Shown here one piece after another: positions 1-64,000 of a stretch of 64,000 bases of DNA. Position 1 is the first letter of the stretch, and each line of letters starts with the position of its first letter. The stretch covers positions 124,001 to 188,000 of the forward strand of contig DAHXKG010000001.1 in the NCBI GenBank assembly GCA_027366525.1. The letters run 5' to 3'. A program made the position numbers and the translations under genes. This DNA comes from a candidate division FCPU426 bacterium (GTDB lineage: Bacteria > Oederibacteriota > Muellerivitia > Muellerivitales > DAHXKG01). The notes below the pieces were generated by a model. It was not told the DNA's origin and did not search any database. It saw only the letters and a program-made list of their open reading frames with translations.

Positions 1-186
1 TTAGCTGACCCGGAAAAAAAAGTGTTAAAAGATTATGGAGTTTGGCAGAAGAAAATTTTATATGGAAGAAGTTTTATGGGAATTGTTCGAACCACGGTTA
101 TTATTGACCCCAGCAGGAAAATAAAAAAGATTTTTTCAAAAGTGAAGGTAAAAGGACACGTGCATGATGTCTTAAATTCTCTTTAA
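1..186 (+). CDS. bcp: Peroxiredoxin, Bcp/PrxQ type (C-terminal part only)
   Basis: The frame is open from base 1 to a TAA at 184-186 and encodes the last 61 residues of a protein whose start lies left of the window. The residues around YGRSFMGIVRTTVIIDP, followed by a short KVKVKGH segment and a final helix, are the usual C-terminal end of thiol peroxidases of the Bcp/PrxQ family, which reduce hydroperoxides with thioredoxin in the cytoplasm. The peroxidatic cysteine would be upstream and is not visible. The next gene begins 3 bases after the stop, so the two are probably cotranscribed. Confidence 0.85.
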   Translation, partial: LADPEKKVLKDYGVWQKKILYGRSFMGIVRTTVIIDPSRKIKKIFSKVKVKGHVHDVLNSL

Positions 187-188
187 TC

Positions 189-1382
189 ATGCCTTCTACG
201 AATTTTGCTATTGATTCATCTAATCGTCATTCCATTTTTTGCTTATTTGCTTTTCGTTTCATGAGAAGTATTGCAACCGGGATGATCGCCATTGTTTTCC
301 CATTTCTAGTGCTTCAAAAAGATCATTGGTCTATCTGGCATCTTTCACTTATTTATATTTTTTCCATTCTCGTCTCAGCAGGCATTGGTTATGGTGCATC
401 CTTATATGCCCATGTCCATGGAGAGAAAAAAGCACTTTTTCTATTTTCAGGTTTGTTTCCCATCAGTACAGCCTTTCTTCTCATAAATGCGCCCTGGGCT
501 GTTTTGGTGGCGGCAATTCTTGGTGGATATTCCTCTACGGGGTCTCGAGTCGGAACACAGATTGGCGGTATTTTACAACCAGTTCAGCGATCGGCACTTT
601 CAAAATTAATACCCGCCAATGCAAGAACCATTTGGTTTTCAATTTTTCCATTTCTGGGAGGAATATTTTCAGCTCTGGGAGTTTTACTCTCAAACCTATT
701 TAGCATCCAAGAGGTCATTTTCATAGCAACACTTATTTCCATTCTATCTTTGGGGTGGATTGGGGCCATTCATATCCCCCAATCAAGCTCTGTGCCAGAA
801 TCGATTTCATCTACTACTTCTAAAAAAAACATTCAAAAATTCTCCATCACGATGGCTATCAATGGTTTCACGCAGGGCCTACTATCTCCATTTTTAATAC
901 CATTTTTTATTATCGTGTTTCATATTCCCCGAGTTCAAATGTCATATTACAGTTCCTGCGGAGCGATTTTAGGTTCAGTATCTCTCTTATCGGCCCCTTG
1001 GATTGAAAAAAAATTGGGATTTTTGAGTTCAATTTTCATTTTTCGCGGTTGTGGAACCCTGCTTTTAACAATACTGCCCTTTTGTCATTGGGTAGTCCTC
1101 GCACTTATAATTTTTATTATAAGTCCCTCGCTTAGAATTCTAACAGTTCCCATTCAACAATCAACCTTTAGCCAATTAGTCGATGCCCATCAATTAAATT
1201 TAGCATTTGGAACGAGTTTTTTATATCGGCGATTAGCCTCAACTTCTGCACTAGGCGTCTCGGGATATTTATTCAATCACTTGGATTTTAATTGGCCGTT
1301 TCTAATTTATGGTAGTTGTATGGCATCCAACTTAATGCTTTATTATTTATTTTTCAAAAAAAACAACAAAATCAAAATTTGA
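189..1382 (+). CDS. Major facilitator superfamily-like transporter
   Basis: This 397-residue protein is strongly hydrophobic along its length, with about ten to twelve predicted membrane segments in two halves separated by a Ser/Thr/Lys-rich loop near residues 200-215. That is the size and shape of an MFS permease. The substrate cannot be read from the sequence. The ATG at 189 follows the peroxiredoxin stop by 3 bases. An internal Met at residue 25, just before the first clear hydrophobic segment, is an alternative start. Coupling to a peroxiredoxin may be incidental. Confidence 0.7.
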   Translation: MPSTNFAIDSSNRHSIFCLFAFRFMRSIATGMIAIVFPFLVLQKDHWSIWHLSLIYIFSILVSAGIGYGASLYAHVHGEKKALFLFSGLFPISTAFLLINAPWAVLVAAILGGYSSTGSRVGTQIGGILQPVQRSALSKLIPANARTIWFSIFPFLGGIFSALGVLLSNLFSIQEVIFIATLISILSLGWIGAIHIPQSSSVPESISSTTSKKNIQKFSITMAINGFTQGLLSPFLIPFFIIVFHIPRVQMSYYSSCGAILGSVSLLSAPWIEKKLGFLSSIFIFRGCGTLLLTILPFCHWVVLALIIFIISPSLRILTVPIQQSTFSQLVDAHQLNLAFGTSFLYRRLASTSALGVSGYLFNHLDFNWPFLIYGSCMASNLMLYYLFFKKNNKIKI

Positions 1383-1442
1383 AAAATTGATGATATGGTA
1401 TACTTAAATCTGTATTAGCTATTTAGGTTTGTATGAGGTTCC

Positions 1443-1709
1443 ATGGCACCTGTTAATCAAATTCTTCCTGAAATTGAAAAACTTATTTGTAAAAATGTCA
1501 TACGTTATTTTTCAAATCAACCGGATAAATTAAAAACATTGCCACATGTTGAAACATTTGCTCAAAAACAACTTGATTTTTTCATTCAAGGACTTATGCA
1601 GCAATCTCCAAATTTAATGAAACTTTGGAAAAAGGGACACCCCTTTATTGCTAAAGCAGCCATTAATCGCAAAACCTTGGATTTTGAAATCAAAATTATT
1701 GAAACCTAA
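1443..1709 (+). CDS. Small conserved-looking protein of unknown function
   Basis: An 88-residue, mostly helical, Lys-rich soluble protein with no cysteines, signal peptide or membrane segment. A GAGG sequence a few bases before the ATG is a plausible ribosome binding site. I do not recognise the family. It lies 60 bases after the MFS gene on the same strand and converges with the porin-cytochrome gene 11 bases further on, so any terminator for either gene must lie inside the other. Confidence 0.55.
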   Translation: MAPVNQILPEIEKLICKNVIRYFSNQPDKLKTLPHVETFAQKQLDFFIQGLMQQSPNLMKLWKKGHPFIAKAAINRKTLDFEIKIIET

Positions 1710-1720
1710 TCTAGTTCTGT

Positions 1721-3049
1721 TTAAAACATTAACCATGCTAAAACAGTCAATGTATTATAGCCATTCGTAAACCTAGGCATAAGTGTAGCTCCATTGAAAC
1801 GGTTATATATCGTATATTGAACCGTAAATTTTGTGTTATACCATGGTAAATAGTTCGCCTCAAAAATAGAACCCTCACTATCTGGAATATTGTTAAAATA
1901 CCCAGCGGTTGCAGAATAAAGTTGAGGATCCGAAGTTCCTGTTGTATCAAAATATCCAACGGTTCCACCCACTTCGCGATTATAATAATAAGTAACATCA
2001 CATTTGATTGCCTTAAGATTATCGGTTGGATTGGACACTGTAGTTACCGCGTTTTGGCTTGAATAATTCCAATACTGATTTTCATTAATCCAATTTCCTT
2101 TAATCGTAATGATATTTGTTTTTCCAACATATTGATATTGAGCATCTACTGCGGTATCAACCAATTGATTCGGTACACCAATGACAGCAACACCATTAGG
2201 ATAAGAATTAAAGCTCATTCCAAAAGTTCCCACCTCGATTGAATTTTTTCCAAAATTCTTTGTAAGGGCTAGACGCCAATAAGGCGCTAAACCTTGAATG
2301 TCCGCAGACGCCGGGGTGCCTTGATACGCAGTCCTGTAAGCTGAAACTTCTGCATAAATAGATTGATTCCAAAAAACATAAGCACCTAAGCCTCCAACAC
2401 TTCCTCCCAAGGTATCGATTATAGGATTCATTTGAGGTTCAACTGCAGAACTACCCACCGCATATGGGAATGACCACGCTGGCGTATCATTAAATACATC
2501 CTGAACGGTTGGATTATTATTTGCCGTTAATCCAATCACCAAGTCCCTATTGTCAACTTGAAATCGTTTAGCCCAGCGTAAGTCAGTATTATCCATCGCA
2601 AATGTTCCCGATGTCGGATCATAAGTCGCCTGTATAAATCCACCCATATCCGGAGAAATTCTTCCTGCATAAAAAAAACTAAATTGTGTTGGAAATTCCA
2701 AAGATCCCCGCCCATCTGAACTAGAACTCACAGTCAAACTAGTGGGAGGAGATGTAAAAACATCTGCCAATTGAAACATTACCGAAAGTGGTGGAGTGTT
2801 ATCTATTTCAAGACGAACACCGCCAGAATTACCTCGTGCGCGGATTTGACGAGTTCCGACAGCAGTATAGCCATCTAATTTAAAATTTCTGCCATATGTA
2901 GTAAGTTCAGGAAAAACGGTGTGGCAGGCCGTACATGCTAATCCTGTTTGACGTGCAAAACTAGGAAGCGCCCACACTTTAGGGATAAAAATTATTAATA
3001 ACAACATTAACCACAAATTAAACTTCATTTTATATTGCATATGATCCAT
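1721..3049 (-). CDS. Outer-membrane porin-like protein with an N-terminal haem c site
   Basis: A 442-residue exported protein. After a signal peptide (residues 8-27, cut near VWA) comes PSFARQTGLACTACH, with a single CxxCH at C39/C42/H43. The rest alternates aromatic, Gly, Ser/Thr and Asn residues in short strands and ends ...TVLAWLMF with a terminal Phe, typical of a beta-barrel. Proteins with this PSFARQTG-CxxCH-FPELT start are known in many respiratory Gram-negatives and are usually annotated only as cytochrome or porin. AGGAG six bases upstream supports the ATG at 3049. It is the last gene of the copper/haem island, 39 bases after the CuA-cytochrome gene. I infer that it exposes a haem at the outer membrane; its partner and substrate are unknown. 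Confidence 0.8.
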   Translation of the reverse strand: MDHMQYKMKFNLWLMLLLIIFIPKVWALPSFARQTGLACTACHTVFPELTTYGRNFKLDGYTAVGTRQIRARGNSGGVRLEIDNTPPLSVMFQLADVFTSPPTSLTVSSSSDGRGSLEFPTQFSFFYAGRISPDMGGFIQATYDPTSGTFAMDNTDLRWAKRFQVDNRDLVIGLTANNNPTVQDVFNDTPAWSFPYAVGSSAVEPQMNPIIDTLGGSVGGLGAYVFWNQSIYAEVSAYRTAYQGTPASADIQGLAPYWRLALTKNFGKNSIEVGTFGMSFNSYPNGVAVIGVPNQLVDTAVDAQYQYVGKTNIITIKGNWINENQYWNYSSQNAVTTVSNPTDNLKAIKCDVTYYYNREVGGTVGYFDTTGTSDPQLYSATAGYFNNIPDSEGSIFEANYLPWYNTKFTVQYTIYNRFNGATLMPRFTNGYNTLTVLAWLMF

Positions 3050-3088
3050 TACCAGCTCCTTCTTGATAGAAATAATTTTAATTAAAAA

Positions 3089-4042
3089 TCAATCTCCCCA
3101 ACCTGTATGAACTTGAAATTTTTGTCTTGAAAGTAAATAGACAATAATCGAATTAATTTGATTGGAAGTTAAGAAATTTTTCCAACGTGGCATATAAAGT
3201 GGCGGACTTGGAGCTTTGGTTTTTAATTTCATGGGTATACTACCATATTGAATCACATGAACAATCGCATTATATTGTGTCAAAACTAAAGGCCAATTTG
3301 ATATTTTAGAAATGGGCTTTTTAACTGATAACCCGTGGTTCACTTCAATATTTTTGATAATCCAATGAACTTCCTTCCCATTTTTTAAAAACATCCTTTT
3401 ACCCAATGTATCTAACGCCGGAACTGTTTGATTCGCATAGTTATAATCGTAAATGCCTCCCATGCCATTTATCCCATGGCAAGTAATACATCCTTTAGTA
3501 TTAAATAAATATTTTCCTTCTTGCATCATGTTTTTAAACTGAGTAACTGGTTTGTGACGTACACATTCCGCAAGCATTTGAGAGTTTTTATTTCCAACTG
3601 TTCCGACAATGATTTCCCCGCGCATGTAAAAATGGCATTGACCACAAACATTCGTACAGTAATAAGGATATACACCTGATTTCGTAACCTTAAAACTTAC
3701 TTCCTTAGTATGCCCTGGAATCAGGTCAATAGGGCCAATGTCTAAACTTGGCATATAAAACCGATGTAAAACATCGGCACTTCTCAAAAATAGATGAACC
3801 TCTTCTCCTAGTTGCAAATGAATTCTTGCAGGCTTGAAATGTCCCCGATAATTCCAATCATTCAGTGCTGTAACATCATTTTCTGTCCAAATACCCTGAT
3901 GTGCAACACCTGTTAAGACAATAGTGCGTTCAAGGGGTGCCTGAGATTTCAATAATTGATGTTCATACCAAAATGGAACAATAACAATTCCAGATAATCC
4001 CACTATTGTTAAAATTGTTGCTATACTCTCGCGCAAATTCAT
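3089..4042 (-). CDS. CuA-domain protein fused to a monohaem cytochrome c domain
   Basis: A 317-residue protein with one N-terminal membrane anchor (about residues 8-26), a periplasmic cupredoxin domain (about 60-150) and a C-terminal cytochrome c domain. Expected CuA ligands are H93, C129, C133, H137 and M140 in CTNVCGQCHFYM. The Glu found between the two cysteines in oxidase subunit II is absent (N131), and C136 sits directly before the His ligand. Haem c is attached at C185/C188/H189; M284 or M271 could be the sixth ligand. The order anchor-CuA-haem resembles caa3 oxidase subunit II, but the CuA loop is closer to that of nitrous oxide reductase, and no subunit I is nearby. It probably shuttles electrons in the periplasm. 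It lies 14 bases after the polyferredoxin gene. Confidence 0.85.
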   Translation of the reverse strand: MNLRESIATILTIVGLSGIVIVPFWYEHQLLKSQAPLERTIVLTGVAHQGIWTENDVTALNDWNYRGHFKPARIHLQLGEEVHLFLRSADVLHRFYMPSLDIGPIDLIPGHTKEVSFKVTKSGVYPYYCTNVCGQCHFYMRGEIIVGTVGNKNSQMLAECVRHKPVTQFKNMMQEGKYLFNTKGCITCHGINGMGGIYDYNYANQTVPALDTLGKRMFLKNGKEVHWIIKNIEVNHGLSVKKPISKISNWPLVLTQYNAIVHVIQYGSIPMKLKTKAPSPPLYMPRWKNFLTSNQINSIIVYLLSRQKFQVHTGWGD

Positions 4043-4056
4043 GTTAATCCTCTCAC

Positions 4057-5562
4057 TTAATTTGCATAAAGTTGAACAAATAGAATAACAATCCCAGTCA
4101 TAAATATGGCCATGGGTGCCGCAAATCGAATACTTTCTTTCGCATTTGAATATAATTTTCCAGCCTGCTTAAACGTCGCTTTTAGTGCTAATGCTAATCC
4201 GATGGCCATCAATATGACTTGAACCAGAGGCATCCAATGAGCAAATAACGGCGTCCACGGAATATGAGCTGTGTGAAACAAATTCCATCCCCAGCCGAAC
4301 GGATCAGAAAGTGTCATTAAAATATAACTTCCATTAACAAAAATTAACGGAAGACTAAAAGCAATCCATGCCAATAAGCCCAGCGGAACCAAGGGGTAAA
4401 CCATCATTAAAAATGACTCTTTCCAAGGTTTAGGTTGTCCCCCAGCAAATTTTCGAGAAATCCAATGAACAATTGAAAATAATCCAGGAACCACCACAAC
4501 AGGGATTGACCACAAAGCGATTGCATATTCAATAAATGCAGGAACCCCTAACTGCATATTGGCTAAGCTTTTAAAAATTCCCCATGGACCTAAGTAGATC
4601 ACGCTATACGCCAAAGCTAAAGACAGCATAATAAACGCTTTAAATGCCTCATCATATCCTTTGATTTTTGTATCGGATGCAAATGGCCGTAGTCGAACTG
4701 TCATGTTATCATGTGGGCACGATTTAACACATTCCATACAAAGCCCACAATAATTATTGCGTTCCATTTTGCTTGGAAAATTAAACCAAGGACATCCCCA
4801 GCCTTTTTCATTACCCACCAAACAACTTTTGTCGTGACACTTCAAACAGACATTGTAATCTCTCGATCGCACTTCAGTCATGGAAGCCATGGAATACAAA
4901 CTTAAAAACCCCGAAACTGGACAAATATAATTGCAAAATACTCGTTGTCTAAAAATCAAGGGCAAAATTGTTGCAACAACGATTAATGCTCCAAGAACAA
5001 TTGTGCTAACTAGGGGTCGTGTAAGGTAAAACGCACTAAAAGTACATAATGCCAAAAATGAAAAATCTTGTACCCAAATATTTGACAAAGCTTTGGGCCA
5101 ACGCAGATTAAGCCCCCAGTACCTGTTCAATCCCACTTTTTTGTCTTTAGTTCCCGGACGAGCTAATTTAGGTGTTGTTAGTGAACCTCTTTGCATCCAT
5201 TCACCAAAAAACGGAAATGGACAGATTGTGCACCAAATTCTTGAAAAAAATGGAACCATAATACTAATCAATAGAAACCACCATAAAATCCACACAAACA
5301 CTATTATAATATTCCGGTTGCCGACGGGAGATCCCCATATACCCGCCATTAAAAACATAATAAATAGAATTAAATTCGGGAGGATCACCGCAAATTGAAA
5401 CCACCGTTGCTTTACTAACCACTTTAATTTAGGAAATTTTTGCAATAAATCAATTCGCCAACCCTCTGGAGGTGGAGGCGGAGTTAGTGGTGTTGGAGCA
5501 GATTTCTGAACCACTTCTGGTCCCGTTGGTACATTCGTCGCCGGCTGTATTATTTCGCTCAT
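4057..5562 (-). CDS. NapH/NosR/CcoG-like membrane polyferredoxin
   Basis: A 501-residue integral membrane protein with a Pro-rich cytoplasmic N-terminus and about ten hydrophobic segments. Two membrane-flanking Cys-Pro motifs (CTICP, CNYICP) are followed by a cluster-binding stretch: CLKCHDKSC with a later CPW, then CGLCMECVKSCP, the classical CxxCxxCxxxCP motif of a [4Fe-4S] cluster. This is the layout of NapH, the NosR C-terminal half and CcoG, which move electrons between quinol or cytoplasmic donors and periplasmic partners. No FMN-binding NosR domain is present. It lies between a ferritin-like gene and the CuA-cytochrome gene, so it may be the membrane entry point for electrons into the island. 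Confidence 0.85.
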   Translation of the reverse strand: MSEIIQPATNVPTGPEVVQKSAPTPLTPPPPPEGWRIDLLQKFPKLKWLVKQRWFQFAVILPNLILFIMFLMAGIWGSPVGNRNIIIVFVWILWWFLLISIMVPFFSRIWCTICPFPFFGEWMQRGSLTTPKLARPGTKDKKVGLNRYWGLNLRWPKALSNIWVQDFSFLALCTFSAFYLTRPLVSTIVLGALIVVATILPLIFRQRVFCNYICPVSGFLSLYSMASMTEVRSRDYNVCLKCHDKSCLVGNEKGWGCPWFNFPSKMERNNYCGLCMECVKSCPHDNMTVRLRPFASDTKIKGYDEAFKAFIMLSLALAYSVIYLGPWGIFKSLANMQLGVPAFIEYAIALWSIPVVVVPGLFSIVHWISRKFAGGQPKPWKESFLMMVYPLVPLGLLAWIAFSLPLIFVNGSYILMTLSDPFGWGWNLFHTAHIPWTPLFAHWMPLVQVILMAIGLALALKATFKQAGKLYSNAKESIRFAAPMAIFMTGIVILFVQLYAN

Positions 5563-5571
5563 AATTTCCTC

Positions 5572-6051
5572 TTATAATATTTGTTTCAATTTTTCTTCAA
5601 TCCAATTCGAGTGTGAATTTTCTAATTCAGATAACTCTTTAAAAAGTTTTGAAAGCTCTGAATTTTTAACTTTTTGTGATGCGTTTAAATAAAATTGAAA
5701 AGCCCTTTTTTCTGCCGCTAAAGCCAATTGATAAATTTTTTTAGACTTCAAGCTATCAAAAATTAAATGTTCGGAATCATCTATATCAAATGCTTCCACA
5801 ACTTCTTCCACATCAAATTCAGTAATTTCTGGAATTTTGGCATCCCCAAAAAGATCTGTGAATTTTTTTGAAAGAACTGCTTCATGCAACGATTCTTCTT
5901 TGGATAATTCTTTAAATTTTAGTACAACATCTTCATCATATCCTTCGAACATTTCAGAAAAACTAATAAAAGCTTTTTGATTTTCTTTTTCAATATGAAT
6001 AGCTAAAGCCAGTATTTCCATTGGAGAAAGCTCTTGAATGTTTTTTTTCAT
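5572..6051 (-). CDS. Rubrerythrin-like ferritin-fold di-iron protein (no rubredoxin domain)
   Basis: A 159-residue helical protein with the paired pattern of ferritin-like di-iron sites: a Glu in HIEKENQKAF, ExxH in EESLHEA, a Glu in AAEKRAFQFY and a second ExxH in ELENSHSNW. The C-terminal rubredoxin domain of classical rubrerythrin is missing. The start is taken at 6051 because its ATG overlaps the upstream stop in an ATGA, implying translational coupling; an in-frame ATG at 6087 would lie inside the preceding gene. There is no signal peptide, so it is cytoplasmic. Peroxide reduction or iron handling are family roles; why it sits inside a copper operon is unclear. Confidence 0.8.
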   Translation of the reverse strand: MKKNIQELSPMEILALAIHIEKENQKAFISFSEMFEGYDEDVVLKFKELSKEESLHEAVLSKKFTDLFGDAKIPEITEFDVEEVVEAFDIDDSEHLIFDSLKSKKIYQLALAAEKRAFQFYLNASQKVKNSELSKLFKELSELENSHSNWIEEKLKQIL

Positions 6052-6572
6052 AACTGAACTCTTTCTGAAGACTCTGATGTGGGCCATACTAAAATGAAGC
6101 TTGCTAGTAAAATACCCAGCATCAAGCCTATGGCTTGATAAAAGAGGCTATTCGGTTTTACGATCATTACACCCATCATAAATGGATGAAGATAGCCGCA
6201 CGTAATCGAACACCGATATCGAAATTTCCCACTCTTGCTAGCCGTAAAAACAATACTCTTGGCTGGAAAATATTTTGAAGAAATCAAAGGATGTTGAACC
6301 TGAATTTCAGTAATACCAGGACGTATAATCGCATCCGTATCATAACCCTCTAAATAGAACCCATGGGTTACGTCTTTAGACGATAAATAAAGATGTACGC
6401 GATCCCCTTGATTAACTACGATTGTATTGGGAGTATAAAAAAACCTCTGCGCCACAATATGGAAATATACGTCTTTAGGCTTGATTAAATGCGAAATCAA
6501 AAAATTGGGGAGAATGGTCCCTACCACAATCACTAAAATCGCCCCAGCCCATTTTCGATATTTTAATTTCAT
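6048..6572 (-). CDS. Small membrane-anchored CuA-type cupredoxin
   Basis: A 174-residue protein with a membrane segment at each end (about residues 8-28 and 145-163) and a periplasmic cupredoxin domain between. All side-chain ligands of a binuclear CuA site are present: H70, then C121, C125, H129 and M132 in CSITCGYLHPFM. As in the other CuA protein of this operon, the Glu between the cysteines of oxidase subunit II is absent (I123). It resembles a minimal oxidase subunit II but has no linked subunit I. It lies 6 bases after the blue-copper gene and overlaps the ferritin-like gene by 4 bases. Confidence 0.82.
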   Translation of the reverse strand: MKLKYRKWAGAILVIVVGTILPNFLISHLIKPKDVYFHIVAQRFFYTPNTIVVNQGDRVHLYLSSKDVTHGFYLEGYDTDAIIRPGITEIQVQHPLISSKYFPAKSIVFTASKSGKFRYRCSITCGYLHPFMMGVMIVKPNSLFYQAIGLMLGILLASFILVWPTSESSERVQL

Positions 6573-6578
6573 TTAATT

Positions 6579-7256
6579 TCACTCATGAATATTAATATTA
6601 AAAACTGTGGTTTTCCCTGAAACAATGTGAACGTGTTGTCGACGAGCTGATAAATCATGATTCCATACTCGAACAACATAGTTTCCAGCCGGAATATTCC
6701 CAATCAAATACTTGGCATATTGTTGTTTTAATTTGTAATTAGTAATTAAATCTGATTTCGTAAAGTAGGGGGTGTTGACTACGATAATATAGGCTAGCAT
6801 TTGAGGATGCAGACTACATAGAATTGTTTTGGTTCCATCAGACTTAAATGTATGATCGCGTGCAACTCCTTTGCCAAAAATCCCAAGATCAAAATCACCT
6901 GGATCCATGACATCATGTTTTACAGTATCATCATTCAAAAATTTGACAGTTGAACCCTTTTGAATAATAAGTACATGAGGAAAAAAGTTCAATTTTTTTT
7001 GAATCATTACAGCCGTTGCTTTCGGTTCCAGAAATTTTGGCGGGTGAACAGGCAATAAATAAACCACTACTGCTCGATTACTTCTCGGACCTTTTGTATT
7101 AACATAAGCACGTTTTACGTGTATCATCCCAGTAATTGAACCAGAAGTTCCTGCAGCAAAGCTCAATTGGCTTATACCAAAAACCATTGTTAAAATAAGT
7201 AATAATTCATTTAAAATAAATAGTTTTTTTGCATTCATTTTTCTATTTAATTTCAT
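6579..7256 (-). CDS. Exported blue-copper (plastocyanin-like) protein
   Basis: A 225-residue protein with a signal peptide (about residues 10-35, ending SFAAG). It has a central cupredoxin domain with probable type 1 copper ligands H114, C147, H150 and M153 (KHDVMDP, CSLHPQM), and a C-terminal beta domain ending in a carboxypeptidase-regulatory-like strand pattern. Such proteins are soluble periplasmic one-electron carriers. It is the first gene of the island: AAGGAG lies about 7 bases before the ATG and an FNR-type promoter lies upstream. It is probably the mobile carrier linking the two CuA proteins or an outside partner. Confidence 0.8.
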   Translation of the reverse strand: MKLNRKMNAKKLFILNELLLILTMVFGISQLSFAAGTSGSITGMIHVKRAYVNTKGPRSNRAVVVYLLPVHPPKFLEPKATAVMIQKKLNFFPHVLIIQKGSTVKFLNDDTVKHDVMDPGDFDLGIFGKGVARDHTFKSDGTKTILCSLHPQMLAYIIVVNTPYFTKSDLITNYKLKQQYAKYLIGNIPAGNYVVRVWNHDLSARRQHVHIVSGKTTVFNINIHE

Positions 7257-7344
7257 AACACTGTCTCCTTCGCTTTAGTTACTCTAAAATGCTTTATTTA
7301 CTGTCAACTATTACTGACTTTATTCACTAACATTCTATGGCATC

Positions 7345-7385
7345 ATTGTAGTAACTTTGGTTTATTTATATATGATTTAAATCAT
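7345..7385 (-). promoter_or_regulatory. FNR-type box and promoter of the copper/haem island
   Basis: A perfect 14-base palindrome, ATGATTTAAATCAT, at 7372-7385 contains the TGAT-N4-ATCA core recognised by FNR/ANR/NNR-type regulators. Downstream on the minus strand, TACAAT at 7350-7345 is a good -10 element. A start about 8 bases beyond it (near 7337-7338) places the box centre at about -41, the class II activator position. There is no clear -35 element, as expected for an activated promoter. The leader would be about 80 bases. Confidence 0.65.
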
Positions 7386-7456
7386 GATATTTGAAAATTT
7401 AATTTCGGGCGAAATATTTAACAATGCTCTTTATAATTTATTGCAATCGCTTTGAG

Positions 7457-7480
7457 AAAAAAAACTCACGCTATCTTGAG
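7457..7480 (-). terminator. Probable intrinsic terminator of the AttH-like gene
   Basis: Immediately after the stop of the lipocalin-like gene the minus strand reads CTCAAG-ATAG-CGTGAG, a six-pair stem with one mismatch and a four-base loop, followed by eight T. The stem is short but the T tract is strong, and the position between two separately promoted operons is right. Confidence 0.55.
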
Positions 7481-7481
7481 A

Positions 7482-8591
7482 TTAAAAAAAATTATTTATG
7501 GAATATGCATGAGCATATCCCGTTAATTCCATGTAACCGTCTCCAGATATTTTTCTCCCGGATTGTACACCAGTAAAATTAACGGCTCCTTCCCAATAGA
7601 TTACGTGTGTTGTTTTATCTGTGTTTAGCTCTTGATCTGGAAATGCAGCTTGAACAGTAAGAATCAGATTCAAACGCTGTATCTGAATTTTCCAAGCAAT
7701 TGGATAAACACCTTTGGTTTTGAGACTCTTCCACGTTTTTAATATTTTCATTTTAATATCTGCAGATGTTAGATGAACAATTGTTCCTTTGGGAGAAACC
7801 CATGTTCCTTGAGAATCCAAACTTTCGCCGCCATTTTTTAACCGCATTCTATACAGCATTAAAGATGCATGGTTAAAAAACTGCAATCCAAACCAATCCC
7901 AACCCATTTCACTAGATGTTTTGGGTTCAGTAAAAAATTCATGATCCATCCAAACCATTCCATGAACTTTAAATTTATTTTGATGGTGTCTTAAAATACC
8001 AATCGCACGCATCCACGGAAACGAATAATACAAAGAGGCTTGCCCGCGTTTTTTCCCTTTAAGGCTATAACCCATATTTCCCTGTAAAACTGGTTGACTC
8101 AAAGGTTTCAATTTCAAGAATAAACTGTATTGTTTGGTTTCCACGCGGATATACTGATGATCGTAACCTCCCCATATTTTCCATCTTCCATTACGAACCC
8201 AAAAGTGATGTATCCCACTACCTGCTAATCCAGGGCCGGGACGATTCATTTTTTGTGCATACCAAAATTGATGACGGATCAAATTGCTTATTGCAAAATG
8301 AGAAAAATAGAGACTTGAAATAGCAAAAGCAGATGGATTTAAAATTAACGGTCTCAAACTCTCCCTAAAGAAAGTTACCTCAAATCCATAATGGTGATTC
8401 CCAGTGGATTTTAAATGTCCTGTATAGTACCACCATTCTGTTTGGTATCTAGGATGTGCTGCTTCATCACGCGGAAATTTCCAATGATATCCCGCATGTG
8501 CAATGCGAAAATGCCGAACAGCTTTTTGAGCACTGATATTTAAAATCCCAACTAATACTCCAATAAAAATCCAAAATATTTTTTTTATCAC
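7482..8591 (-). CDS. AttH/CrtC-type lipocalin-like secreted protein
   Basis: A 369-residue protein with an N-terminal hydrophobic export signal (residues 4-20), then FPRDEAAHPRYQTEWWYYTGHL, the signature of the AttH/carotenoid 1,2-hydratase lipocalin-like family. Further aromatic-rich strands include MVWMDHEFFTEP and GWDWFGLQF. Family members are exported and often encoded with a LolCDE-like ABC transporter, as here (4 bases after the permease). The name hydrolase or hydratase is historical; no reaction can be assigned. It may receive or carry a hydrophobic molecule moved by the transporter. Confidence 0.8.
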   Translation of the reverse strand: MIKKIFWIFIGVLVGILNISAQKAVRHFRIAHAGYHWKFPRDEAAHPRYQTEWWYYTGHLKSTGNHHYGFEVTFFRESLRPLILNPSAFAISSLYFSHFAISNLIRHQFWYAQKMNRPGPGLAGSGIHHFWVRNGRWKIWGGYDHQYIRVETKQYSLFLKLKPLSQPVLQGNMGYSLKGKKRGQASLYYSFPWMRAIGILRHHQNKFKVHGMVWMDHEFFTEPKTSSEMGWDWFGLQFFNHASLMLYRMRLKNGGESLDSQGTWVSPKGTIVHLTSADIKMKILKTWKSLKTKGVYPIAWKIQIQRLNLILTVQAAFPDQELNTDKTTHVIYWEGAVNFTGVQSGRKISGDGYMELTGYAHAYSINNFF

Positions 8592-8594
8592 GCC

Positions 8595-11150
8595 TTATTC
8601 CTGACTCATTGGACGAATGGTTAAATTCTTTTTAATCAACATAGCAGGATAAATGGAAGCCACAAGCGTACATCCTAAAATCAAAAATATGTCTTTACCC
8701 AACGATTCCCATGGAACCATTAATTTTAAGGTCCATCCAAATGCTTGAACATTAATTACATCTACTAGAATTAAAGATAAAGCCCATCCCATAAAAAAAC
8801 CAATTAAAACTCCAAAAATTCCAATCCAAATTCCTTCCCATAGAATGATTTCAAAAATTTTCAAAAAAGGCATTCCTAAATACTTAAGAATAACTATTTC
8901 CATTTTCCGTTCTAAAACCAAAACAGTTAACGTTGTAAAAACCCCTAAAATTGCAACAGCTAAAGCAATGGCCTCCATAACATACGTAACCGAAAATGTC
9001 TGATTGAAAATTTTCATTGCATGTTTTTTTAATTGTTCATTATTTCGAATTGAAATTTTCTCATGCGGACCCAGTAATTTAAAAATGGCTTGTTCGGCAC
9101 GATTTATACCTATGCGAGATTTCAAATAAACCCCTACAGCATTCACTCTTGTATCATGAAAATAATGAATAAAATCTTTTCGATTCATTCCAATGGTTCC
9201 ATTCGCATTTGAATAATCATAATAAATACCCGCAATTTTAAATTTTTCTCTCCCCAAATTAGTGTGAATCCATATTGTTTTTCCTACACTTAGATGATCG
9301 CGTATTGCCAGTGGTTCCGAAATAATAATTTGGTGACGTTGAATAATTTTTGAAAAAATTTCAGAAGACCTTCCACCTTGTTTAAATGAAAACAAATGGT
9401 AGCGCTCCGCCTCTAACATGTCATAATCACAAATTGAAATTGGCATTTTGTGAAATGGATATATAATTTGGTGAAATCGAGAGAGGCCACTCAAACATGA
9501 TAATTTTGAGAGTCTATCTATAAAATTATTGGATAAAACTGCTTCAAAGCGCCCTCCAGCCATTCCTATCGGTTTAATATAAAGTTCAGCCTGCAAAGTT
9601 TGGTTTAACCAAACTGTCACTGTTTTTTGAAAACTGTTAATTAAAATAGTGATACTTAATACTAACGCTACGGCAATCCCTAATGATGCAATTGCAACAC
9701 ATGAACGACTTAGTGTTGCATTTAAATTTTTTAAAGCCATTTTCGGATGCAATGACAACCATTTCCATTTTTTAGTGAAAAAGGAGGCGATACTTTCAAC
9801 AAGTTTTGGAGTTAAAAAAGCTCCTCCCATTAATAAAAAAAAGGCAGAACTATAGCCAAACCAGGGCAATCCATGAATGGACGGTAATTGGCTAAGGATC
9901 ATTGATATTAATAAACTTACAATACCCAGCCTCAAAAAAATTTTTGGACTTTTATTTTTAAATTGAATTTCCGCTTGATATCTTTTTATCGATTGCGCTG
10001 GAGGAATTTGAGAGGCCATAAGAATGGTGGGAATGGTTGATACAATAGTGAAAATCCAGCTTAATCCAATAATCCAGTATACATGTGGCAAAATCCAAAA
10101 ATGAGTTTTAAAATTCACAAATTCATATAAATTTCTAACTGCTACGTTAATAATGTTTAATATAAAAATTAATAATAATTTTGCTATAAAAAACCCTCCT
10201 AAAACCCCCAATGAAGCCAGCATCATTGATTCCACTAATATCATTTTAAAAATCTGACTTGCTTGTACTCCTAAGGCTCTTAAAATTCCTATTTCTTCCA
10301 CACGCTTAACAATTGATAAGAACATGGAATTGTAAATCATAAATGCAGCAACTAATAATGATATTAGTGATAATGCAAAAAGATTCGTTTGAAAATCTCG
10401 CAGTAGTTTGGAAGATTCTTTGTTGATCGTACTTGGACGAGTTACAAGAAATTTTTTTGGTAAATACTTCACCAACTTATTTTTAAAAACAGAGTATTGC
10501 TTTGAATTGCGGATATACCACTGAATTTGACTTAATTTTCCAATACGATGAAAACTATACTGAGCAGCCGCAATATCCATAACTGCCAATTGCTGACTCA
10601 TCGTTTTTGATTTAATAGAGCCTGCAATCCAAAGCTTTTGAATTTGATCATTCACTAAAAATGAACCAACATGACCTACTATCAGGTGATGTTGATCTAC
10701 AAATGATTGGGCCAAAAAAATTGCATGACTGTTAGTTAAATCCATTAAAAAATTTAAATAAGAGAGCGGTTGACCGGCGGGGCCAATAATTTGGCCTCGC
10801 TGTATAAAATTCGACTGTAAAAGATTAATCCCTAGAACGGTTATGGTTTCCTGAGGGTCTGACACTAAACGAATATTTTCACGAAGAACTGGAATCATTG
10901 CGCCATATTTTCTCGTCCATCTTAATCGCCCAAACCATTGATCCGAAAACAGTTCTCCACGTTTAAACATTACTAAATTTGATTTTCCCGTCATTTGATT
11001 TAAAAAATTTTGAAATGAATCCAATGCCGACCAATTAGTCAAATGGATATCTAAAACCAATGCTACTCCCAGCGCTACACCTAGAACCGTAACGATGACG
11101 CGTGTGATTTCATGCTTAAAATGTCTGATTGAAATTTTTGAAAAAAACAT
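8595..11150 (-). CDS. FtsX/MacB-type ABC transporter permease (two-copy architecture)
   Basis: An 851-residue permease. It has an N-terminal membrane anchor (about 15-32), a large periplasmic domain, a first FtsX-like set of membrane helices (about 250-380), two further helices (about 405-450), a second anchor and periplasmic domain (about 480-720), and a final FtsX-like helix set (about 730-840). This is the 10-helix form known from lipid, lipoprotein or peptide extruders. With the LolD-like ATPase upstream and the AttH-like protein downstream it forms an AttEFGH-like export set, probably working by mechanotransmission. Confidence 0.82.
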   Translation of the reverse strand: MFFSKISIRHFKHEITRVIVTVLGVALGVALVLDIHLTNWSALDSFQNFLNQMTGKSNLVMFKRGELFSDQWFGRLRWTRKYGAMIPVLRENIRLVSDPQETITVLGINLLQSNFIQRGQIIGPAGQPLSYLNFLMDLTNSHAIFLAQSFVDQHHLIVGHVGSFLVNDQIQKLWIAGSIKSKTMSQQLAVMDIAAAQYSFHRIGKLSQIQWYIRNSKQYSVFKNKLVKYLPKKFLVTRPSTINKESSKLLRDFQTNLFALSLISLLVAAFMIYNSMFLSIVKRVEEIGILRALGVQASQIFKMILVESMMLASLGVLGGFFIAKLLLIFILNIINVAVRNLYEFVNFKTHFWILPHVYWIIGLSWIFTIVSTIPTILMASQIPPAQSIKRYQAEIQFKNKSPKIFLRLGIVSLLISMILSQLPSIHGLPWFGYSSAFFLLMGGAFLTPKLVESIASFFTKKWKWLSLHPKMALKNLNATLSRSCVAIASLGIAVALVLSITILINSFQKTVTVWLNQTLQAELYIKPIGMAGGRFEAVLSNNFIDRLSKLSCLSGLSRFHQIIYPFHKMPISICDYDMLEAERYHLFSFKQGGRSSEIFSKIIQRHQIIISEPLAIRDHLSVGKTIWIHTNLGREKFKIAGIYYDYSNANGTIGMNRKDFIHYFHDTRVNAVGVYLKSRIGINRAEQAIFKLLGPHEKISIRNNEQLKKHAMKIFNQTFSVTYVMEAIALAVAILGVFTTLTVLVLERKMEIVILKYLGMPFLKIFEIILWEGIWIGIFGVLIGFFMGWALSLILVDVINVQAFGWTLKLMVPWESLGKDIFLILGCTLVASIYPAMLIKKNLTIRPMSQE

Positions 11151-11493
11151 TATTCCCTGAATATTTTAAGATGTTTTTAATTTAATTGGTCCCACATCTT
11201 TTATTTAATCTGTTTTACAGTACCGTCCTGTTAGCCTATTTACCCAAATTCGTTAAATGATTACAAATGGAAAACTACAAAACCCAAGGATCCTTATCGC
11301 TCATACAACTTAGTCGTTATTGAATTAGATCGTAATCACTAAACCTGTTGTATTCATTAAAAATATCATTCTGATTCTCGATCGCCTTCTTTCTTATGTT
11401 TCTGCTCCACTCATATGATTCCTGTTTTGAAAAAGATCTTCAAAAATGGATCTAGCGGCAATTACTTTTTAACATTATTGCTGCTGAATAATT
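11151..11493. other. Long spacer inside the ABC transporter cluster
   Basis: These 343 bases separate the ATPase gene from its presumed permease although both read leftward. Stops are frequent in all frames and I see no convincing short gene, structured RNA or strong hairpin. A separate promoter for the permease could lie here, or this may be the remnant of a deleted gene. Confidence 0.5.
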
Positions 11494-12165
11494 TTAAAGT
11501 TGAAATTCTCCATCGCGCATGCGCAGGATTCGGTCCGCCGTGTGAGTGGCCTCATGACTGTGGGTCACCATTATAACTGTGTGTTTTAAATCTCGAATTA
11601 GTTCTCGAAAAAGAGTTAAAACTCTATTCCCGCTGACCGAATCCAAATTTCCTGTGGGTTCATCAGCCAAAATTAATTTAGGTTGATGAATCAAAGCCCG
11701 TGCAACTGCAACACGTTGTTGTTCTCCTCCGGATAATTGTGATGGCATATGATTTTTTCTATGAAGCATTTCTACTTTTTCTAAGTAGATATACGCTTGC
11801 TCTTTAGCACTTTTTTCGCTCTGTCCCAGCAAAAGTAACGGGAATATAACATTTTCTAAAACATTCATTGTCGGCAACAAATAAAAAAACTGAAATATGA
11901 ATCCAATATGTAGACGACGAAATTTACAAGATTCTGATTCATGATGAAACATCAACCGGTGATCTTGAAACCAAATTTCGCCTTCTGTTGGAGATTCCAA
12001 ACCGGCAACCAAATTTAGAAAGGTGCTCTTACCACATCCTGAAGGGCCAACCAGTGCAATAAACTCGCCTTCGGCAACGGTTAGATTAATACCCCGAATA
12101 ACAGGAATAACTTGATTTTCCATTGCAAAATTTTTTTTTAAATTTTTAATTTCTAAAATATTCAT
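11494..12165 (-). CDS. LolD/MacB-type ABC transporter ATPase
   Basis: A 223-residue ATPase with Walker A GPSGCGKST (about residues 39-47), signature LSGGEQQR, Walker B LILADEPTG and an H-loop VTHSHEA. Sequence and length match the LolD/MacB/FtsE group that pairs with FtsX-type permeases rather than importers. It reads in the same direction as the permease but is separated from it by 343 bases, and it follows the ferredoxin gene by 60 bases. Confidence 0.9.
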   Translation of the reverse strand: MNILEIKNLKKNFAMENQVIPVIRGINLTVAEGEFIALVGPSGCGKSTFLNLVAGLESPTEGEIWFQDHRLMFHHESESCKFRRLHIGFIFQFFYLLPTMNVLENVIFPLLLLGQSEKSAKEQAYIYLEKVEMLHRKNHMPSQLSGGEQQRVAVARALIHQPKLILADEPTGNLDSVSGNRVLTLFRELIRDLKHTVIMVTHSHEATHTADRILRMRDGEFQL

Positions 12166-12225
12166 GGTTCTTCATCCTAATTTATTGACGCACAAATTGA
12201 CTCGTCAAAATTTCCATTGGTAGTT

Positions 12226-12552
12226 TTAAACCAGCTTTTCTCTTGCCGAGCAATGCATTGGAATATATTCAATAATAATATCGCCGCGGACTTTACACTG
12301 ACAAGCCAACCGATAAGTCTCATTGGCATGAATTGCTTGTAATGTTTGCCTTTCGCGATCTGAGACCGGCGTTATATTCTCAATGCCTTGATGAACTTTT
12401 ATCAGGCATGTTGCACAAATAGCCCGCTCGCACTTATATTGGATAGGCAAATCATAACGAAACGATGCATCAATTAAAGCATCGTCATAATCAATTTGAC
12501 ATGAAATATTATTTTTGAGGATTTTAACAGAGCAAGGTTGTTGATCAGACAC
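12226..12552 (-). CDS. Plant/adrenodoxin-fold [2Fe-2S] ferredoxin
   Basis: A 108-residue soluble protein with the ligand set CERAICATC plus a later Cys in the ACQCKVRG stretch, i.e. C-x4-C-x2-C-xn-C of beta-grasp [2Fe-2S] ferredoxins. It has no fused reductase domain. It stands between the ABC transporter set and the succinate dehydrogenase/KorAB cluster. It could be an acceptor for KorAB or a donor to an oxygenase, but the spacing gives no firm partner. Confidence 0.82.
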   Translation of the reverse strand: MSDQQPCSVKILKNNISCQIDYDDALIDASFRYDLPIQYKCERAICATCLIKVHQGIENITPVSDRERQTLQAIHANETYRLACQCKVRGDIIIEYIPMHCSAREKLV

Positions 12553-12662
12553 GAATACTCCTTAGTTAGGATGGAATCATCAATTAGTTCAATTATCTAT
12601 TGATATGCAATTATTTAATCATACAATAGATCGTAATAAAATATTAACTCCTTGGAGTTGCC

Positions 12663-13136
12663 ATGAAATTATTTCATCTGTTTGTTTTCGTTTTCTGGTA
12701 TGGAATGCTTTTATATTTTACGTTTATAAGTTCTCCAATCCTATATTTTTCCTTCCCAATTCATGAATTTGGCATCATTCAAAGCAAGTTATTTCCCAGT
12801 TATTATTTTATTAATTATATCTGTGGAATCTTTTTATTAATCACGTTTGGCTGGATTCATCCTCTTAAACAATGGAATAGATCTTCATACCTTAAATTTG
12901 TTTTACTGATTCTTATGATGGCTTTGGCACTCATACAAGGAACTTGGGCTGGACCACATGCCGCTCAAATTTTGGCCGTTCTGCATACTGCTAAACATCT
13001 GCATAATCAACTTGCAGTCAACGAAGCTTCTCACCAATTTGCAACTGCACATGGCATTTCCAGTTTAATTAATTTAGGAATGATCATTGCGTCGTCCATT
13101 TATTTTTATTATACATTTAGAGGGACAGAAGTTTAA
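12663..13136 (+). CDS. DUF4149-like four-helix membrane protein
   Basis: A 157-residue membrane protein with four hydrophobic segments and a conserved-looking FVFWYGMLLYFTFISSPILY start. The His-rich region between the last helices (HTAKHLHNQLAVNEASHQF) recalls the DUF4149/TMEM205-like family. Its function is unknown. TTGGAG lies shortly before the ATG. It is divergent from the ferredoxin gene, with a 110-base shared upstream region. Confidence 0.6.
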   Translation: MKLFHLFVFVFWYGMLLYFTFISSPILYFSFPIHEFGIIQSKLFPSYYFINYICGIFLLITFGWIHPLKQWNRSSYLKFVLLILMMALALIQGTWAGPHAAQILAVLHTAKHLHNQLAVNEASHQFATAHGISSLINLGMIIASSIYFYYTFRGTEV

Positions 13137-13345
13137 AACACACACAACCATACCTAGCACCTTTTATTAATCAACCGGTGTGAATATGAAATTTGTTGGT
13201 TTATAATTCGTATTCTAAACTTCGATTTTTAAATTCTGAATAGAACCCACCTAAGTTGGAAGCCGTACTTAAATAAGTTTTTTTAAAATCAATATCAGCT
13301 AATTTCTCATGGACATGTCAATTTTATTCTAAATGAAAAAACAAA

Positions 13346-14086
13346 CTATTTTTTTTTGAACAATTTTCGGAATAAAATAAAAATCGGATCATAAAATCGA
13401 TCTACGACACGTTCCTTCAACGGGATAATTGCATTATCCGTAATCGCAATGGATTCTGGACAAACTTGCGTACAACATTTGGTGATATTACAGTAACCCA
13501 GTCCCGCATCCGTTTTCAAGAATGGAAGCCTATCGGCAGAATCTATCGGGTGCATCTCTAAAGCCGCCATTCGAACAAAAAATCGCGGCCCAGCATAAAC
13601 GCTATGCTTTTGATGCACTCGCAAAACATGACAGACATCTTGGCACAAAAAGCATTCAATGCATTTTCGAAATTCCTGAATTCGGTCAATATCTTTTTGT
13701 TCCCAGTGCCATTCCGCATTTGATTTGGGGGTAAATGGAGTAATTTTTTTATTAACTTGATAATTCCATGAAACATCCGTTGCCAAATCCTTCATAATTG
13801 GAAAAGTTTGAAGCGGTGCAATGGTAATCGTCTTGTTTACAGGCAAGTCATTTAACCTAGTCATGCACATTAAACGCGGCTTTCCATTAATTTCCGCGCT
13901 ACAGGATCCGCACTTACCCGCTTTACAATTCCACCTACAAGCCAAATCGGGCGATTGTGTTGCCTGCAATCGATGAATCGCATCTAGTACAACCATGCCC
14001 TCTTCAACTTCCAAAGTATATTCTTTAAACTCCCCAGAATTAGATGTACCACGGAAAATTTTTAACCGTATTGATCTCATGGACAC
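13346..14086 (-). CDS. sdhB: Succinate dehydrogenase/fumarate reductase iron-sulfur subunit
   Basis: A 246-residue protein with an N-terminal [2Fe-2S] ferredoxin domain (C54, C59, C62, C74) and a C-terminal helical domain with CIECFLCQDVC and CNITKCCTQVCP, which should bind the [4Fe-4S] and [3Fe-4S]-type clusters. It passes electrons from SdhA flavin to the membrane subunit. It is the last gene of the sdh cluster, 4 bases after sdhA. Confidence 0.92.
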   Translation of the reverse strand: MSMRSIRLKIFRGTSNSGEFKEYTLEVEEGMVVLDAIHRLQATQSPDLACRWNCKAGKCGSCSAEINGKPRLMCMTRLNDLPVNKTITIAPLQTFPIMKDLATDVSWNYQVNKKITPFTPKSNAEWHWEQKDIDRIQEFRKCIECFLCQDVCHVLRVHQKHSVYAGPRFFVRMAALEMHPIDSADRLPFLKTDAGLGYCNITKCCTQVCPESIAITDNAIIPLKERVVDRFYDPIFILFRKLFKKK

Positions 14087-14090
14087 TCAC

Positions 14091-15983
14091 TTAATGCGCA
14101 GCGATTTTTCCACGCAATTGATTTAAAACCACTTCATTTAAAATATTCTTTGCTATCAATTCTGCTTCGAAATCCTTGGGAATTTGAGATAGATTTTCTG
14201 AACTCACTTGCATTTCTTGGGCACTTTTTTTGACAATAACTCTGGTTTTGGAAAACGATTCGCTATAATTTAAAAAATCAATACGTGTATGCGCACCTCG
14301 ACTTTCCCGTCGAATTAGTGCCGCTCGGGTTATGGCTTCGCCCACGATTAATAAATTTCTAAGATCTAAGGCCGTGTGCCAGCCCGGATTAAACATTCGA
14401 TTGCCTTCTGTTGAAACTTTTTCAAGTCGCTTTTTAATCTGATCAAGTTCCTTCAGGCAATTCATCATGCCCTTTTCCTCGCGATACATACCCGCGCCTT
14501 TTTCCATCACTTGTTGAAGGTCACTAAGGATGGCATATGCATTTTCCCCTTTTGGGTTTTCAAATGGTCGGTTCATTTCATGGTTCAATTGATCTAGTTC
14601 GGACTCATCGATTTGCTCAAAAGTTTTTATTTTTTTTGAATATTCTGCTGCTGACAAACCTGCTCGTCGCCCAAAAACCAATAAATCGGATAGTGAGTTC
14701 CCACCAAGCCGATTAGAACCATGCATCCCTGCAGAACATTCACCCGCAGCAAATAATCCATCAATCGTTGACCCTTGTGTTTCTGGATCAACCTTGATGC
14801 CGCCCATCATATAATGACATGTAGGTCCAACCTCCATCGGAACTTTCGTAATATCAACATCCGCTAACTGTTTAAATTGATGATACATGCTCGGCAATTT
14901 TTTCTTGATATCTTCTGCACTTCTACGCGTCGCAATATCCAAATGAATACCACCGTGTTCAAACCCTCGTCCTTGTTCAATTTCTGTCCAAAGTGCACGT
15001 GCAACTACATCACGACTCATTAATTCTGGCGGTTTTCTTTCTTTTACGGTCTCTTCTTTCCGTCCTTCAACAATGACCTTTTGAAACCACGTATTTGCTT
15101 CTTCCTCAGTGCTTGCATACTTGTCTTTGTATTTAGGAGGGATATAGTCAAACATAAATCGCTTTCCTAAATTATTTCTAAAAACTCCGCCCTCGCCTCG
15201 GACACCTTCGGTAATTAAAAGTCCCCGAACTGACGGTGGCCATACCATTCCGGTTGGATGAAATTGCACATACTCCATATCTGCCAACTCAGCTCCGGCA
15301 AGATACCCTAATGCAAATCCATCACCAGTACACTCCCATGAATTAGAACTCACACGATATAACTTACCAATACCACCTGTTGCTAAAACAATTGATTTAG
15401 CCTTGAAAAGAACGGGACTTCCGGTTTCTCGGAAATAGCCAAAAGCTCCAACTACTCGATTCTCTTTTTTTAAAAGCGAATAAACCGTACATTCCATAAA
15501 CACTTCAATGCCTTGATGAACTCCACGATCTTGAAGGGTTCGCAGCAATTCAAGACCTGTTCGATCTCCAACATGAGCGAGCCGTTTATAGGTATGTCCT
15601 CCAAAATGTCGAACATTAATATTGCCTTTGCCATCGGTTGTGCGATCAAAAACTGCACCCCATTTTTCAAGTTCTCGTACTCGATCCGGCGCTTCTAATG
15701 CATGAATTTGAGCCATCTGCCAATGATTGGCAAGATTCCCACCTATCATCGTATCGGCAAAATGCTGTTGCCAAGTATCTCTTGAATCAACCGTTCCCAA
15801 TGCTGCAGCAATTCCCCCTTCTGCCATCACCGTATGGGCTTTGCCTAATAATGATTTACAGACTAAGGCTACTTTCAAACCATTAGCAGAAGCCTCAATG
15901 GCAGCACGCAACCCTGCCCCACCTGCTCCAATAACTAAAACATCAAATTCATGTGTTGTGTATTTTGCATCCATACCTATCAT
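14091..15983 (-). CDS. sdhA: Succinate dehydrogenase/fumarate reductase flavoprotein subunit
   Basis: A 630-residue flavoprotein with an N-terminal dinucleotide fold (VLVIGAGGAGLRAAIEA) and HTVMAEGG, containing the His that usually carries covalent FAD. It also has the substrate-site stretch EYVQFHPTGM and the capping-domain signature HGSNRLGGNSL. It oxidises succinate to fumarate, or the reverse. The sequence alone does not settle direction, but menaquinone use makes either possible. Two in-frame ATGs lie within 10 bases at the start (residues 1 and 4). It lies between the membrane subunit and sdhB. Confidence 0.93.
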   Translation of the reverse strand: MIGMDAKYTTHEFDVLVIGAGGAGLRAAIEASANGLKVALVCKSLLGKAHTVMAEGGIAAALGTVDSRDTWQQHFADTMIGGNLANHWQMAQIHALEAPDRVRELEKWGAVFDRTTDGKGNINVRHFGGHTYKRLAHVGDRTGLELLRTLQDRGVHQGIEVFMECTVYSLLKKENRVVGAFGYFRETGSPVLFKAKSIVLATGGIGKLYRVSSNSWECTGDGFALGYLAGAELADMEYVQFHPTGMVWPPSVRGLLITEGVRGEGGVFRNNLGKRFMFDYIPPKYKDKYASTEEEANTWFQKVIVEGRKEETVKERKPPELMSRDVVARALWTEIEQGRGFEHGGIHLDIATRRSAEDIKKKLPSMYHQFKQLADVDITKVPMEVGPTCHYMMGGIKVDPETQGSTIDGLFAAGECSAGMHGSNRLGGNSLSDLLVFGRRAGLSAAEYSKKIKTFEQIDESELDQLNHEMNRPFENPKGENAYAILSDLQQVMEKGAGMYREEKGMMNCLKELDQIKKRLEKVSTEGNRMFNPGWHTALDLRNLLIVGEAITRAALIRRESRGAHTRIDFLNYSESFSKTRVIVKKSAQEMQVSSENLSQIPKDFEAELIAKNILNEVVLNQLRGKIAAH

Positions 15984-16001
15984 TTTCCTTAAATTTCATA
16001 A

Positions 16002-16778
16002 TCAAAAAATGCGCACGTCATGTATTATACCCATGGAGCACAGTCGAATATATAGATCTGTAAACGTCACCCACCCTAATGAAATCCATCCCCAAGCCAT
16101 ATGATGTTCATTCAGTTTGCTAATTATTTTCCAAATGCCATGCCTTGTTTCTTTAGTTTTGGAACACGAAAAGCAATCCAATGATCCACCCACTAAATGA
16201 CGCAAGAAATGACATCCGAATGTATAGAAACTCAAAAAAATAAGATCCAAAACCATAATAATGGTCCCCAACCCTATTCCAAATGTTTTAGGTCCAGGCG
16301 CCATCTGTCCGTTCGGAAGAATGCCATTAATTGGCCACATCATTGCATGAATATCATCGATTACAAAAAAGACAAGAAAGACAACCGCTAAATAAACAAA
16401 AAAACGATGGAAATTTTGAAAAACTAAAAGTTTGGTTTCCCCTTCATAGTGTTTTCTTGCCTCACCGACTGCACAAGCAGGCGGATCCATAAAAAAAGCC
16501 CGATAGTAAACTCGACGATAAAAATAACAAGTGGTTCTAAACCCCAATGGAACTATCAAAACCAAAATGGCAGGTGAAAATGGCCACCATGTCGGCTTAA
16601 ATAGCGGTGAATAAAATGGTGAAAGATAAGGTCCCCATTCGTAATGAGTTCCCGACAGCCCCACCCATGCTGCATAAGCAATAAACAAAACTAATACAGC
16701 AAAAGTTCCCGCTGGTTCTAGCCACCATAAATCTCGTCTAGCCGTCGCCCCTAATGAATTATTGGACAAATAGTTCAC
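16002..16778 (-). CDS. Membrane subunit of the succinate dehydrogenase (non-classical anchor)
   Basis: A 258-residue membrane protein encoded first in the sdh cluster, 18 bases before sdhA. It has about five hydrophobic segments, aromatic-rich loops, and His residues in or near helices (NFHRFFVYL, CHFLRHLV, EHHMAWGW). A short loop carries DCFSCSKTK. Its position says it is the quinone-facing anchor, yet it does not look like SdhC, SdhD or a FrdC-type dihaem cytochrome b. Haem binding is possible but unproven. Confidence 0.65.
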   Translation of the reverse strand: MNYLSNNSLGATARRDLWWLEPAGTFAVLVLFIAYAAWVGLSGTHYEWGPYLSPFYSPLFKPTWWPFSPAILVLIVPLGFRTTCYFYRRVYYRAFFMDPPACAVGEARKHYEGETKLLVFQNFHRFFVYLAVVFLVFFVIDDIHAMMWPINGILPNGQMAPGPKTFGIGLGTIIMVLDLIFLSFYTFGCHFLRHLVGGSLDCFSCSKTKETRHGIWKIISKLNEHHMAWGWISLGWVTFTDLYIRLCSMGIIHDVRIF

Positions 16779-16824
16779 CTTTTAGAATATAACTGTTTTG
16801 CTTTTCAATCCACCTTAAATTATA

Positions 16825-17811
16825 CTACCATTTTAAATTCGAACTATGACCTGGTGCAGCTCTTTCATTTGGGTTAATATACGCTTTTGCAAAATTAATA
16901 GCTGTTGCCCCCTCTGAAAAACCAGTTGCAATTAAATCTAATTTTCCAGGATGAGTCACAATATCGCCTGCCGCGTAAATTCCAGGCATATTGGTTTCCA
17001 TTTTAGGATTTACTGGAATTTTATTTTTTTCCAAAGTAAGTCCCCAGTCTTTTAAAAATGTCAAGGAAGCTTGAAAACCAAAATTTAAAACAACAAAATC
17101 GACATTCAAGGTTTCTTCGGCTTTCGTGTGATTCTCAAAAACAACTGCTTGTTCCACTTTACCTTCTCCACGCACTGTAGCCAATTCATACCAAAGTTTA
17201 ATTTCACACCGTGAGGAACGTAACTTTTTCACAGAGTCTTCATGAGCGCGGAATTCATCGCGCCGATGGATTAATGTTACTTTAGAACAAATCGGCTCGA
17301 GCATTAAAGCCCAATCTACGGCCGAGTCCCCCCCTCCAACTATCAATGCCCTTTTCCCTTTAAAGGGCTCCAACGACAATATCCCATACTGTACGCCTTT
17401 ATTCTCATATGGAACAAGATCCATGTTTGGATGTTTTTTGGGCGTGAACGATCCCATACCCAACGTGAGTAAAACTGTTCGTGAAAAGATCTGATGATTT
17501 TTATCTGTTTGCAATTCAAAGGTAGCATCTGCGCGTTTGATAAGATTTGTTACTTTTTCTCCCAGCGCCATTGAAGGATGGAAGCGATTTACTTGGTCGC
17601 CGAGGTTTTTAACTAATTCCTTACCTGAAATTCTTGGGAATCCTGCAACGTCAAAAATATCTTTTTCGGGATACATAGCAGCAACTTGCCCGCCAATGGC
17701 TTCTAATGAATCAATAATGGTAAACTTCATCCCACGCAAGCCTGCATAAAACCCAGCAAATAAACCAGCTGGTCCAGCTCCTACAATCGCCACATCAAAA
17801 ATATCATCCAC
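16825..17811 (-). CDS. Ferredoxin-NADP(+) reductase, thioredoxin-reductase-like type
   Basis: A 328-residue flavoprotein with an FAD fold (VGAGPAGLFAGFYA), an NAD(P) fold (IVGGGDSAVDWAL), then HRRDEFRAH and a final AAGDIVTHPGKLDLIATGFSEGA. The redox CxxC of thioredoxin reductase is absent, which identifies the TrxB-like FNR family. It exchanges electrons between ferredoxin and NADP(H) in the cytoplasm. It lies between the sdh genes and korB, so it probably re-oxidises ferredoxin reduced by KorAB. Confidence 0.9.
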   Translation of the reverse strand: MDDIFDVAIVGAGPAGLFAGFYAGLRGMKFTIIDSLEAIGGQVAAMYPEKDIFDVAGFPRISGKELVKNLGDQVNRFHPSMALGEKVTNLIKRADATFELQTDKNHQIFSRTVLLTLGMGSFTPKKHPNMDLVPYENKGVQYGILSLEPFKGKRALIVGGGDSAVDWALMLEPICSKVTLIHRRDEFRAHEDSVKKLRSSRCEIKLWYELATVRGEGKVEQAVVFENHTKAEETLNVDFVVLNFGFQASLTFLKDWGLTLEKNKIPVNPKMETNMPGIYAAGDIVTHPGKLDLIATGFSEGATAINFAKAYINPNERAAPGHSSNLKW

Positions 17812-17938
17812 TAGCCTTCTCCTTAATCAACTGGAATGAATTTAATTAGTTTTGATTACTATCGCACTTAAACCAAACGCAGTTAAAAAAATTTATTAAT
17901 AAATACAAAACTACTTTAACTCATTTTTAAATAGAAAT

Positions 17939-18829
17939 TCAAACATATTCTTCAATAAGTTTTTTTCGAATTTCTTTTGATACACCAATGGATTGATATG
18001 CTAATGGCTTTCCCGAAAGCGTCGAATCCAATCGATCCAAAGAAACACGTGGATTTGGATTTTTATAGAAAATACCAATTGGTATCTTTGCACCCCATTC
18101 TAGTGTTTTTTCCATAGCACTATGAAGTTGTGATGCATCATGATTAACATCCTCAAGTTTATAAACGCGCTCTTTGAACCAGCCAAATGTGTTTTGTTTG
18201 TTAAATGTAACACAGGGTGAAAACACATCTACCAACGCAAACCCTGGATATTTGATTGCTTCCATATAAAGCGTTTTTAAATGATTAATATCCCCACTGA
18301 ATCCCCGGGCTACAAATCCGCATCCTGCCGCAATTGCTAAAGCTAATGGGTTTAATTGGCCTTCTAAATTTCCAAATGGCGTGCTTTTCGTTTTCATATT
18401 GGTTTCTGACGTAGGAGAAGTTTGTCCTGTAGTCAAACCGTAAATCTCATTATTCATTACAATATACGTCAGATCAATATTGCGTCGCATGGCATGAATA
18501 AAATGTCCTTGGCCGATTCCATAGCCATCACCATCACCGCCCGCAGCAATAACTGTCATTGAATGATTGGCCAATTTTGCACCCGTTGCAACCGGCAAAG
18601 CTCTTCCATGAAGGCTGTGAACGCCATATGATTTAAAAAATCCAGGAATATTAGACGAACATCCAATTCCAGAAACCAATAAAATTTCATGATTGGGAAT
18701 ATTGAGTTCCGCACACGCTCTTTGAAGAACTGTTAAAACGCCATAATCCCCGCAACCCGGGCACCAATCAGGTGTAATTTCAGATTTATAATGTTTAGCT
18801 TCTTTCGAAACTGCTATCGTCATTGCCAT
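17939..18829 (-). CDS. korB: 2-oxoglutarate:ferredoxin oxidoreductase, beta subunit
   Basis: A 296-residue thiamine-diphosphate enzyme subunit. Cluster cysteines at C23/C26 (DWCPGCGDYG) and a later Cys in GIGCSSNIP bind the single [4Fe-4S] cluster. GDGDGYGIGQGH and the following YIVMNNEIYGLTTGQ form the TPP/Mg site. With KorA it oxidatively decarboxylates a 2-oxoacid and reduces ferredoxin. The 2-oxoglutarate assignment rests on subunit form and the sdh context. It lies 28 bases after korA. Confidence 0.9.
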   Translation of the reverse strand: MAMTIAVSKEAKHYKSEITPDWCPGCGDYGVLTVLQRACAELNIPNHEILLVSGIGCSSNIPGFFKSYGVHSLHGRALPVATGAKLANHSMTVIAAGGDGDGYGIGQGHFIHAMRRNIDLTYIVMNNEIYGLTTGQTSPTSETNMKTKSTPFGNLEGQLNPLALAIAAGCGFVARGFSGDINHLKTLYMEAIKYPGFALVDVFSPCVTFNKQNTFGWFKERVYKLEDVNHDASQLHSAMEKTLEWGAKIPIGIFYKNPNPRVSLDRLDSTLSGKPLAYQSIGVSKEIRKKLIEEYV

Positions 18830-18857
18830 AAAGTATTCTCCTTAAAGATAAATAGTT

Positions 18858-20690
18858 CTAATTAATTCGAGCAGCTTGTGTAAAAACACCAGGACCCGGC
18901 GGATGAGGTGTTCTCCATCCAGGTTCTGTGGAAAGTACTTCCACTATCTCTTTCCCTTGACTTAAAATTTGTTTTATTCCGTTAATGATATGTTTAGGTT
19001 CATATGGCTCTCCATCATACTTTCGAATGTGCGCATGAGCCCGGAATCCTGTTTCTGCTGAAAGGTGTCGTGCAAACTGGCCACTCTGATTCATTTCAAC
19101 TATAACTGTTTTTTTAGATTTTTTTAAAATATCTAAAACTTCCTTCACATGAAATGGGACTAAATATTTAAAATGCAAATGATTGGTTTTAATCCCTTCT
19201 TGTGTTAACTGTTCCGCCGCTTCCTTAATAACTCCCCAAGTAGATCCCCAACCAATAATAGTTACTTCCGCTTCATTCGAGCCCTCTAGCGAAGGTTTTG
19301 AAATTTTCTGTAAAATCCCCTGCATTTTTCGAGCACGCTTATCGGCCATTTTTTTACGTATCACTGGATCCGTGTAAACATCTGAAATAATTACTCCATC
19401 TTCATCATGCTCATCTGTAGCTGATACATAAAGATGATCTGGCGTACCTGGAATCGCTCGAGGTGATACACCACTTGGAGTATCCAAATAACGCAAATAT
19501 GTTTTCCCCATCGTTGAATTTTCGGGAGTAATTAATTCCCCTCTTTCGATTTTTATTTCCTGTTCCAAAAATTCAACGTTTACTGTTTCATTGCCTTCAC
19601 TCAATAATAGTTCTGAAAGAATAATAACGGGACATTGAAATTGCTCTGCAAAATTAAATGCTTCTTGTACACTAACAAAGCAATCTGAAATACTTATAGG
19701 TGCCATAATAATTCGCGGATAATCGCCCTGGCTAGCACCAATTGCTTGATTAAGATCCGCTTGCTCTGTTTTAGTTGGAAGTCCTGTAGAAGGTCCCCCT
19801 CTCATAACATTAATTGCCACCACCGGGGTTTCAATAATACCTGCCATTCCTAAGGCCTCTGTCATCAGTGCAAACCCTCCTCCGGAGGTTGCACATATAC
19901 TACGTACTCCCATGTGTGCAGCACCAATAGCCATATTGATAACTGATATTTCATCTTCAACCTGTCTCACACAAATCCCTAATTCTTTCGCATGTGGCGC
20001 CATCCAATGTAAAACTCCACTAGCAGGACTCATTGGATAAGCTACATAAAACTTACATCCGGCTACCGCTGCTCCCATGCCTAAAAGTTCATTTCCAGTG
20101 ACTAAAGCCAACCGATTGTTTGTCTTATATAATTTTTCAGAAAATGGTTTAAAATGTTTTAAAGCATAATCAAAACCCGCTTTAGCTGCCGATACATTAA
20201 TGGCTACTACTTGTGGTTTTTTAGCAAATACATTTTGAAAGACACTTTCCAAGGCCTGAAATTCCAAACCCATCAGTTGAATTAAAGCTCCTATCGCAAC
20301 CGTATTTTGCATGACGGGCAACGCTGTCGAACCGGCCAATTCATAAATAGGCAGAGGGCAAAGTTGAACTCCTGGGGGGGCTTTTTCAGGCTTTAATTTA
20401 TCATTATTGTAAATACAAATACCGCCTGCTAATAACTCCGGAAGGTGTCTATTTAGTGTGTCCTGATTTAAAGCTACGAGGCCATTGATTTGATTACCAT
20501 GATTTAAAGGTTTTTGAGCTGAAATACGAAGTCGAAGATAGGAATGACCGCCCCGAATCACTGATTGATAACTATTATAAGCATAAACATATAAACCAAG
20601 TCGAGCCATGGATTGTGCTAAAGTATTGCCTGCTGAGGCAACTCCATCTCCAGCAGCCCCTCCAATTCCAATAGTTAATTCATTTTTCAT
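18858..20690 (-). CDS. korA: 2-oxoglutarate:ferredoxin oxidoreductase, fused gamma-alpha subunit
   Basis: A 610-residue protein made of a gamma domain (about residues 1-185, starting GIGGAAGDGVASAGNTLA) and an alpha/transketolase-like domain (about 195-610, with YPMSPASGVLHWM, SGGGFALMTEALGMAG and GGPSTGLPTKTEQADL). This is the two-subunit KorA form lacking a separate ferredoxin subunit. It starts a leftward run korA-korB-FNR-sdh, suggesting an oxidative TCA route that makes reduced ferredoxin rather than NADH at this step. Confidence 0.92.
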   Translation of the reverse strand: MKNELTIGIGGAAGDGVASAGNTLAQSMARLGLYVYAYNSYQSVIRGGHSYLRLRISAQKPLNHGNQINGLVALNQDTLNRHLPELLAGGICIYNNDKLKPEKAPPGVQLCPLPIYELAGSTALPVMQNTVAIGALIQLMGLEFQALESVFQNVFAKKPQVVAINVSAAKAGFDYALKHFKPFSEKLYKTNNRLALVTGNELLGMGAAVAGCKFYVAYPMSPASGVLHWMAPHAKELGICVRQVEDEISVINMAIGAAHMGVRSICATSGGGFALMTEALGMAGIIETPVVAINVMRGGPSTGLPTKTEQADLNQAIGASQGDYPRIIMAPISISDCFVSVQEAFNFAEQFQCPVIILSELLLSEGNETVNVEFLEQEIKIERGELITPENSTMGKTYLRYLDTPSGVSPRAIPGTPDHLYVSATDEHDEDGVIISDVYTDPVIRKKMADKRARKMQGILQKISKPSLEGSNEAEVTIIGWGSTWGVIKEAAEQLTQEGIKTNHLHFKYLVPFHVKEVLDILKKSKKTVIVEMNQSGQFARHLSAETGFRAHAHIRKYDGEPYEPKHIINGIKQILSQGKEIVEVLSTEPGWRTPHPPGPGVFTQAARIN

Positions 20691-21307
20691 TTTATAAGTA
20701 AACCCCCATGTTTTTAAGTGATACTTCTCGATAATTAATATCTCAGAAAAATATCTTGAAGTTAAGTTTGATTATTTTATCTATGAGAATGGTTCAATTG
20801 TACCCAAAAACCTTTTAAATTCAAAATTAAAAAATATCTTTTTCTTCACAATAAGCCTTGATTTAGCCATGTTTTTAGACTATATATCCCAAATTTTCTA
20901 GATGGCTTTCTTCTTCTATGAGTTAGCTATCTGTACTTAATATAAAAAGCTCAAGCAGATGGATAGCTCTTGTTGGAGAGTAAAAAAGCCTTGATCCGAG
21001 TTTAAAAACACTTAAAACTTAAAAACAAACCATAGCATCGAAGTGATCGATTTTTCATTCTAGATCTTGAAAACTATCCGATGGAAAGTGAGAAGCAAGG
21101 CATTGTAATAAACATCTTGGACCCCGCAATGTTGAAAAACAGTGCCATCAAGGATATACTAATTTAAACACCATAATTTCAATTACACAATTTAATTTTT
21201 TATAAAGTATGTTCATTTAGGCGATGGAATTTCTTTAGAATTTTTGAAAAAGCAGAAATTCAAAAGTGTCGTAAAAAAATTAAAATTTAACTTTGCTTCT
21301 AAACATC
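20691..21307. other. Long divergent intergenic region
   Basis: About 600 bases between korA (leftward) and the SRPBCC gene (rightward), with stops in every frame. The only structure I note is an imperfect inverted repeat: 14-base arms at 20920-20933 and 20956-20969 (11 of 14 matching) around a 22-base loop. Promoters for both flanking genes must lie here, but none can be named with confidence. Confidence 0.4.
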
Positions 21308-21850
21308 ATGGAGATGCACTTGCATAAATCAAAAACTATTGTAAAACCCCAAAAAACTGTCAAACAAAATGACCTAGATAAAAATAAAAGTTATACCCTC
21401 TCATTAATTGTAAATCAGACTCCCAAAAAAGTCTTCATAGCGGCTGCCAATCCAAAACAATGGTGGTCGGAAGAAATCAACGGTTCCACAAACAAACTAG
21501 GAGGAATCTTTACTTACCACTATCAAGAAGTCCATAAGGCACGACTGAAGGTCACGGAATACGTTTCGGGGAAAAAATTAGTTTGGACGGTTTTAGATAA
21601 TTATTTCAACTTTACCAAGGATCAAACTGAATGGAAAGACACCCAGATCATTTTTGAGATCTCAAAACTGGGAAACAAAACCAAACTGATTTTCACCCAT
21701 CAAGATTTGGGCCCCCACTATGAGTGCTTTAGCGTGTGCCAAAAGGCTTGGAGTTTTTATATTAAAAACAGTTTAAGGAATCTCATCCTCACTGGTAAAG
21801 GCCAACCCAACTCAAAAGAAACAATTACCAAGCGAAAAAGCACAGGATAA
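21308..21850 (+). CDS. SRPBCC/AHSA1-type START-fold protein
   Basis: About 180 residues. After a Lys-rich N-terminal tail (residues 1-35) comes an SRPBCC fold: VNQTPKKVFIAAANPKQWW, a GGIFTYHYQ strand, KLVWTVLDN, TQIIFEISKLGNKTKLIFTHQDLGPHYECF and a long C-terminal helix. Members of this family bind hydrophobic ligands or act as Hsp90 co-chaperone-like proteins; no ligand can be named. The ATG at 21308 is preferred to an in-frame TTG at 21293; neither has a strong ribosome site. Confidence 0.7.
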   Translation: MEMHLHKSKTIVKPQKTVKQNDLDKNKSYTLSLIVNQTPKKVFIAAANPKQWWSEEINGSTNKLGGIFTYHYQEVHKARLKVTEYVSGKKLVWTVLDNYFNFTKDQTEWKDTQIIFEISKLGNKTKLIFTHQDLGPHYECFSVCQKAWSFYIKNSLRNLILTGKGQPNSKETITKRKSTG

Positions 21851-21899
21851 AAACCTTGATTCGCACATCTAGCGCTTATCTTCCCAACCCAGATAAAAG

Positions 21900-22811
21900 A
21901 TGATTGAACCCATCCTTCTAAATGTTATCACTCCAATTTTTATGGTCATAGGATTAGGATATCTGACTGGAAAGTATTTCCATATTAATTTAGAAGCCCT
22001 TTCTAAACTTATTTTTTATATTTTTGCACCAGCCTTTATTTTTCAAAGTTTATTAAAATTCAGACCCAGTGTTCAAAATATGAAAATGGATATTCTTTTT
22101 AATGTATTATTGATGACGCTGTTATTTGGACTATCGTATTTATTATTTCGAAAACTACATTTTCCAAAAAAACTATTAACGAATGCAGCTTTAGCCGCAA
22201 CCCTTTTTAATTCAGCAAATTACGGAATTCCGGTTATCGATTTAGCTTTTTCTACTCCCGGCATTGCCATTCAAGTAATTACAGTCATGACCTTAAACAT
22301 TCTCACCTATACTTTAGGAATCATAGTAGCTGGAGGACTGCATGAATGGAAACAAGGCATTTTAACTGTTTTAAAACATCCTATTCTTTATTCTATTTTT
22401 CTAGCCTTTTTATTAAATGATCTTCATCTCACACTTCCAGCTCCCATTCTATCTGCGGTTCAGTGGCTATCATACGGTATGCTTCCAGTCGCTCTTTTAA
22501 CTTTAGGAATTCAATTAGCCAAAAAAATCACCTTCCATTATCCGAAAGAACTTTGGATAACTGTGGTATTTCGACTATTGGTAAGCCCTCTTATTGCTTT
22601 ATGTTTAATTTTGTTGTTACATCTTCATGGACTTCTAGCAAAAGTATTGTGGGTTTCTAGCGCTTTCCCAACCGCCGTTGTAACGGTATTATTTGAAATT
22701 GAATATGGCACTGAAGCTTCACTTGCAGCTGGAGCTGTTTTTTGGACCACCTTATTATCCATTTTTTCAGTTACTATTATCATTAGTCTTTCTTCTTGGA
22801 TCATACATTAA
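21900..22811 (+). CDS. AEC-family (auxin efflux carrier-like) transporter
   Basis: A 303-residue membrane protein with about ten hydrophobic segments in two similar halves and the motifs FNSANYGIPV and FPTAVVTVLFEIEYG typical of bacterial AEC carriers. Those usually export or exchange organic acids such as malate. The substrate here is unknown. It lies 49 bases after the SRPBCC gene and may share a transcript with the glucuronidase downstream, which would fit movement of a sugar-acid breakdown product. Confidence 0.8.
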   Translation: MIEPILLNVITPIFMVIGLGYLTGKYFHINLEALSKLIFYIFAPAFIFQSLLKFRPSVQNMKMDILFNVLLMTLLFGLSYLLFRKLHFPKKLLTNAALAATLFNSANYGIPVIDLAFSTPGIAIQVITVMTLNILTYTLGIIVAGGLHEWKQGILTVLKHPILYSIFLAFLLNDLHLTLPAPILSAVQWLSYGMLPVALLTLGIQLAKKITFHYPKELWITVVFRLLVSPLIALCLILLLHLHGLLAKVLWVSSAFPTAVVTVLFEIEYGTEASLAAGAVFWTTLLSIFSVTIIISLSSWIIH

Positions 22812-22826
22812 ACTTTGGAGCACCTC

Positions 22827-23015
22827 TTGAAAATTAAATCATCGCACAAGAAATCAAACCAATTTAAATCACCCAAATCTTCCCTCCAATTTCTCATGAA
22901 AAATCCATCCTATCGTTCACTGATTCATCCTTACGAAAGCAAATATCCTCAGGAAAATAAACCCAACTTTAAAATGAAAAATATATTAAAATTAAGAGAT
23001 GTAAAAGAAAATTAA
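22827..23015 (+). CDS. Possible small basic protein
   Basis: An open frame of 62 codons, rich in Lys and Ser, fits exactly between the AEC gene and the glucuronidase gene. A TTG at 22827 has GGAG six bases upstream, a usable ribosome site; another in-frame TTG is at 22815. No family is recognised and the composition could also be that of non-coding AT-rich DNA. Confidence 0.3.
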   Translation: MKIKSSHKKSNQFKSPKSSLQFLMKNPSYRSLIHPYESKYPQENKPNFKMKNILKLRDVKEN

Positions 23016-23031
23016 TCCGTTCGAGGTAACC

Positions 23032-24777
23032 ATGATTTATCCTCAATTCAATGAATGTCGCCAATATCATGATTTGTCGGGCATTTGGAAATTTCAATTC
23101 GATCCAAATAATCAAGGTTTAAACGAAAATTGGATGAATCATTTTCCTAAATCCCATCGTTTCATTGCGGTTCCAGCAAGCTGGAATGATCAATTCGAGG
23201 ATTTTCGGGATTATGTTGACATCGCGTGGTACAAAACTCAATTTCACCTTCCATGGGGGTATAAACAAAAAAAAATTCTTTTACGTTTTGGATCCATTCA
23301 CTACTTCGCTCAAGTATGGCTCAATGGATCTCTCGTTGGTCATCATGAAGGAGGCAATCTCCCTTTTCAGTTTGATGTGACCTCACTGGTTCGAGAATCT
23401 CAAAATAATCTTGTCCTACGCGTCGATGGTGCCTTGTCGGCATTGAGCGTTCCCCCGGGAAATGTTACTCCTCATCCTTTGGACACTTTTCAAAATAATA
23501 CGTATCCCTCCGTCAATTTTGATTTTTTTCCATTTTGTGGAGTTCAACGACCTGTTTTTTTACTCGCGGTACCGGAGCATGGATTTATTGATATTACGAT
23601 AACTTCTAAACTTTTACCCCAAGATAACGCTCAAGTGCAACTTCAAATTCAGCTTGATTCTACAATCGCTACTCAACTCGATGTGCACCTTAGTGATCTC
23701 GAAAAAGAAATTAGGACTAACATTTTTCAACTTCCATCCTCCACGGAAATGGTTATTGAAGTTCCAAACGCCAAACTTTGGTCGCCTGAATCCCCGTTTT
23801 TATATCAACTAGATCTTAGGCTCAAACAAGATGCCATTACTTTCGATCATATTCAACTTCCCGTTGGCATTCGAGAAATTCGCGCAAATTCAAATGGTCT
23901 TTTTCTTAATAACCAACGTATTACGTTAAAAGGATTCGGTCGCCATGAAGACTTCCCTATTTTAGGCCGCGGCTCTAATCCTGCAGTTCTAATAAAAGAT
24001 TTGTCTTTAATGAAATGGGTGGGAGCTAATTCCTTTCGAACTTCGCATTACCCATATTCTGAAGATACCATGGCATTGGCAGATAAAATGGGATTTCTCG
24101 TTATCGATGAAACACCCTCCGTAGGTTTATTTTTTGAAGAAACGGGACTAGCAGCACGTTTTAAACTTTCGCTAGATTTTATTAAAGATTTAATTGAACG
24201 TGATAAAAATCACCCTTGTGTTTTTTGCTGGAGTATAGCCAATGAGCCACACTCGGCCAGACCCAATGCACTACACTATTTAAAGGAAATGATTGCCTTC
24301 GCTAAACAGCTTGATTCAACACGATTAGTGAGTTTTGCAAGCTTTCGTAACTATGATGAAGAGGCACTTCATTTTTGTGATTTGATTTGCCTTAATCGAT
24401 ATTTGGGTTGGTATTCTTATCCCGGATGTTTATCAGAAGCCTCGGTAAATTTATCTCAAGATCTTGACTCAATTTTCAAAAAATTTCAAAAACCTATTTT
24501 ACTGACTGAATTTGGAGCAGATGCTCTTGCCGGGCATCATGCACAACCACCCGAAATGTTTAGTGAAGAATATCAGTCACTTTTAATTGCGGCCTATTTG
24601 GACCTTTTGAATACCAAACAATATATCATTGGGCAGCATATTTGGACGCTTTGTGACTTTAAAACCGCTCAAGCCATTCACCGAATCGGAGGATTGAATT
24701 TGAAAGGGGTTTTTACACGTGATCGTCGTCCCAAACTAGCTGCCCATCTACTTAAAAAAGCTTGGAATCCAAGCTGA
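23032..24777 (+). CDS. uidA: Glycoside hydrolase family 2, probable beta-glucuronidase
   Basis: A 581-residue enzyme with an N-terminal jelly-roll (about 12-180), an immunoglobulin-like domain (about 185-285) and a TIM barrel (about 290-578). The acid/base is E405 in SIANEP and the nucleophile is E493 in LTEFGAD; FRTSHYPYSED precedes them. N556-x-K558 in LNLKGVFTRDRRP matches the Asn-x-Lys pair that recognises the glucuronate carboxylate in GUS enzymes, favouring beta-glucuronidase over galactosidase. There is no signal peptide. GAGG lies before the ATG. A sugar-acid hydrolase is out of place among respiratory genes and may be an acquired trait. Confidence 0.85.
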   Translation: MIYPQFNECRQYHDLSGIWKFQFDPNNQGLNENWMNHFPKSHRFIAVPASWNDQFEDFRDYVDIAWYKTQFHLPWGYKQKKILLRFGSIHYFAQVWLNGSLVGHHEGGNLPFQFDVTSLVRESQNNLVLRVDGALSALSVPPGNVTPHPLDTFQNNTYPSVNFDFFPFCGVQRPVFLLAVPEHGFIDITITSKLLPQDNAQVQLQIQLDSTIATQLDVHLSDLEKEIRTNIFQLPSSTEMVIEVPNAKLWSPESPFLYQLDLRLKQDAITFDHIQLPVGIREIRANSNGLFLNNQRITLKGFGRHEDFPILGRGSNPAVLIKDLSLMKWVGANSFRTSHYPYSEDTMALADKMGFLVIDETPSVGLFFEETGLAARFKLSLDFIKDLIERDKNHPCVFCWSIANEPHSARPNALHYLKEMIAFAKQLDSTRLVSFASFRNYDEEALHFCDLICLNRYLGWYSYPGCLSEASVNLSQDLDSIFKKFQKPILLTEFGADALAGHHAQPPEMFSEEYQSLLIAAYLDLLNTKQYIIGQHIWTLCDFKTAQAIHRIGGLNLKGVFTRDRRPKLAAHLLKKAWNPS

Positions 24778-24843
24778 CGTTAAAACCCGCTAAGTTTTTT
24801 ATGATAAGGCTGGCCGATATCTTATTACAACAGCAGAAAAAGT

Positions 24844-25035
24844 TTATTTTGGATATTTGGGTTTAGACAGTTTAAATGCTTTTCTGAAAAACTCCACTTC
24901 CTTAGATTCCCAAAACTGATGCGGCAACGAACGGTGAAGTAAAACTTCATATATATTGCCATTGATACGAATAACTTTAGCAACCACCTGAAGCTTCCGA
25001 TGCGACACATAATCTCCTCTTTTAATTGATTGCAT
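24844..25035 (-). CDS. Small KOW/SH3-like protein downstream of MerR
   Basis: A 63-residue protein whose start (SIKRGDYVSHRKLQVVAKVIRINGN) has the KRGDxV pattern of small SH3/KOW-like beta-barrels. It lies 9 bases after the merR-type gene on the same strand, so it is probably cotranscribed from the MerR-controlled promoter. It has no cysteine, so direct soft-metal binding by thiols is excluded. An internal GTG with AGGAG five bases upstream could give a shorter product. Confidence 0.5.
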   Translation of the reverse strand: MQSIKRGDYVSHRKLQVVAKVIRINGNIYEVLLHRSLPHQFWESKEVEFFRKAFKLSKPKYPK

Positions 25036-25044
25036 TGGAACTTT

Positions 25045-25467
25045 TCAACTTTTATCAGATCGATTTGAAGTGTTCTGATACATCTTTACCAAAAGCAGAC
25101 AGTCCTTTTTATTCTGGGAGCGGTGACAATCGTTCAAGAGCATTTGGAGACGATTCGAAATGGATTTCAAATCGGATATCCTCTCCTGAATTTGATCAAG
25201 CTTTTCTTGAAATTTTTTAACAAGATTAATGCATTGTTGTGATTTAGATTTTATCTTCAAAATTTTCATAAGTTTTAGAATTTCATGCAACGAAAAATCC
25301 AATTCTCTTGCAGATTTAATAAAGCAAACTTGATTGATATTTTTTTGATCATAGCTTCGATAGCCGGAAGGAAGTCTTTTAACTGGAGCAATCAAACCAA
25401 ATTTTTCATAGTATCGTATCGTTTGTATACTGACATTCATTTCTGAAGCCAATTGATTAATAGTCAT
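25045..25467 (-). CDS. MerR-family transcriptional regulator, thiol metal-sensor type
   Basis: A 140-residue regulator with the MerR winged-helix (residues 1-70; QTIRYYEKFGLI, PSGYRSYD), a long dimerisation helix and a C-terminal loop. Cysteines at 79, 114 and 123 have spacings of 35 and 9, the same as the Hg-binding triad of MerR (82/117/126) and the Pb-binding triad of PbrR (78/113/122). This predicts a soft-metal sensor. It is probably autoregulated from the dyad promoter upstream. Apart from the 63-residue gene no target, and no metal exporter or reductase, is adjacent. Confidence 0.85.
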   Translation of the reverse strand: MTINQLASEMNVSIQTIRYYEKFGLIAPVKRLPSGYRSYDQKNINQVCFIKSARELDFSLHEILKLMKILKIKSKSQQCINLVKKFQEKLDQIQERISDLKSISNRLQMLLNDCHRSQNKKDCLLLVKMYQNTSNRSDKS

Positions 25468-25540
25468 TTACCCTTAGAACCTCTCATTTTCCAAAGTATT
25501 CTTTTTCGCGCATTTCCACCCTGGTCACAATTACAAATTT

Positions 25541-25572
25541 ATTCTAGACCTTGTACTACAGTACAAAGTCAA
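25541..25572 (-). promoter_or_regulatory. MerR-type promoter with a dyad in an overlong 20-base spacer
   Basis: On the minus strand -35 TTGACT (25572-25567) and -10 TAGAAT (25546-25541) are separated by 20 bases, longer than the usual 17, as in MerR-activated promoters. The spacer is covered by a dyad at 25547-25570 with halves GACCTTGTACTA and CAGTACAAAGTC (10 of 12 bases symmetric). It reads toward the MerR gene, whose start is about 75 bases downstream. The remaining intergenic DNA up to 25828 shows nothing else I can name. Confidence 0.75.
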
Positions 25573-25828
25573 GTGGATAGTAACGAATTTTGGGCCAAAC
25601 CTCTTTCAATACATTTTTAAATCAAAAATGCACTTTTTTTAGTAAGAAATAAAAATTCAAATTCTATTTCTAATGGCATAAATTCAATTCCATGAAAATT
25701 GCAAGAATTAATCCGCTGTTTAAATAATTTATAATGAAATTTTAATAAGTTAAAAAAAGACCTACGACGAAGAACTTGCTTATGATAATTACGCTTGGAT
25801 CAAAAACTGAATGAAAACATCCTTATTA

Positions 25829-27253
25829 CTAAAATATGCCCGGCACAAACCCCAGAACACAAATTCCTATGCTGAAAATAAATAAAATGAAAGGAATAAT
25901 TTTTTCGTGCTGATCTATAAAAGAAAAATTATTATCCATCGGCGCTCTCTTCATAAAAAGGGCAATCACCAATTTGAGATAATAAACCATTGAAATCAAA
26001 CTATTGATCACGCCAAAAATGACCAAACCAATTTGGTGGTGGGCTACTGCAAGCTTAAAAATGTAATATTTAGCAAAAAAACCAATCGTCGGTGGAATAC
26101 CCGCCAACGAAAATAAAAAAACAACCATCATCCCTGCTAACCATGGATATTGATTTCCCATTCCATTGTATTCATGAATTTCGATGTCTTCATGTTTTGA
26201 AAAAAATCCTACCCATCCAAACGCTCCCAATGTCATGAGTGCATATGCAAATAAATAAAAATAAACAACTTGAGCAATCTGGTTTGAAGAAGCTTGCCCT
26301 AAAATGGTGAATGCGATTAAAAGATAACCAACATGTGCAACACTCGAGTATGCCAACATTTTTTTTACACGAGTTTGAACCAAAGCTCCTATATTTCCAA
26401 CTACCATGGTTAATCCTGCTAAAATCACAAACCAATTCTTCGCAATAATTTGTAATTGGGCAATTTGTAAAAAAACTCTTAAAAATGCGACCGCAACAGC
26501 CGCTTTAAAGGCGGTGGCTAAAAATCCGGCCACTGTTGAAGACGTGCCGTCATAGACTTCTGGGGCCCAAAAGTGAAATGGGGCCACCCCAACCTTAAAG
26601 CCCAATCCAATGATTAAAAGGATCGTTGCCATCCCCAGAAGGGATGGGTTGGATGTTAAATTTAATGCATGTTGAATTTTATTAAATTCTAACCGCCCAC
26701 TCAATCCATATAAAAATGAAATTCCGAAGAGCAAAAAGGTCGATGCAAACACACTCATTAAAAAGTATTTCAAAGCCGCTTCCACGGAATGTTCTTCTGT
26801 CCGAAGATAACCAATGAGTGCATAGGAGGAAAGTGAAGCCAGTTCTAAACCGACAATTAATGTTATCCACTCTTGCGCCGCAATTAAAATAATCATTCCC
26901 GCCGAGGCGGAAAAAATCAGTGCGAAAAATTCACCTGTAACTGATTTCTTTTTGAGCAACTTAGAAAATCCAAATACCGAAATCCAAAAAGCACCTATCA
27001 AAACAATAAAATTTGTTTTTAAAGCAAGTGTATCTTCAATTAAAGTCCCTTTAAAAAAAGCAGTACCCATTCCATGTGTCTTAAAAATTAAGATTCCATT
27101 ACTAATTAAGGCCATCAATAAAAATAAGCTTGAGATTTCAACCAGCCATTTTCTGCCTTTTTCTTTGAACATCGCCTCCCAAATGAGCATAAATAAAAAA
27201 CCGCCCAACAATATCCAAATCGGCCAAACCTGGGCCTCGAGTGGAAAACTCAT
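25829..27253 (-). CDS. nuoN: NADH-quinone oxidoreductase subunit N
   Basis: A 474-residue antiporter-like subunit of complex I with about 14 membrane helices. It has the conserved helix-5 Glu in VGLELASLSSYAL, GLGFKVGVAPFHFWAPEVYDG with the channel Lys, and MLAYSSVAHVGYLL. It is one of three proton-pumping membrane-arm subunits. It is last in the operon; its start overlaps nuoM by 4 bases. Confidence 0.95.
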   Translation of the reverse strand: MSFPLEAQVWPIWILLGGFLFMLIWEAMFKEKGRKWLVEISSLFLLMALISNGILIFKTHGMGTAFFKGTLIEDTLALKTNFIVLIGAFWISVFGFSKLLKKKSVTGEFFALIFSASAGMIILIAAQEWITLIVGLELASLSSYALIGYLRTEEHSVEAALKYFLMSVFASTFLLFGISFLYGLSGRLEFNKIQHALNLTSNPSLLGMATILLIIGLGFKVGVAPFHFWAPEVYDGTSSTVAGFLATAFKAAVAVAFLRVFLQIAQLQIIAKNWFVILAGLTMVVGNIGALVQTRVKKMLAYSSVAHVGYLLIAFTILGQASSNQIAQVVYFYLFAYALMTLGAFGWVGFFSKHEDIEIHEYNGMGNQYPWLAGMMVVFLFSLAGIPPTIGFFAKYYIFKLAVAHHQIGLVIFGVINSLISMVYYLKLVIALFMKRAPMDNNFSFIDQHEKIIPFILFIFSIGICVLGFVPGIF

Positions 27254-28764
27254 GGTTCCCTCCTAAATGAATGTATAGTCTTATGATGATATGAGGGCTT
27301 AGTAGATGTTGTTGGTACTTGCATTTGTTGTTCAATATTAACCTGCACGGTGGCTTCCGTAGATCTTAAGAAAAAACTTGGATTTAGTCCCATCCATATT
27401 AGTAGTACAATCAATGGAACAATGAGCATGTACTCGTGTTTACGAACTTGAAAATTTCGAATATCGTGCTCTTCAGATTTTCCCCAAAAAATTTTTTGAA
27501 AAGCAGGAATGAAAACCCATAGACTCAGTACAATACTAATCAAACCAGCTACTAAACCCAACCATGATGTGTGATGTTGATAGCAGGCAATTAAAATAAA
27601 TAATTCGCCAATAAAGTTGCCAAAACCCGGAACGCCCAAAAAAGCTAAGAGTGCAATGAAAAAAAGAGTCGCCATAGCCGGCGATTGAGCCGCCCAACCT
27701 CTAAAACTTTCCAAGGATCCTTCCGCTAGGTTCCCCATCATTCCAAGAATTAAAAATAAAGCACTTATTGAAAGGGCATGAGCCAGTGATTGAAAAATAG
27801 CGCCTTCCAATCCCAGAAAACTAACTGTAAAAACACCTAACGCAATAAAATTCATGTGAAGCAATGATCCATAGGCAAGAAATGATTTCATGTTTTTTTG
27901 CCTAGATGCTAACAGTGAAGCATGAATTAATCCGATACTTGCCAAAATAAGCAATGTCGGCAAAAATTGCTTAGCAGCATATGGAAAAAGGGGTAAACAA
28001 AATCTCAAAAACCCATAAATTCCCAACTTAGCTAAAATCGCGGAAAGAAAAATTGTCCCCACCATGGGTGCTTCGGTGTACGTCGTTGGAAGCCAAAAAT
28101 GAAATGGGAAAATCGGAATTTTAATAAGGAATGCAATGGCAAAAGCCAAAAAACACCAATACTGTACTTGATGTGAAAATCCTGTTTTTAAAAGAGTTGT
28201 ATACTCCAAGGAATGCACTTGGCTTCCGATATACAAAATTGCAACTAACATCAGCAAAGACCCTAAAAAAGTAAATAATGCAAATTGAAGCAGCGCTCGA
28301 ATCCTACCAGTGCCTCCCCAAATACCGAGCATAAAAATAATTGGAATTAGTGCTAATTCAAAAAAAATGTAGAAGAAGAGCAAATTCGAACTCGCAAATG
28401 CGCCAATCACCGCACCTTCTAAAACAAGCATCCACAGATAAATCGCATTCGACTTGTTAGACTCTCTCTGTTGTTCAAACCATATCAAAATGGGAGTTAG
28501 AAAAGTCGTTAAAATAATAAACCACAATGAAAGTCCATCAACGCCTAAATGCAATGTTAAATTTAATGATTTTAAAAAAGGTACGGTCACGGAGTGCTGA
28601 AAAAGTGTGTCAATTACACTAAAATGTTCTATTAACCGTAGCGAATATATAAATAAAATCCCAGAAACCACAAAAGCTATTTTGGGAACCATTTTGCTTT
28701 TGGGAACACCACTTAGACCCAGTGCTACTATCCATGGGGAAAAAACAAGGATAAGTAAAATCAA
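27250..28764 (-). CDS. nuoM: NADH-quinone oxidoreductase subunit M
   Basis: A 504-residue antiporter-like subunit with the family Glu in FFYIFFELALIPIIFM, the KIPIFPFHFWLPTTYTEAPM segment and the FLAYGSLLHMNF helix. It contributes a proton channel in the distal membrane arm. A 40-residue hydrophilic tail (about 465-504) ends the protein beyond the last helix. It lies 17 bases after nuoL. Confidence 0.95.
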   Translation of the reverse strand: MILLILVFSPWIVALGLSGVPKSKMVPKIAFVVSGILFIYSLRLIEHFSVIDTLFQHSVTVPFLKSLNLTLHLGVDGLSLWFIILTTFLTPILIWFEQQRESNKSNAIYLWMLVLEGAVIGAFASSNLLFFYIFFELALIPIIFMLGIWGGTGRIRALLQFALFTFLGSLLMLVAILYIGSQVHSLEYTTLLKTGFSHQVQYWCFLAFAIAFLIKIPIFPFHFWLPTTYTEAPMVGTIFLSAILAKLGIYGFLRFCLPLFPYAAKQFLPTLLILASIGLIHASLLASRQKNMKSFLAYGSLLHMNFIALGVFTVSFLGLEGAIFQSLAHALSISALFLILGMMGNLAEGSLESFRGWAAQSPAMATLFFIALLAFLGVPGFGNFIGELFILIACYQHHTSWLGLVAGLISIVLSLWVFIPAFQKIFWGKSEEHDIRNFQVRKHEYMLIVPLIVLLIWMGLNPSFFLRSTEATVQVNIEQQMQVPTTSTKPSYHHKTIHSFRREP

Positions 28765-28781
28765 GTATCACTCCTTCAGTT

Positions 28782-30740
28782 TTAGTGATTACAAACAAAT
28801 ACAATAAAAAAGACTGCTGCACCTAAAATCATATAAAATAAATAATTTCGAACTAACCCACTTTGAATTTTCTGATAGCCCTTGGATAACTTTTCAAAAA
28901 AAAGTGCTATATTATCGACTAAACGACCTAAAATTTGGTTTTCAATTCCCCACTCGGAAATCCATCCAGCTACCCATGATGTGCATCTACCTATTGTTTT
29001 TTGATAGAACTCATCTATATAGTATTTGTGGTCTAATAGCTTTAAAAATCCTTGTGGTTGATTCTCTAAACGAGTTTTGGGATATCGGACGTAACGAATC
29101 CAAGCTAATATAATTCCACTGGCACTTACCAGGGTTGAAATCAGCATTAAAACAACTTGGAGATGGTCTTGATTCGTCGTGAATCGGGGAATCAAAAAAA
29201 AGGTTGAATGTAAAAAGTGATTGATCCAATCCTTCCCACCAATCGCTTTGGGAATTCCGATCCACCCGACTATTAATGACCCTATCGCTAAAATTACCAT
29301 GGGAACACTCATCACCCAAGGAAGAGAATGCGTATGATTGAGTGCATTTCCACGATATTCACCCCAAAAAATAAGAATAATCATACGTGAAATATAAAAA
29401 GCAGTTAAAAATGCTGTAATCAATCCCATCGTATATAACGCTGTTGGTAACCAAGGAATCAACGGATTGGGATGTGAAAAGGCTCCCCATAAAATGGCAT
29501 CTTTACTAAAAAAGCCTGAAAATGGTGGGAATCCAGCTAAAGCGAGTCCGGAAACTAAAAACACTAAAGCAGTCAATGGAAACGTTTTTAATAATCCACC
29601 CATTTTTCGAATGTCTTGTTCTTGCATTAAAAGATGCATGACTGCACCGGCTGATAAAAATAGGCATGCTTTAAAAAAACCATGGGAAATAAGATGGAAA
29701 ATCCCACTTGCATAATCGCCAACTCCCACTGCAAGCATCATGTAGCCTAATTGAGAAATGGTTGAATAGGCCAGAATTTTTTTCATATCATTTTGAACTG
29801 TTGCAACTGTAGCTGCAAAAAAGGCGGTTAAAACTCCAGTTATTGCAATCACGCAAGAAGCTTCAGGTGATAAAAAATAAAGGATATTCAATCGAACCAA
29901 CAAATACACACCTGCAGTGACCATGGTTGCTGCATGAATTAGGGCGGAAACTGGTGTTGGACCTGCCATGGCATCCGGCAACCAAACATATAAGGGAATT
30001 TGAGCTGATTTAGCCGTGGCTCCCCAAAAGAAACATAAGTCAACGAATGTTAACAAACCTGGAGAAAATAAATGTCGATGGGCTTCTAAATCTATAAAAT
30101 TAAAAGAATGAATTGTTGAAAACACTACTATAAGCCCCAATAAAAATCCAACATCGCCAATTCGATTCAACAAAATGGCTTTTTCCCCTGCTTGAACATT
30201 TTTGGGATCTTGATACCAAAAACTAATTAGTAAATATGAGCAAATTCCTACACCTTCCCAGCCTATAAACATTAGCAACAAATTTGATGATAAAATCAAC
30301 AATGCCATTGACGATAAAAATAGATTTAAAAAAATAAAATATCGTATAAATCCCTCATCATGATCCATGTACCCGGATGAATAAACGTGAATACAGAAAG
30401 CAACAAATGTTATAAACACAATCATGATGCTGGACAATGAATCTACATTTAATGCAAACCTTACTTTAAAAACACTTGAATTTATCCACGTAAACAATGT
30501 TTGAACAAAAATGGTTTGAGAATGCATGTGCCAAAACAGAAAAAAGGAAATCAAAAATGCCATCCCGGCTGCGGTACAGGCAATAATTGCAGAAATTTTT
30601 TGTTTTTGAGACTGTGTCAGTGTGTTTTGAGAAAAAAACAAACCGGTATTAATCAAGGCACCCACTAATGGCGCAAGAACAATCCAAATAATCCAAGTAT
30701 TTGCAATCAAGAAATGATGGGTCGATTCTAAATTATTCAA
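28782..30740 (-). CDS. nuoL: NADH-quinone oxidoreductase subunit L
   Basis: A 652-residue antiporter-like subunit of normal NuoL length, with FIGWEGVGICSYLLISFWY, KSAQIPLYVWLPDAMAGPTP and ILAYSTISQLGYM. The C-terminal part (about 550-652) should form the long lateral helix that clamps the membrane arm. It is the distal proton channel. It lies 23 bases after nuoK. Confidence 0.96.
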   Translation of the reverse strand: MNNLESTHHFLIANTWIIWIVLAPLVGALINTGLFFSQNTLTQSQKQKISAIIACTAAGMAFLISFFLFWHMHSQTIFVQTLFTWINSSVFKVRFALNVDSLSSIMIVFITFVAFCIHVYSSGYMDHDEGFIRYFIFLNLFLSSMALLILSSNLLLMFIGWEGVGICSYLLISFWYQDPKNVQAGEKAILLNRIGDVGFLLGLIVVFSTIHSFNFIDLEAHRHLFSPGLLTFVDLCFFWGATAKSAQIPLYVWLPDAMAGPTPVSALIHAATMVTAGVYLLVRLNILYFLSPEASCVIAITGVLTAFFAATVATVQNDMKKILAYSTISQLGYMMLAVGVGDYASGIFHLISHGFFKACLFLSAGAVMHLLMQEQDIRKMGGLLKTFPLTALVFLVSGLALAGFPPFSGFFSKDAILWGAFSHPNPLIPWLPTALYTMGLITAFLTAFYISRMIILIFWGEYRGNALNHTHSLPWVMSVPMVILAIGSLIVGWIGIPKAIGGKDWINHFLHSTFFLIPRFTTNQDHLQVVLMLISTLVSASGIILAWIRYVRYPKTRLENQPQGFLKLLDHKYYIDEFYQKTIGRCTSWVAGWISEWGIENQILGRLVDNIALFFEKLSKGYQKIQSGLVRNYLFYMILGAAVFFIVFVCNH

Positions 30741-30763
30741 TAGCCCTTCTCCATATTCTCAAA

Positions 30764-31078
30764 TTAATGTTTCAATTCTCGCCAGAGATCCACATCGACT
30801 GAATTTCGAATTCTAACCATGGCAATTAAAATGGCTAGTCCAACACAAACCTCTGAAGCCGAGATTGCAATGACAAAAAGAACCAAAATATTTCCGTCAG
30901 TATTGCCATAAAATTTCGAAAAAACTATTAAAGATAAATTGACAGAATTTAACATAAGTTCTAAGGACATCAATAATATAAAAAAATTTTTTCTAGTTAA
31001 AACTCCAATCGTTCCTATTCCAAAAAGTATTAGTGCTAAATCTAAGTATTGAACTGGCCCTACTGATCCCCATATCAT
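30764..31078 (-). CDS. nuoK: NADH-quinone oxidoreductase subunit K
   Basis: A 104-residue, three-helix subunit with the conserved channel Glu residues in SLELMLNSVNL and SASEVCVGLAIL. It links the quinone-end proton path to the antiporter-like subunits. Its start directly abuts the nuoJ stop. Confidence 0.95.
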   Translation of the reverse strand: MIWGSVGPVQYLDLALILFGIGTIGVLTRKNFFILLMSLELMLNSVNLSLIVFSKFYGNTDGNILVLFVIAISASEVCVGLAILIAMVRIRNSVDVDLWRELKH

Positions 31079-31582
31079 TTAAAGTTTCCTTTTGCTAAAA
31101 ATAATAGCCCCAATGGTTGCTACAATCAGCACAAACGATAATATTTCAAATGGAAACCATTTGCCTCGAACTAAAACATTTCCAATTTCATGAAGCCCTC
31201 CAAAGGTGGTATCTGAAACTTGAGGCCAGCTTGAAAAAGCAAATAAGGCAACCCCAATTGGGCATACTAAACCTAACACAACAACAGCTAAACCCATTAC
31301 CATATCTTTAATTTGAAAATCCAGTTGAAGTTCTGATTCTTTTAAATTAAACAGCATGATTGACATAATCACTAAAACCATGATGCCGCCTGCGTAAACC
31401 AGTAGTTGAAAAGTAGCAATGGCCGGAGCGTCCAACAATCCATAAAGTGCTGCTAAATCGGCAAATAAAATCACCATGGCCAAGGCACCTGCAATTGGAT
31501 TTTTCCGTGTTATTACAATTCCGCTCATCAGAACAGCTACAAAAGCCAAGCTATAAAAAACAATGATTTGAAGCATATTCAT
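31079..31582 (-). CDS. nuoJ: NADH-quinone oxidoreductase subunit J
   Basis: A 167-residue, five-helix membrane subunit with the NuoJ signature LLVYAGGIMVLVIMSIML around residue 60-77. A pi-bulge in that helix is part of the coupling mechanism in characterised complexes. It lies 7 bases after nuoI. Confidence 0.93.
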   Translation of the reverse strand: MNMLQIIVFYSLAFVAVLMSGIVITRKNPIAGALAMVILFADLAALYGLLDAPAIATFQLLVYAGGIMVLVIMSIMLFNLKESELQLDFQIKDMVMGLAVVVLGLVCPIGVALFAFSSWPQVSDTTFGGLHEIGNVLVRGKWFPFEILSFVLIVATIGAIIFSKRKL

Positions 31583-31589
31583 CCTTAAC

Positions 31590-32135
31590 TTAAGGTCTAG
31601 CTAAAGGTCCATGTGTTTCAATTACAGGTCGCGGTGGATTATAATTTTTAACATAGTCCTCATTATGATGATTCAATAAAAACTCTTTATGATAAACCAA
31701 CTTCTCTCGACTATAATTAGCTACCGTTACTTCAGGAACATCCATGCGAATCGCATCAAGGGGACAAGCCTCGACGCAAAAACCACAATATACGCATCGA
31801 AGCATATCAATATCAAATCGTTCTGGATATTTTTCAATGGCGGTGTCCGTGGATTCACCTGCCAGAATATGAATACACTCTGCAGGACAAACAGTGGCAC
31901 AAAGCATACAAGCGGTACATCTCGGCGAACCATCTTCTCGCTTCATAAGCCGATGTCTTCCACGCGTCGGTGGCGGAAGCTCTTTTTTTTGTTCCGGAAA
32001 ATAAACCACCATCATTTGATCGGGATTTAAAATATTGCGTATAACATGACGTAAAGTTAACATTAATCCCTTAAAAATATCTATAAAATACAACGATTGC
32101 ATTAGTTTAGGTTTGGGTCTTTGAACTACTCTCAT
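31590..32135 (-). CDS. nuoI: NADH-quinone oxidoreductase subunit I
   Basis: A 181-residue ferredoxin-like subunit carrying two [4Fe-4S] motifs, CTACMLCATVCPAECI and CVYCGFCVEACPLDAI (clusters N6a and N6b). It has an N-terminal amphipathic region and a Pro-rich loop before the first motif. It passes electrons from NuoG to the terminal cluster in NuoB. It lies 10 bases after nuoH. Confidence 0.96.
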   Translation of the reverse strand: MRVVQRPKPKLMQSLYFIDIFKGLMLTLRHVIRNILNPDQMMVVYFPEQKKELPPPTRGRHRLMKREDGSPRCTACMLCATVCPAECIHILAGESTDTAIEKYPERFDIDMLRCVYCGFCVEACPLDAIRMDVPEVTVANYSREKLVYHKEFLLNHHNEDYVKNYNPPRPVIETHGPLARP

Positions 32136-32145
32136 AAATTTATCC

Positions 32146-33447
32146 TTATTTTAATATTACGAAAATCGATGTCACTAAAAAATTCAACATCGCAATAGGC
32201 AACATTATTTTCCACCCTAAATTCATTAATTGATCATATCGAAACCTTGGTAAAGTCCATCGAACCCAGACAAACAGCCAACAGAAGAAAACAACCTTGA
32301 TGATCAAACAGCCAAATTGAACCAATGCCGTCAAGGCGAGTGGGAACCACGCTGGAAAATTCCAGTGCAACCAAAATGGAATTAAAATTAAAAAAATCAA
32401 ACCTATGAAAGCCATTCCTGTTCCCAATAAAAACGGCTCCCATTTTTTAACTCCATTATATAAAGTCCGTTGTTTCCATCCATGCCGGAATAAAACGACA
32501 AAGACCAGTAGTCCCATTATAAAAATAATCCCTGATAGCACTAGTAAAACAATTCTTGGGCTCTGAATGAGTTGAGCTGTTGAAACATATGGAACCTCAT
32601 AGCCTCCCCAAAATAAGCTAACGTTTAAAAAGGAAACTACAACCATATTGGCATACTCGGACATAAAAAATAATGCAAATTTAATGCTGGAATATTCGAC
32701 ATGATATCCTGCTACCAATTCGGATTCGCCTTCTGGTAGATCAAAGGGATTGCGATTGGTTTCAGCAAAAGAAGCAACCAGAAAAATCAAAAATGCTATC
32801 GGTTGTAAAAAAAAACCCCAATTGGGAAGACACATTGTGTAACCAAAGAAATGATATAAACCTGTTTGTTCGTGAACAATCGTTTGAAAGTCTGCATGTT
32901 GATAGACTACTAAAAGCGTAATCAACGACATAGCCATCGATAATTCATAGGAAATCATTTGAGCCGAGGAGCGTAATCCGCCAATAAGTGAAAACTTGTT
33001 ATTGGAGGCCCAGCCCGCTAAAACAATTCCCAAAATTCCCATACTAGTAATTGAAAAGAAAAATAACAGTCCAACATTCAAATTCACAACTTGAAAATGA
33101 ATCGTTGTATTTATCCAATGAATCGATCCTGCCAGTGGAATCGACATAAGCGGAATTAGGGAAAACATCATCGACCAAAAGGGAGCCAATAAAAAATAAA
33201 ATCGATTTGCTTGCAGCGGTATAACGTCTTCTTTCATTAAAAGTTTGACTACATCTGCAAAGTTTTGAATATATCCAAATAAACGAAAGCCCAAAACATC
33301 CGTTCGATCAGGTCCAACACGATCTTGAATGAAAGCACTCCCTTTACGTTCTAACCAAATTAAAAATGGTATAAATTGTAATGGAATTAACCAAACTACA
33401 AAAGCAATGATGGTTATATTTAAAAATTGGAAAAGTGCGGAATTCAT
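32146..33447 (-). CDS. nuoH: NADH-quinone oxidoreductase subunit H (long form)
   Basis: A 433-residue subunit, about 100 residues longer than the E. coli protein. The quinone-chamber signatures are intact: IWLERKGSAFIQDRVGPDR, SYELSMAMSLI and ETNRNPFDLPEGESELVAGYHVEYS. The extra length is between the MSEYANM helix and the VRWTLPRFRYDQLMNLGWK end, and adds at least two hydrophobic segments. It overlaps nuoG by 4 bases. Confidence 0.95.
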   Translation of the reverse strand: MNSALFQFLNITIIAFVVWLIPLQFIPFLIWLERKGSAFIQDRVGPDRTDVLGFRLFGYIQNFADVVKLLMKEDVIPLQANRFYFLLAPFWSMMFSLIPLMSIPLAGSIHWINTTIHFQVVNLNVGLLFFFSITSMGILGIVLAGWASNNKFSLIGGLRSSAQMISYELSMAMSLITLLVVYQHADFQTIVHEQTGLYHFFGYTMCLPNWGFFLQPIAFLIFLVASFAETNRNPFDLPEGESELVAGYHVEYSSIKFALFFMSEYANMVVVSFLNVSLFWGGYEVPYVSTAQLIQSPRIVLLVLSGIIFIMGLLVFVVLFRHGWKQRTLYNGVKKWEPFLLGTGMAFIGLIFLILIPFWLHWNFPAWFPLALTALVQFGCLIIKVVFFCWLFVWVRWTLPRFRYDQLMNLGWKIMLPIAMLNFLVTSIFVILK

Positions 33448-35078
33448 TTGAATTGGTGTCCTCTAACAAAAACATTATCAACTTTTTGGTGGCCTGAAAA
33501 TGGGGCCGGAGCAACTCCGTTAGTATCCAATGGAATGAATAACCCATGGCTTGGAATTTGATGGAACCGTATTTTAGGAAAAATAGATTGCTCTTGAGAT
33601 AATGCATTAAAAACCTCAACGGGAGTTTCAAATTCAAATCCCGGAATCTTCATTTTTTGGGCCAATCGGGCAATAAAAATGGAGCTTTCTACAATTTCCG
33701 GATATGAGTTAATGGCAGGATTGATTTTTTGTAAATAGCCCATGGCATTAATCAAAGTTCCATATTTTTCAGCAAATGCGCGGACTGGAAAAACAGCTTC
33801 TATTTTCTGAAAAACATCACTTTGATGTGTCGTTAGAACAATGATATGTTTAATCGTGAATAAACTTTGCTGAAGCTCCAAACTAGCAAACTGCCAGAAT
33901 TCATTTTCCATTACTAGCAATACTTCAAAATGTCGATCATTTAATTTTTCGATTATTGATTTTGAAAGCTCAGGAATTTCCAATACCTGCAAACCAACCC
34001 CATTGGGATATTTTTGAGGAAGTCGCAGAATAGAATCCGATTCACCCAAAGGAGGCAAAAGTGATACCAGGTGATCTAAGTTCCATCGGTTTTTAAATAA
34101 TTTCCGAAGTATAAAATTGTCCTCTAATGTGGCCCATGGGGAAGCAATGCCGAGAATTTTTTCTTTTTCAACCCCTTCTAAAATATTTTGAATTTTTTCA
34201 ACCATGGATCCTAAATCGTCAACTTGGCCATAAAGCTGAGATTTAACTATTCGGTGGTCGTTGATTTCGTTAAAAGACATTCTACCTTCATTACAAATCC
34301 ACGTTCGATTTATTTCTGGATTTTCTCGTGGCATCAATCGAAACACGGTCTCTCGATTTTGCTCGATCCAAAGATTACAACCTCTCGCGCATTTCGTACA
34401 AATTGACTCTGTTTTTTTCAAAAACCAAACTCGCTGTTTAAATCGAAATTCCTTGAGTGTCAAAGCCCCCACCGGGCAAATATCGGTCGTGTTACCTGAA
34501 TATGCATTATCCAATGCTTTTCCTGGAAACGTGGTCAAAGTTGATTCATGCCCTCGATGGATAATGCCCAATTCAGATGTTTCCGTGACTTCATCAACAA
34601 ATCGAATGCAACGCGTACAAAGCACACATCTTTCTTGATCTAAAATGATATGTTCCCCTATGGAGAGATCTTTGCCACCCTTAAAATATCTAGGCACCAT
34701 TCGTTCTGAATCATAAAGTCCATACTTCATATAATTATCTTGAAGCTTACACTCACCGGCTTTATCACAAATAGGACAATCCAAGGGATGATCTAAAAGT
34801 AAAAATTCCAAAGCGCTTTTTTGAGCTGTTTGAGCTCCCGGACTATTTGTATATATCACCATACCTTCTGTCACTTTGGTATTGCATGCAATGGTTAATG
34901 CACGTCCTCGTGGGCCTTCAAGCTCTACCATGCACGTCCGACAATTACCGGCCACCGGCAAATATCGGTGGTAACAAAAATGTTCCAAGGGAATCTGATT
35001 ACCCAAAGCAGCTTCAAGAATATTAATACCCTCAGGCACTTCAAGCGGTTGATCATTAATTTTAATTTTTATGGTCAT
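33444..35078 (-). CDS. nuoG: NADH-quinone oxidoreductase subunit G (short form)
   Basis: A 544-residue subunit. The N-terminus holds a [2Fe-2S] ferredoxin domain (CYHRYLPVAGNCRTC), the His-Cys3 [4Fe-4S] region HPLDCPICDKAGEC, CVLCTRCIRF, and the start of the molybdopterin-like domain with CTKCARGC. It is much shorter than the roughly 900 residues of E. coli NuoG, with a reduced, weakly conserved C-terminal half. It overlaps nuoF by 4 bases and nuoH by 4. Confidence 0.94.
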   Translation of the reverse strand: MTIKIKINDQPLEVPEGINILEAALGNQIPLEHFCYHRYLPVAGNCRTCMVELEGPRGRALTIACNTKVTEGMVIYTNSPGAQTAQKSALEFLLLDHPLDCPICDKAGECKLQDNYMKYGLYDSERMVPRYFKGGKDLSIGEHIILDQERCVLCTRCIRFVDEVTETSELGIIHRGHESTLTTFPGKALDNAYSGNTTDICPVGALTLKEFRFKQRVWFLKKTESICTKCARGCNLWIEQNRETVFRLMPRENPEINRTWICNEGRMSFNEINDHRIVKSQLYGQVDDLGSMVEKIQNILEGVEKEKILGIASPWATLEDNFILRKLFKNRWNLDHLVSLLPPLGESDSILRLPQKYPNGVGLQVLEIPELSKSIIEKLNDRHFEVLLVMENEFWQFASLELQQSLFTIKHIIVLTTHQSDVFQKIEAVFPVRAFAEKYGTLINAMGYLQKINPAINSYPEIVESSIFIARLAQKMKIPGFEFETPVEVFNALSQEQSIFPKIRFHQIPSHGLFIPLDTNGVAPAPFSGHQKVDNVFVRGHQFK

Positions 35079-36349
35079 AATTGAATACCTACTGTTACTC
35101 CTGACGGTTTTAAATATTTTTCAAATTCACCACGAAATTTTTTAATAAAACTTCGTACTGGCATCGCACATGCAGCTGCTAATGCGCAAATAGTTTTACC
35201 TTCCATATTCCCTGCTATTTCCACCATCAAATCCAACTCACGTGCTGTTGCCTCACCTTGTATAATCTTTTGCAGTAACCGATTTTCCCATGCAGTGCCC
35301 TCACGACAAGGAGTGCATTGGCCACAAGATTCATGCGCATAAAAGTGTGTTAGATTTTTCAAAATTTGTGGCATATCGGTTTGATCATTTATAACAATCG
35401 CTCCCCCGGTTCCTAGAAAAGTTCCATGTTTAGCCATACTTTCATAGCTTAATGTAAGATCTTCACATTCCTGAGCTGTTAATACCGGTGTCGACGATCC
35501 CCCAGGAATTACGGCTTTCAATTTCCCATTTTTTACCCCTCGCCCATACGTTTCAATAAATTCCAACATGGGCATTCCAAATGGCAACTCCCAGTATCCA
35601 CCATTTTGAACATGACCGGATAACCCAAAAATATGTGTTCCCGTCGAGTCTTTGGTTCCAATGGCAGCATAAGCCGCCCCTCCATTAGCAATAATCCAAG
35701 GTACAGATGATAATGTTTTTACATTATTCACAATGGTTGGACATCCAAATAAACCTTGAATTGCCGGAAAAGGAGGCTTAATTCGAGGTTGCCCTTTTTT
35801 CCCTTCAAGGGATTCAAGAAGCCCGGTTTCCTCCCCACAAATATAAGCACCTGCACCTTGATGAATAAATACCTCCAACTGAAAATCACTCCCTTGAATT
35901 TTGGATCCGAGATACCCTGAATTTTTTGCCTCTTCAACCGCTTGATTTAAAATCTGGATTTCCCTAAAAAATTCTCCTCGAACATAGATATAAGCAACAT
36001 GCGCTTGAATCGCATAGGCCGCAGCAATAACACCCTCTAGCAGTAAATGAGGATCCTTGGACAAAATGGCCCTATCTGAAAATGTTCCCGGCTCGCCCTC
36101 ATCTCCATTCACCACAAGATAAATTGGTTTCGTCGAATTTTTAGGAATGAATGACCACTTCATCCCACAAGGGAACCCAGCGCCTCCGCGACCTTTTAAT
36201 CCTGAAATTTTTATTTCCTCAATAACCTCTTCTGGTTTTTTAGAAAAAAGCTTGGGGAGCGATGCATACGCCCCGTGTTGAAGTGCCACATTTAATGTAT
36301 AACTGTTTTCTATATTAAATCGTTTAGTCAATTGAGGTTCAAATTGCAT
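35075..36349 (-). CDS. nuoF: NADH-quinone oxidoreductase subunit F
   Basis: A 424-residue subunit with the NADH/FMN-binding stretches GRGGAGFPCGMKW, VNGDEGEPGTFSDR and GAGAYICGEETGLLESLEG, and the [4Fe-4S] (N3) motif ESCGQCTPCREG. It accepts hydride from NADH. Its presence, with NuoE and NuoG, shows a complete NADH-oxidising complex rather than a ferredoxin-fed 11-subunit form. It overlaps nuoE by 11 bases. Confidence 0.96.
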   Translation of the reverse strand: MQFEPQLTKRFNIENSYTLNVALQHGAYASLPKLFSKKPEEVIEEIKISGLKGRGGAGFPCGMKWSFIPKNSTKPIYLVVNGDEGEPGTFSDRAILSKDPHLLLEGVIAAAYAIQAHVAYIYVRGEFFREIQILNQAVEEAKNSGYLGSKIQGSDFQLEVFIHQGAGAYICGEETGLLESLEGKKGQPRIKPPFPAIQGLFGCPTIVNNVKTLSSVPWIIANGGAAYAAIGTKDSTGTHIFGLSGHVQNGGYWELPFGMPMLEFIETYGRGVKNGKLKAVIPGGSSTPVLTAQECEDLTLSYESMAKHGTFLGTGGAIVINDQTDMPQILKNLTHFYAHESCGQCTPCREGTAWENRLLQKIIQGEATARELDLMVEIAGNMEGKTICALAAACAMPVRSFIKKFRGEFEKYLKPSGVTVGIQL

Positions 36350-36836
36350 TTTGATTGTTTTCCTTTACCAATTGATTAAGTATTTCATTGACCTTTTCAG
36401 GACTTAAATTTTCATAATAGTCTTCGTTAATACGCATACAAGGAGCCGTATGGCAGGACGCTAAACATTCAACCAGTTCATAACTAAATAATTTATCATG
36501 GGTTATTTCTCCAGGTTTTGTATGTAGGTGTGCTTCAATCGCCCTTTGGATATCTAAAGCGCCATTCAAAGCACATGAAATAGTTCTGCATACTTGAAGA
36601 TGATATTTACCTACGGGTTTCTTATGAAATAAGGTATAAAATTCTGCAACTTCATAGACTTGGACTGGTGAAATTTTAACGATTTGAGCTATGTAGTCTA
36701 ATACTTCTAAAGACAAATATCCGAATTCCCGCTGAGCCAACCATAATGCGGGTAAAAGAGCGGCACGCCTTGTCGGATACCGATTGGCAATAATTTCGAA
36801 CTCATCTAAAACTTCTTTTTTGAAAACTACGCTCAT
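36339..36836 (-). CDS. nuoE: NADH-quinone oxidoreductase subunit E
   Basis: A 165-residue thioredoxin-fold subunit. Its [2Fe-2S] (N1a) ligands lie in VCRTISC and ECLASCHTAPC. The upstream helical part (AEFYTLFHKKPVGKYHLQVC) is typical of the family. It pairs with NuoF. It lies 32 bases after nuoD. Confidence 0.95.
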   Translation of the reverse strand: MSVVFKKEVLDEFEIIANRYPTRRAALLPALWLAQREFGYLSLEVLDYIAQIVKISPVQVYEVAEFYTLFHKKPVGKYHLQVCRTISCALNGALDIQRAIEAHLHTKPGEITHDKLFSYELVECLASCHTAPCMRINEDYYENLSPEKVNEILNQLVKENNQNAI

Positions 36837-36868
36837 GCTCTCACCTTGAGTTATATTTGACTTAAATA

Positions 36869-38098
36869 CTATCGATCCAGCTCACCTGCAATAATATTAA
36901 TTGAACCAAGATTCGCAATAGCATCTGCGATCAGATGTCCTTCTATCATTTCGTGATATGCCGCAAAATTCATAAAACAAGGAGGGCGACATTTCACACG
37001 ATACGGGTTTTTACCACCATCAGAAATCACATAAAATCCCAACTCCCCATTAGCTGATTCTGTGACATCATAAATCTCACCTTGATCGGGACAGACACCA
37101 TGAATAATCAATTTAAAGTGATTCATCAGACCTTCAATATTTCCATAGGTTTGAGTTTTAGGCGGGAGCGCCACGCGTTTATCCTCTGTAAAAACAGGTC
37201 CTGTTGGGATTTTTTTCAATAATTGTTCAATCATATGAATGGATTCTTCAATCTCTAGCATGCGAACAAAAATGCGATCATAAATATCGCCAATGGTCCC
37301 TACTGGGACTTCAAATTCAAGATCTGGATAACAGTAATATGGCTCTTCCTTGCGTAAATCATAATTGATTCCACTAGCTCTCAATGTCGGACCCGTCCAT
37401 CCATAGGCTATAGCCATTTCCTTGGGTACCACGCAAATGTTACGCGTCCGATTTAGAAAAATTTTATTATTATTTAATTTGGAAAATTGTTTTACCGATT
37501 GCCATATTTCTTTAAGAACTACTTTGAGGTCATTTTCAAAACCTTCATAGAGATCATGGGCAACACCTCCCAAACGCATGTAACTTGAAGTTAATCGCGC
37601 CCCACATAATTTTTCTAAAATATCATATACCTTTTCACGCACATTGAACGTATACCAAAAATTACTCAGGCCTCCAATATCGACTAGGTTGGCTCCCACG
37701 CATACCAAATGATCAATAATCCGATTGAGCTCCGAAGTAAGGACTCGAATATAGACTGCGCGAGGGGGAATCGTAATTTCGAGCATTCGCTCGATTGCTT
37801 TGCACCATCCTACATTGTTCATAATGGCTGAAACATAATTCAAACGATCGGTATATGGAATAACTTGCTGATAGGTATGCACTTCAGCATCTTTCTCAAA
37901 TCCACGATGCAAATACCCAATTTCAGTTACCGCAGCCACGATAGTTTCACCCTCCAGCGCACATAGCGCACGAAGGGTACCATGAGTAGCCGGATGACTC
38001 GGACCTAAATTCACAAAGGTAAGATTTGATTGAGTGTTCTCTGCTTGAAATTCCAATCCTGTCGCTTCATAATTTTCTGGGTTCAAAGGATTGGTCAT
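36869..38098 (-). CDS. nuoD: NADH-quinone oxidoreductase subunit D
   Basis: A 409-residue, 49-kDa-type subunit with NLGPSHPATHGTLR near the start, the quinone-site His/Tyr region (YLHRGFEKDAE, DRLNYVSAIMNNVGW) and the C-terminal LGSINIIAGELDR. It forms the quinone head-group pocket with NuoB. It is not fused to NuoC and overlaps it by 4 bases. Confidence 0.96.
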   Translation of the reverse strand: MTNPLNPENYEATGLEFQAENTQSNLTFVNLGPSHPATHGTLRALCALEGETIVAAVTEIGYLHRGFEKDAEVHTYQQVIPYTDRLNYVSAIMNNVGWCKAIERMLEITIPPRAVYIRVLTSELNRIIDHLVCVGANLVDIGGLSNFWYTFNVREKVYDILEKLCGARLTSSYMRLGGVAHDLYEGFENDLKVVLKEIWQSVKQFSKLNNNKIFLNRTRNICVVPKEMAIAYGWTGPTLRASGINYDLRKEEPYYCYPDLEFEVPVGTIGDIYDRIFVRMLEIEESIHMIEQLLKKIPTGPVFTEDKRVALPPKTQTYGNIEGLMNHFKLIIHGVCPDQGEIYDVTESANGELGFYVISDGGKNPYRVKCRPPCFMNFAAYHEMIEGHLIADAIANLGSINIIAGELDR

Positions 38099-38634
38099 AA
38101 TGTGTATCCCTTTTCTTTTAACCGCATGGCCATCTCATCCATTAAAGATTCATTTTCAGAAAGCCATTGACGTCGTGTAATCGGATAATCTTTTCTCAGA
38201 GGATGGCCGATAAATTCATGATGATTCAAAATGCGCTTTAAATTTGGGTGCCCCAAAAATCGAATTCCGACTTGATCAAAAGCTTCACGTTCAAGCCAAT
38301 TGGCATTCTTATAAAGTTTAGAAATCGATGGTACGGATATGCTCTCTTCCGCAACTCTAATGCGAATATTAACTCGGCACTTTGAAATTAACGACCTTAG
38401 CAAATAAACTATAGAAAATCGCGGACCATGCCAATTAGGGTACTGAAGATAATCGATCGCCACCAAATCTAAAAGTTGATTCATCTGAGTTTCAGGCGAG
38501 GTTAGTAAGTGCTCAATAATTTGAGCAATCGACTCCGGACTTACTTCAATTTCAGTTTGGCCAAACCGTATTTGGCTCTCTAAAATTTGATCCCCAAACC
38601 GAGTTTTGAGCAATTGAAAAATATCAAGACTCAC
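38095..38634 (-). CDS. nuoC: NADH-quinone oxidoreductase subunit C
   Basis: A 179-residue, 30-kDa-type subunit with the conserved WLEREAFDQVGIRFLGHPNLKR region and the C-terminal GHPLRKDYP. It is a structural subunit of the connecting module. It is separated from nuoB by 74 non-coding bases, the largest gap in the operon. Confidence 0.95.
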   Translation of the reverse strand: MSLDIFQLLKTRFGDQILESQIRFGQTEIEVSPESIAQIIEHLLTSPETQMNQLLDLVAIDYLQYPNWHGPRFSIVYLLRSLISKCRVNIRIRVAEESISVPSISKLYKNANWLEREAFDQVGIRFLGHPNLKRILNHHEFIGHPLRKDYPITRRQWLSENESLMDEMAMRLKEKGYTL

Positions 38635-38708
38635 CTTAGATCCTTATCAATATATTAAACATACATTTCAAAAACAGTATTTACCGTCCATTCATCGCAA
38701 TAGCATTA

Positions 38709-39212
38709 TTAGTAATTAAATTTGGGTTCTTGAGGTTGAAATTGAGCAATCTCATGCTTTTCAGGATGTTCAATTTTTTCTTGAAGCTTAAGAATAGATT
38801 CAAGAATAGCTTCGGGCCGTGGTGGACATCCTGAAATATATACATCCACTGGAATTACTTGGTCAATTCCCTGAACCGTACAATAGTTATTATAAAATCC
38901 GCCTGCTGAAGCACAAACACCCATTGAAATGACCCATTTCGGTTCAGGCATTTGCTGATAAATTTGTTTTAAAATAGGAGCTTGTTTAAACGTAACGGTT
39001 CCCGCTACCAGCAAAAGGTCTGACTGCCTTGGTGAAAATCGAACCAATTCTGCTCCAAAACGTGCTAAATCAAATCGTGATGAAACTACACCCATAAATT
39101 CAATTGCACAACATGCTGTTCCAAATGGCATTGGCCATAAAGAGCTTTTCCGTCCCCAGTTAATAATGGCATCACGCTTAGTGGTTAAAAACGGAAGTTC
39201 GCTTATTCCCAT
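38709..39212 (-). CDS. nuoB: NADH-quinone oxidoreductase subunit B
   Basis: A 167-residue subunit with the terminal N2 cluster ligands in [11 protein letters not shown] (tandem Cys), [12 protein letters not shown] and [10 protein letters not shown]. The start at 39212 (MGISELPFL) is chosen because it gives normal family length and overlaps the nuoA stop by 10 bases. A longer in-frame reading from 39323 would lie almost entirely inside nuoA. Confidence 0.95.
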
Positions 39213-39574
39213 TGAAAAATACCTCGTTTGTAGAGATAAAACCAACCTAAGAACAAAACACCTAAAAATGGAAGCATAACTTTCAAGCCACTCCATAAGA
39301 GTGTTTGAGCCAAAACAGCCCACGGTGCAAAAAATATAATTTCAACATCCAACACTAAAAAGCACATCGCTATTAAATAATAACCGACTTTAATATGATG
39401 TCTTGCATCGCCTAAAACACTCTCCGGTTGCAGTCCACACTCATAGGTAGATAATTTAGTTTTATCGGGTGCTCTTCGACCTAATATTGATGACAAAAAA
39501 ATCAAACTTGCTGGCAATACCACCGCTAAAGCCCCAGTCCAAAGAAACGGCCAGATTTTCAAGAAAAAATTCAT
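39203..39574 (-). CDS. nuoA: NADH-quinone oxidoreductase subunit A
   Basis: A 123-residue, three-helix membrane subunit with [11 protein letters not shown] in the quinone-channel loop and [15 protein letters not shown] in the second helix. It is the first gene of the complete nuoA-N operon and lies immediately downstream of the CRP-like promoter region. Confidence 0.95.
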
Positions 39575-39602
39575 TTGTAACTTTACTCATTTCCAGATTG
39601 TT

Positions 39603-39652
39603 TAAGCTATTATGATCAAAGTCTAATAAAAATCAATGTGAAATTCTTCACA
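39603..39652 (-). promoter_or_regulatory. CRP/FNR-superfamily-type operator and promoter of nuo
   Basis: TGTGAAATTCTTCACA at 39637-39652 has the TGTGA-N6-TCACA form of CRP-type sites. On the minus strand CATAAT at 39614-39609 is a good -10 element and a start near 39603 puts the operator centre at -41.5, the class II position overlapping -35. The leader would be about 29 bases. Confidence 0.6.
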
Positions 39653-39710
39653 ATGTTAAATTATATTATTTTAATAAAAATTTTCTAATGGAAAAAATGT
39701 CTTTTTCTAT

Positions 39711-39742
39711 TATTACCATGTGAAATTTTTCACATGGTAATA
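39711..39742 (-). promoter_or_regulatory. Second, extended CRP-type operator upstream of nuo
   Basis: Two perfect 15-base arms, TATTACCATGTGAAA and its complement, flank two bases. The core TGTGAAATTTTTCACA (39719-39734) differs at one of 16 positions from the promoter-proximal site, and the centres are 82 bases apart, close to eight helical turns. The tiny loop and absence of a following T run argue against a terminator for moeB. Confidence 0.6.
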
Positions 39743-39790
39743 AACATGAAAAATATACTTCAATCCACCATGCTTATTTTGATTGTAAAT

Positions 39791-40951
39791 TTAATAGCGA
39801 GGCATACTCGGATCAACTTGATTAGCCCACTCCGCAATTCCGCCAGCTAGGTTTAAAAGATTAGAAAACCCTTGTTGTTTTAAAAATTGAATGGCACGCA
39901 TACTTCGTCCGCCAACTTTGCAGTGCACAACTATTGTTTTATTTTTGAATTTTTCCAATTCATGAAAGCGATTTCCCAATTCTGATAAGGGAATTAAAAT
40001 AGATCCCTCAATCCTACAAATTTCATATTCATTGGGTTCCCGAACATCAATTAGGACCAAATTTTCTTTTTCATCCAAACGCACTTTTAATTCTAATGGA
40101 CTAATTTCTATATTAGTGTTCATAACCGCATCCTTTGTTTGAGTAGACTCAACCGTCATGCCACAAAATTGTTCATAATCAACTAATTGTGTAATACTGG
40201 GATGTTCACCGCAAACAGGACAAGCGGGATCTTTGCGTAGTTTGAGCTCTCTAAATTTCAAATCTAATGAATTATAAATAACTAATCGCCCCATAAGTGA
40301 GTTGCCAATTCCAGTAATTAATTTAATCGTTTCTATCGCTTGCAAAGTAGCAATAGTTCCAACCATTGCCCCCATCACGCCTCCTTCGGCGCAAGAGGGA
40401 ACCAGCCCTGGAGGCGGGGGTTCTGGATATAAGCAACGATAACAAGGACCCTCCGGTACCTTAAAAACAGTTACTTGACCTTCAAATCTAAAAATAGAAC
40501 CATAAATATTAGGTTTCTTCAAAAAAACACATGCATCATTTGTTAAATAGCGGGTTGGAAAATTATCCGTCCCATCAATTAAAATATCATAATCTTTTAA
40601 AATATCTAAAATGTTGTCTCGCTTAAGCATCATGACATAGGGAATTACTTGAACATCTGAATTTAATTGCTGAAGTCGCTGAGCCGCAAGCTCCGCCTTG
40701 TTTTTTCCAACATCATCCATGGTAAATAAAATTTGACGCTGCAAATTACTCGCATCAACTTGATCAAAATCAACAATGCCTATTGTCCCCACACCTGCCG
40801 CGGCCAAATAAAGAGCTAAAGGAGAGCCTAACCCACCAGCCCCAATAATGAGAACCTTAGCATTCAAAAGTTTTTTTTGCCCCTCTACGCCAACTTCCGG
40901 AAGTAAAATATGTCGAGAATATCGCTTGATTTGTTCTGCTTGAAGACTCAT
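39791..40951 (-). CDS. moeB: MoeB/ThiF-type adenylyltransferase fused to a rhodanese domain
   Basis: A 386-residue protein. Its N-terminal E1-like domain (1-250) has the nucleotide site IIGAGGLGSPLA, zinc cysteines C170/C173 and C244/C247, and a mobile-loop C187 in SCAEGG. Its C-terminal rhodanese domain (about 285-386) has active-site C344 in HCKVGGRS. Such MoeBR proteins adenylate and sulfurate the C-terminus of ubiquitin-like carriers (MoaD/ThiS/CysO type). No carrier gene is adjacent. Confidence 0.9.
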   Translation of the reverse strand: MSLQAEQIKRYSRHILLPEVGVEGQKKLLNAKVLIIGAGGLGSPLALYLAAAGVGTIGIVDFDQVDASNLQRQILFTMDDVGKNKAELAAQRLQQLNSDVQVIPYVMMLKRDNILDILKDYDILIDGTDNFPTRYLTNDACVFLKKPNIYGSIFRFEGQVTVFKVPEGPCYRCLYPEPPPPGLVPSCAEGGVMGAMVGTIATLQAIETIKLITGIGNSLMGRLVIYNSLDLKFRELKLRKDPACPVCGEHPSITQLVDYEQFCGMTVESTQTKDAVMNTNIEISPLELKVRLDEKENLVLIDVREPNEYEICRIEGSILIPLSELGNRFHELEKFKNKTIVVHCKVGGRSMRAIQFLKQQGFSNLLNLAGGIAEWANQVDPSMPRY

Positions 40952-41057
40952 GTTCGTACCTCATTTTCAAAATATTCTATCAACTATAAAGTTTCTTAGT
41001 CCATTATTCAATACATTAAATTGTATTTCTTTTGTCCTGCTTTTTGTGCTATTCAAA

Positions 41058-41522
41058 TTATGCTTTTTCAAGAAAACATTTAAACTTCTTAAAGGTTTTT
41101 TGAACACCCCCTAAATGTAGCCACTCGCCTATGCCAAGATTAAAAATAATTCGATTTATCCAGCCATATGGGCGAACTTTAGTCCAATGAAATTTGATTT
41201 CACATTGAAACTCACTTGCTTGTACACATTCCATTGCTGCAGATCCTCTCAACGGTCCATCAATGTATTCAAAATAAATTCGCGTTGGTTTTTCAAGTCC
41301 AGTGATTTTGATGGTCCATTGAACTGGAATAAAAAATTTAAATCCTTTAAAACAAATCTGTTGTCCTGTAAAAGCTTGATCCGCTCCATTCCAGTCCAAC
41401 GCCCACGCCTCATCCCATTGTTTTCGATAATGCCAATTGGTTAAAAACTGGTACGCTTGCTCGGCCGTTGCCCTCACAAGAATACTGTCTACTCTTTGAA
41501 AAAATTGTTTCATACTCTGCAT
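41058..41522 (-). CDS. SRPBCC-family START-fold protein
   Basis: A 154-residue protein with the polyketide-cyclase/dehydrase pattern: VDSILVRATAEQAYQFLTNWHYRKQWDE near the start, a central hydrophobic strand set and an amphipathic C-terminal helix (GGVQKTFKKFKCFLEKA). The ATG at 41522 is chosen because AAGGA lies about five bases upstream; the ATG at 41558 has no such site. The ligand is unknown. It is not closely similar to the other SRPBCC protein at 21308. Confidence 0.65.
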   Translation of the reverse strand: MQSMKQFFQRVDSILVRATAEQAYQFLTNWHYRKQWDEAWALDWNGADQAFTGQQICFKGFKFFIPVQWTIKITGLEKPTRIYFEYIDGPLRGSAAMECVQASEFQCEIKFHWTKVRPYGWINRIIFNLGIGEWLHLGGVQKTFKKFKCFLEKA

Positions 41523-41602
41523 TATATCCTTAAAAACGATAGCCCATAGGAATTTCAAAAGCCATCTTGACGTTTTGATTCGACATTGGTAACGTGTGAT
41601 GC

Positions 41603-42256
41603 ATGCACACTGGAACGACTGAACTACAATCCTTCGCTACCGATCCCCGTACACTGGTTTGCGAACTATGTAATTTATTTTATCAGTTCGGATGGGCTTC
41701 TGGGACCGGTGGAGGCATTTCCATCAAGGAAAACGATCATATCTTTATGGCTCCCAGTAGTGTACAAAAAGAACGTCTACACCCCGAAGATATTTTTGTT
41801 CTTTCCCTCGATGGGAAAGTCTTATCTCATCCTGGAAAAGAATTATTACTCTCACAATGCCATCCCCTCTTCATGGCGGTCTATCAACTGCGAAACGCTG
41901 GCGCAGTGTTGCACAGTCACTCTTTAAATGCAGTCTTGGTTACTCTTCTTTATCAAAATTATTTTAAGATCCAAAATATGGAAATGCAAAAAGGCATTAG
42001 TGGCCATGGAGCCCTTGACACTTTAGAAATCCCCATCATTGAAAACACCGCTTATGAATCTGAATTAACCGAAAGTCTATCGCTCGCCATAAAATCCCAT
42101 CCCTTATCGAGCGCCATTTTAGTTCGACATCACGGAGTTTATATTTGGGGAAAGGATTGGATTCAAGCCAAAACTCAAGCTGAATGTTATGATTATCTTT
42201 TTGAAGCGTCTATTCGCATGCATCAACTCGGGTTGATTCGTGATCAATCAAACTAA
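41603..42256 (+). CDS. mtnB: Methylthioribulose-1-phosphate dehydratase
   Basis: A 217-residue class II aldolase-fold enzyme. ASGTGGGISIKENDHIFMAPS, the zinc-binding HSHS in VLHSHSLNAV and a later His in RHHGVYIWG match MtnB/APIP of the methionine salvage pathway, which dehydrates 5-methylthioribulose-1-phosphate. The gene is followed 22 bases later by mtnD, supporting the assignment over a sugar-phosphate aldolase. Confidence 0.9.
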   Translation: MHTGTTELQSFATDPRTLVCELCNLFYQFGWASGTGGGISIKENDHIFMAPSSVQKERLHPEDIFVLSLDGKVLSHPGKELLLSQCHPLFMAVYQLRNAGAVLHSHSLNAVLVTLLYQNYFKIQNMEMQKGISGHGALDTLEIPIIENTAYESELTESLSLAIKSHPLSSAILVRHHGVYIWGKDWIQAKTQAECYDYLFEASIRMHQLGLIRDQSN

Positions 42257-42278
42257 TTTAAACTTTTAAGGAGGTTTT

Positions 42279-42743
42279 ATGAAAGCCTTTTGGATCGATT
42301 CTCAAATGCCTATTCCAATCAATGAACTTCAACACCATGGAGTTTCTTTTCAGCATTTGCCCACTAATGAAAGTGACTACCTTCCTCAATTAAAAGAGAT
42401 CATGGCATTAAATGGTTATTATGCTATGGACCAAGTCATCCTTAATGAATCAACCCCAAATTTTGAGGATATTTGCAAAAAATTTATTGACGAGCATCTT
42501 CATACTGACGATGAAGTACGGTTCGTTTTAAACGGATCCGGAGTTTTCGAAATTCGAAGCTTACAAGATCAATGGATGAAAATTATTGTGGAAGAGGGAG
42601 ATTTTATTTCCGTACCGGCTAATCGTTTTCACCGATTTTATCTCACAGACGAAAATACTATTTGTTGCATGCGCCTGTTTAAGGACAAATCAGGGTGGGT
42701 ACCTTTATATCGTAAAAATTTAGAATCTTCGACTTCTCGATAA
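42279..42743 (+). CDS. mtnD: Acireductone dioxygenase
   Basis: A 154-residue cupin with EHLHTDDEVRFVLNGSG (two His and a Glu of the metal site) and a further His in PANRFHRF. This is the acireductone dioxygenase signature. It oxidises the acireductone of methionine salvage to the 2-keto precursor of methionine, or off-pathway with another metal. A strong AGGAGG lies before the ATG. The enolase-phosphatase and isomerase genes are not nearby. Confidence 0.93.
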   Translation: MKAFWIDSQMPIPINELQHHGVSFQHLPTNESDYLPQLKEIMALNGYYAMDQVILNESTPNFEDICKKFIDEHLHTDDEVRFVLNGSGVFEIRSLQDQWMKIIVEEGDFISVPANRFHRFYLTDENTICCMRLFKDKSGWVPLYRKNLESSTSR

Positions 42744-42784
42744 CCGCTAGTGCCCATATAAATATAATTGGTCCTTCATTACCT

Positions 42785-43744
42785 ATGGATGCGCTTCAAT
42801 TAACTCATTTATTAAAATTAAAAGCTTTCGCATTGGGTTTTCAACTTGCTGGAGTGGCTTCCGCAATTCCTGTTCCCAATACAGACCATTATCTGGAATG
42901 GCTTTCAAAGGGATACGCAGGAGAAATGTCGTATTTAATACGTCGAAAAGCCGAGCGTTTAGATCCTTCGTTAATCCTTCCAAATGTAAAATTTGTTTTT
43001 TGTGTAGCAATTAGTTATGCACCTAAGCCAGCGTATTCCTGCAGGCTAGAAAAAAATCCCATCTCGTGTTACGCCTGGGGCCAGGATTATCATGAAGTTG
43101 TTGGCGAAAAATTAGAAGATTTATGTAATTATTTAAAGCTTCTTCACCCTCAATGTCACGCAAAGTGGTATGTGGACACGGGACCAATTCTTGAAAAAAA
43201 CTATGCCGCGAATGCAGGATTAGGATGGATTGGGAAAAATACATTGCTTCTAAATGCTCACTATGGCTCCTTCCTTTTTTTAGGCGAAATTTTAACGGAT
43301 GGAGATTTGGTTCCCGATCAACCAGTCACCTCGCTGTGCGGATCCTGCAATTTATGTATAACTTCCTGTCCCACCGGAGCCCTAGAAGATGAACAACAGT
43401 TAAATTCCAATAAATGTATCAGTTATCTTACTTTAGAGCATCGATCCGAATTTGTCCCCTCGCCCAATTTACATAACTACTTAGCGGGATGTGATATTTG
43501 TCAAACGGTTTGCCCATACAATTCGAATGCGCCTTCAACGAGTGAAGAAGCTTTCAATGCACGAGAAGCCATCCTTAACCTTGATCTCGCTTCAGCTGAA
43601 GACCTAAAACCCGATCAATTTAAAAATTTCACCCGCCATAGTTCCTTATCCAGAATCAAATATCCGATGTGGCGAAGAAACATACAAGCCGTTCAAAACC
43701 ATACCCATTCCAATCAGCTAAATAATCGTCAAGACAGTTTTTAA
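42785..43744 (+). CDS. queG: Epoxyqueuosine reductase
   Basis: A 319-residue cobalamin/Fe-S enzyme with an N-terminal DUF1730-like domain and two [4Fe-4S] motifs, CGSCNLCITSCPTGAL and CDICQTVCPYN, plus a separate Cys in NKCISYLTLEHR. The final FKNFTRHSSLSRIKYPMWRRNI segment is typical of QueG. It performs the last step of queuosine synthesis in tRNA. It follows mtnD by 41 bases. Confidence 0.92.
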   Translation: MDALQLTHLLKLKAFALGFQLAGVASAIPVPNTDHYLEWLSKGYAGEMSYLIRRKAERLDPSLILPNVKFVFCVAISYAPKPAYSCRLEKNPISCYAWGQDYHEVVGEKLEDLCNYLKLLHPQCHAKWYVDTGPILEKNYAANAGLGWIGKNTLLLNAHYGSFLFLGEILTDGDLVPDQPVTSLCGSCNLCITSCPTGALEDEQQLNSNKCISYLTLEHRSEFVPSPNLHNYLAGCDICQTVCPYNSNAPSTSEEAFNAREAILNLDLASAEDLKPDQFKNFTRHSSLSRIKYPMWRRNIQAVQNHTHSNQLNNRQDSF

Positions 43745-43749
43745 TCGCT

Positions 43750-44526
43750 TCACTGAGATAGTTCTATTTGGGGAAATTGATTTATCAGAAAATCCTTCGG
43801 ATTCTTTTCAACAGCTTCAAATATTTTTCCTAATGTCAATTTAAAGTCTTTCAAGTTGATTCCCATATAAAATTCAGGTAATTGATGCCATCTTTGAACG
43901 GATTTTTGATACAAACTTAAAGCCCCTTTATAATTTCCATTTTTTAAATGATGTAATGCTACTGCAATTTGGATCAGTGCTTGATAATGAATGCGTTCTT
44001 GGTTTTTCGAGTATTTCCAAAGTTCTTCTAAAATTTCATGACACTCAAAATAATATCTTTGATTGAATAACTTTAAACTTTCTTGGTATTCATCAAAATC
44101 GATAGAAACTTCACGGGAGTGTAAATCATATTCCGTTTTGATTTTGCTTAATTTTAAAATCAATTCATCATCCGCATCAGGAAATCGATATTCTTTAAGT
44201 TCCGTGGGAGATACCCATTTATAGTCCTGGCATTCAAGAGTTCGGGGTAAGGCCGAACTAACGATTGAACACTGGAATACGTAAAGTTTAATCAAACGTC
44301 CAGGATATGGATAGGCAATCATCTTGAAAAAACGCTGGACTTGAACATCTAAATCCAATTCTTCTTTTAATTCCCGAACGACACAATGCTCTAACGATTC
44401 ATTAATTTCTTTTTTACCTCCAGGCAACTCCCAAAATCCTCCAAAGGAATCATTGGGGCGGCGTTGAGTAATTAAGTAACGACCCTTATCGAAAATCAAG
44501 GCAGCCGCTACATTTAATGGCTTCAT
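43750..44526 (-). CDS. NUDIX hydrolase fused to a DUF309 domain
   Basis: A 258-residue two-domain protein. Residues 1-130 are a MutT-like NUDIX domain with the complete box (GGKKEINE...RELKEEL). Residues 145-240 are a DUF309 helical domain with FNQRYYFECHEILEELWK. The NUDIX half should hydrolyse a nucleoside diphosphate derivative such as oxidised dGTP; DUF309 has no assigned reaction. It is the last gene of thyX-mqnD-nudix, 10 bases after mqnD. Confidence 0.85.
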   Translation of the reverse strand: MKPLNVAAALIFDKGRYLITQRRPNDSFGGFWELPGGKKEINESLEHCVVRELKEELDLDVQVQRFFKMIAYPYPGRLIKLYVFQCSIVSSALPRTLECQDYKWVSPTELKEYRFPDADDELILKLSKIKTEYDLHSREVSIDFDEYQESLKLFNQRYYFECHEILEELWKYSKNQERIHYQALIQIAVALHHLKNGNYKGALSLYQKSVQRWHQLPEFYMGINLKDFKLTLGKIFEAVEKNPKDFLINQFPQIELSQ

Positions 44527-44536
44527 AAATAACTTT

Positions 44537-45370
44537 TTAGTTTACAAAATCCACTGCTGGAAATTCAGGGATCAGCGCATGAGTCGAGGCTTGTTTTAAA
44601 AATTCAATGATTGATTTTTTGCCTTCTTCGCCCATATCCAATGTGCGTTCATTAACCCACATTCCAACAAATTGATCTGCAATTGGTCGCGAAAGCCCTC
44701 GGCCAAATTTCAATGCATAATCCAGTGCTTCTTGCCGGTGATCCAAGGAATATTGAATTGAATTTTTCAAATGTGTCGAAATTTTTTTTTGCAGAGGTTG
44801 AGGAAGGTCTTTCCTAATCGCATTGAGGCCCATCGGCAGTGGTAATCGCGTCATGTTAAACCACCACTCCCCAAGATCAATTATTTTTTTGAAACCCTGT
44901 TGCAAATATGTTAATTGACCTTCATGAATAAGCAACCCGGCATCGGCTTCGCCGGCAGCAACTGTTTCTAAAATTTGATCAAATGGAACTATTTTTTCTG
45001 AAAATTGTTTTATACATAGCCGCAGCGCTAAATAAGCACTCGTCATTTTTCCCGGTACTGCAATTAATTTATCTTTAAAATCATCTAGCGAGATTGCTTT
45101 CTTAGAAACAACAATCGGCCCATAATTTTTTCCAATGCTTCCTCCATGAATTAAAATGGAATACTTGTCATGTACATAGGCATACGCATGTGCTGAAATA
45201 GCCGTAATCTCCATTTTGCCTGTTAAAGCCCATTCATTTAAGGTTTGTATATCCTTCAAAACATGCTCGTACTGGATATCCTCTGTTGAAATTTTACCCA
45301 TCGCTAATCCATAAAACATAAATGCATCATCCGCGTCTGGACTATGTGCCAATTTTATTGAAATACTCAT
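44537..45370 (-). CDS. mqnD: 1,4-dihydroxy-6-naphthoate synthase of the futalosine menaquinone pathway
   Basis: A 277-residue periplasmic-binding-protein-fold enzyme with HSPDADDAFMFYGLA at the start, a central YGPIVVSK strand and DAGLLIHEGQLTYL, all typical of MqnD. It converts cyclic dehypoxanthinyl futalosine to the naphthoate precursor. AAGGAG six bases before the ATG at 45370 favours this start over an upstream ATG at 45388. It shows that the organism makes menaquinone by the futalosine route. Confidence 0.88.
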   Translation of the reverse strand: MSISIKLAHSPDADDAFMFYGLAMGKISTEDIQYEHVLKDIQTLNEWALTGKMEITAISAHAYAYVHDKYSILIHGGSIGKNYGPIVVSKKAISLDDFKDKLIAVPGKMTSAYLALRLCIKQFSEKIVPFDQILETVAAGEADAGLLIHEGQLTYLQQGFKKIIDLGEWWFNMTRLPLPMGLNAIRKDLPQPLQKKISTHLKNSIQYSLDHRQEALDYALKFGRGLSRPIADQFVGMWVNERTLDMGEEGKKSIIEFLKQASTHALIPEFPAVDFVN

Positions 45371-45391
45371 AATAACTCCTTCATTCACTCA

Positions 45392-47008
45392 TTAAATTAC
45401 TCGTGTATACTCCGATAAATCCTTTTTCCAAACCACTACACCACAAAAACGTTCACCTTCAGGACAAACTGGTTTAGTCCGAGCATGAAATCGCAGACCA
45501 CAAGGCGGTAGCAGCCATTTTCCAATTTGAGGATGAACCGCACGAATCTGAGAGGCTTCATCTAAAGAGGCTTTCCAAATTTCTTCTTGCGCATTATAAC
45601 AAAGTCGCATGGCGTGTTTATGATGAAGATTCATTAAGTCCGCTGATTCGGTCATTCGAATCGCAACAGCATTAGGAAATAGATACGAAATAAATTCTTT
45701 TGAAACCTCCAGCCGTTGCAATTGACAAATATTATCCCAAATATGATCCATTATTTCATGAAATTGCTTGCTCAGCGTCGCATCTTGCTGAAAAAGTACT
45801 GGAAGAACATAGTCTGGCTCGTCAAAGGAAAACGCATTTAGAGAAGGACGTGAGGCTAAAATCATTCGGTGCCTTTGATTTTGAGAGTCCCCTGCATGTG
45901 ATATTTTTTTTTTAAAAACATAATGGACATGGGCCAGACATCGGGTTAGCTTACTATGCGTAGAAAGATTTAATGTTTCTCCCAAGTATCTATTCTTTTC
46001 TGGATTTAGCACTAATTCAATAGCTGCTCCATCAGAAATATACGCCTGTGGCCAACCTAAAATTTCCCGAACTGCTGATGCCAAAGTTGCTTCGGCATGA
46101 TGGGAATAGTCCATGAGCTTCGATGAATATCCTCCCAATTGCGCATCAAATTCCTCACGGAATTGTTGATTTATTGATTTCGTTTCTGCAGTTACGGTTC
46201 CACCCTGAAATTTCGTCATTTCGTTTTCGTTTAATGGTTCTTCTAAAATAGCCTGGTATTCTGGAAATTTTTCCAACAAGAATTGAATCATTTTTCCAAC
46301 AACGATTTTTTGTTCAAAAGGAACATCCTCTAATTGGCAAACCCTCCAATATCTTAATAATGTAATTCCCGATATTGTGTGATATAGGTAAGCAAACGTC
46401 GCAACGGGTAAAACATACCGTGCAACTTCCTGGCATTTTTTTCGGATAGCTGATTGAGCTTTTTTATTTTGAATCTGCTTGAATCTTTTTTGATACTCAT
46501 TTGCCACTAACGGATATAACAATTGTGTAAGGGATTCATACTGCTGTGTTTGAAACTGAATAGTTTTTTGATAGAGTTCTAGGGCCTTCCCAGTAAGAGG
46601 CGGAATAGCCATCTGAGCGGGATCAACATGAACATATCTTTGAGAAACCTGTTCTGAATTATAAAAAGGATGGCTATGTAAAAAGCTCCAAATAAATTGT
46701 CTTGAAACATTAGCAATGGCAAATTGAAATTGAGCATGTTGAAACGTAGTATGATGCCCTGCTTTGTAAATAGAACGAGCCAAATCATCTCTTTTTTGTT
46801 GAACGGCTTCCCTTTCTTCATTCGGGGCCAATTCGCCCGATACTTGCTCAGCTGAAATAATCCCATGACTTGAATAACATGTCCGAGCAGTTGCTACCGC
46901 ATTATCAAAAGGTTTATCAAAAAAATTAACTAAAGCTACTTCTGGCTCAGGGGAAAGGAATTTATTATCTTGCAACTTTATAATTGCTTCACGAAAACTT
47001 TCATTCAT
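45392..47008 (-). CDS. thyX: Double-length FAD-dependent thymidylate synthase (ThyX-like)
   Basis: A 538-residue protein, about twice the length of a canonical ThyX. The N-terminal half has HHTTFQHAQFQFAI and HPFYNSEQVSQRYV, resembling the ThyX signature but without its RHR. The C-terminal half holds NQRHRM, LHHKHAMRLCYNAQEEIWKAS and a Cys-rich end (PPCGLRF, KPVCPEGERFCG). This looks like a duplicated and diverged ThyX in which parts of the flavin/dUMP site are divided between halves. It is followed by mqnD 21 bases after its stop. Confidence 0.8.
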   Translation of the reverse strand: MNESFREAIIKLQDNKFLSPEPEVALVNFFDKPFDNAVATARTCYSSHGIISAEQVSGELAPNEEREAVQQKRDDLARSIYKAGHHTTFQHAQFQFAIANVSRQFIWSFLHSHPFYNSEQVSQRYVHVDPAQMAIPPLTGKALELYQKTIQFQTQQYESLTQLLYPLVANEYQKRFKQIQNKKAQSAIRKKCQEVARYVLPVATFAYLYHTISGITLLRYWRVCQLEDVPFEQKIVVGKMIQFLLEKFPEYQAILEEPLNENEMTKFQGGTVTAETKSINQQFREEFDAQLGGYSSKLMDYSHHAEATLASAVREILGWPQAYISDGAAIELVLNPEKNRYLGETLNLSTHSKLTRCLAHVHYVFKKKISHAGDSQNQRHRMILASRPSLNAFSFDEPDYVLPVLFQQDATLSKQFHEIMDHIWDNICQLQRLEVSKEFISYLFPNAVAIRMTESADLMNLHHKHAMRLCYNAQEEIWKASLDEASQIRAVHPQIGKWLLPPCGLRFHARTKPVCPEGERFCGVVVWKKDLSEYTRVI

Positions 47009-47456
47009 AATTTAGAACCCTTAGTAATAAACATTTTATGTGAAATTAGTATATTCGATTTTATTAAAAATGATTTAAACAAAATTCAAACCAAGTTAAA
47101 AATTAATTTTATTTTTTATTTTCGAGTGTTTTTCATAGTCTATAATCATATGCGATTGAATTATGTATTACGCTTTGGTGATCTACAATTCAAAGCACCA
47201 TATTTTAAATCTATTTTATCGCCATGAACGATTACCTAAAATCGCGCTCAATGAATCAACCAAAGACCATGAAATAAAATTGGTGAATTGACCTCTTGAA
47301 ATTTAAAAACCCAGAAACTTGACTATCAGAGACATGTCCAAAACTAGCGATATCATTATATTTGAGTTTGAATTTTCGCATAATTCTCTTAAATTAATTT
47401 AAGAGACCTTAAGTTCCCATCTACAATATTTCAATTCAAAATTATATTTCAAAAAA
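47009..47456. other. AT-rich intergenic region upstream of thyX and downstream of murA
   Basis: These 448 bases contain no convincing gene. An open frame on the plus strand reaches from within thyX to about 47227, but its sequence looks like translated AT-rich non-coding DNA. A half-site TGTGAAATTA near 47040 resembles half of the nuo operators. The one clear structure is the palindrome listed separately. Confidence 0.5.
47385..47406. repeat. Perfect 22-base palindrome downstream of murA
   Basis: The 11-base arm TCTCTTAAATT is followed directly by its exact complement. It lies 51 bases beyond the murA stop. There is no loop and no T run after it on the minus strand, so an operator or protein-binding site is as likely as a weak terminator. 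Confidence 0.5.
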
Positions 47457-48791
47457 TCACTCTAGAATATCAGCACCCAGATGAACTAATTTTTCAATAA
47501 AATTTCCATACCCTCGATAAATCAATTGAATATTTTGAATGGTTGAAATACCCTCCGCCGCTAATGCTGCAATGACATAGGAAAACCCGCCCCTTAAATC
47601 AGGGATGTGAATGGCAGCACTTTTCAATTGCGTAGGTCCGACAATAACTGCACTATGTAAATAATTACGCTGCCCAAATCGACAAAAATGGCTACCCAAA
47701 CATTCTTGATATAGTTGAATTTTGGCGCCCATATGATTTAACGTTGATACATATCCTAAACGATTTTCGTACACCGTTTCATGAACTACTGAAACACCGT
47801 CGGCTTGAGTTAGGGCAACTACAAATGCCTGTTGCCAATCAGTCATAAATCCAGGATGCACCCCTGTTTCCAATGCTAAAGATTTGAGGTCTTTACTTTT
47901 CCTCCAAAAAAAAATGCCATCATCTTTTACATCAAACTCTCCGCCTATTTGCCTAAATTTATTTAAAAATGTCATCATATCTAACTGGGTTGCATGTTTT
48001 ACAAAGATCTTCCCATTTGTAACAATGGCCGCACAGGCCCACGAAGCCACTTCTAATCTATCGGTCATCGCTGAGTGCTCAAAACCTTTCAATTCACTCA
48101 CGCCACGAATGTTAATAACTCGATCTAAATCCACAGAAATATTGGCTCCCATTTTTTGTAAAACAGCAATAAGCTCAATAATTTCGGGTTCATTGGCTGC
48201 ATTTGAAAGTTCTGTGACTCCCTCAGCCAAAACCGAAGCCAGTAATACTTGTTCTGTCGCGCCTACGCTTGGGTAATCCAAATGAATTTTATTTCCATAT
48301 AGTTTTTTAGCTTTAAGGTGATAACCATACGGGGTTTCTGTAATTTTTGCTCCCAGTGACCTCAAAGCACTCAGGTGAAAATCAACTGGACGTGTTCCAA
48401 TTTGACAGCCGCCCAAACTGGGAACAATGGCTTCACCCAAACGAGCTAAAAGCGGCCCACATAATAAAATCGGAATTCGACTCTGCCCTGAAAAATCTTC
48501 TAACCGTTTAGCCGGCACTAGACTCATCTTAGGAGTTTCCATGACGATGGATGTGGAATCAATATTTTGAACCTTTCCACCGAGCGCTGAAATCAACTCT
48601 CGAATAATTTCAACATCTTTAATCGGCGCGACATTTTTTAAAATACATGGGGCTTTAGTCAATAACGAAGCTACCATAATTTTAGGCAAACTATTTTTAG
48701 CCCCTTGAACCACAACTTCCCCTTTTAAAGGGCGCCCACCACAAATTTTCAAAATGTCTGATCGATTTTTCTTTTCAAGAACTGAATTCAA
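47457..48791 (-). CDS. murA: UDP-N-acetylglucosamine 1-carboxyvinyltransferase
   Basis: A 444-residue enzyme of the EPSP-synthase fold, slightly longer than usual because of a 13-residue N-terminal extension. The catalytic Cys is C129 in SLGGCQIGTRPVDFH, so the fosfomycin-reactive residue is retained, and the AKNSLPK substrate site is intact. It makes the first committed precursor of peptidoglycan in the cytoplasm. Confidence 0.94.
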   Translation of the reverse strand: MNSVLEKKNRSDILKICGGRPLKGEVVVQGAKNSLPKIMVASLLTKAPCILKNVAPIKDVEIIRELISALGGKVQNIDSTSIVMETPKMSLVPAKRLEDFSGQSRIPILLCGPLLARLGEAIVPSLGGCQIGTRPVDFHLSALRSLGAKITETPYGYHLKAKKLYGNKIHLDYPSVGATEQVLLASVLAEGVTELSNAANEPEIIELIAVLQKMGANISVDLDRVINIRGVSELKGFEHSAMTDRLEVASWACAAIVTNGKIFVKHATQLDMMTFLNKFRQIGGEFDVKDDGIFFWRKSKDLKSLALETGVHPGFMTDWQQAFVVALTQADGVSVVHETVYENRLGYVSTLNHMGAKIQLYQECLGSHFCRFGQRNYLHSAVIVGPTQLKSAAIHIPDLRGGFSYVIAALAAEGISTIQNIQLIYRGYGNFIEKLVHLGADILE

Positions 48792-48830
48792 ACATGACTC
48801 CTTATCGTTGAGTAATATTTCCTGAACCCT

Positions 48831-49544
48831 TCAAGATCCATTTGAATTATTTGTAACTGGTGTAGGTGTTGGAGTGGGAGGCGTGGTTGCAATAATAAAT
48901 TTTTCTTGTGATTCATGAAAATTACATTTAAAGCAATTTGCTAAAACTTTATTTTTGGCTATCCCATATAAAATGGTATCAGAAATTTTATACGCACTTG
49001 TATTCCTGGGACTGGTTCCGTATAAATCTGTAATTTTAAAGATTGGCATATTAAATTTAAACCACCGCAGGAGCTGAATATCCGGATCTTGACAATGCCA
49101 ATGATTTTTTTCCATTTTCTTAATCAATGCTTGCTCTAATTGCGGAGTCAAATCAATCGTTTTTCTTTGACCAATTTGGACAAGATAGGTTTTCCAAAGG
49201 AATTTAAATATTTTCAACTTAAAGATCAGATATTTTTCATTAGGCGACCAAAAACATTGAATATCATGAAAATGTGGAATAAAGGTACCACGACGTGTCT
49301 GATGAATTAAAGGAGGAGTCCCAATTTGAATTTGAAATTTTTCATGCAACTGCCGATTGACTAAATATATTGGATATCGATAAAAAATATGCTTCCCAAA
49401 TCGACGTAATACATGCTGTTCAACTTCAACGTGGTAATTCAAATTTGGGGATATTGATAAATAAACCTCTTGGTTGGCATTGGCATGCATTGTAAACCCA
49501 AGACTTAGTACCATTAAAATAATTATTTTTACTTGTTTGTTCAT
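48831..49544 (-). CDS. Secreted protein of unknown function with a Pro-Thr tail
   Basis: A 237-residue protein with a signal peptide (residues 1-24, cut near HANA). The body is mixed alpha/beta, rich in aromatic and basic residues, with isolated cysteines. The TTPPTPTPTPV tail ends in Asn/Ser. No family is recognised. The tail could be a flexible linker at the cell surface. It lies 39 bases upstream of murA on the same strand and could share its transcript. Confidence 0.6.
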   Translation of the reverse strand: MNKQVKIIILMVLSLGFTMHANANQEVYLSISPNLNYHVEVEQHVLRRFGKHIFYRYPIYLVNRQLHEKFQIQIGTPPLIHQTRRGTFIPHFHDIQCFWSPNEKYLIFKLKIFKFLWKTYLVQIGQRKTIDLTPQLEQALIKKMEKNHWHCQDPDIQLLRWFKFNMPIFKITDLYGTSPRNTSAYKISDTILYGIAKNKVLANCFKCNFHESQEKFIIATTPPTPTPTPVTNNSNGS

Positions 49545-49781
49545 GAAACATCCTTTCGTCTAAAAAACACAACAAATTTGAATATTGACGCCCTTAATTT
49601 AATTTTTTTATAATCGCTTCATTTTACCAACATTTTGATAGGTTTCAATTTAAAGTTATATCGCCAAATAGAACGAGAAGTAATGTCCCATAAAGTAAGA
49701 ACTAAAACCATAGAACTTTATACATTTCACGGCACTATTTTATATATCCTTGCATTAAATAGGCCTCAGCAGTTTCACCCA

Positions 49782-50930
49782 TTACACTTTATTGTTTCGT
49801 AACTTTAAAACTGATTTAATTATCTCATCCTTAGCAAATTGGATCTCTTCGCCTGTAGTAAATCGCCCTAAACCTATTCGAATGGACGAAATAATTCGTT
49901 CCTGTGGAAGACCTAACGCCTCCAAAACATGTGATGGTCTTGAGCTTCCCGACGAACATGCGGATCCTAGCGATATCGCGATATTCCTTAAATTTTCAAG
50001 CAGGTGACCAGCTTCGATGCCTTTAAATGAAATGTTAAGATTATTCGGAAGACGATTATTTATTTCTCCATTAATAGAAATCTGGCCTAAATTCTGTATT
50101 AATGAGTTTTGCAAGTCATCCCGAAGCAATTTAATATGCTGAAACTCCGACTCCATTTTTTTAAAACACAAATCTGCTGCGGCTCCTAAACCAACAATCC
50201 CAGGAACATTCAGTGTCCCTGGTCGAAGCCCTTTCTCATGTTGTCCTCCATAAAACAATGGACCAATACGACTTACATCTTTAACATACAGTGCACCAAC
50301 ACCTTTAGGACCATAAATTTTATGAGCCGTTAAACTCATGAAATCAATATTCATTTTTTTTACATCCAATGGAATTTTTCCAAAAGCTTGGGCCGCATCG
50401 ACATGGAATAAAACTTGGTGGTCTTTCGCAATTTTACCAATGAATTCCAACGGATTAATGGTTCCGATTTCATTATTGGCAGCCAAAAATGTCATAAGCG
50501 CCGTTTGAGGAGTTATGGATTCTTCCAATTGCCTTAAATCAATCTTCCCATCAGCATTCACAGGTAAAATAGTGATTTCTGATTTATTTTCTCGCAATTT
50601 TTGAATAACTTGCAAAATGGAAGCATGTTCAACTGCACTAGTAATAAAATGATTTTTATTTTTGGGATTCGTTTGTGCGGATCCTTGAAGTGCTAAATTA
50701 TTAGATTCCGTTGCTCCACTGGTAAAAAAAATATCCCCAGGCTTGGCATTTATCATTGCTGCGATTTGTTCGCGTGCTGTTTCCACCGCAATTTCCGCAC
50801 TCCAGCCATACACATGACTTCGACTTGAAGCATTCCCGAATTTTTCGGAAAAATAAGGCAACATAGCTTGCAGTACTTCCGGATCCATCGGCGTTGTTGA
50901 ATGGTTATCTAAAAAAATCGGGAACTTCAT
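49782..50930 (-). CDS. nifS: Cysteine desulfurase, NifS/IscS family
   Basis: A 382-residue PLP enzyme. The PLP lysine is in LTAHKIYGPKGVGALYV and the catalytic Cys is C325 in GSACSSGSSRPSHVL, the group I (NifS/IscS) loop. It releases sulfur from cysteine for Fe-S cluster or thio-cofactor assembly. No iscU, iscR or nifU gene is adjacent. MoeB-rhodanese, encoded 9 kb away, is a possible sulfur recipient. Confidence 0.92.
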   Translation of the reverse strand: MKFPIFLDNHSTTPMDPEVLQAMLPYFSEKFGNASSRSHVYGWSAEIAVETAREQIAAMINAKPGDIFFTSGATESNNLALQGSAQTNPKNKNHFITSAVEHASILQVIQKLRENKSEITILPVNADGKIDLRQLEESITPQTALMTFLAANNEIGTINPLEFIGKIAKDHQVLFHVDAAQAFGKIPLDVKKMNIDFMSLTAHKIYGPKGVGALYVKDVSRIGPLFYGGQHEKGLRPGTLNVPGIVGLGAAADLCFKKMESEFQHIKLLRDDLQNSLIQNLGQISINGEINNRLPNNLNISFKGIEAGHLLENLRNIAISLGSACSSGSSRPSHVLEALGLPQERIISSIRIGLGRFTTGEEIQFAKDEIIKSVLKLRNNKV

Positions 50931-50976
50931 AATAATTCCTAAATTAATTTATGTTTCATCAACTCATGCTCAAAAA

Positions 50977-51534
50977 TCAGAACTGAACTCGAGGAACATG
51001 CTGCGCCTTCATCGAAGCTTGAAAATAGGAATGAACATGATTAAACCCCAAAAATTTAGCAAAAATATTTGATGGAAATTCCATGGTTAAAATATTGTAA
51101 TTTCGAACTGCATTATCATATCGCATGCGTTCCACTGCTATTCGATTTTCTGTTCCTTCTAGTTGGTTTTGTAACATTAAAAAATTTTGATTTGATTTTA
51201 AATCGGGGTAGTTCTCAACAACCATCATCAATCTTCCTAGAGCACTCTCAAGATTACCTGAGGCACTAATCTGGTCTTGAGGGGTTTGTGCTTGAGCCCA
51301 TTGACTTCTTAAGCGAGTCACCTCGACCAGCAAATTTTTTTCATGCTTGGCATACCCTTTAACTGTATTCACTAAATTTGGAATTAAATCATAGCGTCGT
51401 TGCATAACATTCTCAACTTGTGCCCAGCTGGATGAAACATTCTCTTTCGCCATAATCAAATTATTGTAAGCATTGATCCCAATCAACATAAGTAAAACCA
51501 CTATCCCCACTATAATCAGCGCTATTCTTTTCAT
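50977..51534 (-). CDS. lemA: LemA family protein
   Basis: A 185-residue protein with one N-terminal membrane segment (3-22) and a long helical bundle. NAYNNLIMAKENVSSSWAQVENVMQRRYDLIPNLVNTVKGYAKHE is the LemA signature region. LemA is often encoded with a TPM-domain protein; here that gene is 1.3 kb upstream with two genes between. Its function is not well defined. Confidence 0.92.
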   Translation of the reverse strand: MKRIALIIVGIVVLLMLIGINAYNNLIMAKENVSSSWAQVENVMQRRYDLIPNLVNTVKGYAKHEKNLLVEVTRLRSQWAQAQTPQDQISASGNLESALGRLMMVVENYPDLKSNQNFLMLQNQLEGTENRIAVERMRYDNAVRNYNILTMEFPSNIFAKFLGFNHVHSYFQASMKAQHVPRVQF

Positions 51535-51568
51535 ATTTTACTCCATAATTTATAGATTATAATTAAAC

Positions 51569-52108
51569 TTACTGCCCTTTATAGAGACCCATCAATTCAG
51601 CCTTTCCTAAAATATGACCTTGGAGTACCGCCTGTAAATGTTTCGCGCTAATTCCAGATTTCAATTTTAGAAATCCATTCAAAGCATACAATAAAAATTT
51701 ATATCGATGAACGCCGTTAGGAGGACAGAAGGGACCAAATCCAATATAACCAAAGCTATTTATGCCTTGTTCAAAGCCTAATGGCGATATTCGAGAAATA
51801 TTTTTAGGCAATGATCGAAGCGACCCGCTGATATTGTAAATAATCCAATGAAAAAAGATCCACCCCGGAGCATCTAGATCTTCACAAATTAGCGAAAAAC
51901 TTTTGGTTCCTTTAGGAACATATCGCCACTTCAATGGTGGCGATATACCTTTCCCTTGACAGGTATAGATTGTTGGAATCCAATGGTCATTTGGGAATGC
52001 AGGACTAGTAAGCTCAAAGCTTTGAATGTTTAGAGTTCTCGCATGGATTACAAAATTACCGGACCATCCTAATACAAGACTAATAATTCCCCAAAGCATC
52101 ATTTTCAT
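51569..52108 (-). CDS. Exported YbhB/YbcL-type PEBP-like protein
   Basis: A 179-residue protein with a signal peptide (about 1-23) and the PEBP fold of the YbhB/YbcL group: YTCQGKGISPPLKW, ICEDLDAPGWIFFHWIIYNI and GFGPFCPPNGVHRYKF. Bacterial members bind small anionic ligands; no substrate is known here. It is tightly spaced with its neighbours, 2 bases after the nucleotidyltransferase. Confidence 0.85.
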   Translation of the reverse strand: MKMMLWGIISLVLGWSGNFVIHARTLNIQSFELTSPAFPNDHWIPTIYTCQGKGISPPLKWRYVPKGTKSFSLICEDLDAPGWIFFHWIIYNISGSLRSLPKNISRISPLGFEQGINSFGYIGFGPFCPPNGVHRYKFLLYALNGFLKLKSGISAKHLQAVLQGHILGKAELMGLYKGQ

Positions 52109-52110
52109 AA

Positions 52111-52836
52111 TTAAAAATGTTCTTTCAAATGATTTTGATAGAGTTCAACTACGATTTGCTCCATAGCTTGAAAATATCGTTCTAAAATTTCAAATTCATT
52201 TAAAGGAATTTTGGTATTGTCCTGTTTGAACTGATGAATCATTTGAAAAATTTCAAAATCAAATTCAAAATGTTGTCGAAGTGCAACCAGACATTCAACT
52301 TTTGTCGCTGGTATGCTTTTCTGGAAAATTCTCAATGTCGCTTGAATTAAAACCAAAGCTGAGTTTGATGACGAAAACAATATTTTTTTCAGTTCTTGGG
52401 GATGGGTCCCTAAAATAAGAACTCGTGATCGGATTTGAATGATTTTCTGATTCCATTCATATATCAACTGCCGTTTTAGATCCTCTATTGACAATGAAAT
52501 ACTTTTCAAAACATCTGATCCATAAACTACCTGATACTGCTCTTGAAGATCAAAAAACTCTATTGGGAAAACTCGTGATAACATTCCCAACTGTTCCGTA
52601 GTAAAAATTAACGGTGAAAACCGGTATTTCAAAATCCATTTAGAAAGATCTTTTGAAATACGATGCAATTCATGGATTCGCATTGCATCGACAATTATCA
52701 ACACATTATAATCTGAAGTTTTTTGTTGGTGTGCACCGGATACAATAGACCCATAAAAAATAATTGAAACTAATTTTTCATTGAAAATTAGTTTTATTCG
52801 ATCAATAAACTGGTTAATTTTATTCGTTAATTCCAT
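52111..52836 (-). CDS. Nucleotidyltransferase-fold protein
   Basis: A 241-residue protein with the Pol-beta-like start FYGSIVSGAHQQKTSDYNVLIIV and a helical C-terminal domain. The usual catalytic pair is DxD; here the second Asp is Asn (SDYN), so metal binding may be altered. Length and shape recall KNTase-like enzymes that modify small molecules. No toxin-antitoxin partner is evident. Confidence 0.7.
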   Translation of the reverse strand: MELTNKINQFIDRIKLIFNEKLVSIIFYGSIVSGAHQQKTSDYNVLIIVDAMRIHELHRISKDLSKWILKYRFSPLIFTTEQLGMLSRVFPIEFFDLQEQYQVVYGSDVLKSISLSIEDLKRQLIYEWNQKIIQIRSRVLILGTHPQELKKILFSSSNSALVLIQATLRIFQKSIPATKVECLVALRQHFEFDFEIFQMIHQFKQDNTKIPLNEFEILERYFQAMEQIVVELYQNHLKEHF

Positions 52837-52851
52837 ATTTCCCCCTATTGT

Positions 52852-53670
52852 TTACCAAAAACCTCCGGCACCACCTCCGCCGGACATTCCTCCACCAAAT
52901 CCACCAAATCCACCGCCGCCGCCAAATCCACCGCCAAACCCTCCCAAACCACCACCCCAAAGCCCTAATCCTAAAATACCCCACCCCCCCAAGCCTATTC
53001 CCCCATTTGCGTTTCGCGGACCATGCAGGCGTCTTTGTTTACTAAGAGTCGTTGAAAAATGATTCAAAATACTGATGACCACAATAATAACCATCCATAA
53101 TAAAATAAATGTTTTGATGGCCGAATTTCCTTGATGAGGCATTGAGTTTTTAAATTTTGGATATCCTGCTTTGAAATTTTGAATAATCAGTTTTGAAATG
53201 CTTTGAACGCCTGATAAAATCCCAGCGCTCCATTGTCCCTTTTTAAAATATGGAACAATATTTTGGCGAATGATCATCCCTGTTTCACCATCTGTTAAAA
53301 TCCCTTCTAATCCATATCCAACTTCAATCCATACTTCTTTATTTTTCATAGCTACTAAAATTAAAACCCCATTATCCTTATGCTTCTGGCCTATTTTCCA
53401 ATGATTAAACAGTGCATTAGCCGCCCCTTCAATATCTCCTCCAGCAACTGATTGAACCGTAACTACTGCAACTTGTGCTCCTGTTTTTGTATTTAACAAT
53501 TCAAGCTTTCTGTTAATTTCGCGTTTTTCATTTAAAGAAAGGACCTGGGCAAAATCATTTACAAATCCAACAGGGCTAGGCCATGTTGATTTAGCTGAAA
53601 TCGGGAAAATCAATCCACCTAAGACACTCCATAATCCGAAAAAAACACCTACCATCCAAATACGACGCAA
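52852..53670 (-). CDS. TPM-domain membrane protein with Gly-rich tail (YgcG-like)
   Basis: About 272 residues: a signal/anchor segment, a periplasmic TPM domain (FVNDFAQVLSLNEKREINRKLELLNTKTGAQVAVVTV), a transmembrane helix and a Gly-rich tail ending GGGGAGGFW. The start is placed at a TTG (53670) because AGGAGG lies six bases upstream; the ATG at 53745 would lie inside the preceding gene. These proteins often accompany LemA; their role may concern membrane stress or photosystem-like repair. Confidence 0.85.
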   Translation of the reverse strand: MRRIWMVGVFFGLWSVLGGLIFPISAKSTWPSPVGFVNDFAQVLSLNEKREINRKLELLNTKTGAQVAVVTVQSVAGGDIEGAANALFNHWKIGQKHKDNGVLILVAMKNKEVWIEVGYGLEGILTDGETGMIIRQNIVPYFKKGQWSAGILSGVQSISKLIIQNFKAGYPKFKNSMPHQGNSAIKTFILLWMVIIVVISILNHFSTTLSKQRRLHGPRNANGGIGLGGWGILGLGLWGGGLGGFGGGFGGGGGFGGFGGGMSGGGGAGGFW

Positions 53671-53693
53671 TTTGAACCTCCTACACTTTGGAT

Positions 53694-54128
53694 TTAATCT
53701 GACCCCGGTTTTGGTAAAAATCGACTCACCGCTACACCTAAACACTCATTTGATACTACCTCAATCCCCATTTCACGCAACTGATCTTCAGCCGCTACAT
53801 GGCTGATTCCTGTTTGCAACCATACCAGGAAAGGCCTTTTTTCTACTGGCAGAGCCTGAATTTCATCTACTATTTTAGGAATCCACTCACTCTTTCTAAA
53901 AACGTTTAGAATATCTGGTCTTATGGGCAGCTCTTCTAATTTAGCGTAAGCTTTGCATCCAAGTGAAGACTGAATTTTTGGATTGACCGGATAAATGACA
54001 TACCCATATTGCTGCACATGCTTGGGAATTTGATATGCTGGAGTTTCAGGCCGTGATTCATCCTGCATCCCATAAACAGCAATCGTCTTAGCTTGTTCAA
54101 GCCATTTTTTAATTTTTTCATCCTGCAT
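53694..54128 (-). CDS. CoA-binding (Rossmann-fold) domain protein, YccU-like
   Basis: A 144-residue soluble protein with TIAVYGMQDESRPETPAYQIPKHVQQYGYVIYPVNP, RKSEWIPKIVDEI, VWLQTGIS and a final ECLGVAVSRF, typical of stand-alone CoA-binding domains. GAGG before the ATG at 54128 supports this start over one at 54146. A regulatory rather than catalytic role is usual. Confidence 0.82.
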   Translation of the reverse strand: MQDEKIKKWLEQAKTIAVYGMQDESRPETPAYQIPKHVQQYGYVIYPVNPKIQSSLGCKAYAKLEELPIRPDILNVFRKSEWIPKIVDEIQALPVEKRPFLVWLQTGISHVAAEDQLREMGIEVVSNECLGVAVSRFLPKPGSD

Positions 54129-54173
54129 TGAACCCTCGCAAATCATAAATACTTTTAGCCTTAACTATATTAA

Positions 54174-54587
54174 CTATAAATGAAATAACATCCAATATAC
54201 CAAAACACCCGTTATTGATACGTAAAGCCATATTGGGAAAGTAATACTGGCTATTTTTTTGTGTTTCAAAAAATTGCCCCGCAACGCTAACATTAAGGTC
54301 CAAATGGCCAAGAAAGGTGTAATCGTCGCCAAGATTGTATGGGACGTTAAAATCCAAATATAAACGGTATGAATCCATCCGCCCTTTTTAAAATAAATAA
54401 TACCTGACAATGCATGATAAGTAACATAGGATATCAAGAAGAGGATGGAAATGGAAAAAGCAACTATCATGCAATTTCGATGATAATTTTTATTTTTGTT
54501 TTTTATAAAAATAAAACCTAAAATTAAAAAAAAGCCTGATAATCCATTTAATGTAGCGTTGAGCGCTGGCATCCAATTTAAATTCAC
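54174..54587 (-). CDS. DUF420 membrane protein, probable oxidase-assembly factor
   Basis: A 137-residue protein with four hydrophobic segments and conserved His residues (YHRNCMI, TYHALSG, HTVYIWILTSHTILA). DUF420 proteins are commonly encoded with haem-copper oxidase genes and are thought to help assemble them. This one follows the SCO genes (20 bases after the last one), which fits that role. Confidence 0.8.
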   Translation of the reverse strand: MNLNWMPALNATLNGLSGFFLILGFIFIKNKNKNYHRNCMIVAFSISILFLISYVTYHALSGIIYFKKGGWIHTVYIWILTSHTILATITPFLAIWTLMLALRGNFLKHKKIASITFPIWLYVSITGVLVYWMLFHL

Positions 54588-54606
54588 AATTTTTCCTTTA
54601 ATTATC

Positions 54607-55215
54607 CTAATTCAGCAATCGCTTCAAATCTTGTTTCAGAAATTCAAAATTTTTCTTAATACAAGCATCATAATATCCACGAATACGCCCTTGAGAGTCA
54701 ACTAGAATAAAGCTCGAGCTATGAACAAAACATTTTTTGGATGCTTGCGAATCCACGGCTGCCGCCACTTTAAAACCATTTTGTGCAATCTTATAAATTT
54801 GCTTCGCCGATCCAGTCAAAAAAAACCATTTTTTTAAATTCGCATCATATTTTTTAGAATACTGATCCAATATTGCCGGAGTATCATGATGAGGATTTAC
54901 TGTAAATGTGATCAGCCGAAAGTTGGTTTTATTTTGAAATTCTTTTTGAAGTTGAGACATCTCTGAAGTTAAAACTGGGCTAGTGCCCTGTCCTTGCGTT
55001 GTAATAAAATCTGCTACCCAAACTCTGCCCTGAAGTTGATTACTTGAAAAATGTTGATTTTTTTCATTTAAAAGCGAGAAAAAAGGCGCGGGACCAATAA
55101 CGGGTAATCGACCCAATGAAGGGCCTGTAACCATAACACCAATCCAAGCTCCAAATGCAATAAAAAATGCAGCTAAAACACATAATTGAATCCAGCGACT
55201 AGGGGATTTTTTCAT
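54607..55215 (-). CDS. SCO-like protein lacking both copper-binding cysteines
   Basis: A 202-residue membrane-anchored thioredoxin-fold protein (anchor about 11-31). It aligns without gaps to its neighbour at 55219-55824 through residue 79, but the two CxxxC positions are G75 and S79. The His ligand is kept at H165. An extra Cys (C162) is three residues before it. It cannot bind copper in the usual SCO way. It may be a chaperone, a dimer partner or a new redox protein using C162. It is the last of three SCO genes and 20 bases before the DUF420 gene. Confidence 0.85.
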   Translation of the reverse strand: MKKSPSRWIQLCVLAAFFIAFGAWIGVMVTGPSLGRLPVIGPAPFFSLLNEKNQHFSSNQLQGRVWVADFITTQGQGTSPVLTSEMSQLQKEFQNKTNFRLITFTVNPHHDTPAILDQYSKKYDANLKKWFFLTGSAKQIYKIAQNGFKVAAAVDSQASKKCFVHSSSFILVDSQGRIRGYYDACIKKNFEFLKQDLKRLLN

Positions 55216-55218
55216 AAT

Positions 55219-55824
55219 TTATTTTCTCAACAAGGTTTGAATATCCATTTGTAATTTATGAAAATCTTTTGGCCACAACGGATCATAATATCCACAAATG
55301 TGTCCAGTTTGATCGACTAAAATAAATTGGCTGCTATGAACAAATGCATTTGTTTTAGAATTATACGCATCTGTTACTTTAAATCCATTCTGTGCAATAG
55401 AATCAATTTTACGACGTGCGCCTGTTAAAAAAAACCATGTTTTTAGATTTGCATGATGCAATTTTGAAAATTTTTTAAGTATCGCCGGAGTATCGTATTT
55501 GGGATCCACGGTCAATGATACAAATAGGACCTTTGAATTATTATGAAATAAATTCTGTAATTGTTCCATTTTTTCGGTAATCAATGGGCAGGTATCTTTG
55601 CACTTTGTATAAATAAAGTCGACGATCCAAATCCGATGTTTTAGCTTTCGACTTGAAAAAACATGACCCTGCTCATCAATTAATGAAAATGAAGGCGCTT
55701 GGCCTAAATTAGGTAATACCTGTGCCGGTTGCGTTGGCATTTGAAAAAATATCCAAATACCGATGCCAATTATTAAAGCACCTAAAATGCTCAACTGAAA
55801 GCTCCGGACGTTTCGCTTTTCCAT
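55219..55824 (-). CDS. SCO1/SenC copper chaperone (complete ligand set)
   Basis: A 201-residue protein with an N-terminal anchor (about 10-28) and a periplasmic thioredoxin fold. The copper site is complete: C75 and C79 in YTKCKDTCP and H163 in FVHSSQF. SCO proteins deliver or reduce copper at the CuA site of oxidase subunit II. It is the middle member of the trio, 3 bases upstream of its cysteine-less relative. Confidence 0.9.
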   Translation of the reverse strand: MEKRNVRSFQLSILGALIIGIGIWIFFQMPTQPAQVLPNLGQAPSFSLIDEQGHVFSSRKLKHRIWIVDFIYTKCKDTCPLITEKMEQLQNLFHNNSKVLFVSLTVDPKYDTPAILKKFSKLHHANLKTWFFLTGARRKIDSIAQNGFKVTDAYNSKTNAFVHSSQFILVDQTGHICGYYDPLWPKDFHKLQMDIQTLLRK

Positions 55825-55837
55825 CTATTTCCCAAAT

Positions 55838-56404
55838 CTACAACAAATGTTGAATATGCTGAATTAACGATTTAACTTCTTGCGTTGAAGTTCCATTAAA
55901 AACACCTATAACTTGATCATGTGCATTAATTAAAATGAGATCTGGGCTCATAAAAAAATTCCCGAGTGGCTTTTTAGTAATTCTAAAACTTTTGCGCGCT
56001 AACATATCTATTTTTTGAATCGGACCTGTTAAAAAATACCATGTTTTCAAATTCGCATGATACCGTTTTGCATACGATTTCATTAAAGCATTATTTCCGT
56101 CAATTACAAACGAGACAAATTTTAGATTCGGGTATTGGTGAAATTTTAACTGCAATTGATGAATAACCCCACTGAGCGTTGCACAATCTTCCACACACCC
56201 TAAATAAATAAAATCTGCAACCCATACATTCGATTTGAGTTGTTGACTTGAAAATGATTGGCCACCAAATGTTTGTAGTTTAAAAGAATGTATTATCCTA
56301 TTATTGTATTCTTTTCTCACTTCTGCTTTCATTCCCATTGCCACTAACGCCAAACTTAATAAGATTACTCCGATACTAATTATTTGAAAATTATTTTTTT
56401 TCAT
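55838..56404 (-). CDS. SCO-like protein with CxxxC but Met in place of the copper His
   Basis: A 188-residue membrane-anchored protein (anchor about 6-24) of the same fold as the next two genes. It keeps C70 and C74 (LGCVEDC), but the position aligned with the SCO His is M152 (FFMSPDLILIN). It could still bind Cu(I) through two thiols and a thioether, or act as a thiol reductant for CuA cysteines. It lies 3 bases after the ABC permease. Confidence 0.82.
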   Translation of the reverse strand: MKKNNFQIISIGVILLSLALVAMGMKAEVRKEYNNRIIHSFKLQTFGGQSFSSQQLKSNVWVADFIYLGCVEDCATLSGVIHQLQLKFHQYPNLKFVSFVIDGNNALMKSYAKRYHANLKTWYFLTGPIQKIDMLARKSFRITKKPLGNFFMSPDLILINAHDQVIGVFNGTSTQEVKSLIQHIQHLL

Positions 56405-56407
56405 AAT

Positions 56408-57166
56408 TTAAGCCCGTTTAGCTTTAGCAACCGATATCGAAGAAATTAGATATAAAATAAATCCAACGCCAACTAGCACGATGGCACAAACATTAAAAGT
56501 CGGGATATGCAAAACTTGATTGGATTGTGGATAAAGACCCCAACGAATTCCCGCCACACCGTAAGTTAAAGGGTTTAACATCAGTAAAATTTTCAACCAT
56601 ATGGGGGCGTTAAAAAATGGGAAAACTGCACCTGAAACAAGCCACATCGGCATCAAAAACAAATTCATAATCGCATGAAATCCTTGTGTGGAATCCATCC
56701 TCCAAGCAAGGACAAACCCCATTGCGGTCATTGCAAAGGAAATTAAAAAAAGCGCAATTAGGAGTTTTACCAACGGCAGCACTTCAAATTGCGCTCCCGC
56801 ACTTTTTGCAAAAATCAAAAAAATAATTCCTTGAATAAATGCGAGCGTAGCACCGCCGAGAATTTTCCCCATTACAATTGCGCCTCTTGAAACTGGCGCA
56901 ACCATCACTGATTGTAAAAAGCCTTCCTTTCGATCATCAATAATCGAAAAAGTTGAAAAAATAGCTGTAAAAAAAACCACTAAAACAATTGTTCCAGGAA
57001 AAAAATAAGCCAAATAATTGGTTTTACTGATATTTCCAATTCCAGCCCCCAAAATAATCCAGAAAATCAACGGGGTTCCCAACGCGCCGATAATACGACT
57101 GGGCTGGCGGTAGAAACGAACGATTTCACGCTTCCAAAGTGTATAGGCAGCTAAATAAAAATCCAT
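56408..57166 (-). CDS. ABC-2 type transporter permease
   Basis: A 252-residue membrane protein with six hydrophobic segments and the ABC-2 pattern: FYRQPSRIIGALGTPLIFWIILG, a FPGTIVLVVFFTAIFSTFSIIDDRKEG loop and PMWLVSGAVFPFF. It pairs with the ATPase 12 bases upstream. Cytochrome-oxidase assembly clusters of many bacteria contain such a pair; the substrate is not established. Confidence 0.85.
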   Translation of the reverse strand: MDFYLAAYTLWKREIVRFYRQPSRIIGALGTPLIFWIILGAGIGNISKTNYLAYFFPGTIVLVVFFTAIFSTFSIIDDRKEGFLQSVMVAPVSRGAIVMGKILGGATLAFIQGIIFLIFAKSAGAQFEVLPLVKLLIALFLISFAMTAMGFVLAWRMDSTQGFHAIMNLFLMPMWLVSGAVFPFFNAPIWLKILLMLNPLTYGVAGIRWGLYPQSNQVLHIPTFNVCAIVLVGVGFILYLISSISVAKAKRA

Positions 57167-57178
57167 GGTATGTCTCCC

Positions 57179-58123
57179 TTAATTAGTTGAGTTCTCTTGG
57201 AATCGCTTCCCGGTTTTTTGAATAAAAACATCTTCGAGCGTTGGCAATCCTAGTGTTATTGAAGTAATTTCATTGGAATATGACTCGAAAAGCTTACTAA
57301 TCCATTGATGAGCATTATCTTTTTCAATCTGCAAAAAACCATCTAACTCATTGCATGCAATTTTGTAATCTTCTAAAATTTTTAGTTTCAATGCTTCCGT
57401 ATTTTGGGAGTAAATTCGTAAAACTTCACTGCCAACCTGGGATTTTAGCTCATGCGGACTTCCTAAAGCAACATTTTTTCCCTGATTTAATATTAAAATG
57501 CGATCACAACGATCCGCTTCTTCCAAATAGTGCGTGGTAATTAAAATAGATATATTTTTTTCTTTTCGTAATGTTTCAAGATGCTTCCAAAATTCATGGC
57601 GGGCTGCAGGATCTAATCCTGTTGATGGTTCATCAAGAATCAAAAGCATTGGTTCATTGAGCAACGCCTTGGCCAACTCTACACGACGTTGCAATCCGCC
57701 GGAAAGCGTTTCAACTCGGTCATAAATTCGATCGTGTAACCCCAATTTTTCTAAATTACTATAGATGCGTTTTTTTAATTCGGCTCCTGAAAGACCATAA
57801 AGTCTTCCTTGATGTTCTAAATTTTCAAATACCTTTAATTTTTTATCTAAGGCTGGTGCTTGAAAAACCACTCCCATTTTTTTTCGAATTTCATTACGAT
57901 GTGTTGATAAATCCATTTCAAAAATTTCAACTTGTCCTTTTTCAATGGTAAATAGTGTTGATAAAATTTTAAATGTTGTTGTTTTACCCCCTCCATTGGG
58001 ACCTAAAAATCCAAAAATTTCACCATTGGCAACTTGAAATGAGAGTCCATCTAACGCTTTCCGGTCTCCATAAGAATATGATAAGCTTTCTACTTTAACT
58101 GAAAATTTTGATTCAAGTTTCAT
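57179..58123 (-). CDS. ABC-2 type transporter ATPase
   Basis: A 314-residue ATPase with Walker A GPNGGGKTT, signature LSGGLQRR, Walker B LLILDEPS and H-loop TTHYLEEADR, plus a C-terminal domain (about 225-314) typical of DrrA/CcmA-like exporters. It lies between ctaB and the permease gene. It may export a molecule needed for oxidase assembly, in the manner of NosF/NosY. Confidence 0.9.
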   Translation of the reverse strand: MKLESKFSVKVESLSYSYGDRKALDGLSFQVANGEIFGFLGPNGGGKTTTFKILSTLFTIEKGQVEIFEMDLSTHRNEIRKKMGVVFQAPALDKKLKVFENLEHQGRLYGLSGAELKKRIYSNLEKLGLHDRIYDRVETLSGGLQRRVELAKALLNEPMLLILDEPSTGLDPAARHEFWKHLETLRKEKNISILITTHYLEEADRCDRILILNQGKNVALGSPHELKSQVGSEVLRIYSQNTEALKLKILEDYKIACNELDGFLQIEKDNAHQWISKLFESYSNEITSITLGLPTLEDVFIQKTGKRFQENSTN

Positions 58124-58146
58124 GCTTCACCTCTGATTTCAAAAAG

Positions 58147-59019
58147 TTATCCAAGACTTATTTTTTTACAAGCCACCATAACTCCAAAAAGGATTGGTAG
58201 GTAAATAATGGATGCCAAAAACAGTTTCCTTGCATTGATACGACTTTTATGAACTGCTAAATTAATACTAAAAATCAAAAATATGAATCCCAAAATTGAT
58301 GCCACACCTAAATAAATTGGTGTTGTCATTTTGAGAATACTGGGCAGTAATGAAATTGGGATCAAAACCAGTGCATATATTACGCTAATCCAACCTACCG
58401 CTTTACCTTCGGGATCTAATACTGACAGCATTGGAAAACCTGCGCGCGTATAGTCATCTCGATACAACCATCCAATAGCTAAAAAATGTGGCATTTGCCA
58501 AAAAAACAAAATTAAAAAAAGCACGACTCCTTGAATACCGACTACGTCGCGAGCAGCCGCCCATCCCATAACTGGAGGTAATGCCCCAGGAATTGCTCCA
58601 ACTAATATACAAAGTGATGTTATTTTTTTTAAAGGGGTATAAAAAAAAATATAACTTACAATGGCAAGTACACCTAAAAACGCCGTTAACGGGTTAATCA
58701 TTTTAAAAAGCAAAATTATTCCACCAACTGCCAATATTCCACCAAAAAACAACGCTGAGGTTTCCGTAATTTTCTTTGATGGAAGAGGTCGGTGCATTGT
58801 GCGATGCATTTGTGCATCCTTCTCCACTTCCATCCACTGGTTGAGTGTTCCACACCCTGCGGCAATACTTGCGGAGCCAACCAAGGTATTTATTAAGCTC
58901 CATATAGAAGTTCCCCGATCAGCGCCCATATAAAACCCTGCCCATGTCGTTAGGACTGCCAGCAAGTTCAATCTAGGTTTAGTCAATTCCAGATACTGCA
59001 TAAATTTACTAGTTGTCAT
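58147..59019 (-). CDS. ctaB: Protohaem IX farnesyltransferase (haem O synthase)
   Basis: A 290-residue UbiA-family membrane enzyme with LTKPRLNLLAVLTTWAGFY at the start and the prenyl-diphosphate motif NQWMEVEKDAQMHRTMHRPLP. It makes haem O from haem B. It overlaps ctaA by 11 bases, so the pair is translationally coupled. It shows that an A- or O-type haem-copper oxidase is present in the genome. Confidence 0.94.
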   Translation of the reverse strand: MTTSKFMQYLELTKPRLNLLAVLTTWAGFYMGADRGTSIWSLINTLVGSASIAAGCGTLNQWMEVEKDAQMHRTMHRPLPSKKITETSALFFGGILAVGGIILLFKMINPLTAFLGVLAIVSYIFFYTPLKKITSLCILVGAIPGALPPVMGWAAARDVVGIQGVVLFLILFFWQMPHFLAIGWLYRDDYTRAGFPMLSVLDPEGKAVGWISVIYALVLIPISLLPSILKMTTPIYLGVASILGFIFLIFSINLAVHKSRINARKLFLASIIYLPILFGVMVACKKISLG

Positions 59020-59953
59020 TGGTGGTACTTGATTTCTTAAAGATGCGAAAAGATCGAAACGAGAGAACCCATACCGTTACCAATACTAAAGCCCCATTAA
59101 CTACATGAAGTGACGTCGGGACAATTTGTTTTCGTCCGATTACTACCATAATGCCAAGTGCCATTTGTAATAAAACCAGAAATCCCGACAAAATGGCTGG
59201 ACGAAACAACCATTTTTCTTCTGGATATTGGTATGTAATAACGGCTACTAGATATAGAACTGAAAATAAAACTGCCCACGCCCAAGTTCGATGTAAAAAG
59301 TCCACTAAAATAGCATGATCAAAATAGGGTGGAATTAAGTGACCAAAACTCAATGGATAATCCGGAATTGCAAGTCCGGCACCACTATGCCGTGTTAACG
59401 CCCCTAATAAAATTTGAATATAGATAATGCAAACGGTTGCCACTGCTGCATATGGAAAAAAAAATCGCCCTTTTGAAACAATATGTTGGTTGCTATTAAT
59501 AAATTCCTTGCTTGTTGCAACCCAAATGGATGCCACCAGGCAAACGAAGATTTGTGCCAGTCCTGCATGAGCCACTGAGAGGGCTTCGGGCAAAAGAAAC
59601 AAAACTGTTAGCCCACCTAAAATCGCTTGTAAAATAACGGCTCCAAAAGTAATCCATACTAACCGTTTTACCCACTGACGCTTTTCAATACGTTGAGTAT
59701 AAATAGCTAGAATCAATGAATAGATCAAAACTATGCCTGCTAATAGTCGGTGACTATGTTCAAACAGCACACCACCCTTCATCGAAGGAAACAGTGTGCC
59801 ATATGATAATGGCCAATCTGGAACCGACAAGCTTGAGCCCGTGCTAGTAACTAGCGCACCAGCAAAAATCAAGATAAATGTCAAGAGCATTAACCCTAAA
59901 GCAAGTCGATGATGGGATTGATTATATTGTATGGTATTTTCGGAATCAGTCAT
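59009..59953 (-). CDS. ctaA: Haem A synthase
   Basis: A 314-residue, eight-helix membrane protein with an internal duplication: VTSTGSSLSVPDWPLSYG in the first half and TRHSGAGLAIPDYPLSFG in the second. Haem-ligand His residues lie in EHSHRLLAG, HAGLAQ, FLHRTWAW and HVVNGALV. It oxidises haem O to haem A, implying an aa3- or caa3-type oxidase elsewhere. Its start is only 19 bases from a strong hairpin, so its transcription may depend on read-through. Confidence 0.93.
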   Translation of the reverse strand: MTDSENTIQYNQSHHRLALGLMLLTFILIFAGALVTSTGSSLSVPDWPLSYGTLFPSMKGGVLFEHSHRLLAGIVLIYSLILAIYTQRIEKRQWVKRLVWITFGAVILQAILGGLTVLFLLPEALSVAHAGLAQIFVCLVASIWVATSKEFINSNQHIVSKGRFFFPYAAVATVCIIYIQILLGALTRHSGAGLAIPDYPLSFGHLIPPYFDHAILVDFLHRTWAWAVLFSVLYLVAVITYQYPEEKWLFRPAILSGFLVLLQMALGIMVVIGRKQIVPTSLHVVNGALVLVTVWVLSFRSFRIFKKSSTTNDN

Positions 59954-59972
59954 TGAAACATCCTAAAAAATT

Positions 59973-60003
59973 AAAGGCTCCAATTTTAAAATTTGGAGCC
60001 TTT
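59973..60003 (-). terminator. Strong intrinsic terminator/attenuator between the cytochrome operon and ctaA
   Basis: Arms AAAGGCTCCAA and TTGGAGCCTTT (11 pairs) enclose a nine-base AT loop. On the minus strand the hairpin is followed by TTTAATTTTTT, and on the plus strand by TTTTT. It starts about 20 bases after the blue-copper lipoprotein stop and ends 19 bases before the ctaA ATG. Confidence 0.85.
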
Positions 60004-60022
60004 TTCTAATTCATAGCACTCA

Positions 60023-60802
60023 TTATTTTTTAGATGAACTAGAGTTAAATGTAAAGGTTACTCCTTGAGTTTGGCCGCTCGTTATCGTAATTGATTGCGA
60101 TTGAGTCCCATATGCTTCCTGCCAAGCAGTTAACGTATACGTCCCAGCAGGCAACTGGGTGATTTTAAAGTGACCCATCGAATTGCTTACGCCATAGAAC
60201 GGATTTGAAACCACGCCAATATAGCCCCGCATCCAACTATGGACATCACACTTAATCGGAATCATTATTTCCGGTTTAGAAAAAGTTTCTGTTGTTGACA
60301 TCCCTTGAGTTGGTTGAGCAACATTAAACGGTGCATTAATTTTTGGCATGGCATGCACATTATGCAAGGTGGCATCCTCATTAATAATATCTAAAGGTTG
60401 ATTGACCATCATCCCCAAAACATGTGGTATATACATACATCCCTTTTGAAGTAGTGTGACTGGTGTGGATGGAGATGCATAGGTTCCAGTTATGCCTTTT
60501 GATACGTAAACAAATACATTTGCCAACCCACCGTTTTTCCCTACTACAACGGTTTGAGCATGAACTGGTTTTGAATGAGCCGCCACACAAATCGGGTCTG
60601 CGCCCATATGAATAATTGGTTCAACCGGAGGCTTACCCTTAAGCATTACAATTCCTTGAATTATTGCCGTTCCAAGTTTTCCTGTCGGTTTTGCTGTTTG
60701 ACCAATTGATCCACTGAGACCCTGATTCGAGGACCCTCCACATCCAACTATTGCCATAACCACTAAACTTAAAGTCAAAAAATAAATTTTCTTACCTGTC
60801 AT
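60023..60802 (-). CDS. Blue-copper lipoprotein with a C-terminal beta-sandwich
   Basis: A 259-residue lipoprotein with a lipobox ending AIVGC (C21). A cupredoxin domain has probable type 1 copper ligands H147 or H150, C185, H188 and M191 (CDVHSWM). A C-terminal carboxypeptidase-regulatory-like strand set (GHFKITQLPAGTYTLTAWQEAYG) follows. It is probably a membrane-tethered one-electron carrier for the cytochrome b/octahaem complex, whose gene ends 28 bases upstream. Confidence 0.85.
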   Translation of the reverse strand: MTGKKIYFLTLSLVVMAIVGCGGSSNQGLSGSIGQTAKPTGKLGTAIIQGIVMLKGKPPVEPIIHMGADPICVAAHSKPVHAQTVVVGKNGGLANVFVYVSKGITGTYASPSTPVTLLQKGCMYIPHVLGMMVNQPLDIINEDATLHNVHAMPKINAPFNVAQPTQGMSTTETFSKPEIMIPIKCDVHSWMRGYIGVVSNPFYGVSNSMGHFKITQLPAGTYTLTAWQEAYGTQSQSITITSGQTQGVTFTFNSSSSKK

Positions 60803-60830
60803 TTTTATCTCCTTGAAATTTTAAACACGG

Positions 60831-63635
60831 CTAGTTTGCCGATGTTGAACCTAAAGTATATAAATAATCCCTGAGAATTTCACGTTGTTTCTTTGAGTTA
60901 CCATTTAAAATATTTGGAGCGGGTGAAGCATTATTAGGCCAAAAATCCGGCATACGTGTTCCAGGCATAATCGCATTAGGATTTTTAAGCCATTTCAAAA
61001 TCCAAGCAGGTTTTAATCGATATCTTACTTGGCTCAAATTCGGTGCAGCAGCAGCCATATCCTTAGGCATATGATTTCCAACAATATGGCAATGTAAACA
61101 CTCCAATTGATTAAATAGCTTTTTAGCCTGAATCATTTCTGTAAACGTTAACTTGGGAACCGAGATTTTCATAAAAGGAAACTCTTGATGGTCTCGCAAA
61201 TTAAAATAAGTAATAACCGCATCAATTTCTTTATCTGTCCAAGGGAAACTAGGCATACGGATTTTCAACCACGGCCGAATTGGATAAACATGACGGAAAA
61301 AGTTGTACATCCACTTCACTTGAACTTTGGCCCCTTCATCCGCCAGGTTGGGCGGCCCCATGGATGGATCTAACCCAATCTGCTTATAGTATTGAAGAAT
61401 TCGTCCACCTTGATCATGGATAATATGGCATGCACGACAATTGAATTTACAAATAACGCGATCTCCAGCCTCAATTAGTGGTCCATTTCCCGTGAGACCT
61501 GCCTGCATTGATTGTGGAATATAATTTCCTGTTAATCCTAAAACCGCGGTCATAATCGCTTGGCGATCTCGCTTTGATAAATAAAAATTCGGCATTTTAA
61601 GACGATTGTTAAAACTGGCAACTCGTCCATAATCAAATACTCTCGGATTTTCAAGTTTAGCTTTCAAAAAGGCTACACGAGTATGAGGAATTTTTACTAA
61701 ACCAAAATCCAATTGTTCTAACTGCTTACTTCCCCAAGTCGTTAAATCAGTTCCAATACCTTGAGCGTTTTCAAACCCATTAATTTCATGGCATCCAAAG
61801 CAGCCATATTTTTGAATACTATGTTTGCCTAAAAATTCCCATCGTTGACCCGAATTCATTTTTGCTAATTCTTGTTTTGCTCCCGTCCATCCTGCATTCT
61901 TGGCTAAAATATGAATAATCATTTGGTTTCTAACAGCCGTACTTGCTTTAGGCACAGCCTCTTTTTCAAAAGCAGGATTTTTCAAGGACATTAAATAAGC
62001 TGTAATATTGGCTGCTTGCCTTTTTGAAAGTCTCATGTTCGGCATCCGAGTAGTCGGATCGTAGTTCTGCGGATCGCGAATCCAACTGTATATCCAACTG
62101 GCTGTGACTTTACTGCCTTCATCTGAAAGATCAGGCGCAAACTCCGGATGATAGGGCATTGCATCGGCTATTCCATGACATGCTAAGCATCCAATCGTAT
62201 GAAAGAGCTTTTTACCTTTTGCAATATTTCCATATCCTGGATATTTTTGTGGTGGTGCATAATTTTTAGAATTGTGAAACAAATAATACACAATGGAAAC
62301 TAATTCAGCTTTCGTTTTAGGCAATGATTTGGGACCTGAATTATTGCTTTGGTTAAAAAAGCTTGGCATTCGTGCATAAATATCAAAAGAACGTGGATTC
62401 CAAATCCATTTTGTTACAAAAGCCCTTGTTAATTTTCCTTTAACACGAATTAGGGGTGGCCCTGCTTTGGGCAAATTTTCCAATTGTTTGATTTTATGAC
62501 AGCCAATACACCCTCGAACAACCAGCAATCGCCGGCCAAGATCCAACTTAGGGGCAAAATCAATATGTTGTTGAACCCCATGACATTCTTCACACGATGC
62601 TTCTGCATATTTCAATGGAAGCATATGACTCGTCGCATTAACCGGATAGTGCCAGCCGTATTCTTTTTTCCACCGGATAGCTTCAGCTTTTGAATTGGGA
62701 ACATGTCCCGCAGAAATAAATCCAACTGCCGGACCAACACCCCCATGGCATACTGTACATCCAAATTTGTTCATCGGATGCGGACTATTAGAACTCAAAA
62801 ATAACTTCAAATCAGGATGTGTTGTGAATGGTTCTGGTGCATTTTCAAATCCTGGCGTATCAATTGCAAGATGACACGTAATGCATCGATCTACCCTCAT
62901 GGTGTGAGCAAAATAAAGATCCACCGGAAGATTTTTCAACAAAATTTGATGAATTTTAATGGTCGGCGATAAAAAATTAACAATGGGGGCATTTCGGAAT
63001 GCAAAAAAAGGTGTAAACCCCATCTTAGCATATTGATGCTTAATTTGATTGACTTGTCGCAACATTGCCGTAAGCGTTGACTGATCCTTGGTTTTTTGGG
63101 CATAAATCTGCGTCAAAGCCTGTCCATACCCATTTCGCTTGAGTTTCAAAACCGTTACTCTATTTCCAAGTTTTTTGTCAACAGCAATCAAATTATTCAA
63201 TTGTTTTTCAAGCGTCGGGTTAGCTTCATGCTTGATTAAATACTGCTCATACCGCCATTTCAATGCATTAATTTCAATTTTTTTGAATTGATAATCCTGA
63301 TGAACTACATAAATTTTTGCTTGATATTTAGCGATCATATTCTGATCTTGGTGAATCTGACTACGCTCAGATCGAATCGAAGCCTTAGCAGCAGCTAAGC
63401 TGCTTTTAAGTTGATTGTATTTTTGGACATTAATCTTAGACATCGCCTCTTGAAACTTTACGCGATCCATCTTGCGTTCTAGAGTCATAAATTCACGCTG
63501 ATACTGCTTCCATGGTTTAAAATAATCATGCAAAATCATAGTAACAATAGCGACTAACAAAGCAAAACTTGCTATTAAAAAGACTTTTGCCAATGTCTTG
63601 CTGTTATACGCTCGAGGTTCTTTAAAATCCGCCAA
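60831..63635 (-). CDS. Octahaem c-type cytochrome with N-terminal coiled coil
   Basis: A 934-residue protein. One membrane anchor (about 14-36) is followed by a long coiled-coil stretch rich in Gln/Lys/Ala (about 45-215) and then eight CxxCH motifs: CITCH, CTVCH, CEECH, CIGCH, CLACH, CFGCH, CRACH and CLHCH. Several of the later ones form small cytochrome c domains, each with a distal RMP-type Met. It lies 29 bases after a cytochrome b gene and probably replaces cytochrome c1 as the electron acceptor of a quinol-oxidising complex. The periplasmic stalk is an unusual feature. Confidence 0.88.
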   Translation of the reverse strand: MADFKEPRAYNSKTLAKVFLIASFALLVAIVTMILHDYFKPWKQYQREFMTLERKMDRVKFQEAMSKINVQKYNQLKSSLAAAKASIRSERSQIHQDQNMIAKYQAKIYVVHQDYQFKKIEINALKWRYEQYLIKHEANPTLEKQLNNLIAVDKKLGNRVTVLKLKRNGYGQALTQIYAQKTKDQSTLTAMLRQVNQIKHQYAKMGFTPFFAFRNAPIVNFLSPTIKIHQILLKNLPVDLYFAHTMRVDRCITCHLAIDTPGFENAPEPFTTHPDLKLFLSSNSPHPMNKFGCTVCHGGVGPAVGFISAGHVPNSKAEAIRWKKEYGWHYPVNATSHMLPLKYAEASCEECHGVQQHIDFAPKLDLGRRLLVVRGCIGCHKIKQLENLPKAGPPLIRVKGKLTRAFVTKWIWNPRSFDIYARMPSFFNQSNNSGPKSLPKTKAELVSIVYYLFHNSKNYAPPQKYPGYGNIAKGKKLFHTIGCLACHGIADAMPYHPEFAPDLSDEGSKVTASWIYSWIRDPQNYDPTTRMPNMRLSKRQAANITAYLMSLKNPAFEKEAVPKASTAVRNQMIIHILAKNAGWTGAKQELAKMNSGQRWEFLGKHSIQKYGCFGCHEINGFENAQGIGTDLTTWGSKQLEQLDFGLVKIPHTRVAFLKAKLENPRVFDYGRVASFNNRLKMPNFYLSKRDRQAIMTAVLGLTGNYIPQSMQAGLTGNGPLIEAGDRVICKFNCRACHIIHDQGGRILQYYKQIGLDPSMGPPNLADEGAKVQVKWMYNFFRHVYPIRPWLKIRMPSFPWTDKEIDAVITYFNLRDHQEFPFMKISVPKLTFTEMIQAKKLFNQLECLHCHIVGNHMPKDMAAAAPNLSQVRYRLKPAWILKWLKNPNAIMPGTRMPDFWPNNASPAPNILNGNSKKQREILRDYLYTLGSTSAN

Positions 63636-63664
63636 TTTTTATTCCTTAAAATTAAAGTTATAAA

Positions 63665-64000
63665 TCAAATATTAAAATAAAATCGCGAGATAGTAATAAT
63701 GTATTTTAAATTGAACAACCATCTCACAATCATCTTGGTTGGAACCGCAATCATCATCAATGCCAAAAACATAAAAATTCCATATCGAACAACTCCCAGT
63801 TCGCTCAACAATTTTTTTAAAAATGGAATTTTCCGTGTTAAAATTGGCGGCAGTACTAAGAAATAAATTCCCAAGAGTAAAAAACCCCAAATCTCTCGAA
63901 TAAACCAATTACCAGGCAGTGGTCTTCCGAGCATTTTTACCCAAACGATTTCTGATAGATTAATATTATTTTCTGCTAATGCCTTTTTAGCTGACCAATG
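63665..64000 (-). CDS. Cytochrome b (bc-complex) C-terminal part, truncated by the window edge
   Basis: The frame is open from base 64000 and gives 111 residues, beginning HWSAKKALAENN. It contains LPGNWFIREIWGFLLLGIYFLVLPPIL and a second hydrophobic segment (YGIFMFLALMMIAVP), the pattern of the C-terminal helices of a cytochrome b/b6 subunit IV. The haem-ligand helices are off the window, so full-length b cannot be told from split b6/subunit IV. It is cotranscribed with the octahaem cytochrome. Confidence 0.7.
   Translation of the reverse strand, partial: HWSAKKALAENNINLSEIVWVKMLGRPLPGNWFIREIWGFLLLGIYFLVLPPILTRKIPFLKKLLSELGVVRYGIFMFLALMMIAVPTKMIVRWLFNLKYIITISRFYFNI

Follow-up and report, generated by a model that had tools for sequence, protein, structure and literature searches.

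The locus studied here lies in a window of 64,000 nt from a candidate division FCPU426 bacterium, and contains six ORFs that are all located on the minus strand and form one predicted leftward operon. The first gene (6579-7256) codes for a periplasmic cupredoxin with an N-terminal signal and a predicted type 1 copper site (CSLHPQM). It is followed by genes for a two-helix CuA protein (6048-6572), a rubrerythrin or ferritin-like di-iron protein (5572-6051), a NapH/NosR-like membrane polyferredoxin (4057-5562), and a membrane-anchored CuA-cytochrome c fusion similar to caa3 subunit IIc (3089-4042). The last gene (1721-3049) codes for a Cyc2-family fusion of a monohaem cytochrome and a β-barrel porin, with the motif ALPSFARQTGLACTACHTVFPEL. 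From the porin gene to the cupredoxin gene, the spacings are 39, 14, 9, -4, and 6 nt. The ORF list starts the rubrerythrin gene at 6087, giving a 40-nt overlap with the CuA gene, but the rubrerythrin orthologues begin at the ATG at 6051, so that the true overlap is probably ATGA, of 4 nt. The intergenic region 5' of the operon (7257-7481, no strand) is followed by a CrtC-like gene, whose position beside the operon is not conserved. Promoter and terminator scans gave nothing in excess of shuffled sequences. These results agree with the sequence-only reading, which had described a six-gene leftward operon with short gaps or overlaps, and the domains that it had assigned to the six genes were each backed by Pfam or PDB profiles.

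Products of the six genes

The ligand motifs were complete in both CuA proteins (CTNVCGQCHFYM and CSITCGYLHPFM, the latter in the two-helix protein, with a His upstream). The two-helix protein has transmembrane helices at residues 12-30 and 144-162, scored 22.3 bits against Pfam COX2, just above the cut-off of 22, and matched Thermus CuA/ba3 subunit II and its engineered variants in the PDB profile search (1e-11 to 4e-15). The CuA-cytochrome c protein matched Pfam COX2 (7.7e-12) and Cytochrom_C (9.5e-7), and its top PDB match was 2yev_B, a CuA-cytochrome c oxidase subunit 2 (3e-11). Its CuA site overlaps a CxxCH motif (CGQCH), so that haem could possibly replace CuA at this site. A CGxCH inside the CuA motif was found in the FCPU426 proteins and in loci L045, L048, and L049, in which haem attachment is conceivable. 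The orthologues in L032 and L047 keep all CuA ligands without the extra Cys, suggesting that the CuA site of the fusion is probably ancestral. The cupredoxin is conserved in the four sister operons; it scored below the Pfam cut-off (Copper-bind, 0.0052), and its PDB profile pointed to the cupredoxin domain of NirK (E 6e-10), with weaker matches to amicyanins. A second cupredoxin gene in the window (60023-60802), 26% identical to that of the operon, lies next to the gene of a multihaem cytochrome c (934 aa). Genes for a Rieske protein and cytochrome b are located nearby, just past the window end. The CuA ligands are shared with subunit II of haem-copper oxidases (caa3 IIc, ba3), and the CuA-cytochrome c fusion is arranged as in 2yev_B. 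However, this locus has no subunit I, III, or IV, and two distinct CuA proteins are adjacent.

The polyferredoxin matched Pfam Fer4_5, and was 71-76% identical to its counterparts in the sister operons. Its scores against the NapH families were 27-28 bits, far below the curated cut-offs of 213 and 234. Sequence searches of the PDB returned short ferredoxin matches only, and a plasmid search gave only distant relatives with at most 29% identity. Like the polyferredoxins of NapGH and NosR systems, to which the weak NapH match also points, it is a multi-helix membrane protein with CxxCP, CxxxCP, and 4Fe-4S motifs. In contrast to that type, it has more helices, and CuA subunits replace NapG or the FMN domain; no NapG partner is present among the six operon genes. 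No intramembrane haem ligands able to carry electrons over the bilayer were recognised, a point against the electron path proposed below.

In Desulfobacterota and Chloroflexi loci, the polyferredoxin and the first CuA domain form a single fusion protein. The two-helix CuA domain forms the N-terminal part of the product in L050-L054, L057, and L061 (for example, L050:2380-4305 and L057:9458-11371). The structure model of the L050 fusion was confident (pLDDT 87.7, pTM 0.87), and the best matches in a fold search with the fused form fell on its CuA domain. The loop charge pattern suggests that the CuA domain lies outside and the Fe-S loops inside. These natural fusions may also be of use for structural work.

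The porin had been described as a monohaem porin, which holds, but its close agreement with the published description of Cyc2 had been missed. Cyc2 proteins are recognised by a single CXXCH with AXPXFAR[Q/K][T/Y] upstream and PXL downstream, and by a length of at least 365 aa (PMC8406198). The window porin is 442 aa long, and contains a single CXXCH with the upstream motif in ALPSFARQTGLACTACH (ALPSFARQTG-xx-CxxCH-xxx-PEL) and PXL four residues downstream (CHTVFPEL). Its model has 16 strands at low confidence (mean pLDDT 52.5) and was left out of haem placement; its Foldseek matches were porins. The motifs and the length are common to Cyc2 (PMC8406198) and the window porin, and the low-confidence model would agree with the 16-strand outer-membrane porin of that family. 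The nearest named homologues (32-41% identity) were from Caballeronia (41%), Methylocystis, Ideonella, and plasmids of Acidithiobacillus and Acidiphilium. In the five neighbourhoods read, small c-type cytochrome genes lie beside or near the porin homologues, an arrangement that resembles cyc2-cyc1. The function of the Cluster 3 Cyc2 homologues is the most uncertain (Keffer et al.). The rus operon joins cyc2 with genes for a cupredoxin and CuA (PMC10654088), a combination that is shared by the operon described here. However, coxA-coxC-coxD and rusticyanin are absent from this operon and from the four sister operons, a polyferredoxin and a rubrerythrin are present, and the gene order is unrelated. 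Unlike the described Cyc2 systems, the operon of the window porin holds a CuA-polyferredoxin module, and a Cyc2 role is here predicted from sequence.

Distribution and neighbours of the CuA-polyferredoxin core

The same six-gene order was found in four other FCPU426 genomes, in one of which (G005) the porin gene is cut by a contig end. Searching 84,980 species genomes with an alignment of the polyferredoxin yielded 80 loci, and in 34 of them (L028-L061) the polyferredoxin belongs to a core that also comprises the two-helix CuA protein and a second CuA protein. These loci come from about eight phyla including one archaeon, and cover FCPU426, Myxococcota/Deltaproteobacteria, Planctomycetota, Acidobacteria, Omnitrophota, Desulfobacterales, Syntrophobacterales, Chloroflexi, and the archaeon Hecatella; core partners were absent mostly where contigs end. 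Together with the window (35 rows), the 34 loci form one clade on a long branch (SH-aLRT 100, quick method, midpoint root). At least one CuA gene adjoins the polyferredoxin gene, or a CuA domain is fused to it, in all 34 clade loci and in none of the 46 distant loci, where cupredoxin and Cyc2-like genes were not found either. The conserved order that the sequence-only reading had proposed to look for was recovered in full in four other FCPU426 genomes and as a core in 34 loci, compared with none of the 46 distant controls, which indicates an arrangement beyond chance. Among the papers searched, few of them subscription papers or bioRxiv preprints, no description of a CuA-polyferredoxin module was found. 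Genes for a histidine kinase and a regulator of the NtrC type are frequent neighbours of the module outside FCPU426 (L033-L049), as assigned by similarity and inspection rather than by Pfam. Two Rieske genes in locus L027 (2623-3387 and 6113-6913) are near-identical over their C-terminal two thirds and differ in their N-termini, a pattern suggestive of recent duplication or gene conversion.

Cyc2-type porins were present in 12 module loci besides the window, and those outside FCPU426 carry the motif AIP/AVP-x-FAR[K/R]Y. Haem-copper subunit I (COX1) was found in none of the 34 loci, several of which are shortened by contig ends, and NosZ or a molybdopterin enzyme was found in nine. Constant placement beside an oxidase or reductase gene, which would have spoken against the earlier interpretation, was thus not seen. 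Synteny without adjacent coxA held throughout, while the same expectation for nosZ failed in two Acidobacteria with closely related sequences (L041 and L043), where NosZ, full or frame-split, lies directly past the module. Nitrous oxide reductase systems share the CuA domain and in these two cases directly adjoin the core, whereas the host has neither NosZ nor a CuZ domain. Molybdopterin enzymes were found in seven loci (L038, L046, L050, L051, L057, L059, and L060), octahaem cytochromes in L052 and L061, and 12-haem ExtM-like cytochromes in L034 and L055. In the Hecatella locus (L060, 9291-17520), three genes lie behind the core, coding for a molybdopterin protein of the DMSO-reductase-II type, an Fe-S subunit, and a TorD-like protein. 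In two Omnitrophota loci (L046 and L059), genes for a molybdenum enzyme and a Cyc2-like porin belong to the same cluster.

Polyferredoxin and porin occur together in 5 of the 9 genomes of the order. Completeness is 97.5% for the host genome and at least 94% for each of the other four module-bearing genomes. Two other genomes (G002 and G004, at least 97% complete) have neither polyferredoxin nor porin, and the operon is thus accessory. The sequence-only reading was correct that no coxA or nosZ lies nearby, though the genome has one haem-copper oxidase, a complete aa3 type with its own CuA subunit, on another contig. In the host genome, NosZ searches gave partial CuA-domain matches only, none above the cut-off; bd oxidase and RuBisCO gave no match, and NuoG was the only molybdopterin-domain protein above the cut-off, with one partial match below it. 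An origin of the CuA genes as a NosZ remnant was rejected because the match is confined to the CuA region, and an orphan oxidase fragment was rejected because the aa3 operon has its own subunit II and COX1 is missing from the 34 loci.

Proposed electron path and its direction

The gene content, motifs, synteny, common clade, and gene fusions described above are observed, and they make it about an even prospect that the operon codes for a trans-envelope electron chain working on a NapGH/NosR-like principle, with outward as the likeliest direction. The synteny, the monophyletic clade, and the CuA-polyferredoxin fusions likewise support the earlier proposal of a unit in which CuA carriers connect a membrane Fe-S protein with a monohaem porin of the outer membrane. 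We infer the cofactor loading, the order of the partners, the direction, and the substrate, as well as the topology, for which the charge rule and one structure model were used. The polyferredoxin would be an inner-membrane protein whose [4Fe-4S] motifs face the cytoplasm, and the two-helix CuA protein would be its periplasmic partner subunit. Electrons from quinol or a cytoplasmic donor would pass to the high-potential CuA, be ferried across the periplasm by the CuA-cytochrome c and the cupredoxin, and reach an external acceptor through the Cyc2-type cytochrome-porin as the outer-membrane end of the chain. In other lineages, the same core may supply NosZ or molybdenum reductases; the core is constant, and the endpoints vary between lineages.

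Outward flow is slightly favoured, because NosZ is a reductase and electrons usually run downhill from Fe-S centres to CuA. This preference draws on usual cofactor potentials and on the neighbours in other lineages, where the NosZ and molybdopterin enzymes fit a donor role of the core to terminal reductases. The two Omnitrophota clusters, which pair a Cyc2-like porin with a molybdenum enzyme, are compatible with either direction.

Inward flow is the main rival, and a serious one, because the Cyc2 proteins tested so far are Fe(II) oxidases. For the same reason, the earlier statement that the operon has no catalytic subunit is doubtful and may be wrong. In an uptake system, the porin would oxidise Fe(II) or another external donor, the cupredoxin and the CuA-cytochrome c would supply the aa3 oxidase with electrons, and the polyferredoxin and CuA would deliver part of these to quinone or the cytoplasm. 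The gene content shared with the rus operon and the aa3 enzyme as the sole haem-copper oxidase found in the host, with no bd oxidase found, are consistent with such a role. However, the potential of CuA is usually about +0.25 V, and transfer from CuA to Fe-S centres or quinone would be uphill, with no coupling machinery seen. In addition, RuBisCO was found in none of the module-bearing genomes of the order, and the core is also present without Cyc2, including in the archaeon. Taken together, electron uptake is possible but rather unlikely.

An iron/copper or oxidative-stress system, in which the rubrerythrin and copper proteins would scavenge oxidants or handle metals and the porin would be a metal channel, seems improbable. 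The rubrerythrin gene product matched Pfam Rubrerythrin (3e-11) and, below the cut-off, the MbfA N-terminal ferritin-like domain (2.6e-17), and copper proteins occur throughout. However, rubrerythrin was found in only nine loci, from FCPU426 and Acidobacteria, so most module loci lack it while the CuA-polyferredoxin core is constant, and the six genes include no metal exporter. The rubrerythrin probably has an accessory role related to iron or oxidative stress. Three tandem genes for Sco-like proteins lie by an ABC transporter in the window (54607-56404), with CtaB and COX15 genes next to them. NosR-like proteins are known to have roles beyond electron supply, and the distance between this group of genes and the operon is 47-52 kb, but a redox factor for the assembly or repair of aa3 oxidase or other cuproproteins, in place of a respiratory chain, is very unlikely, as G002 and G004 have COX1 yet no module, and the module is beside COX1 in none of the 34 loci.

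Returning to the trans-envelope chain, the CuA-polyferredoxin core looks like an undescribed route for electrons across the cell envelope. Somewhat short of an even chance, we tentatively propose a CuA-coupled polyferredoxin, a quinol or ferredoxin : CuA oxidoreductase not described before, as an exchangeable module of bacteria and archaea. Depending on the lineage, its partner would be NosZ, a molybdenum enzyme, a multihaem cytochrome, or a Cyc2-type outer-membrane cytochrome-porin, so that some Cyc2-like proteins would take part in outward respiration rather than in iron oxidation. Haem-copper oxidases and nitrous oxide reductase are the main enzymes from which CuA is known. In the present loci, which come from bacteria and one archaeon, CuA is associated with a polyferredoxin, in several lineages through gene fusion. 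As a candidate that can be tested, the core would link quinone to the periplasm and bypass both bc1 and NapC. A Cyc2 homologue in a metagenome may not imply iron oxidation, which bears on the uncertain function of the homologues outside known iron oxidisers, and the CuA-polyferredoxin neighbourhood may provide a genomic criterion for separating groups of Cyc2 proteins.
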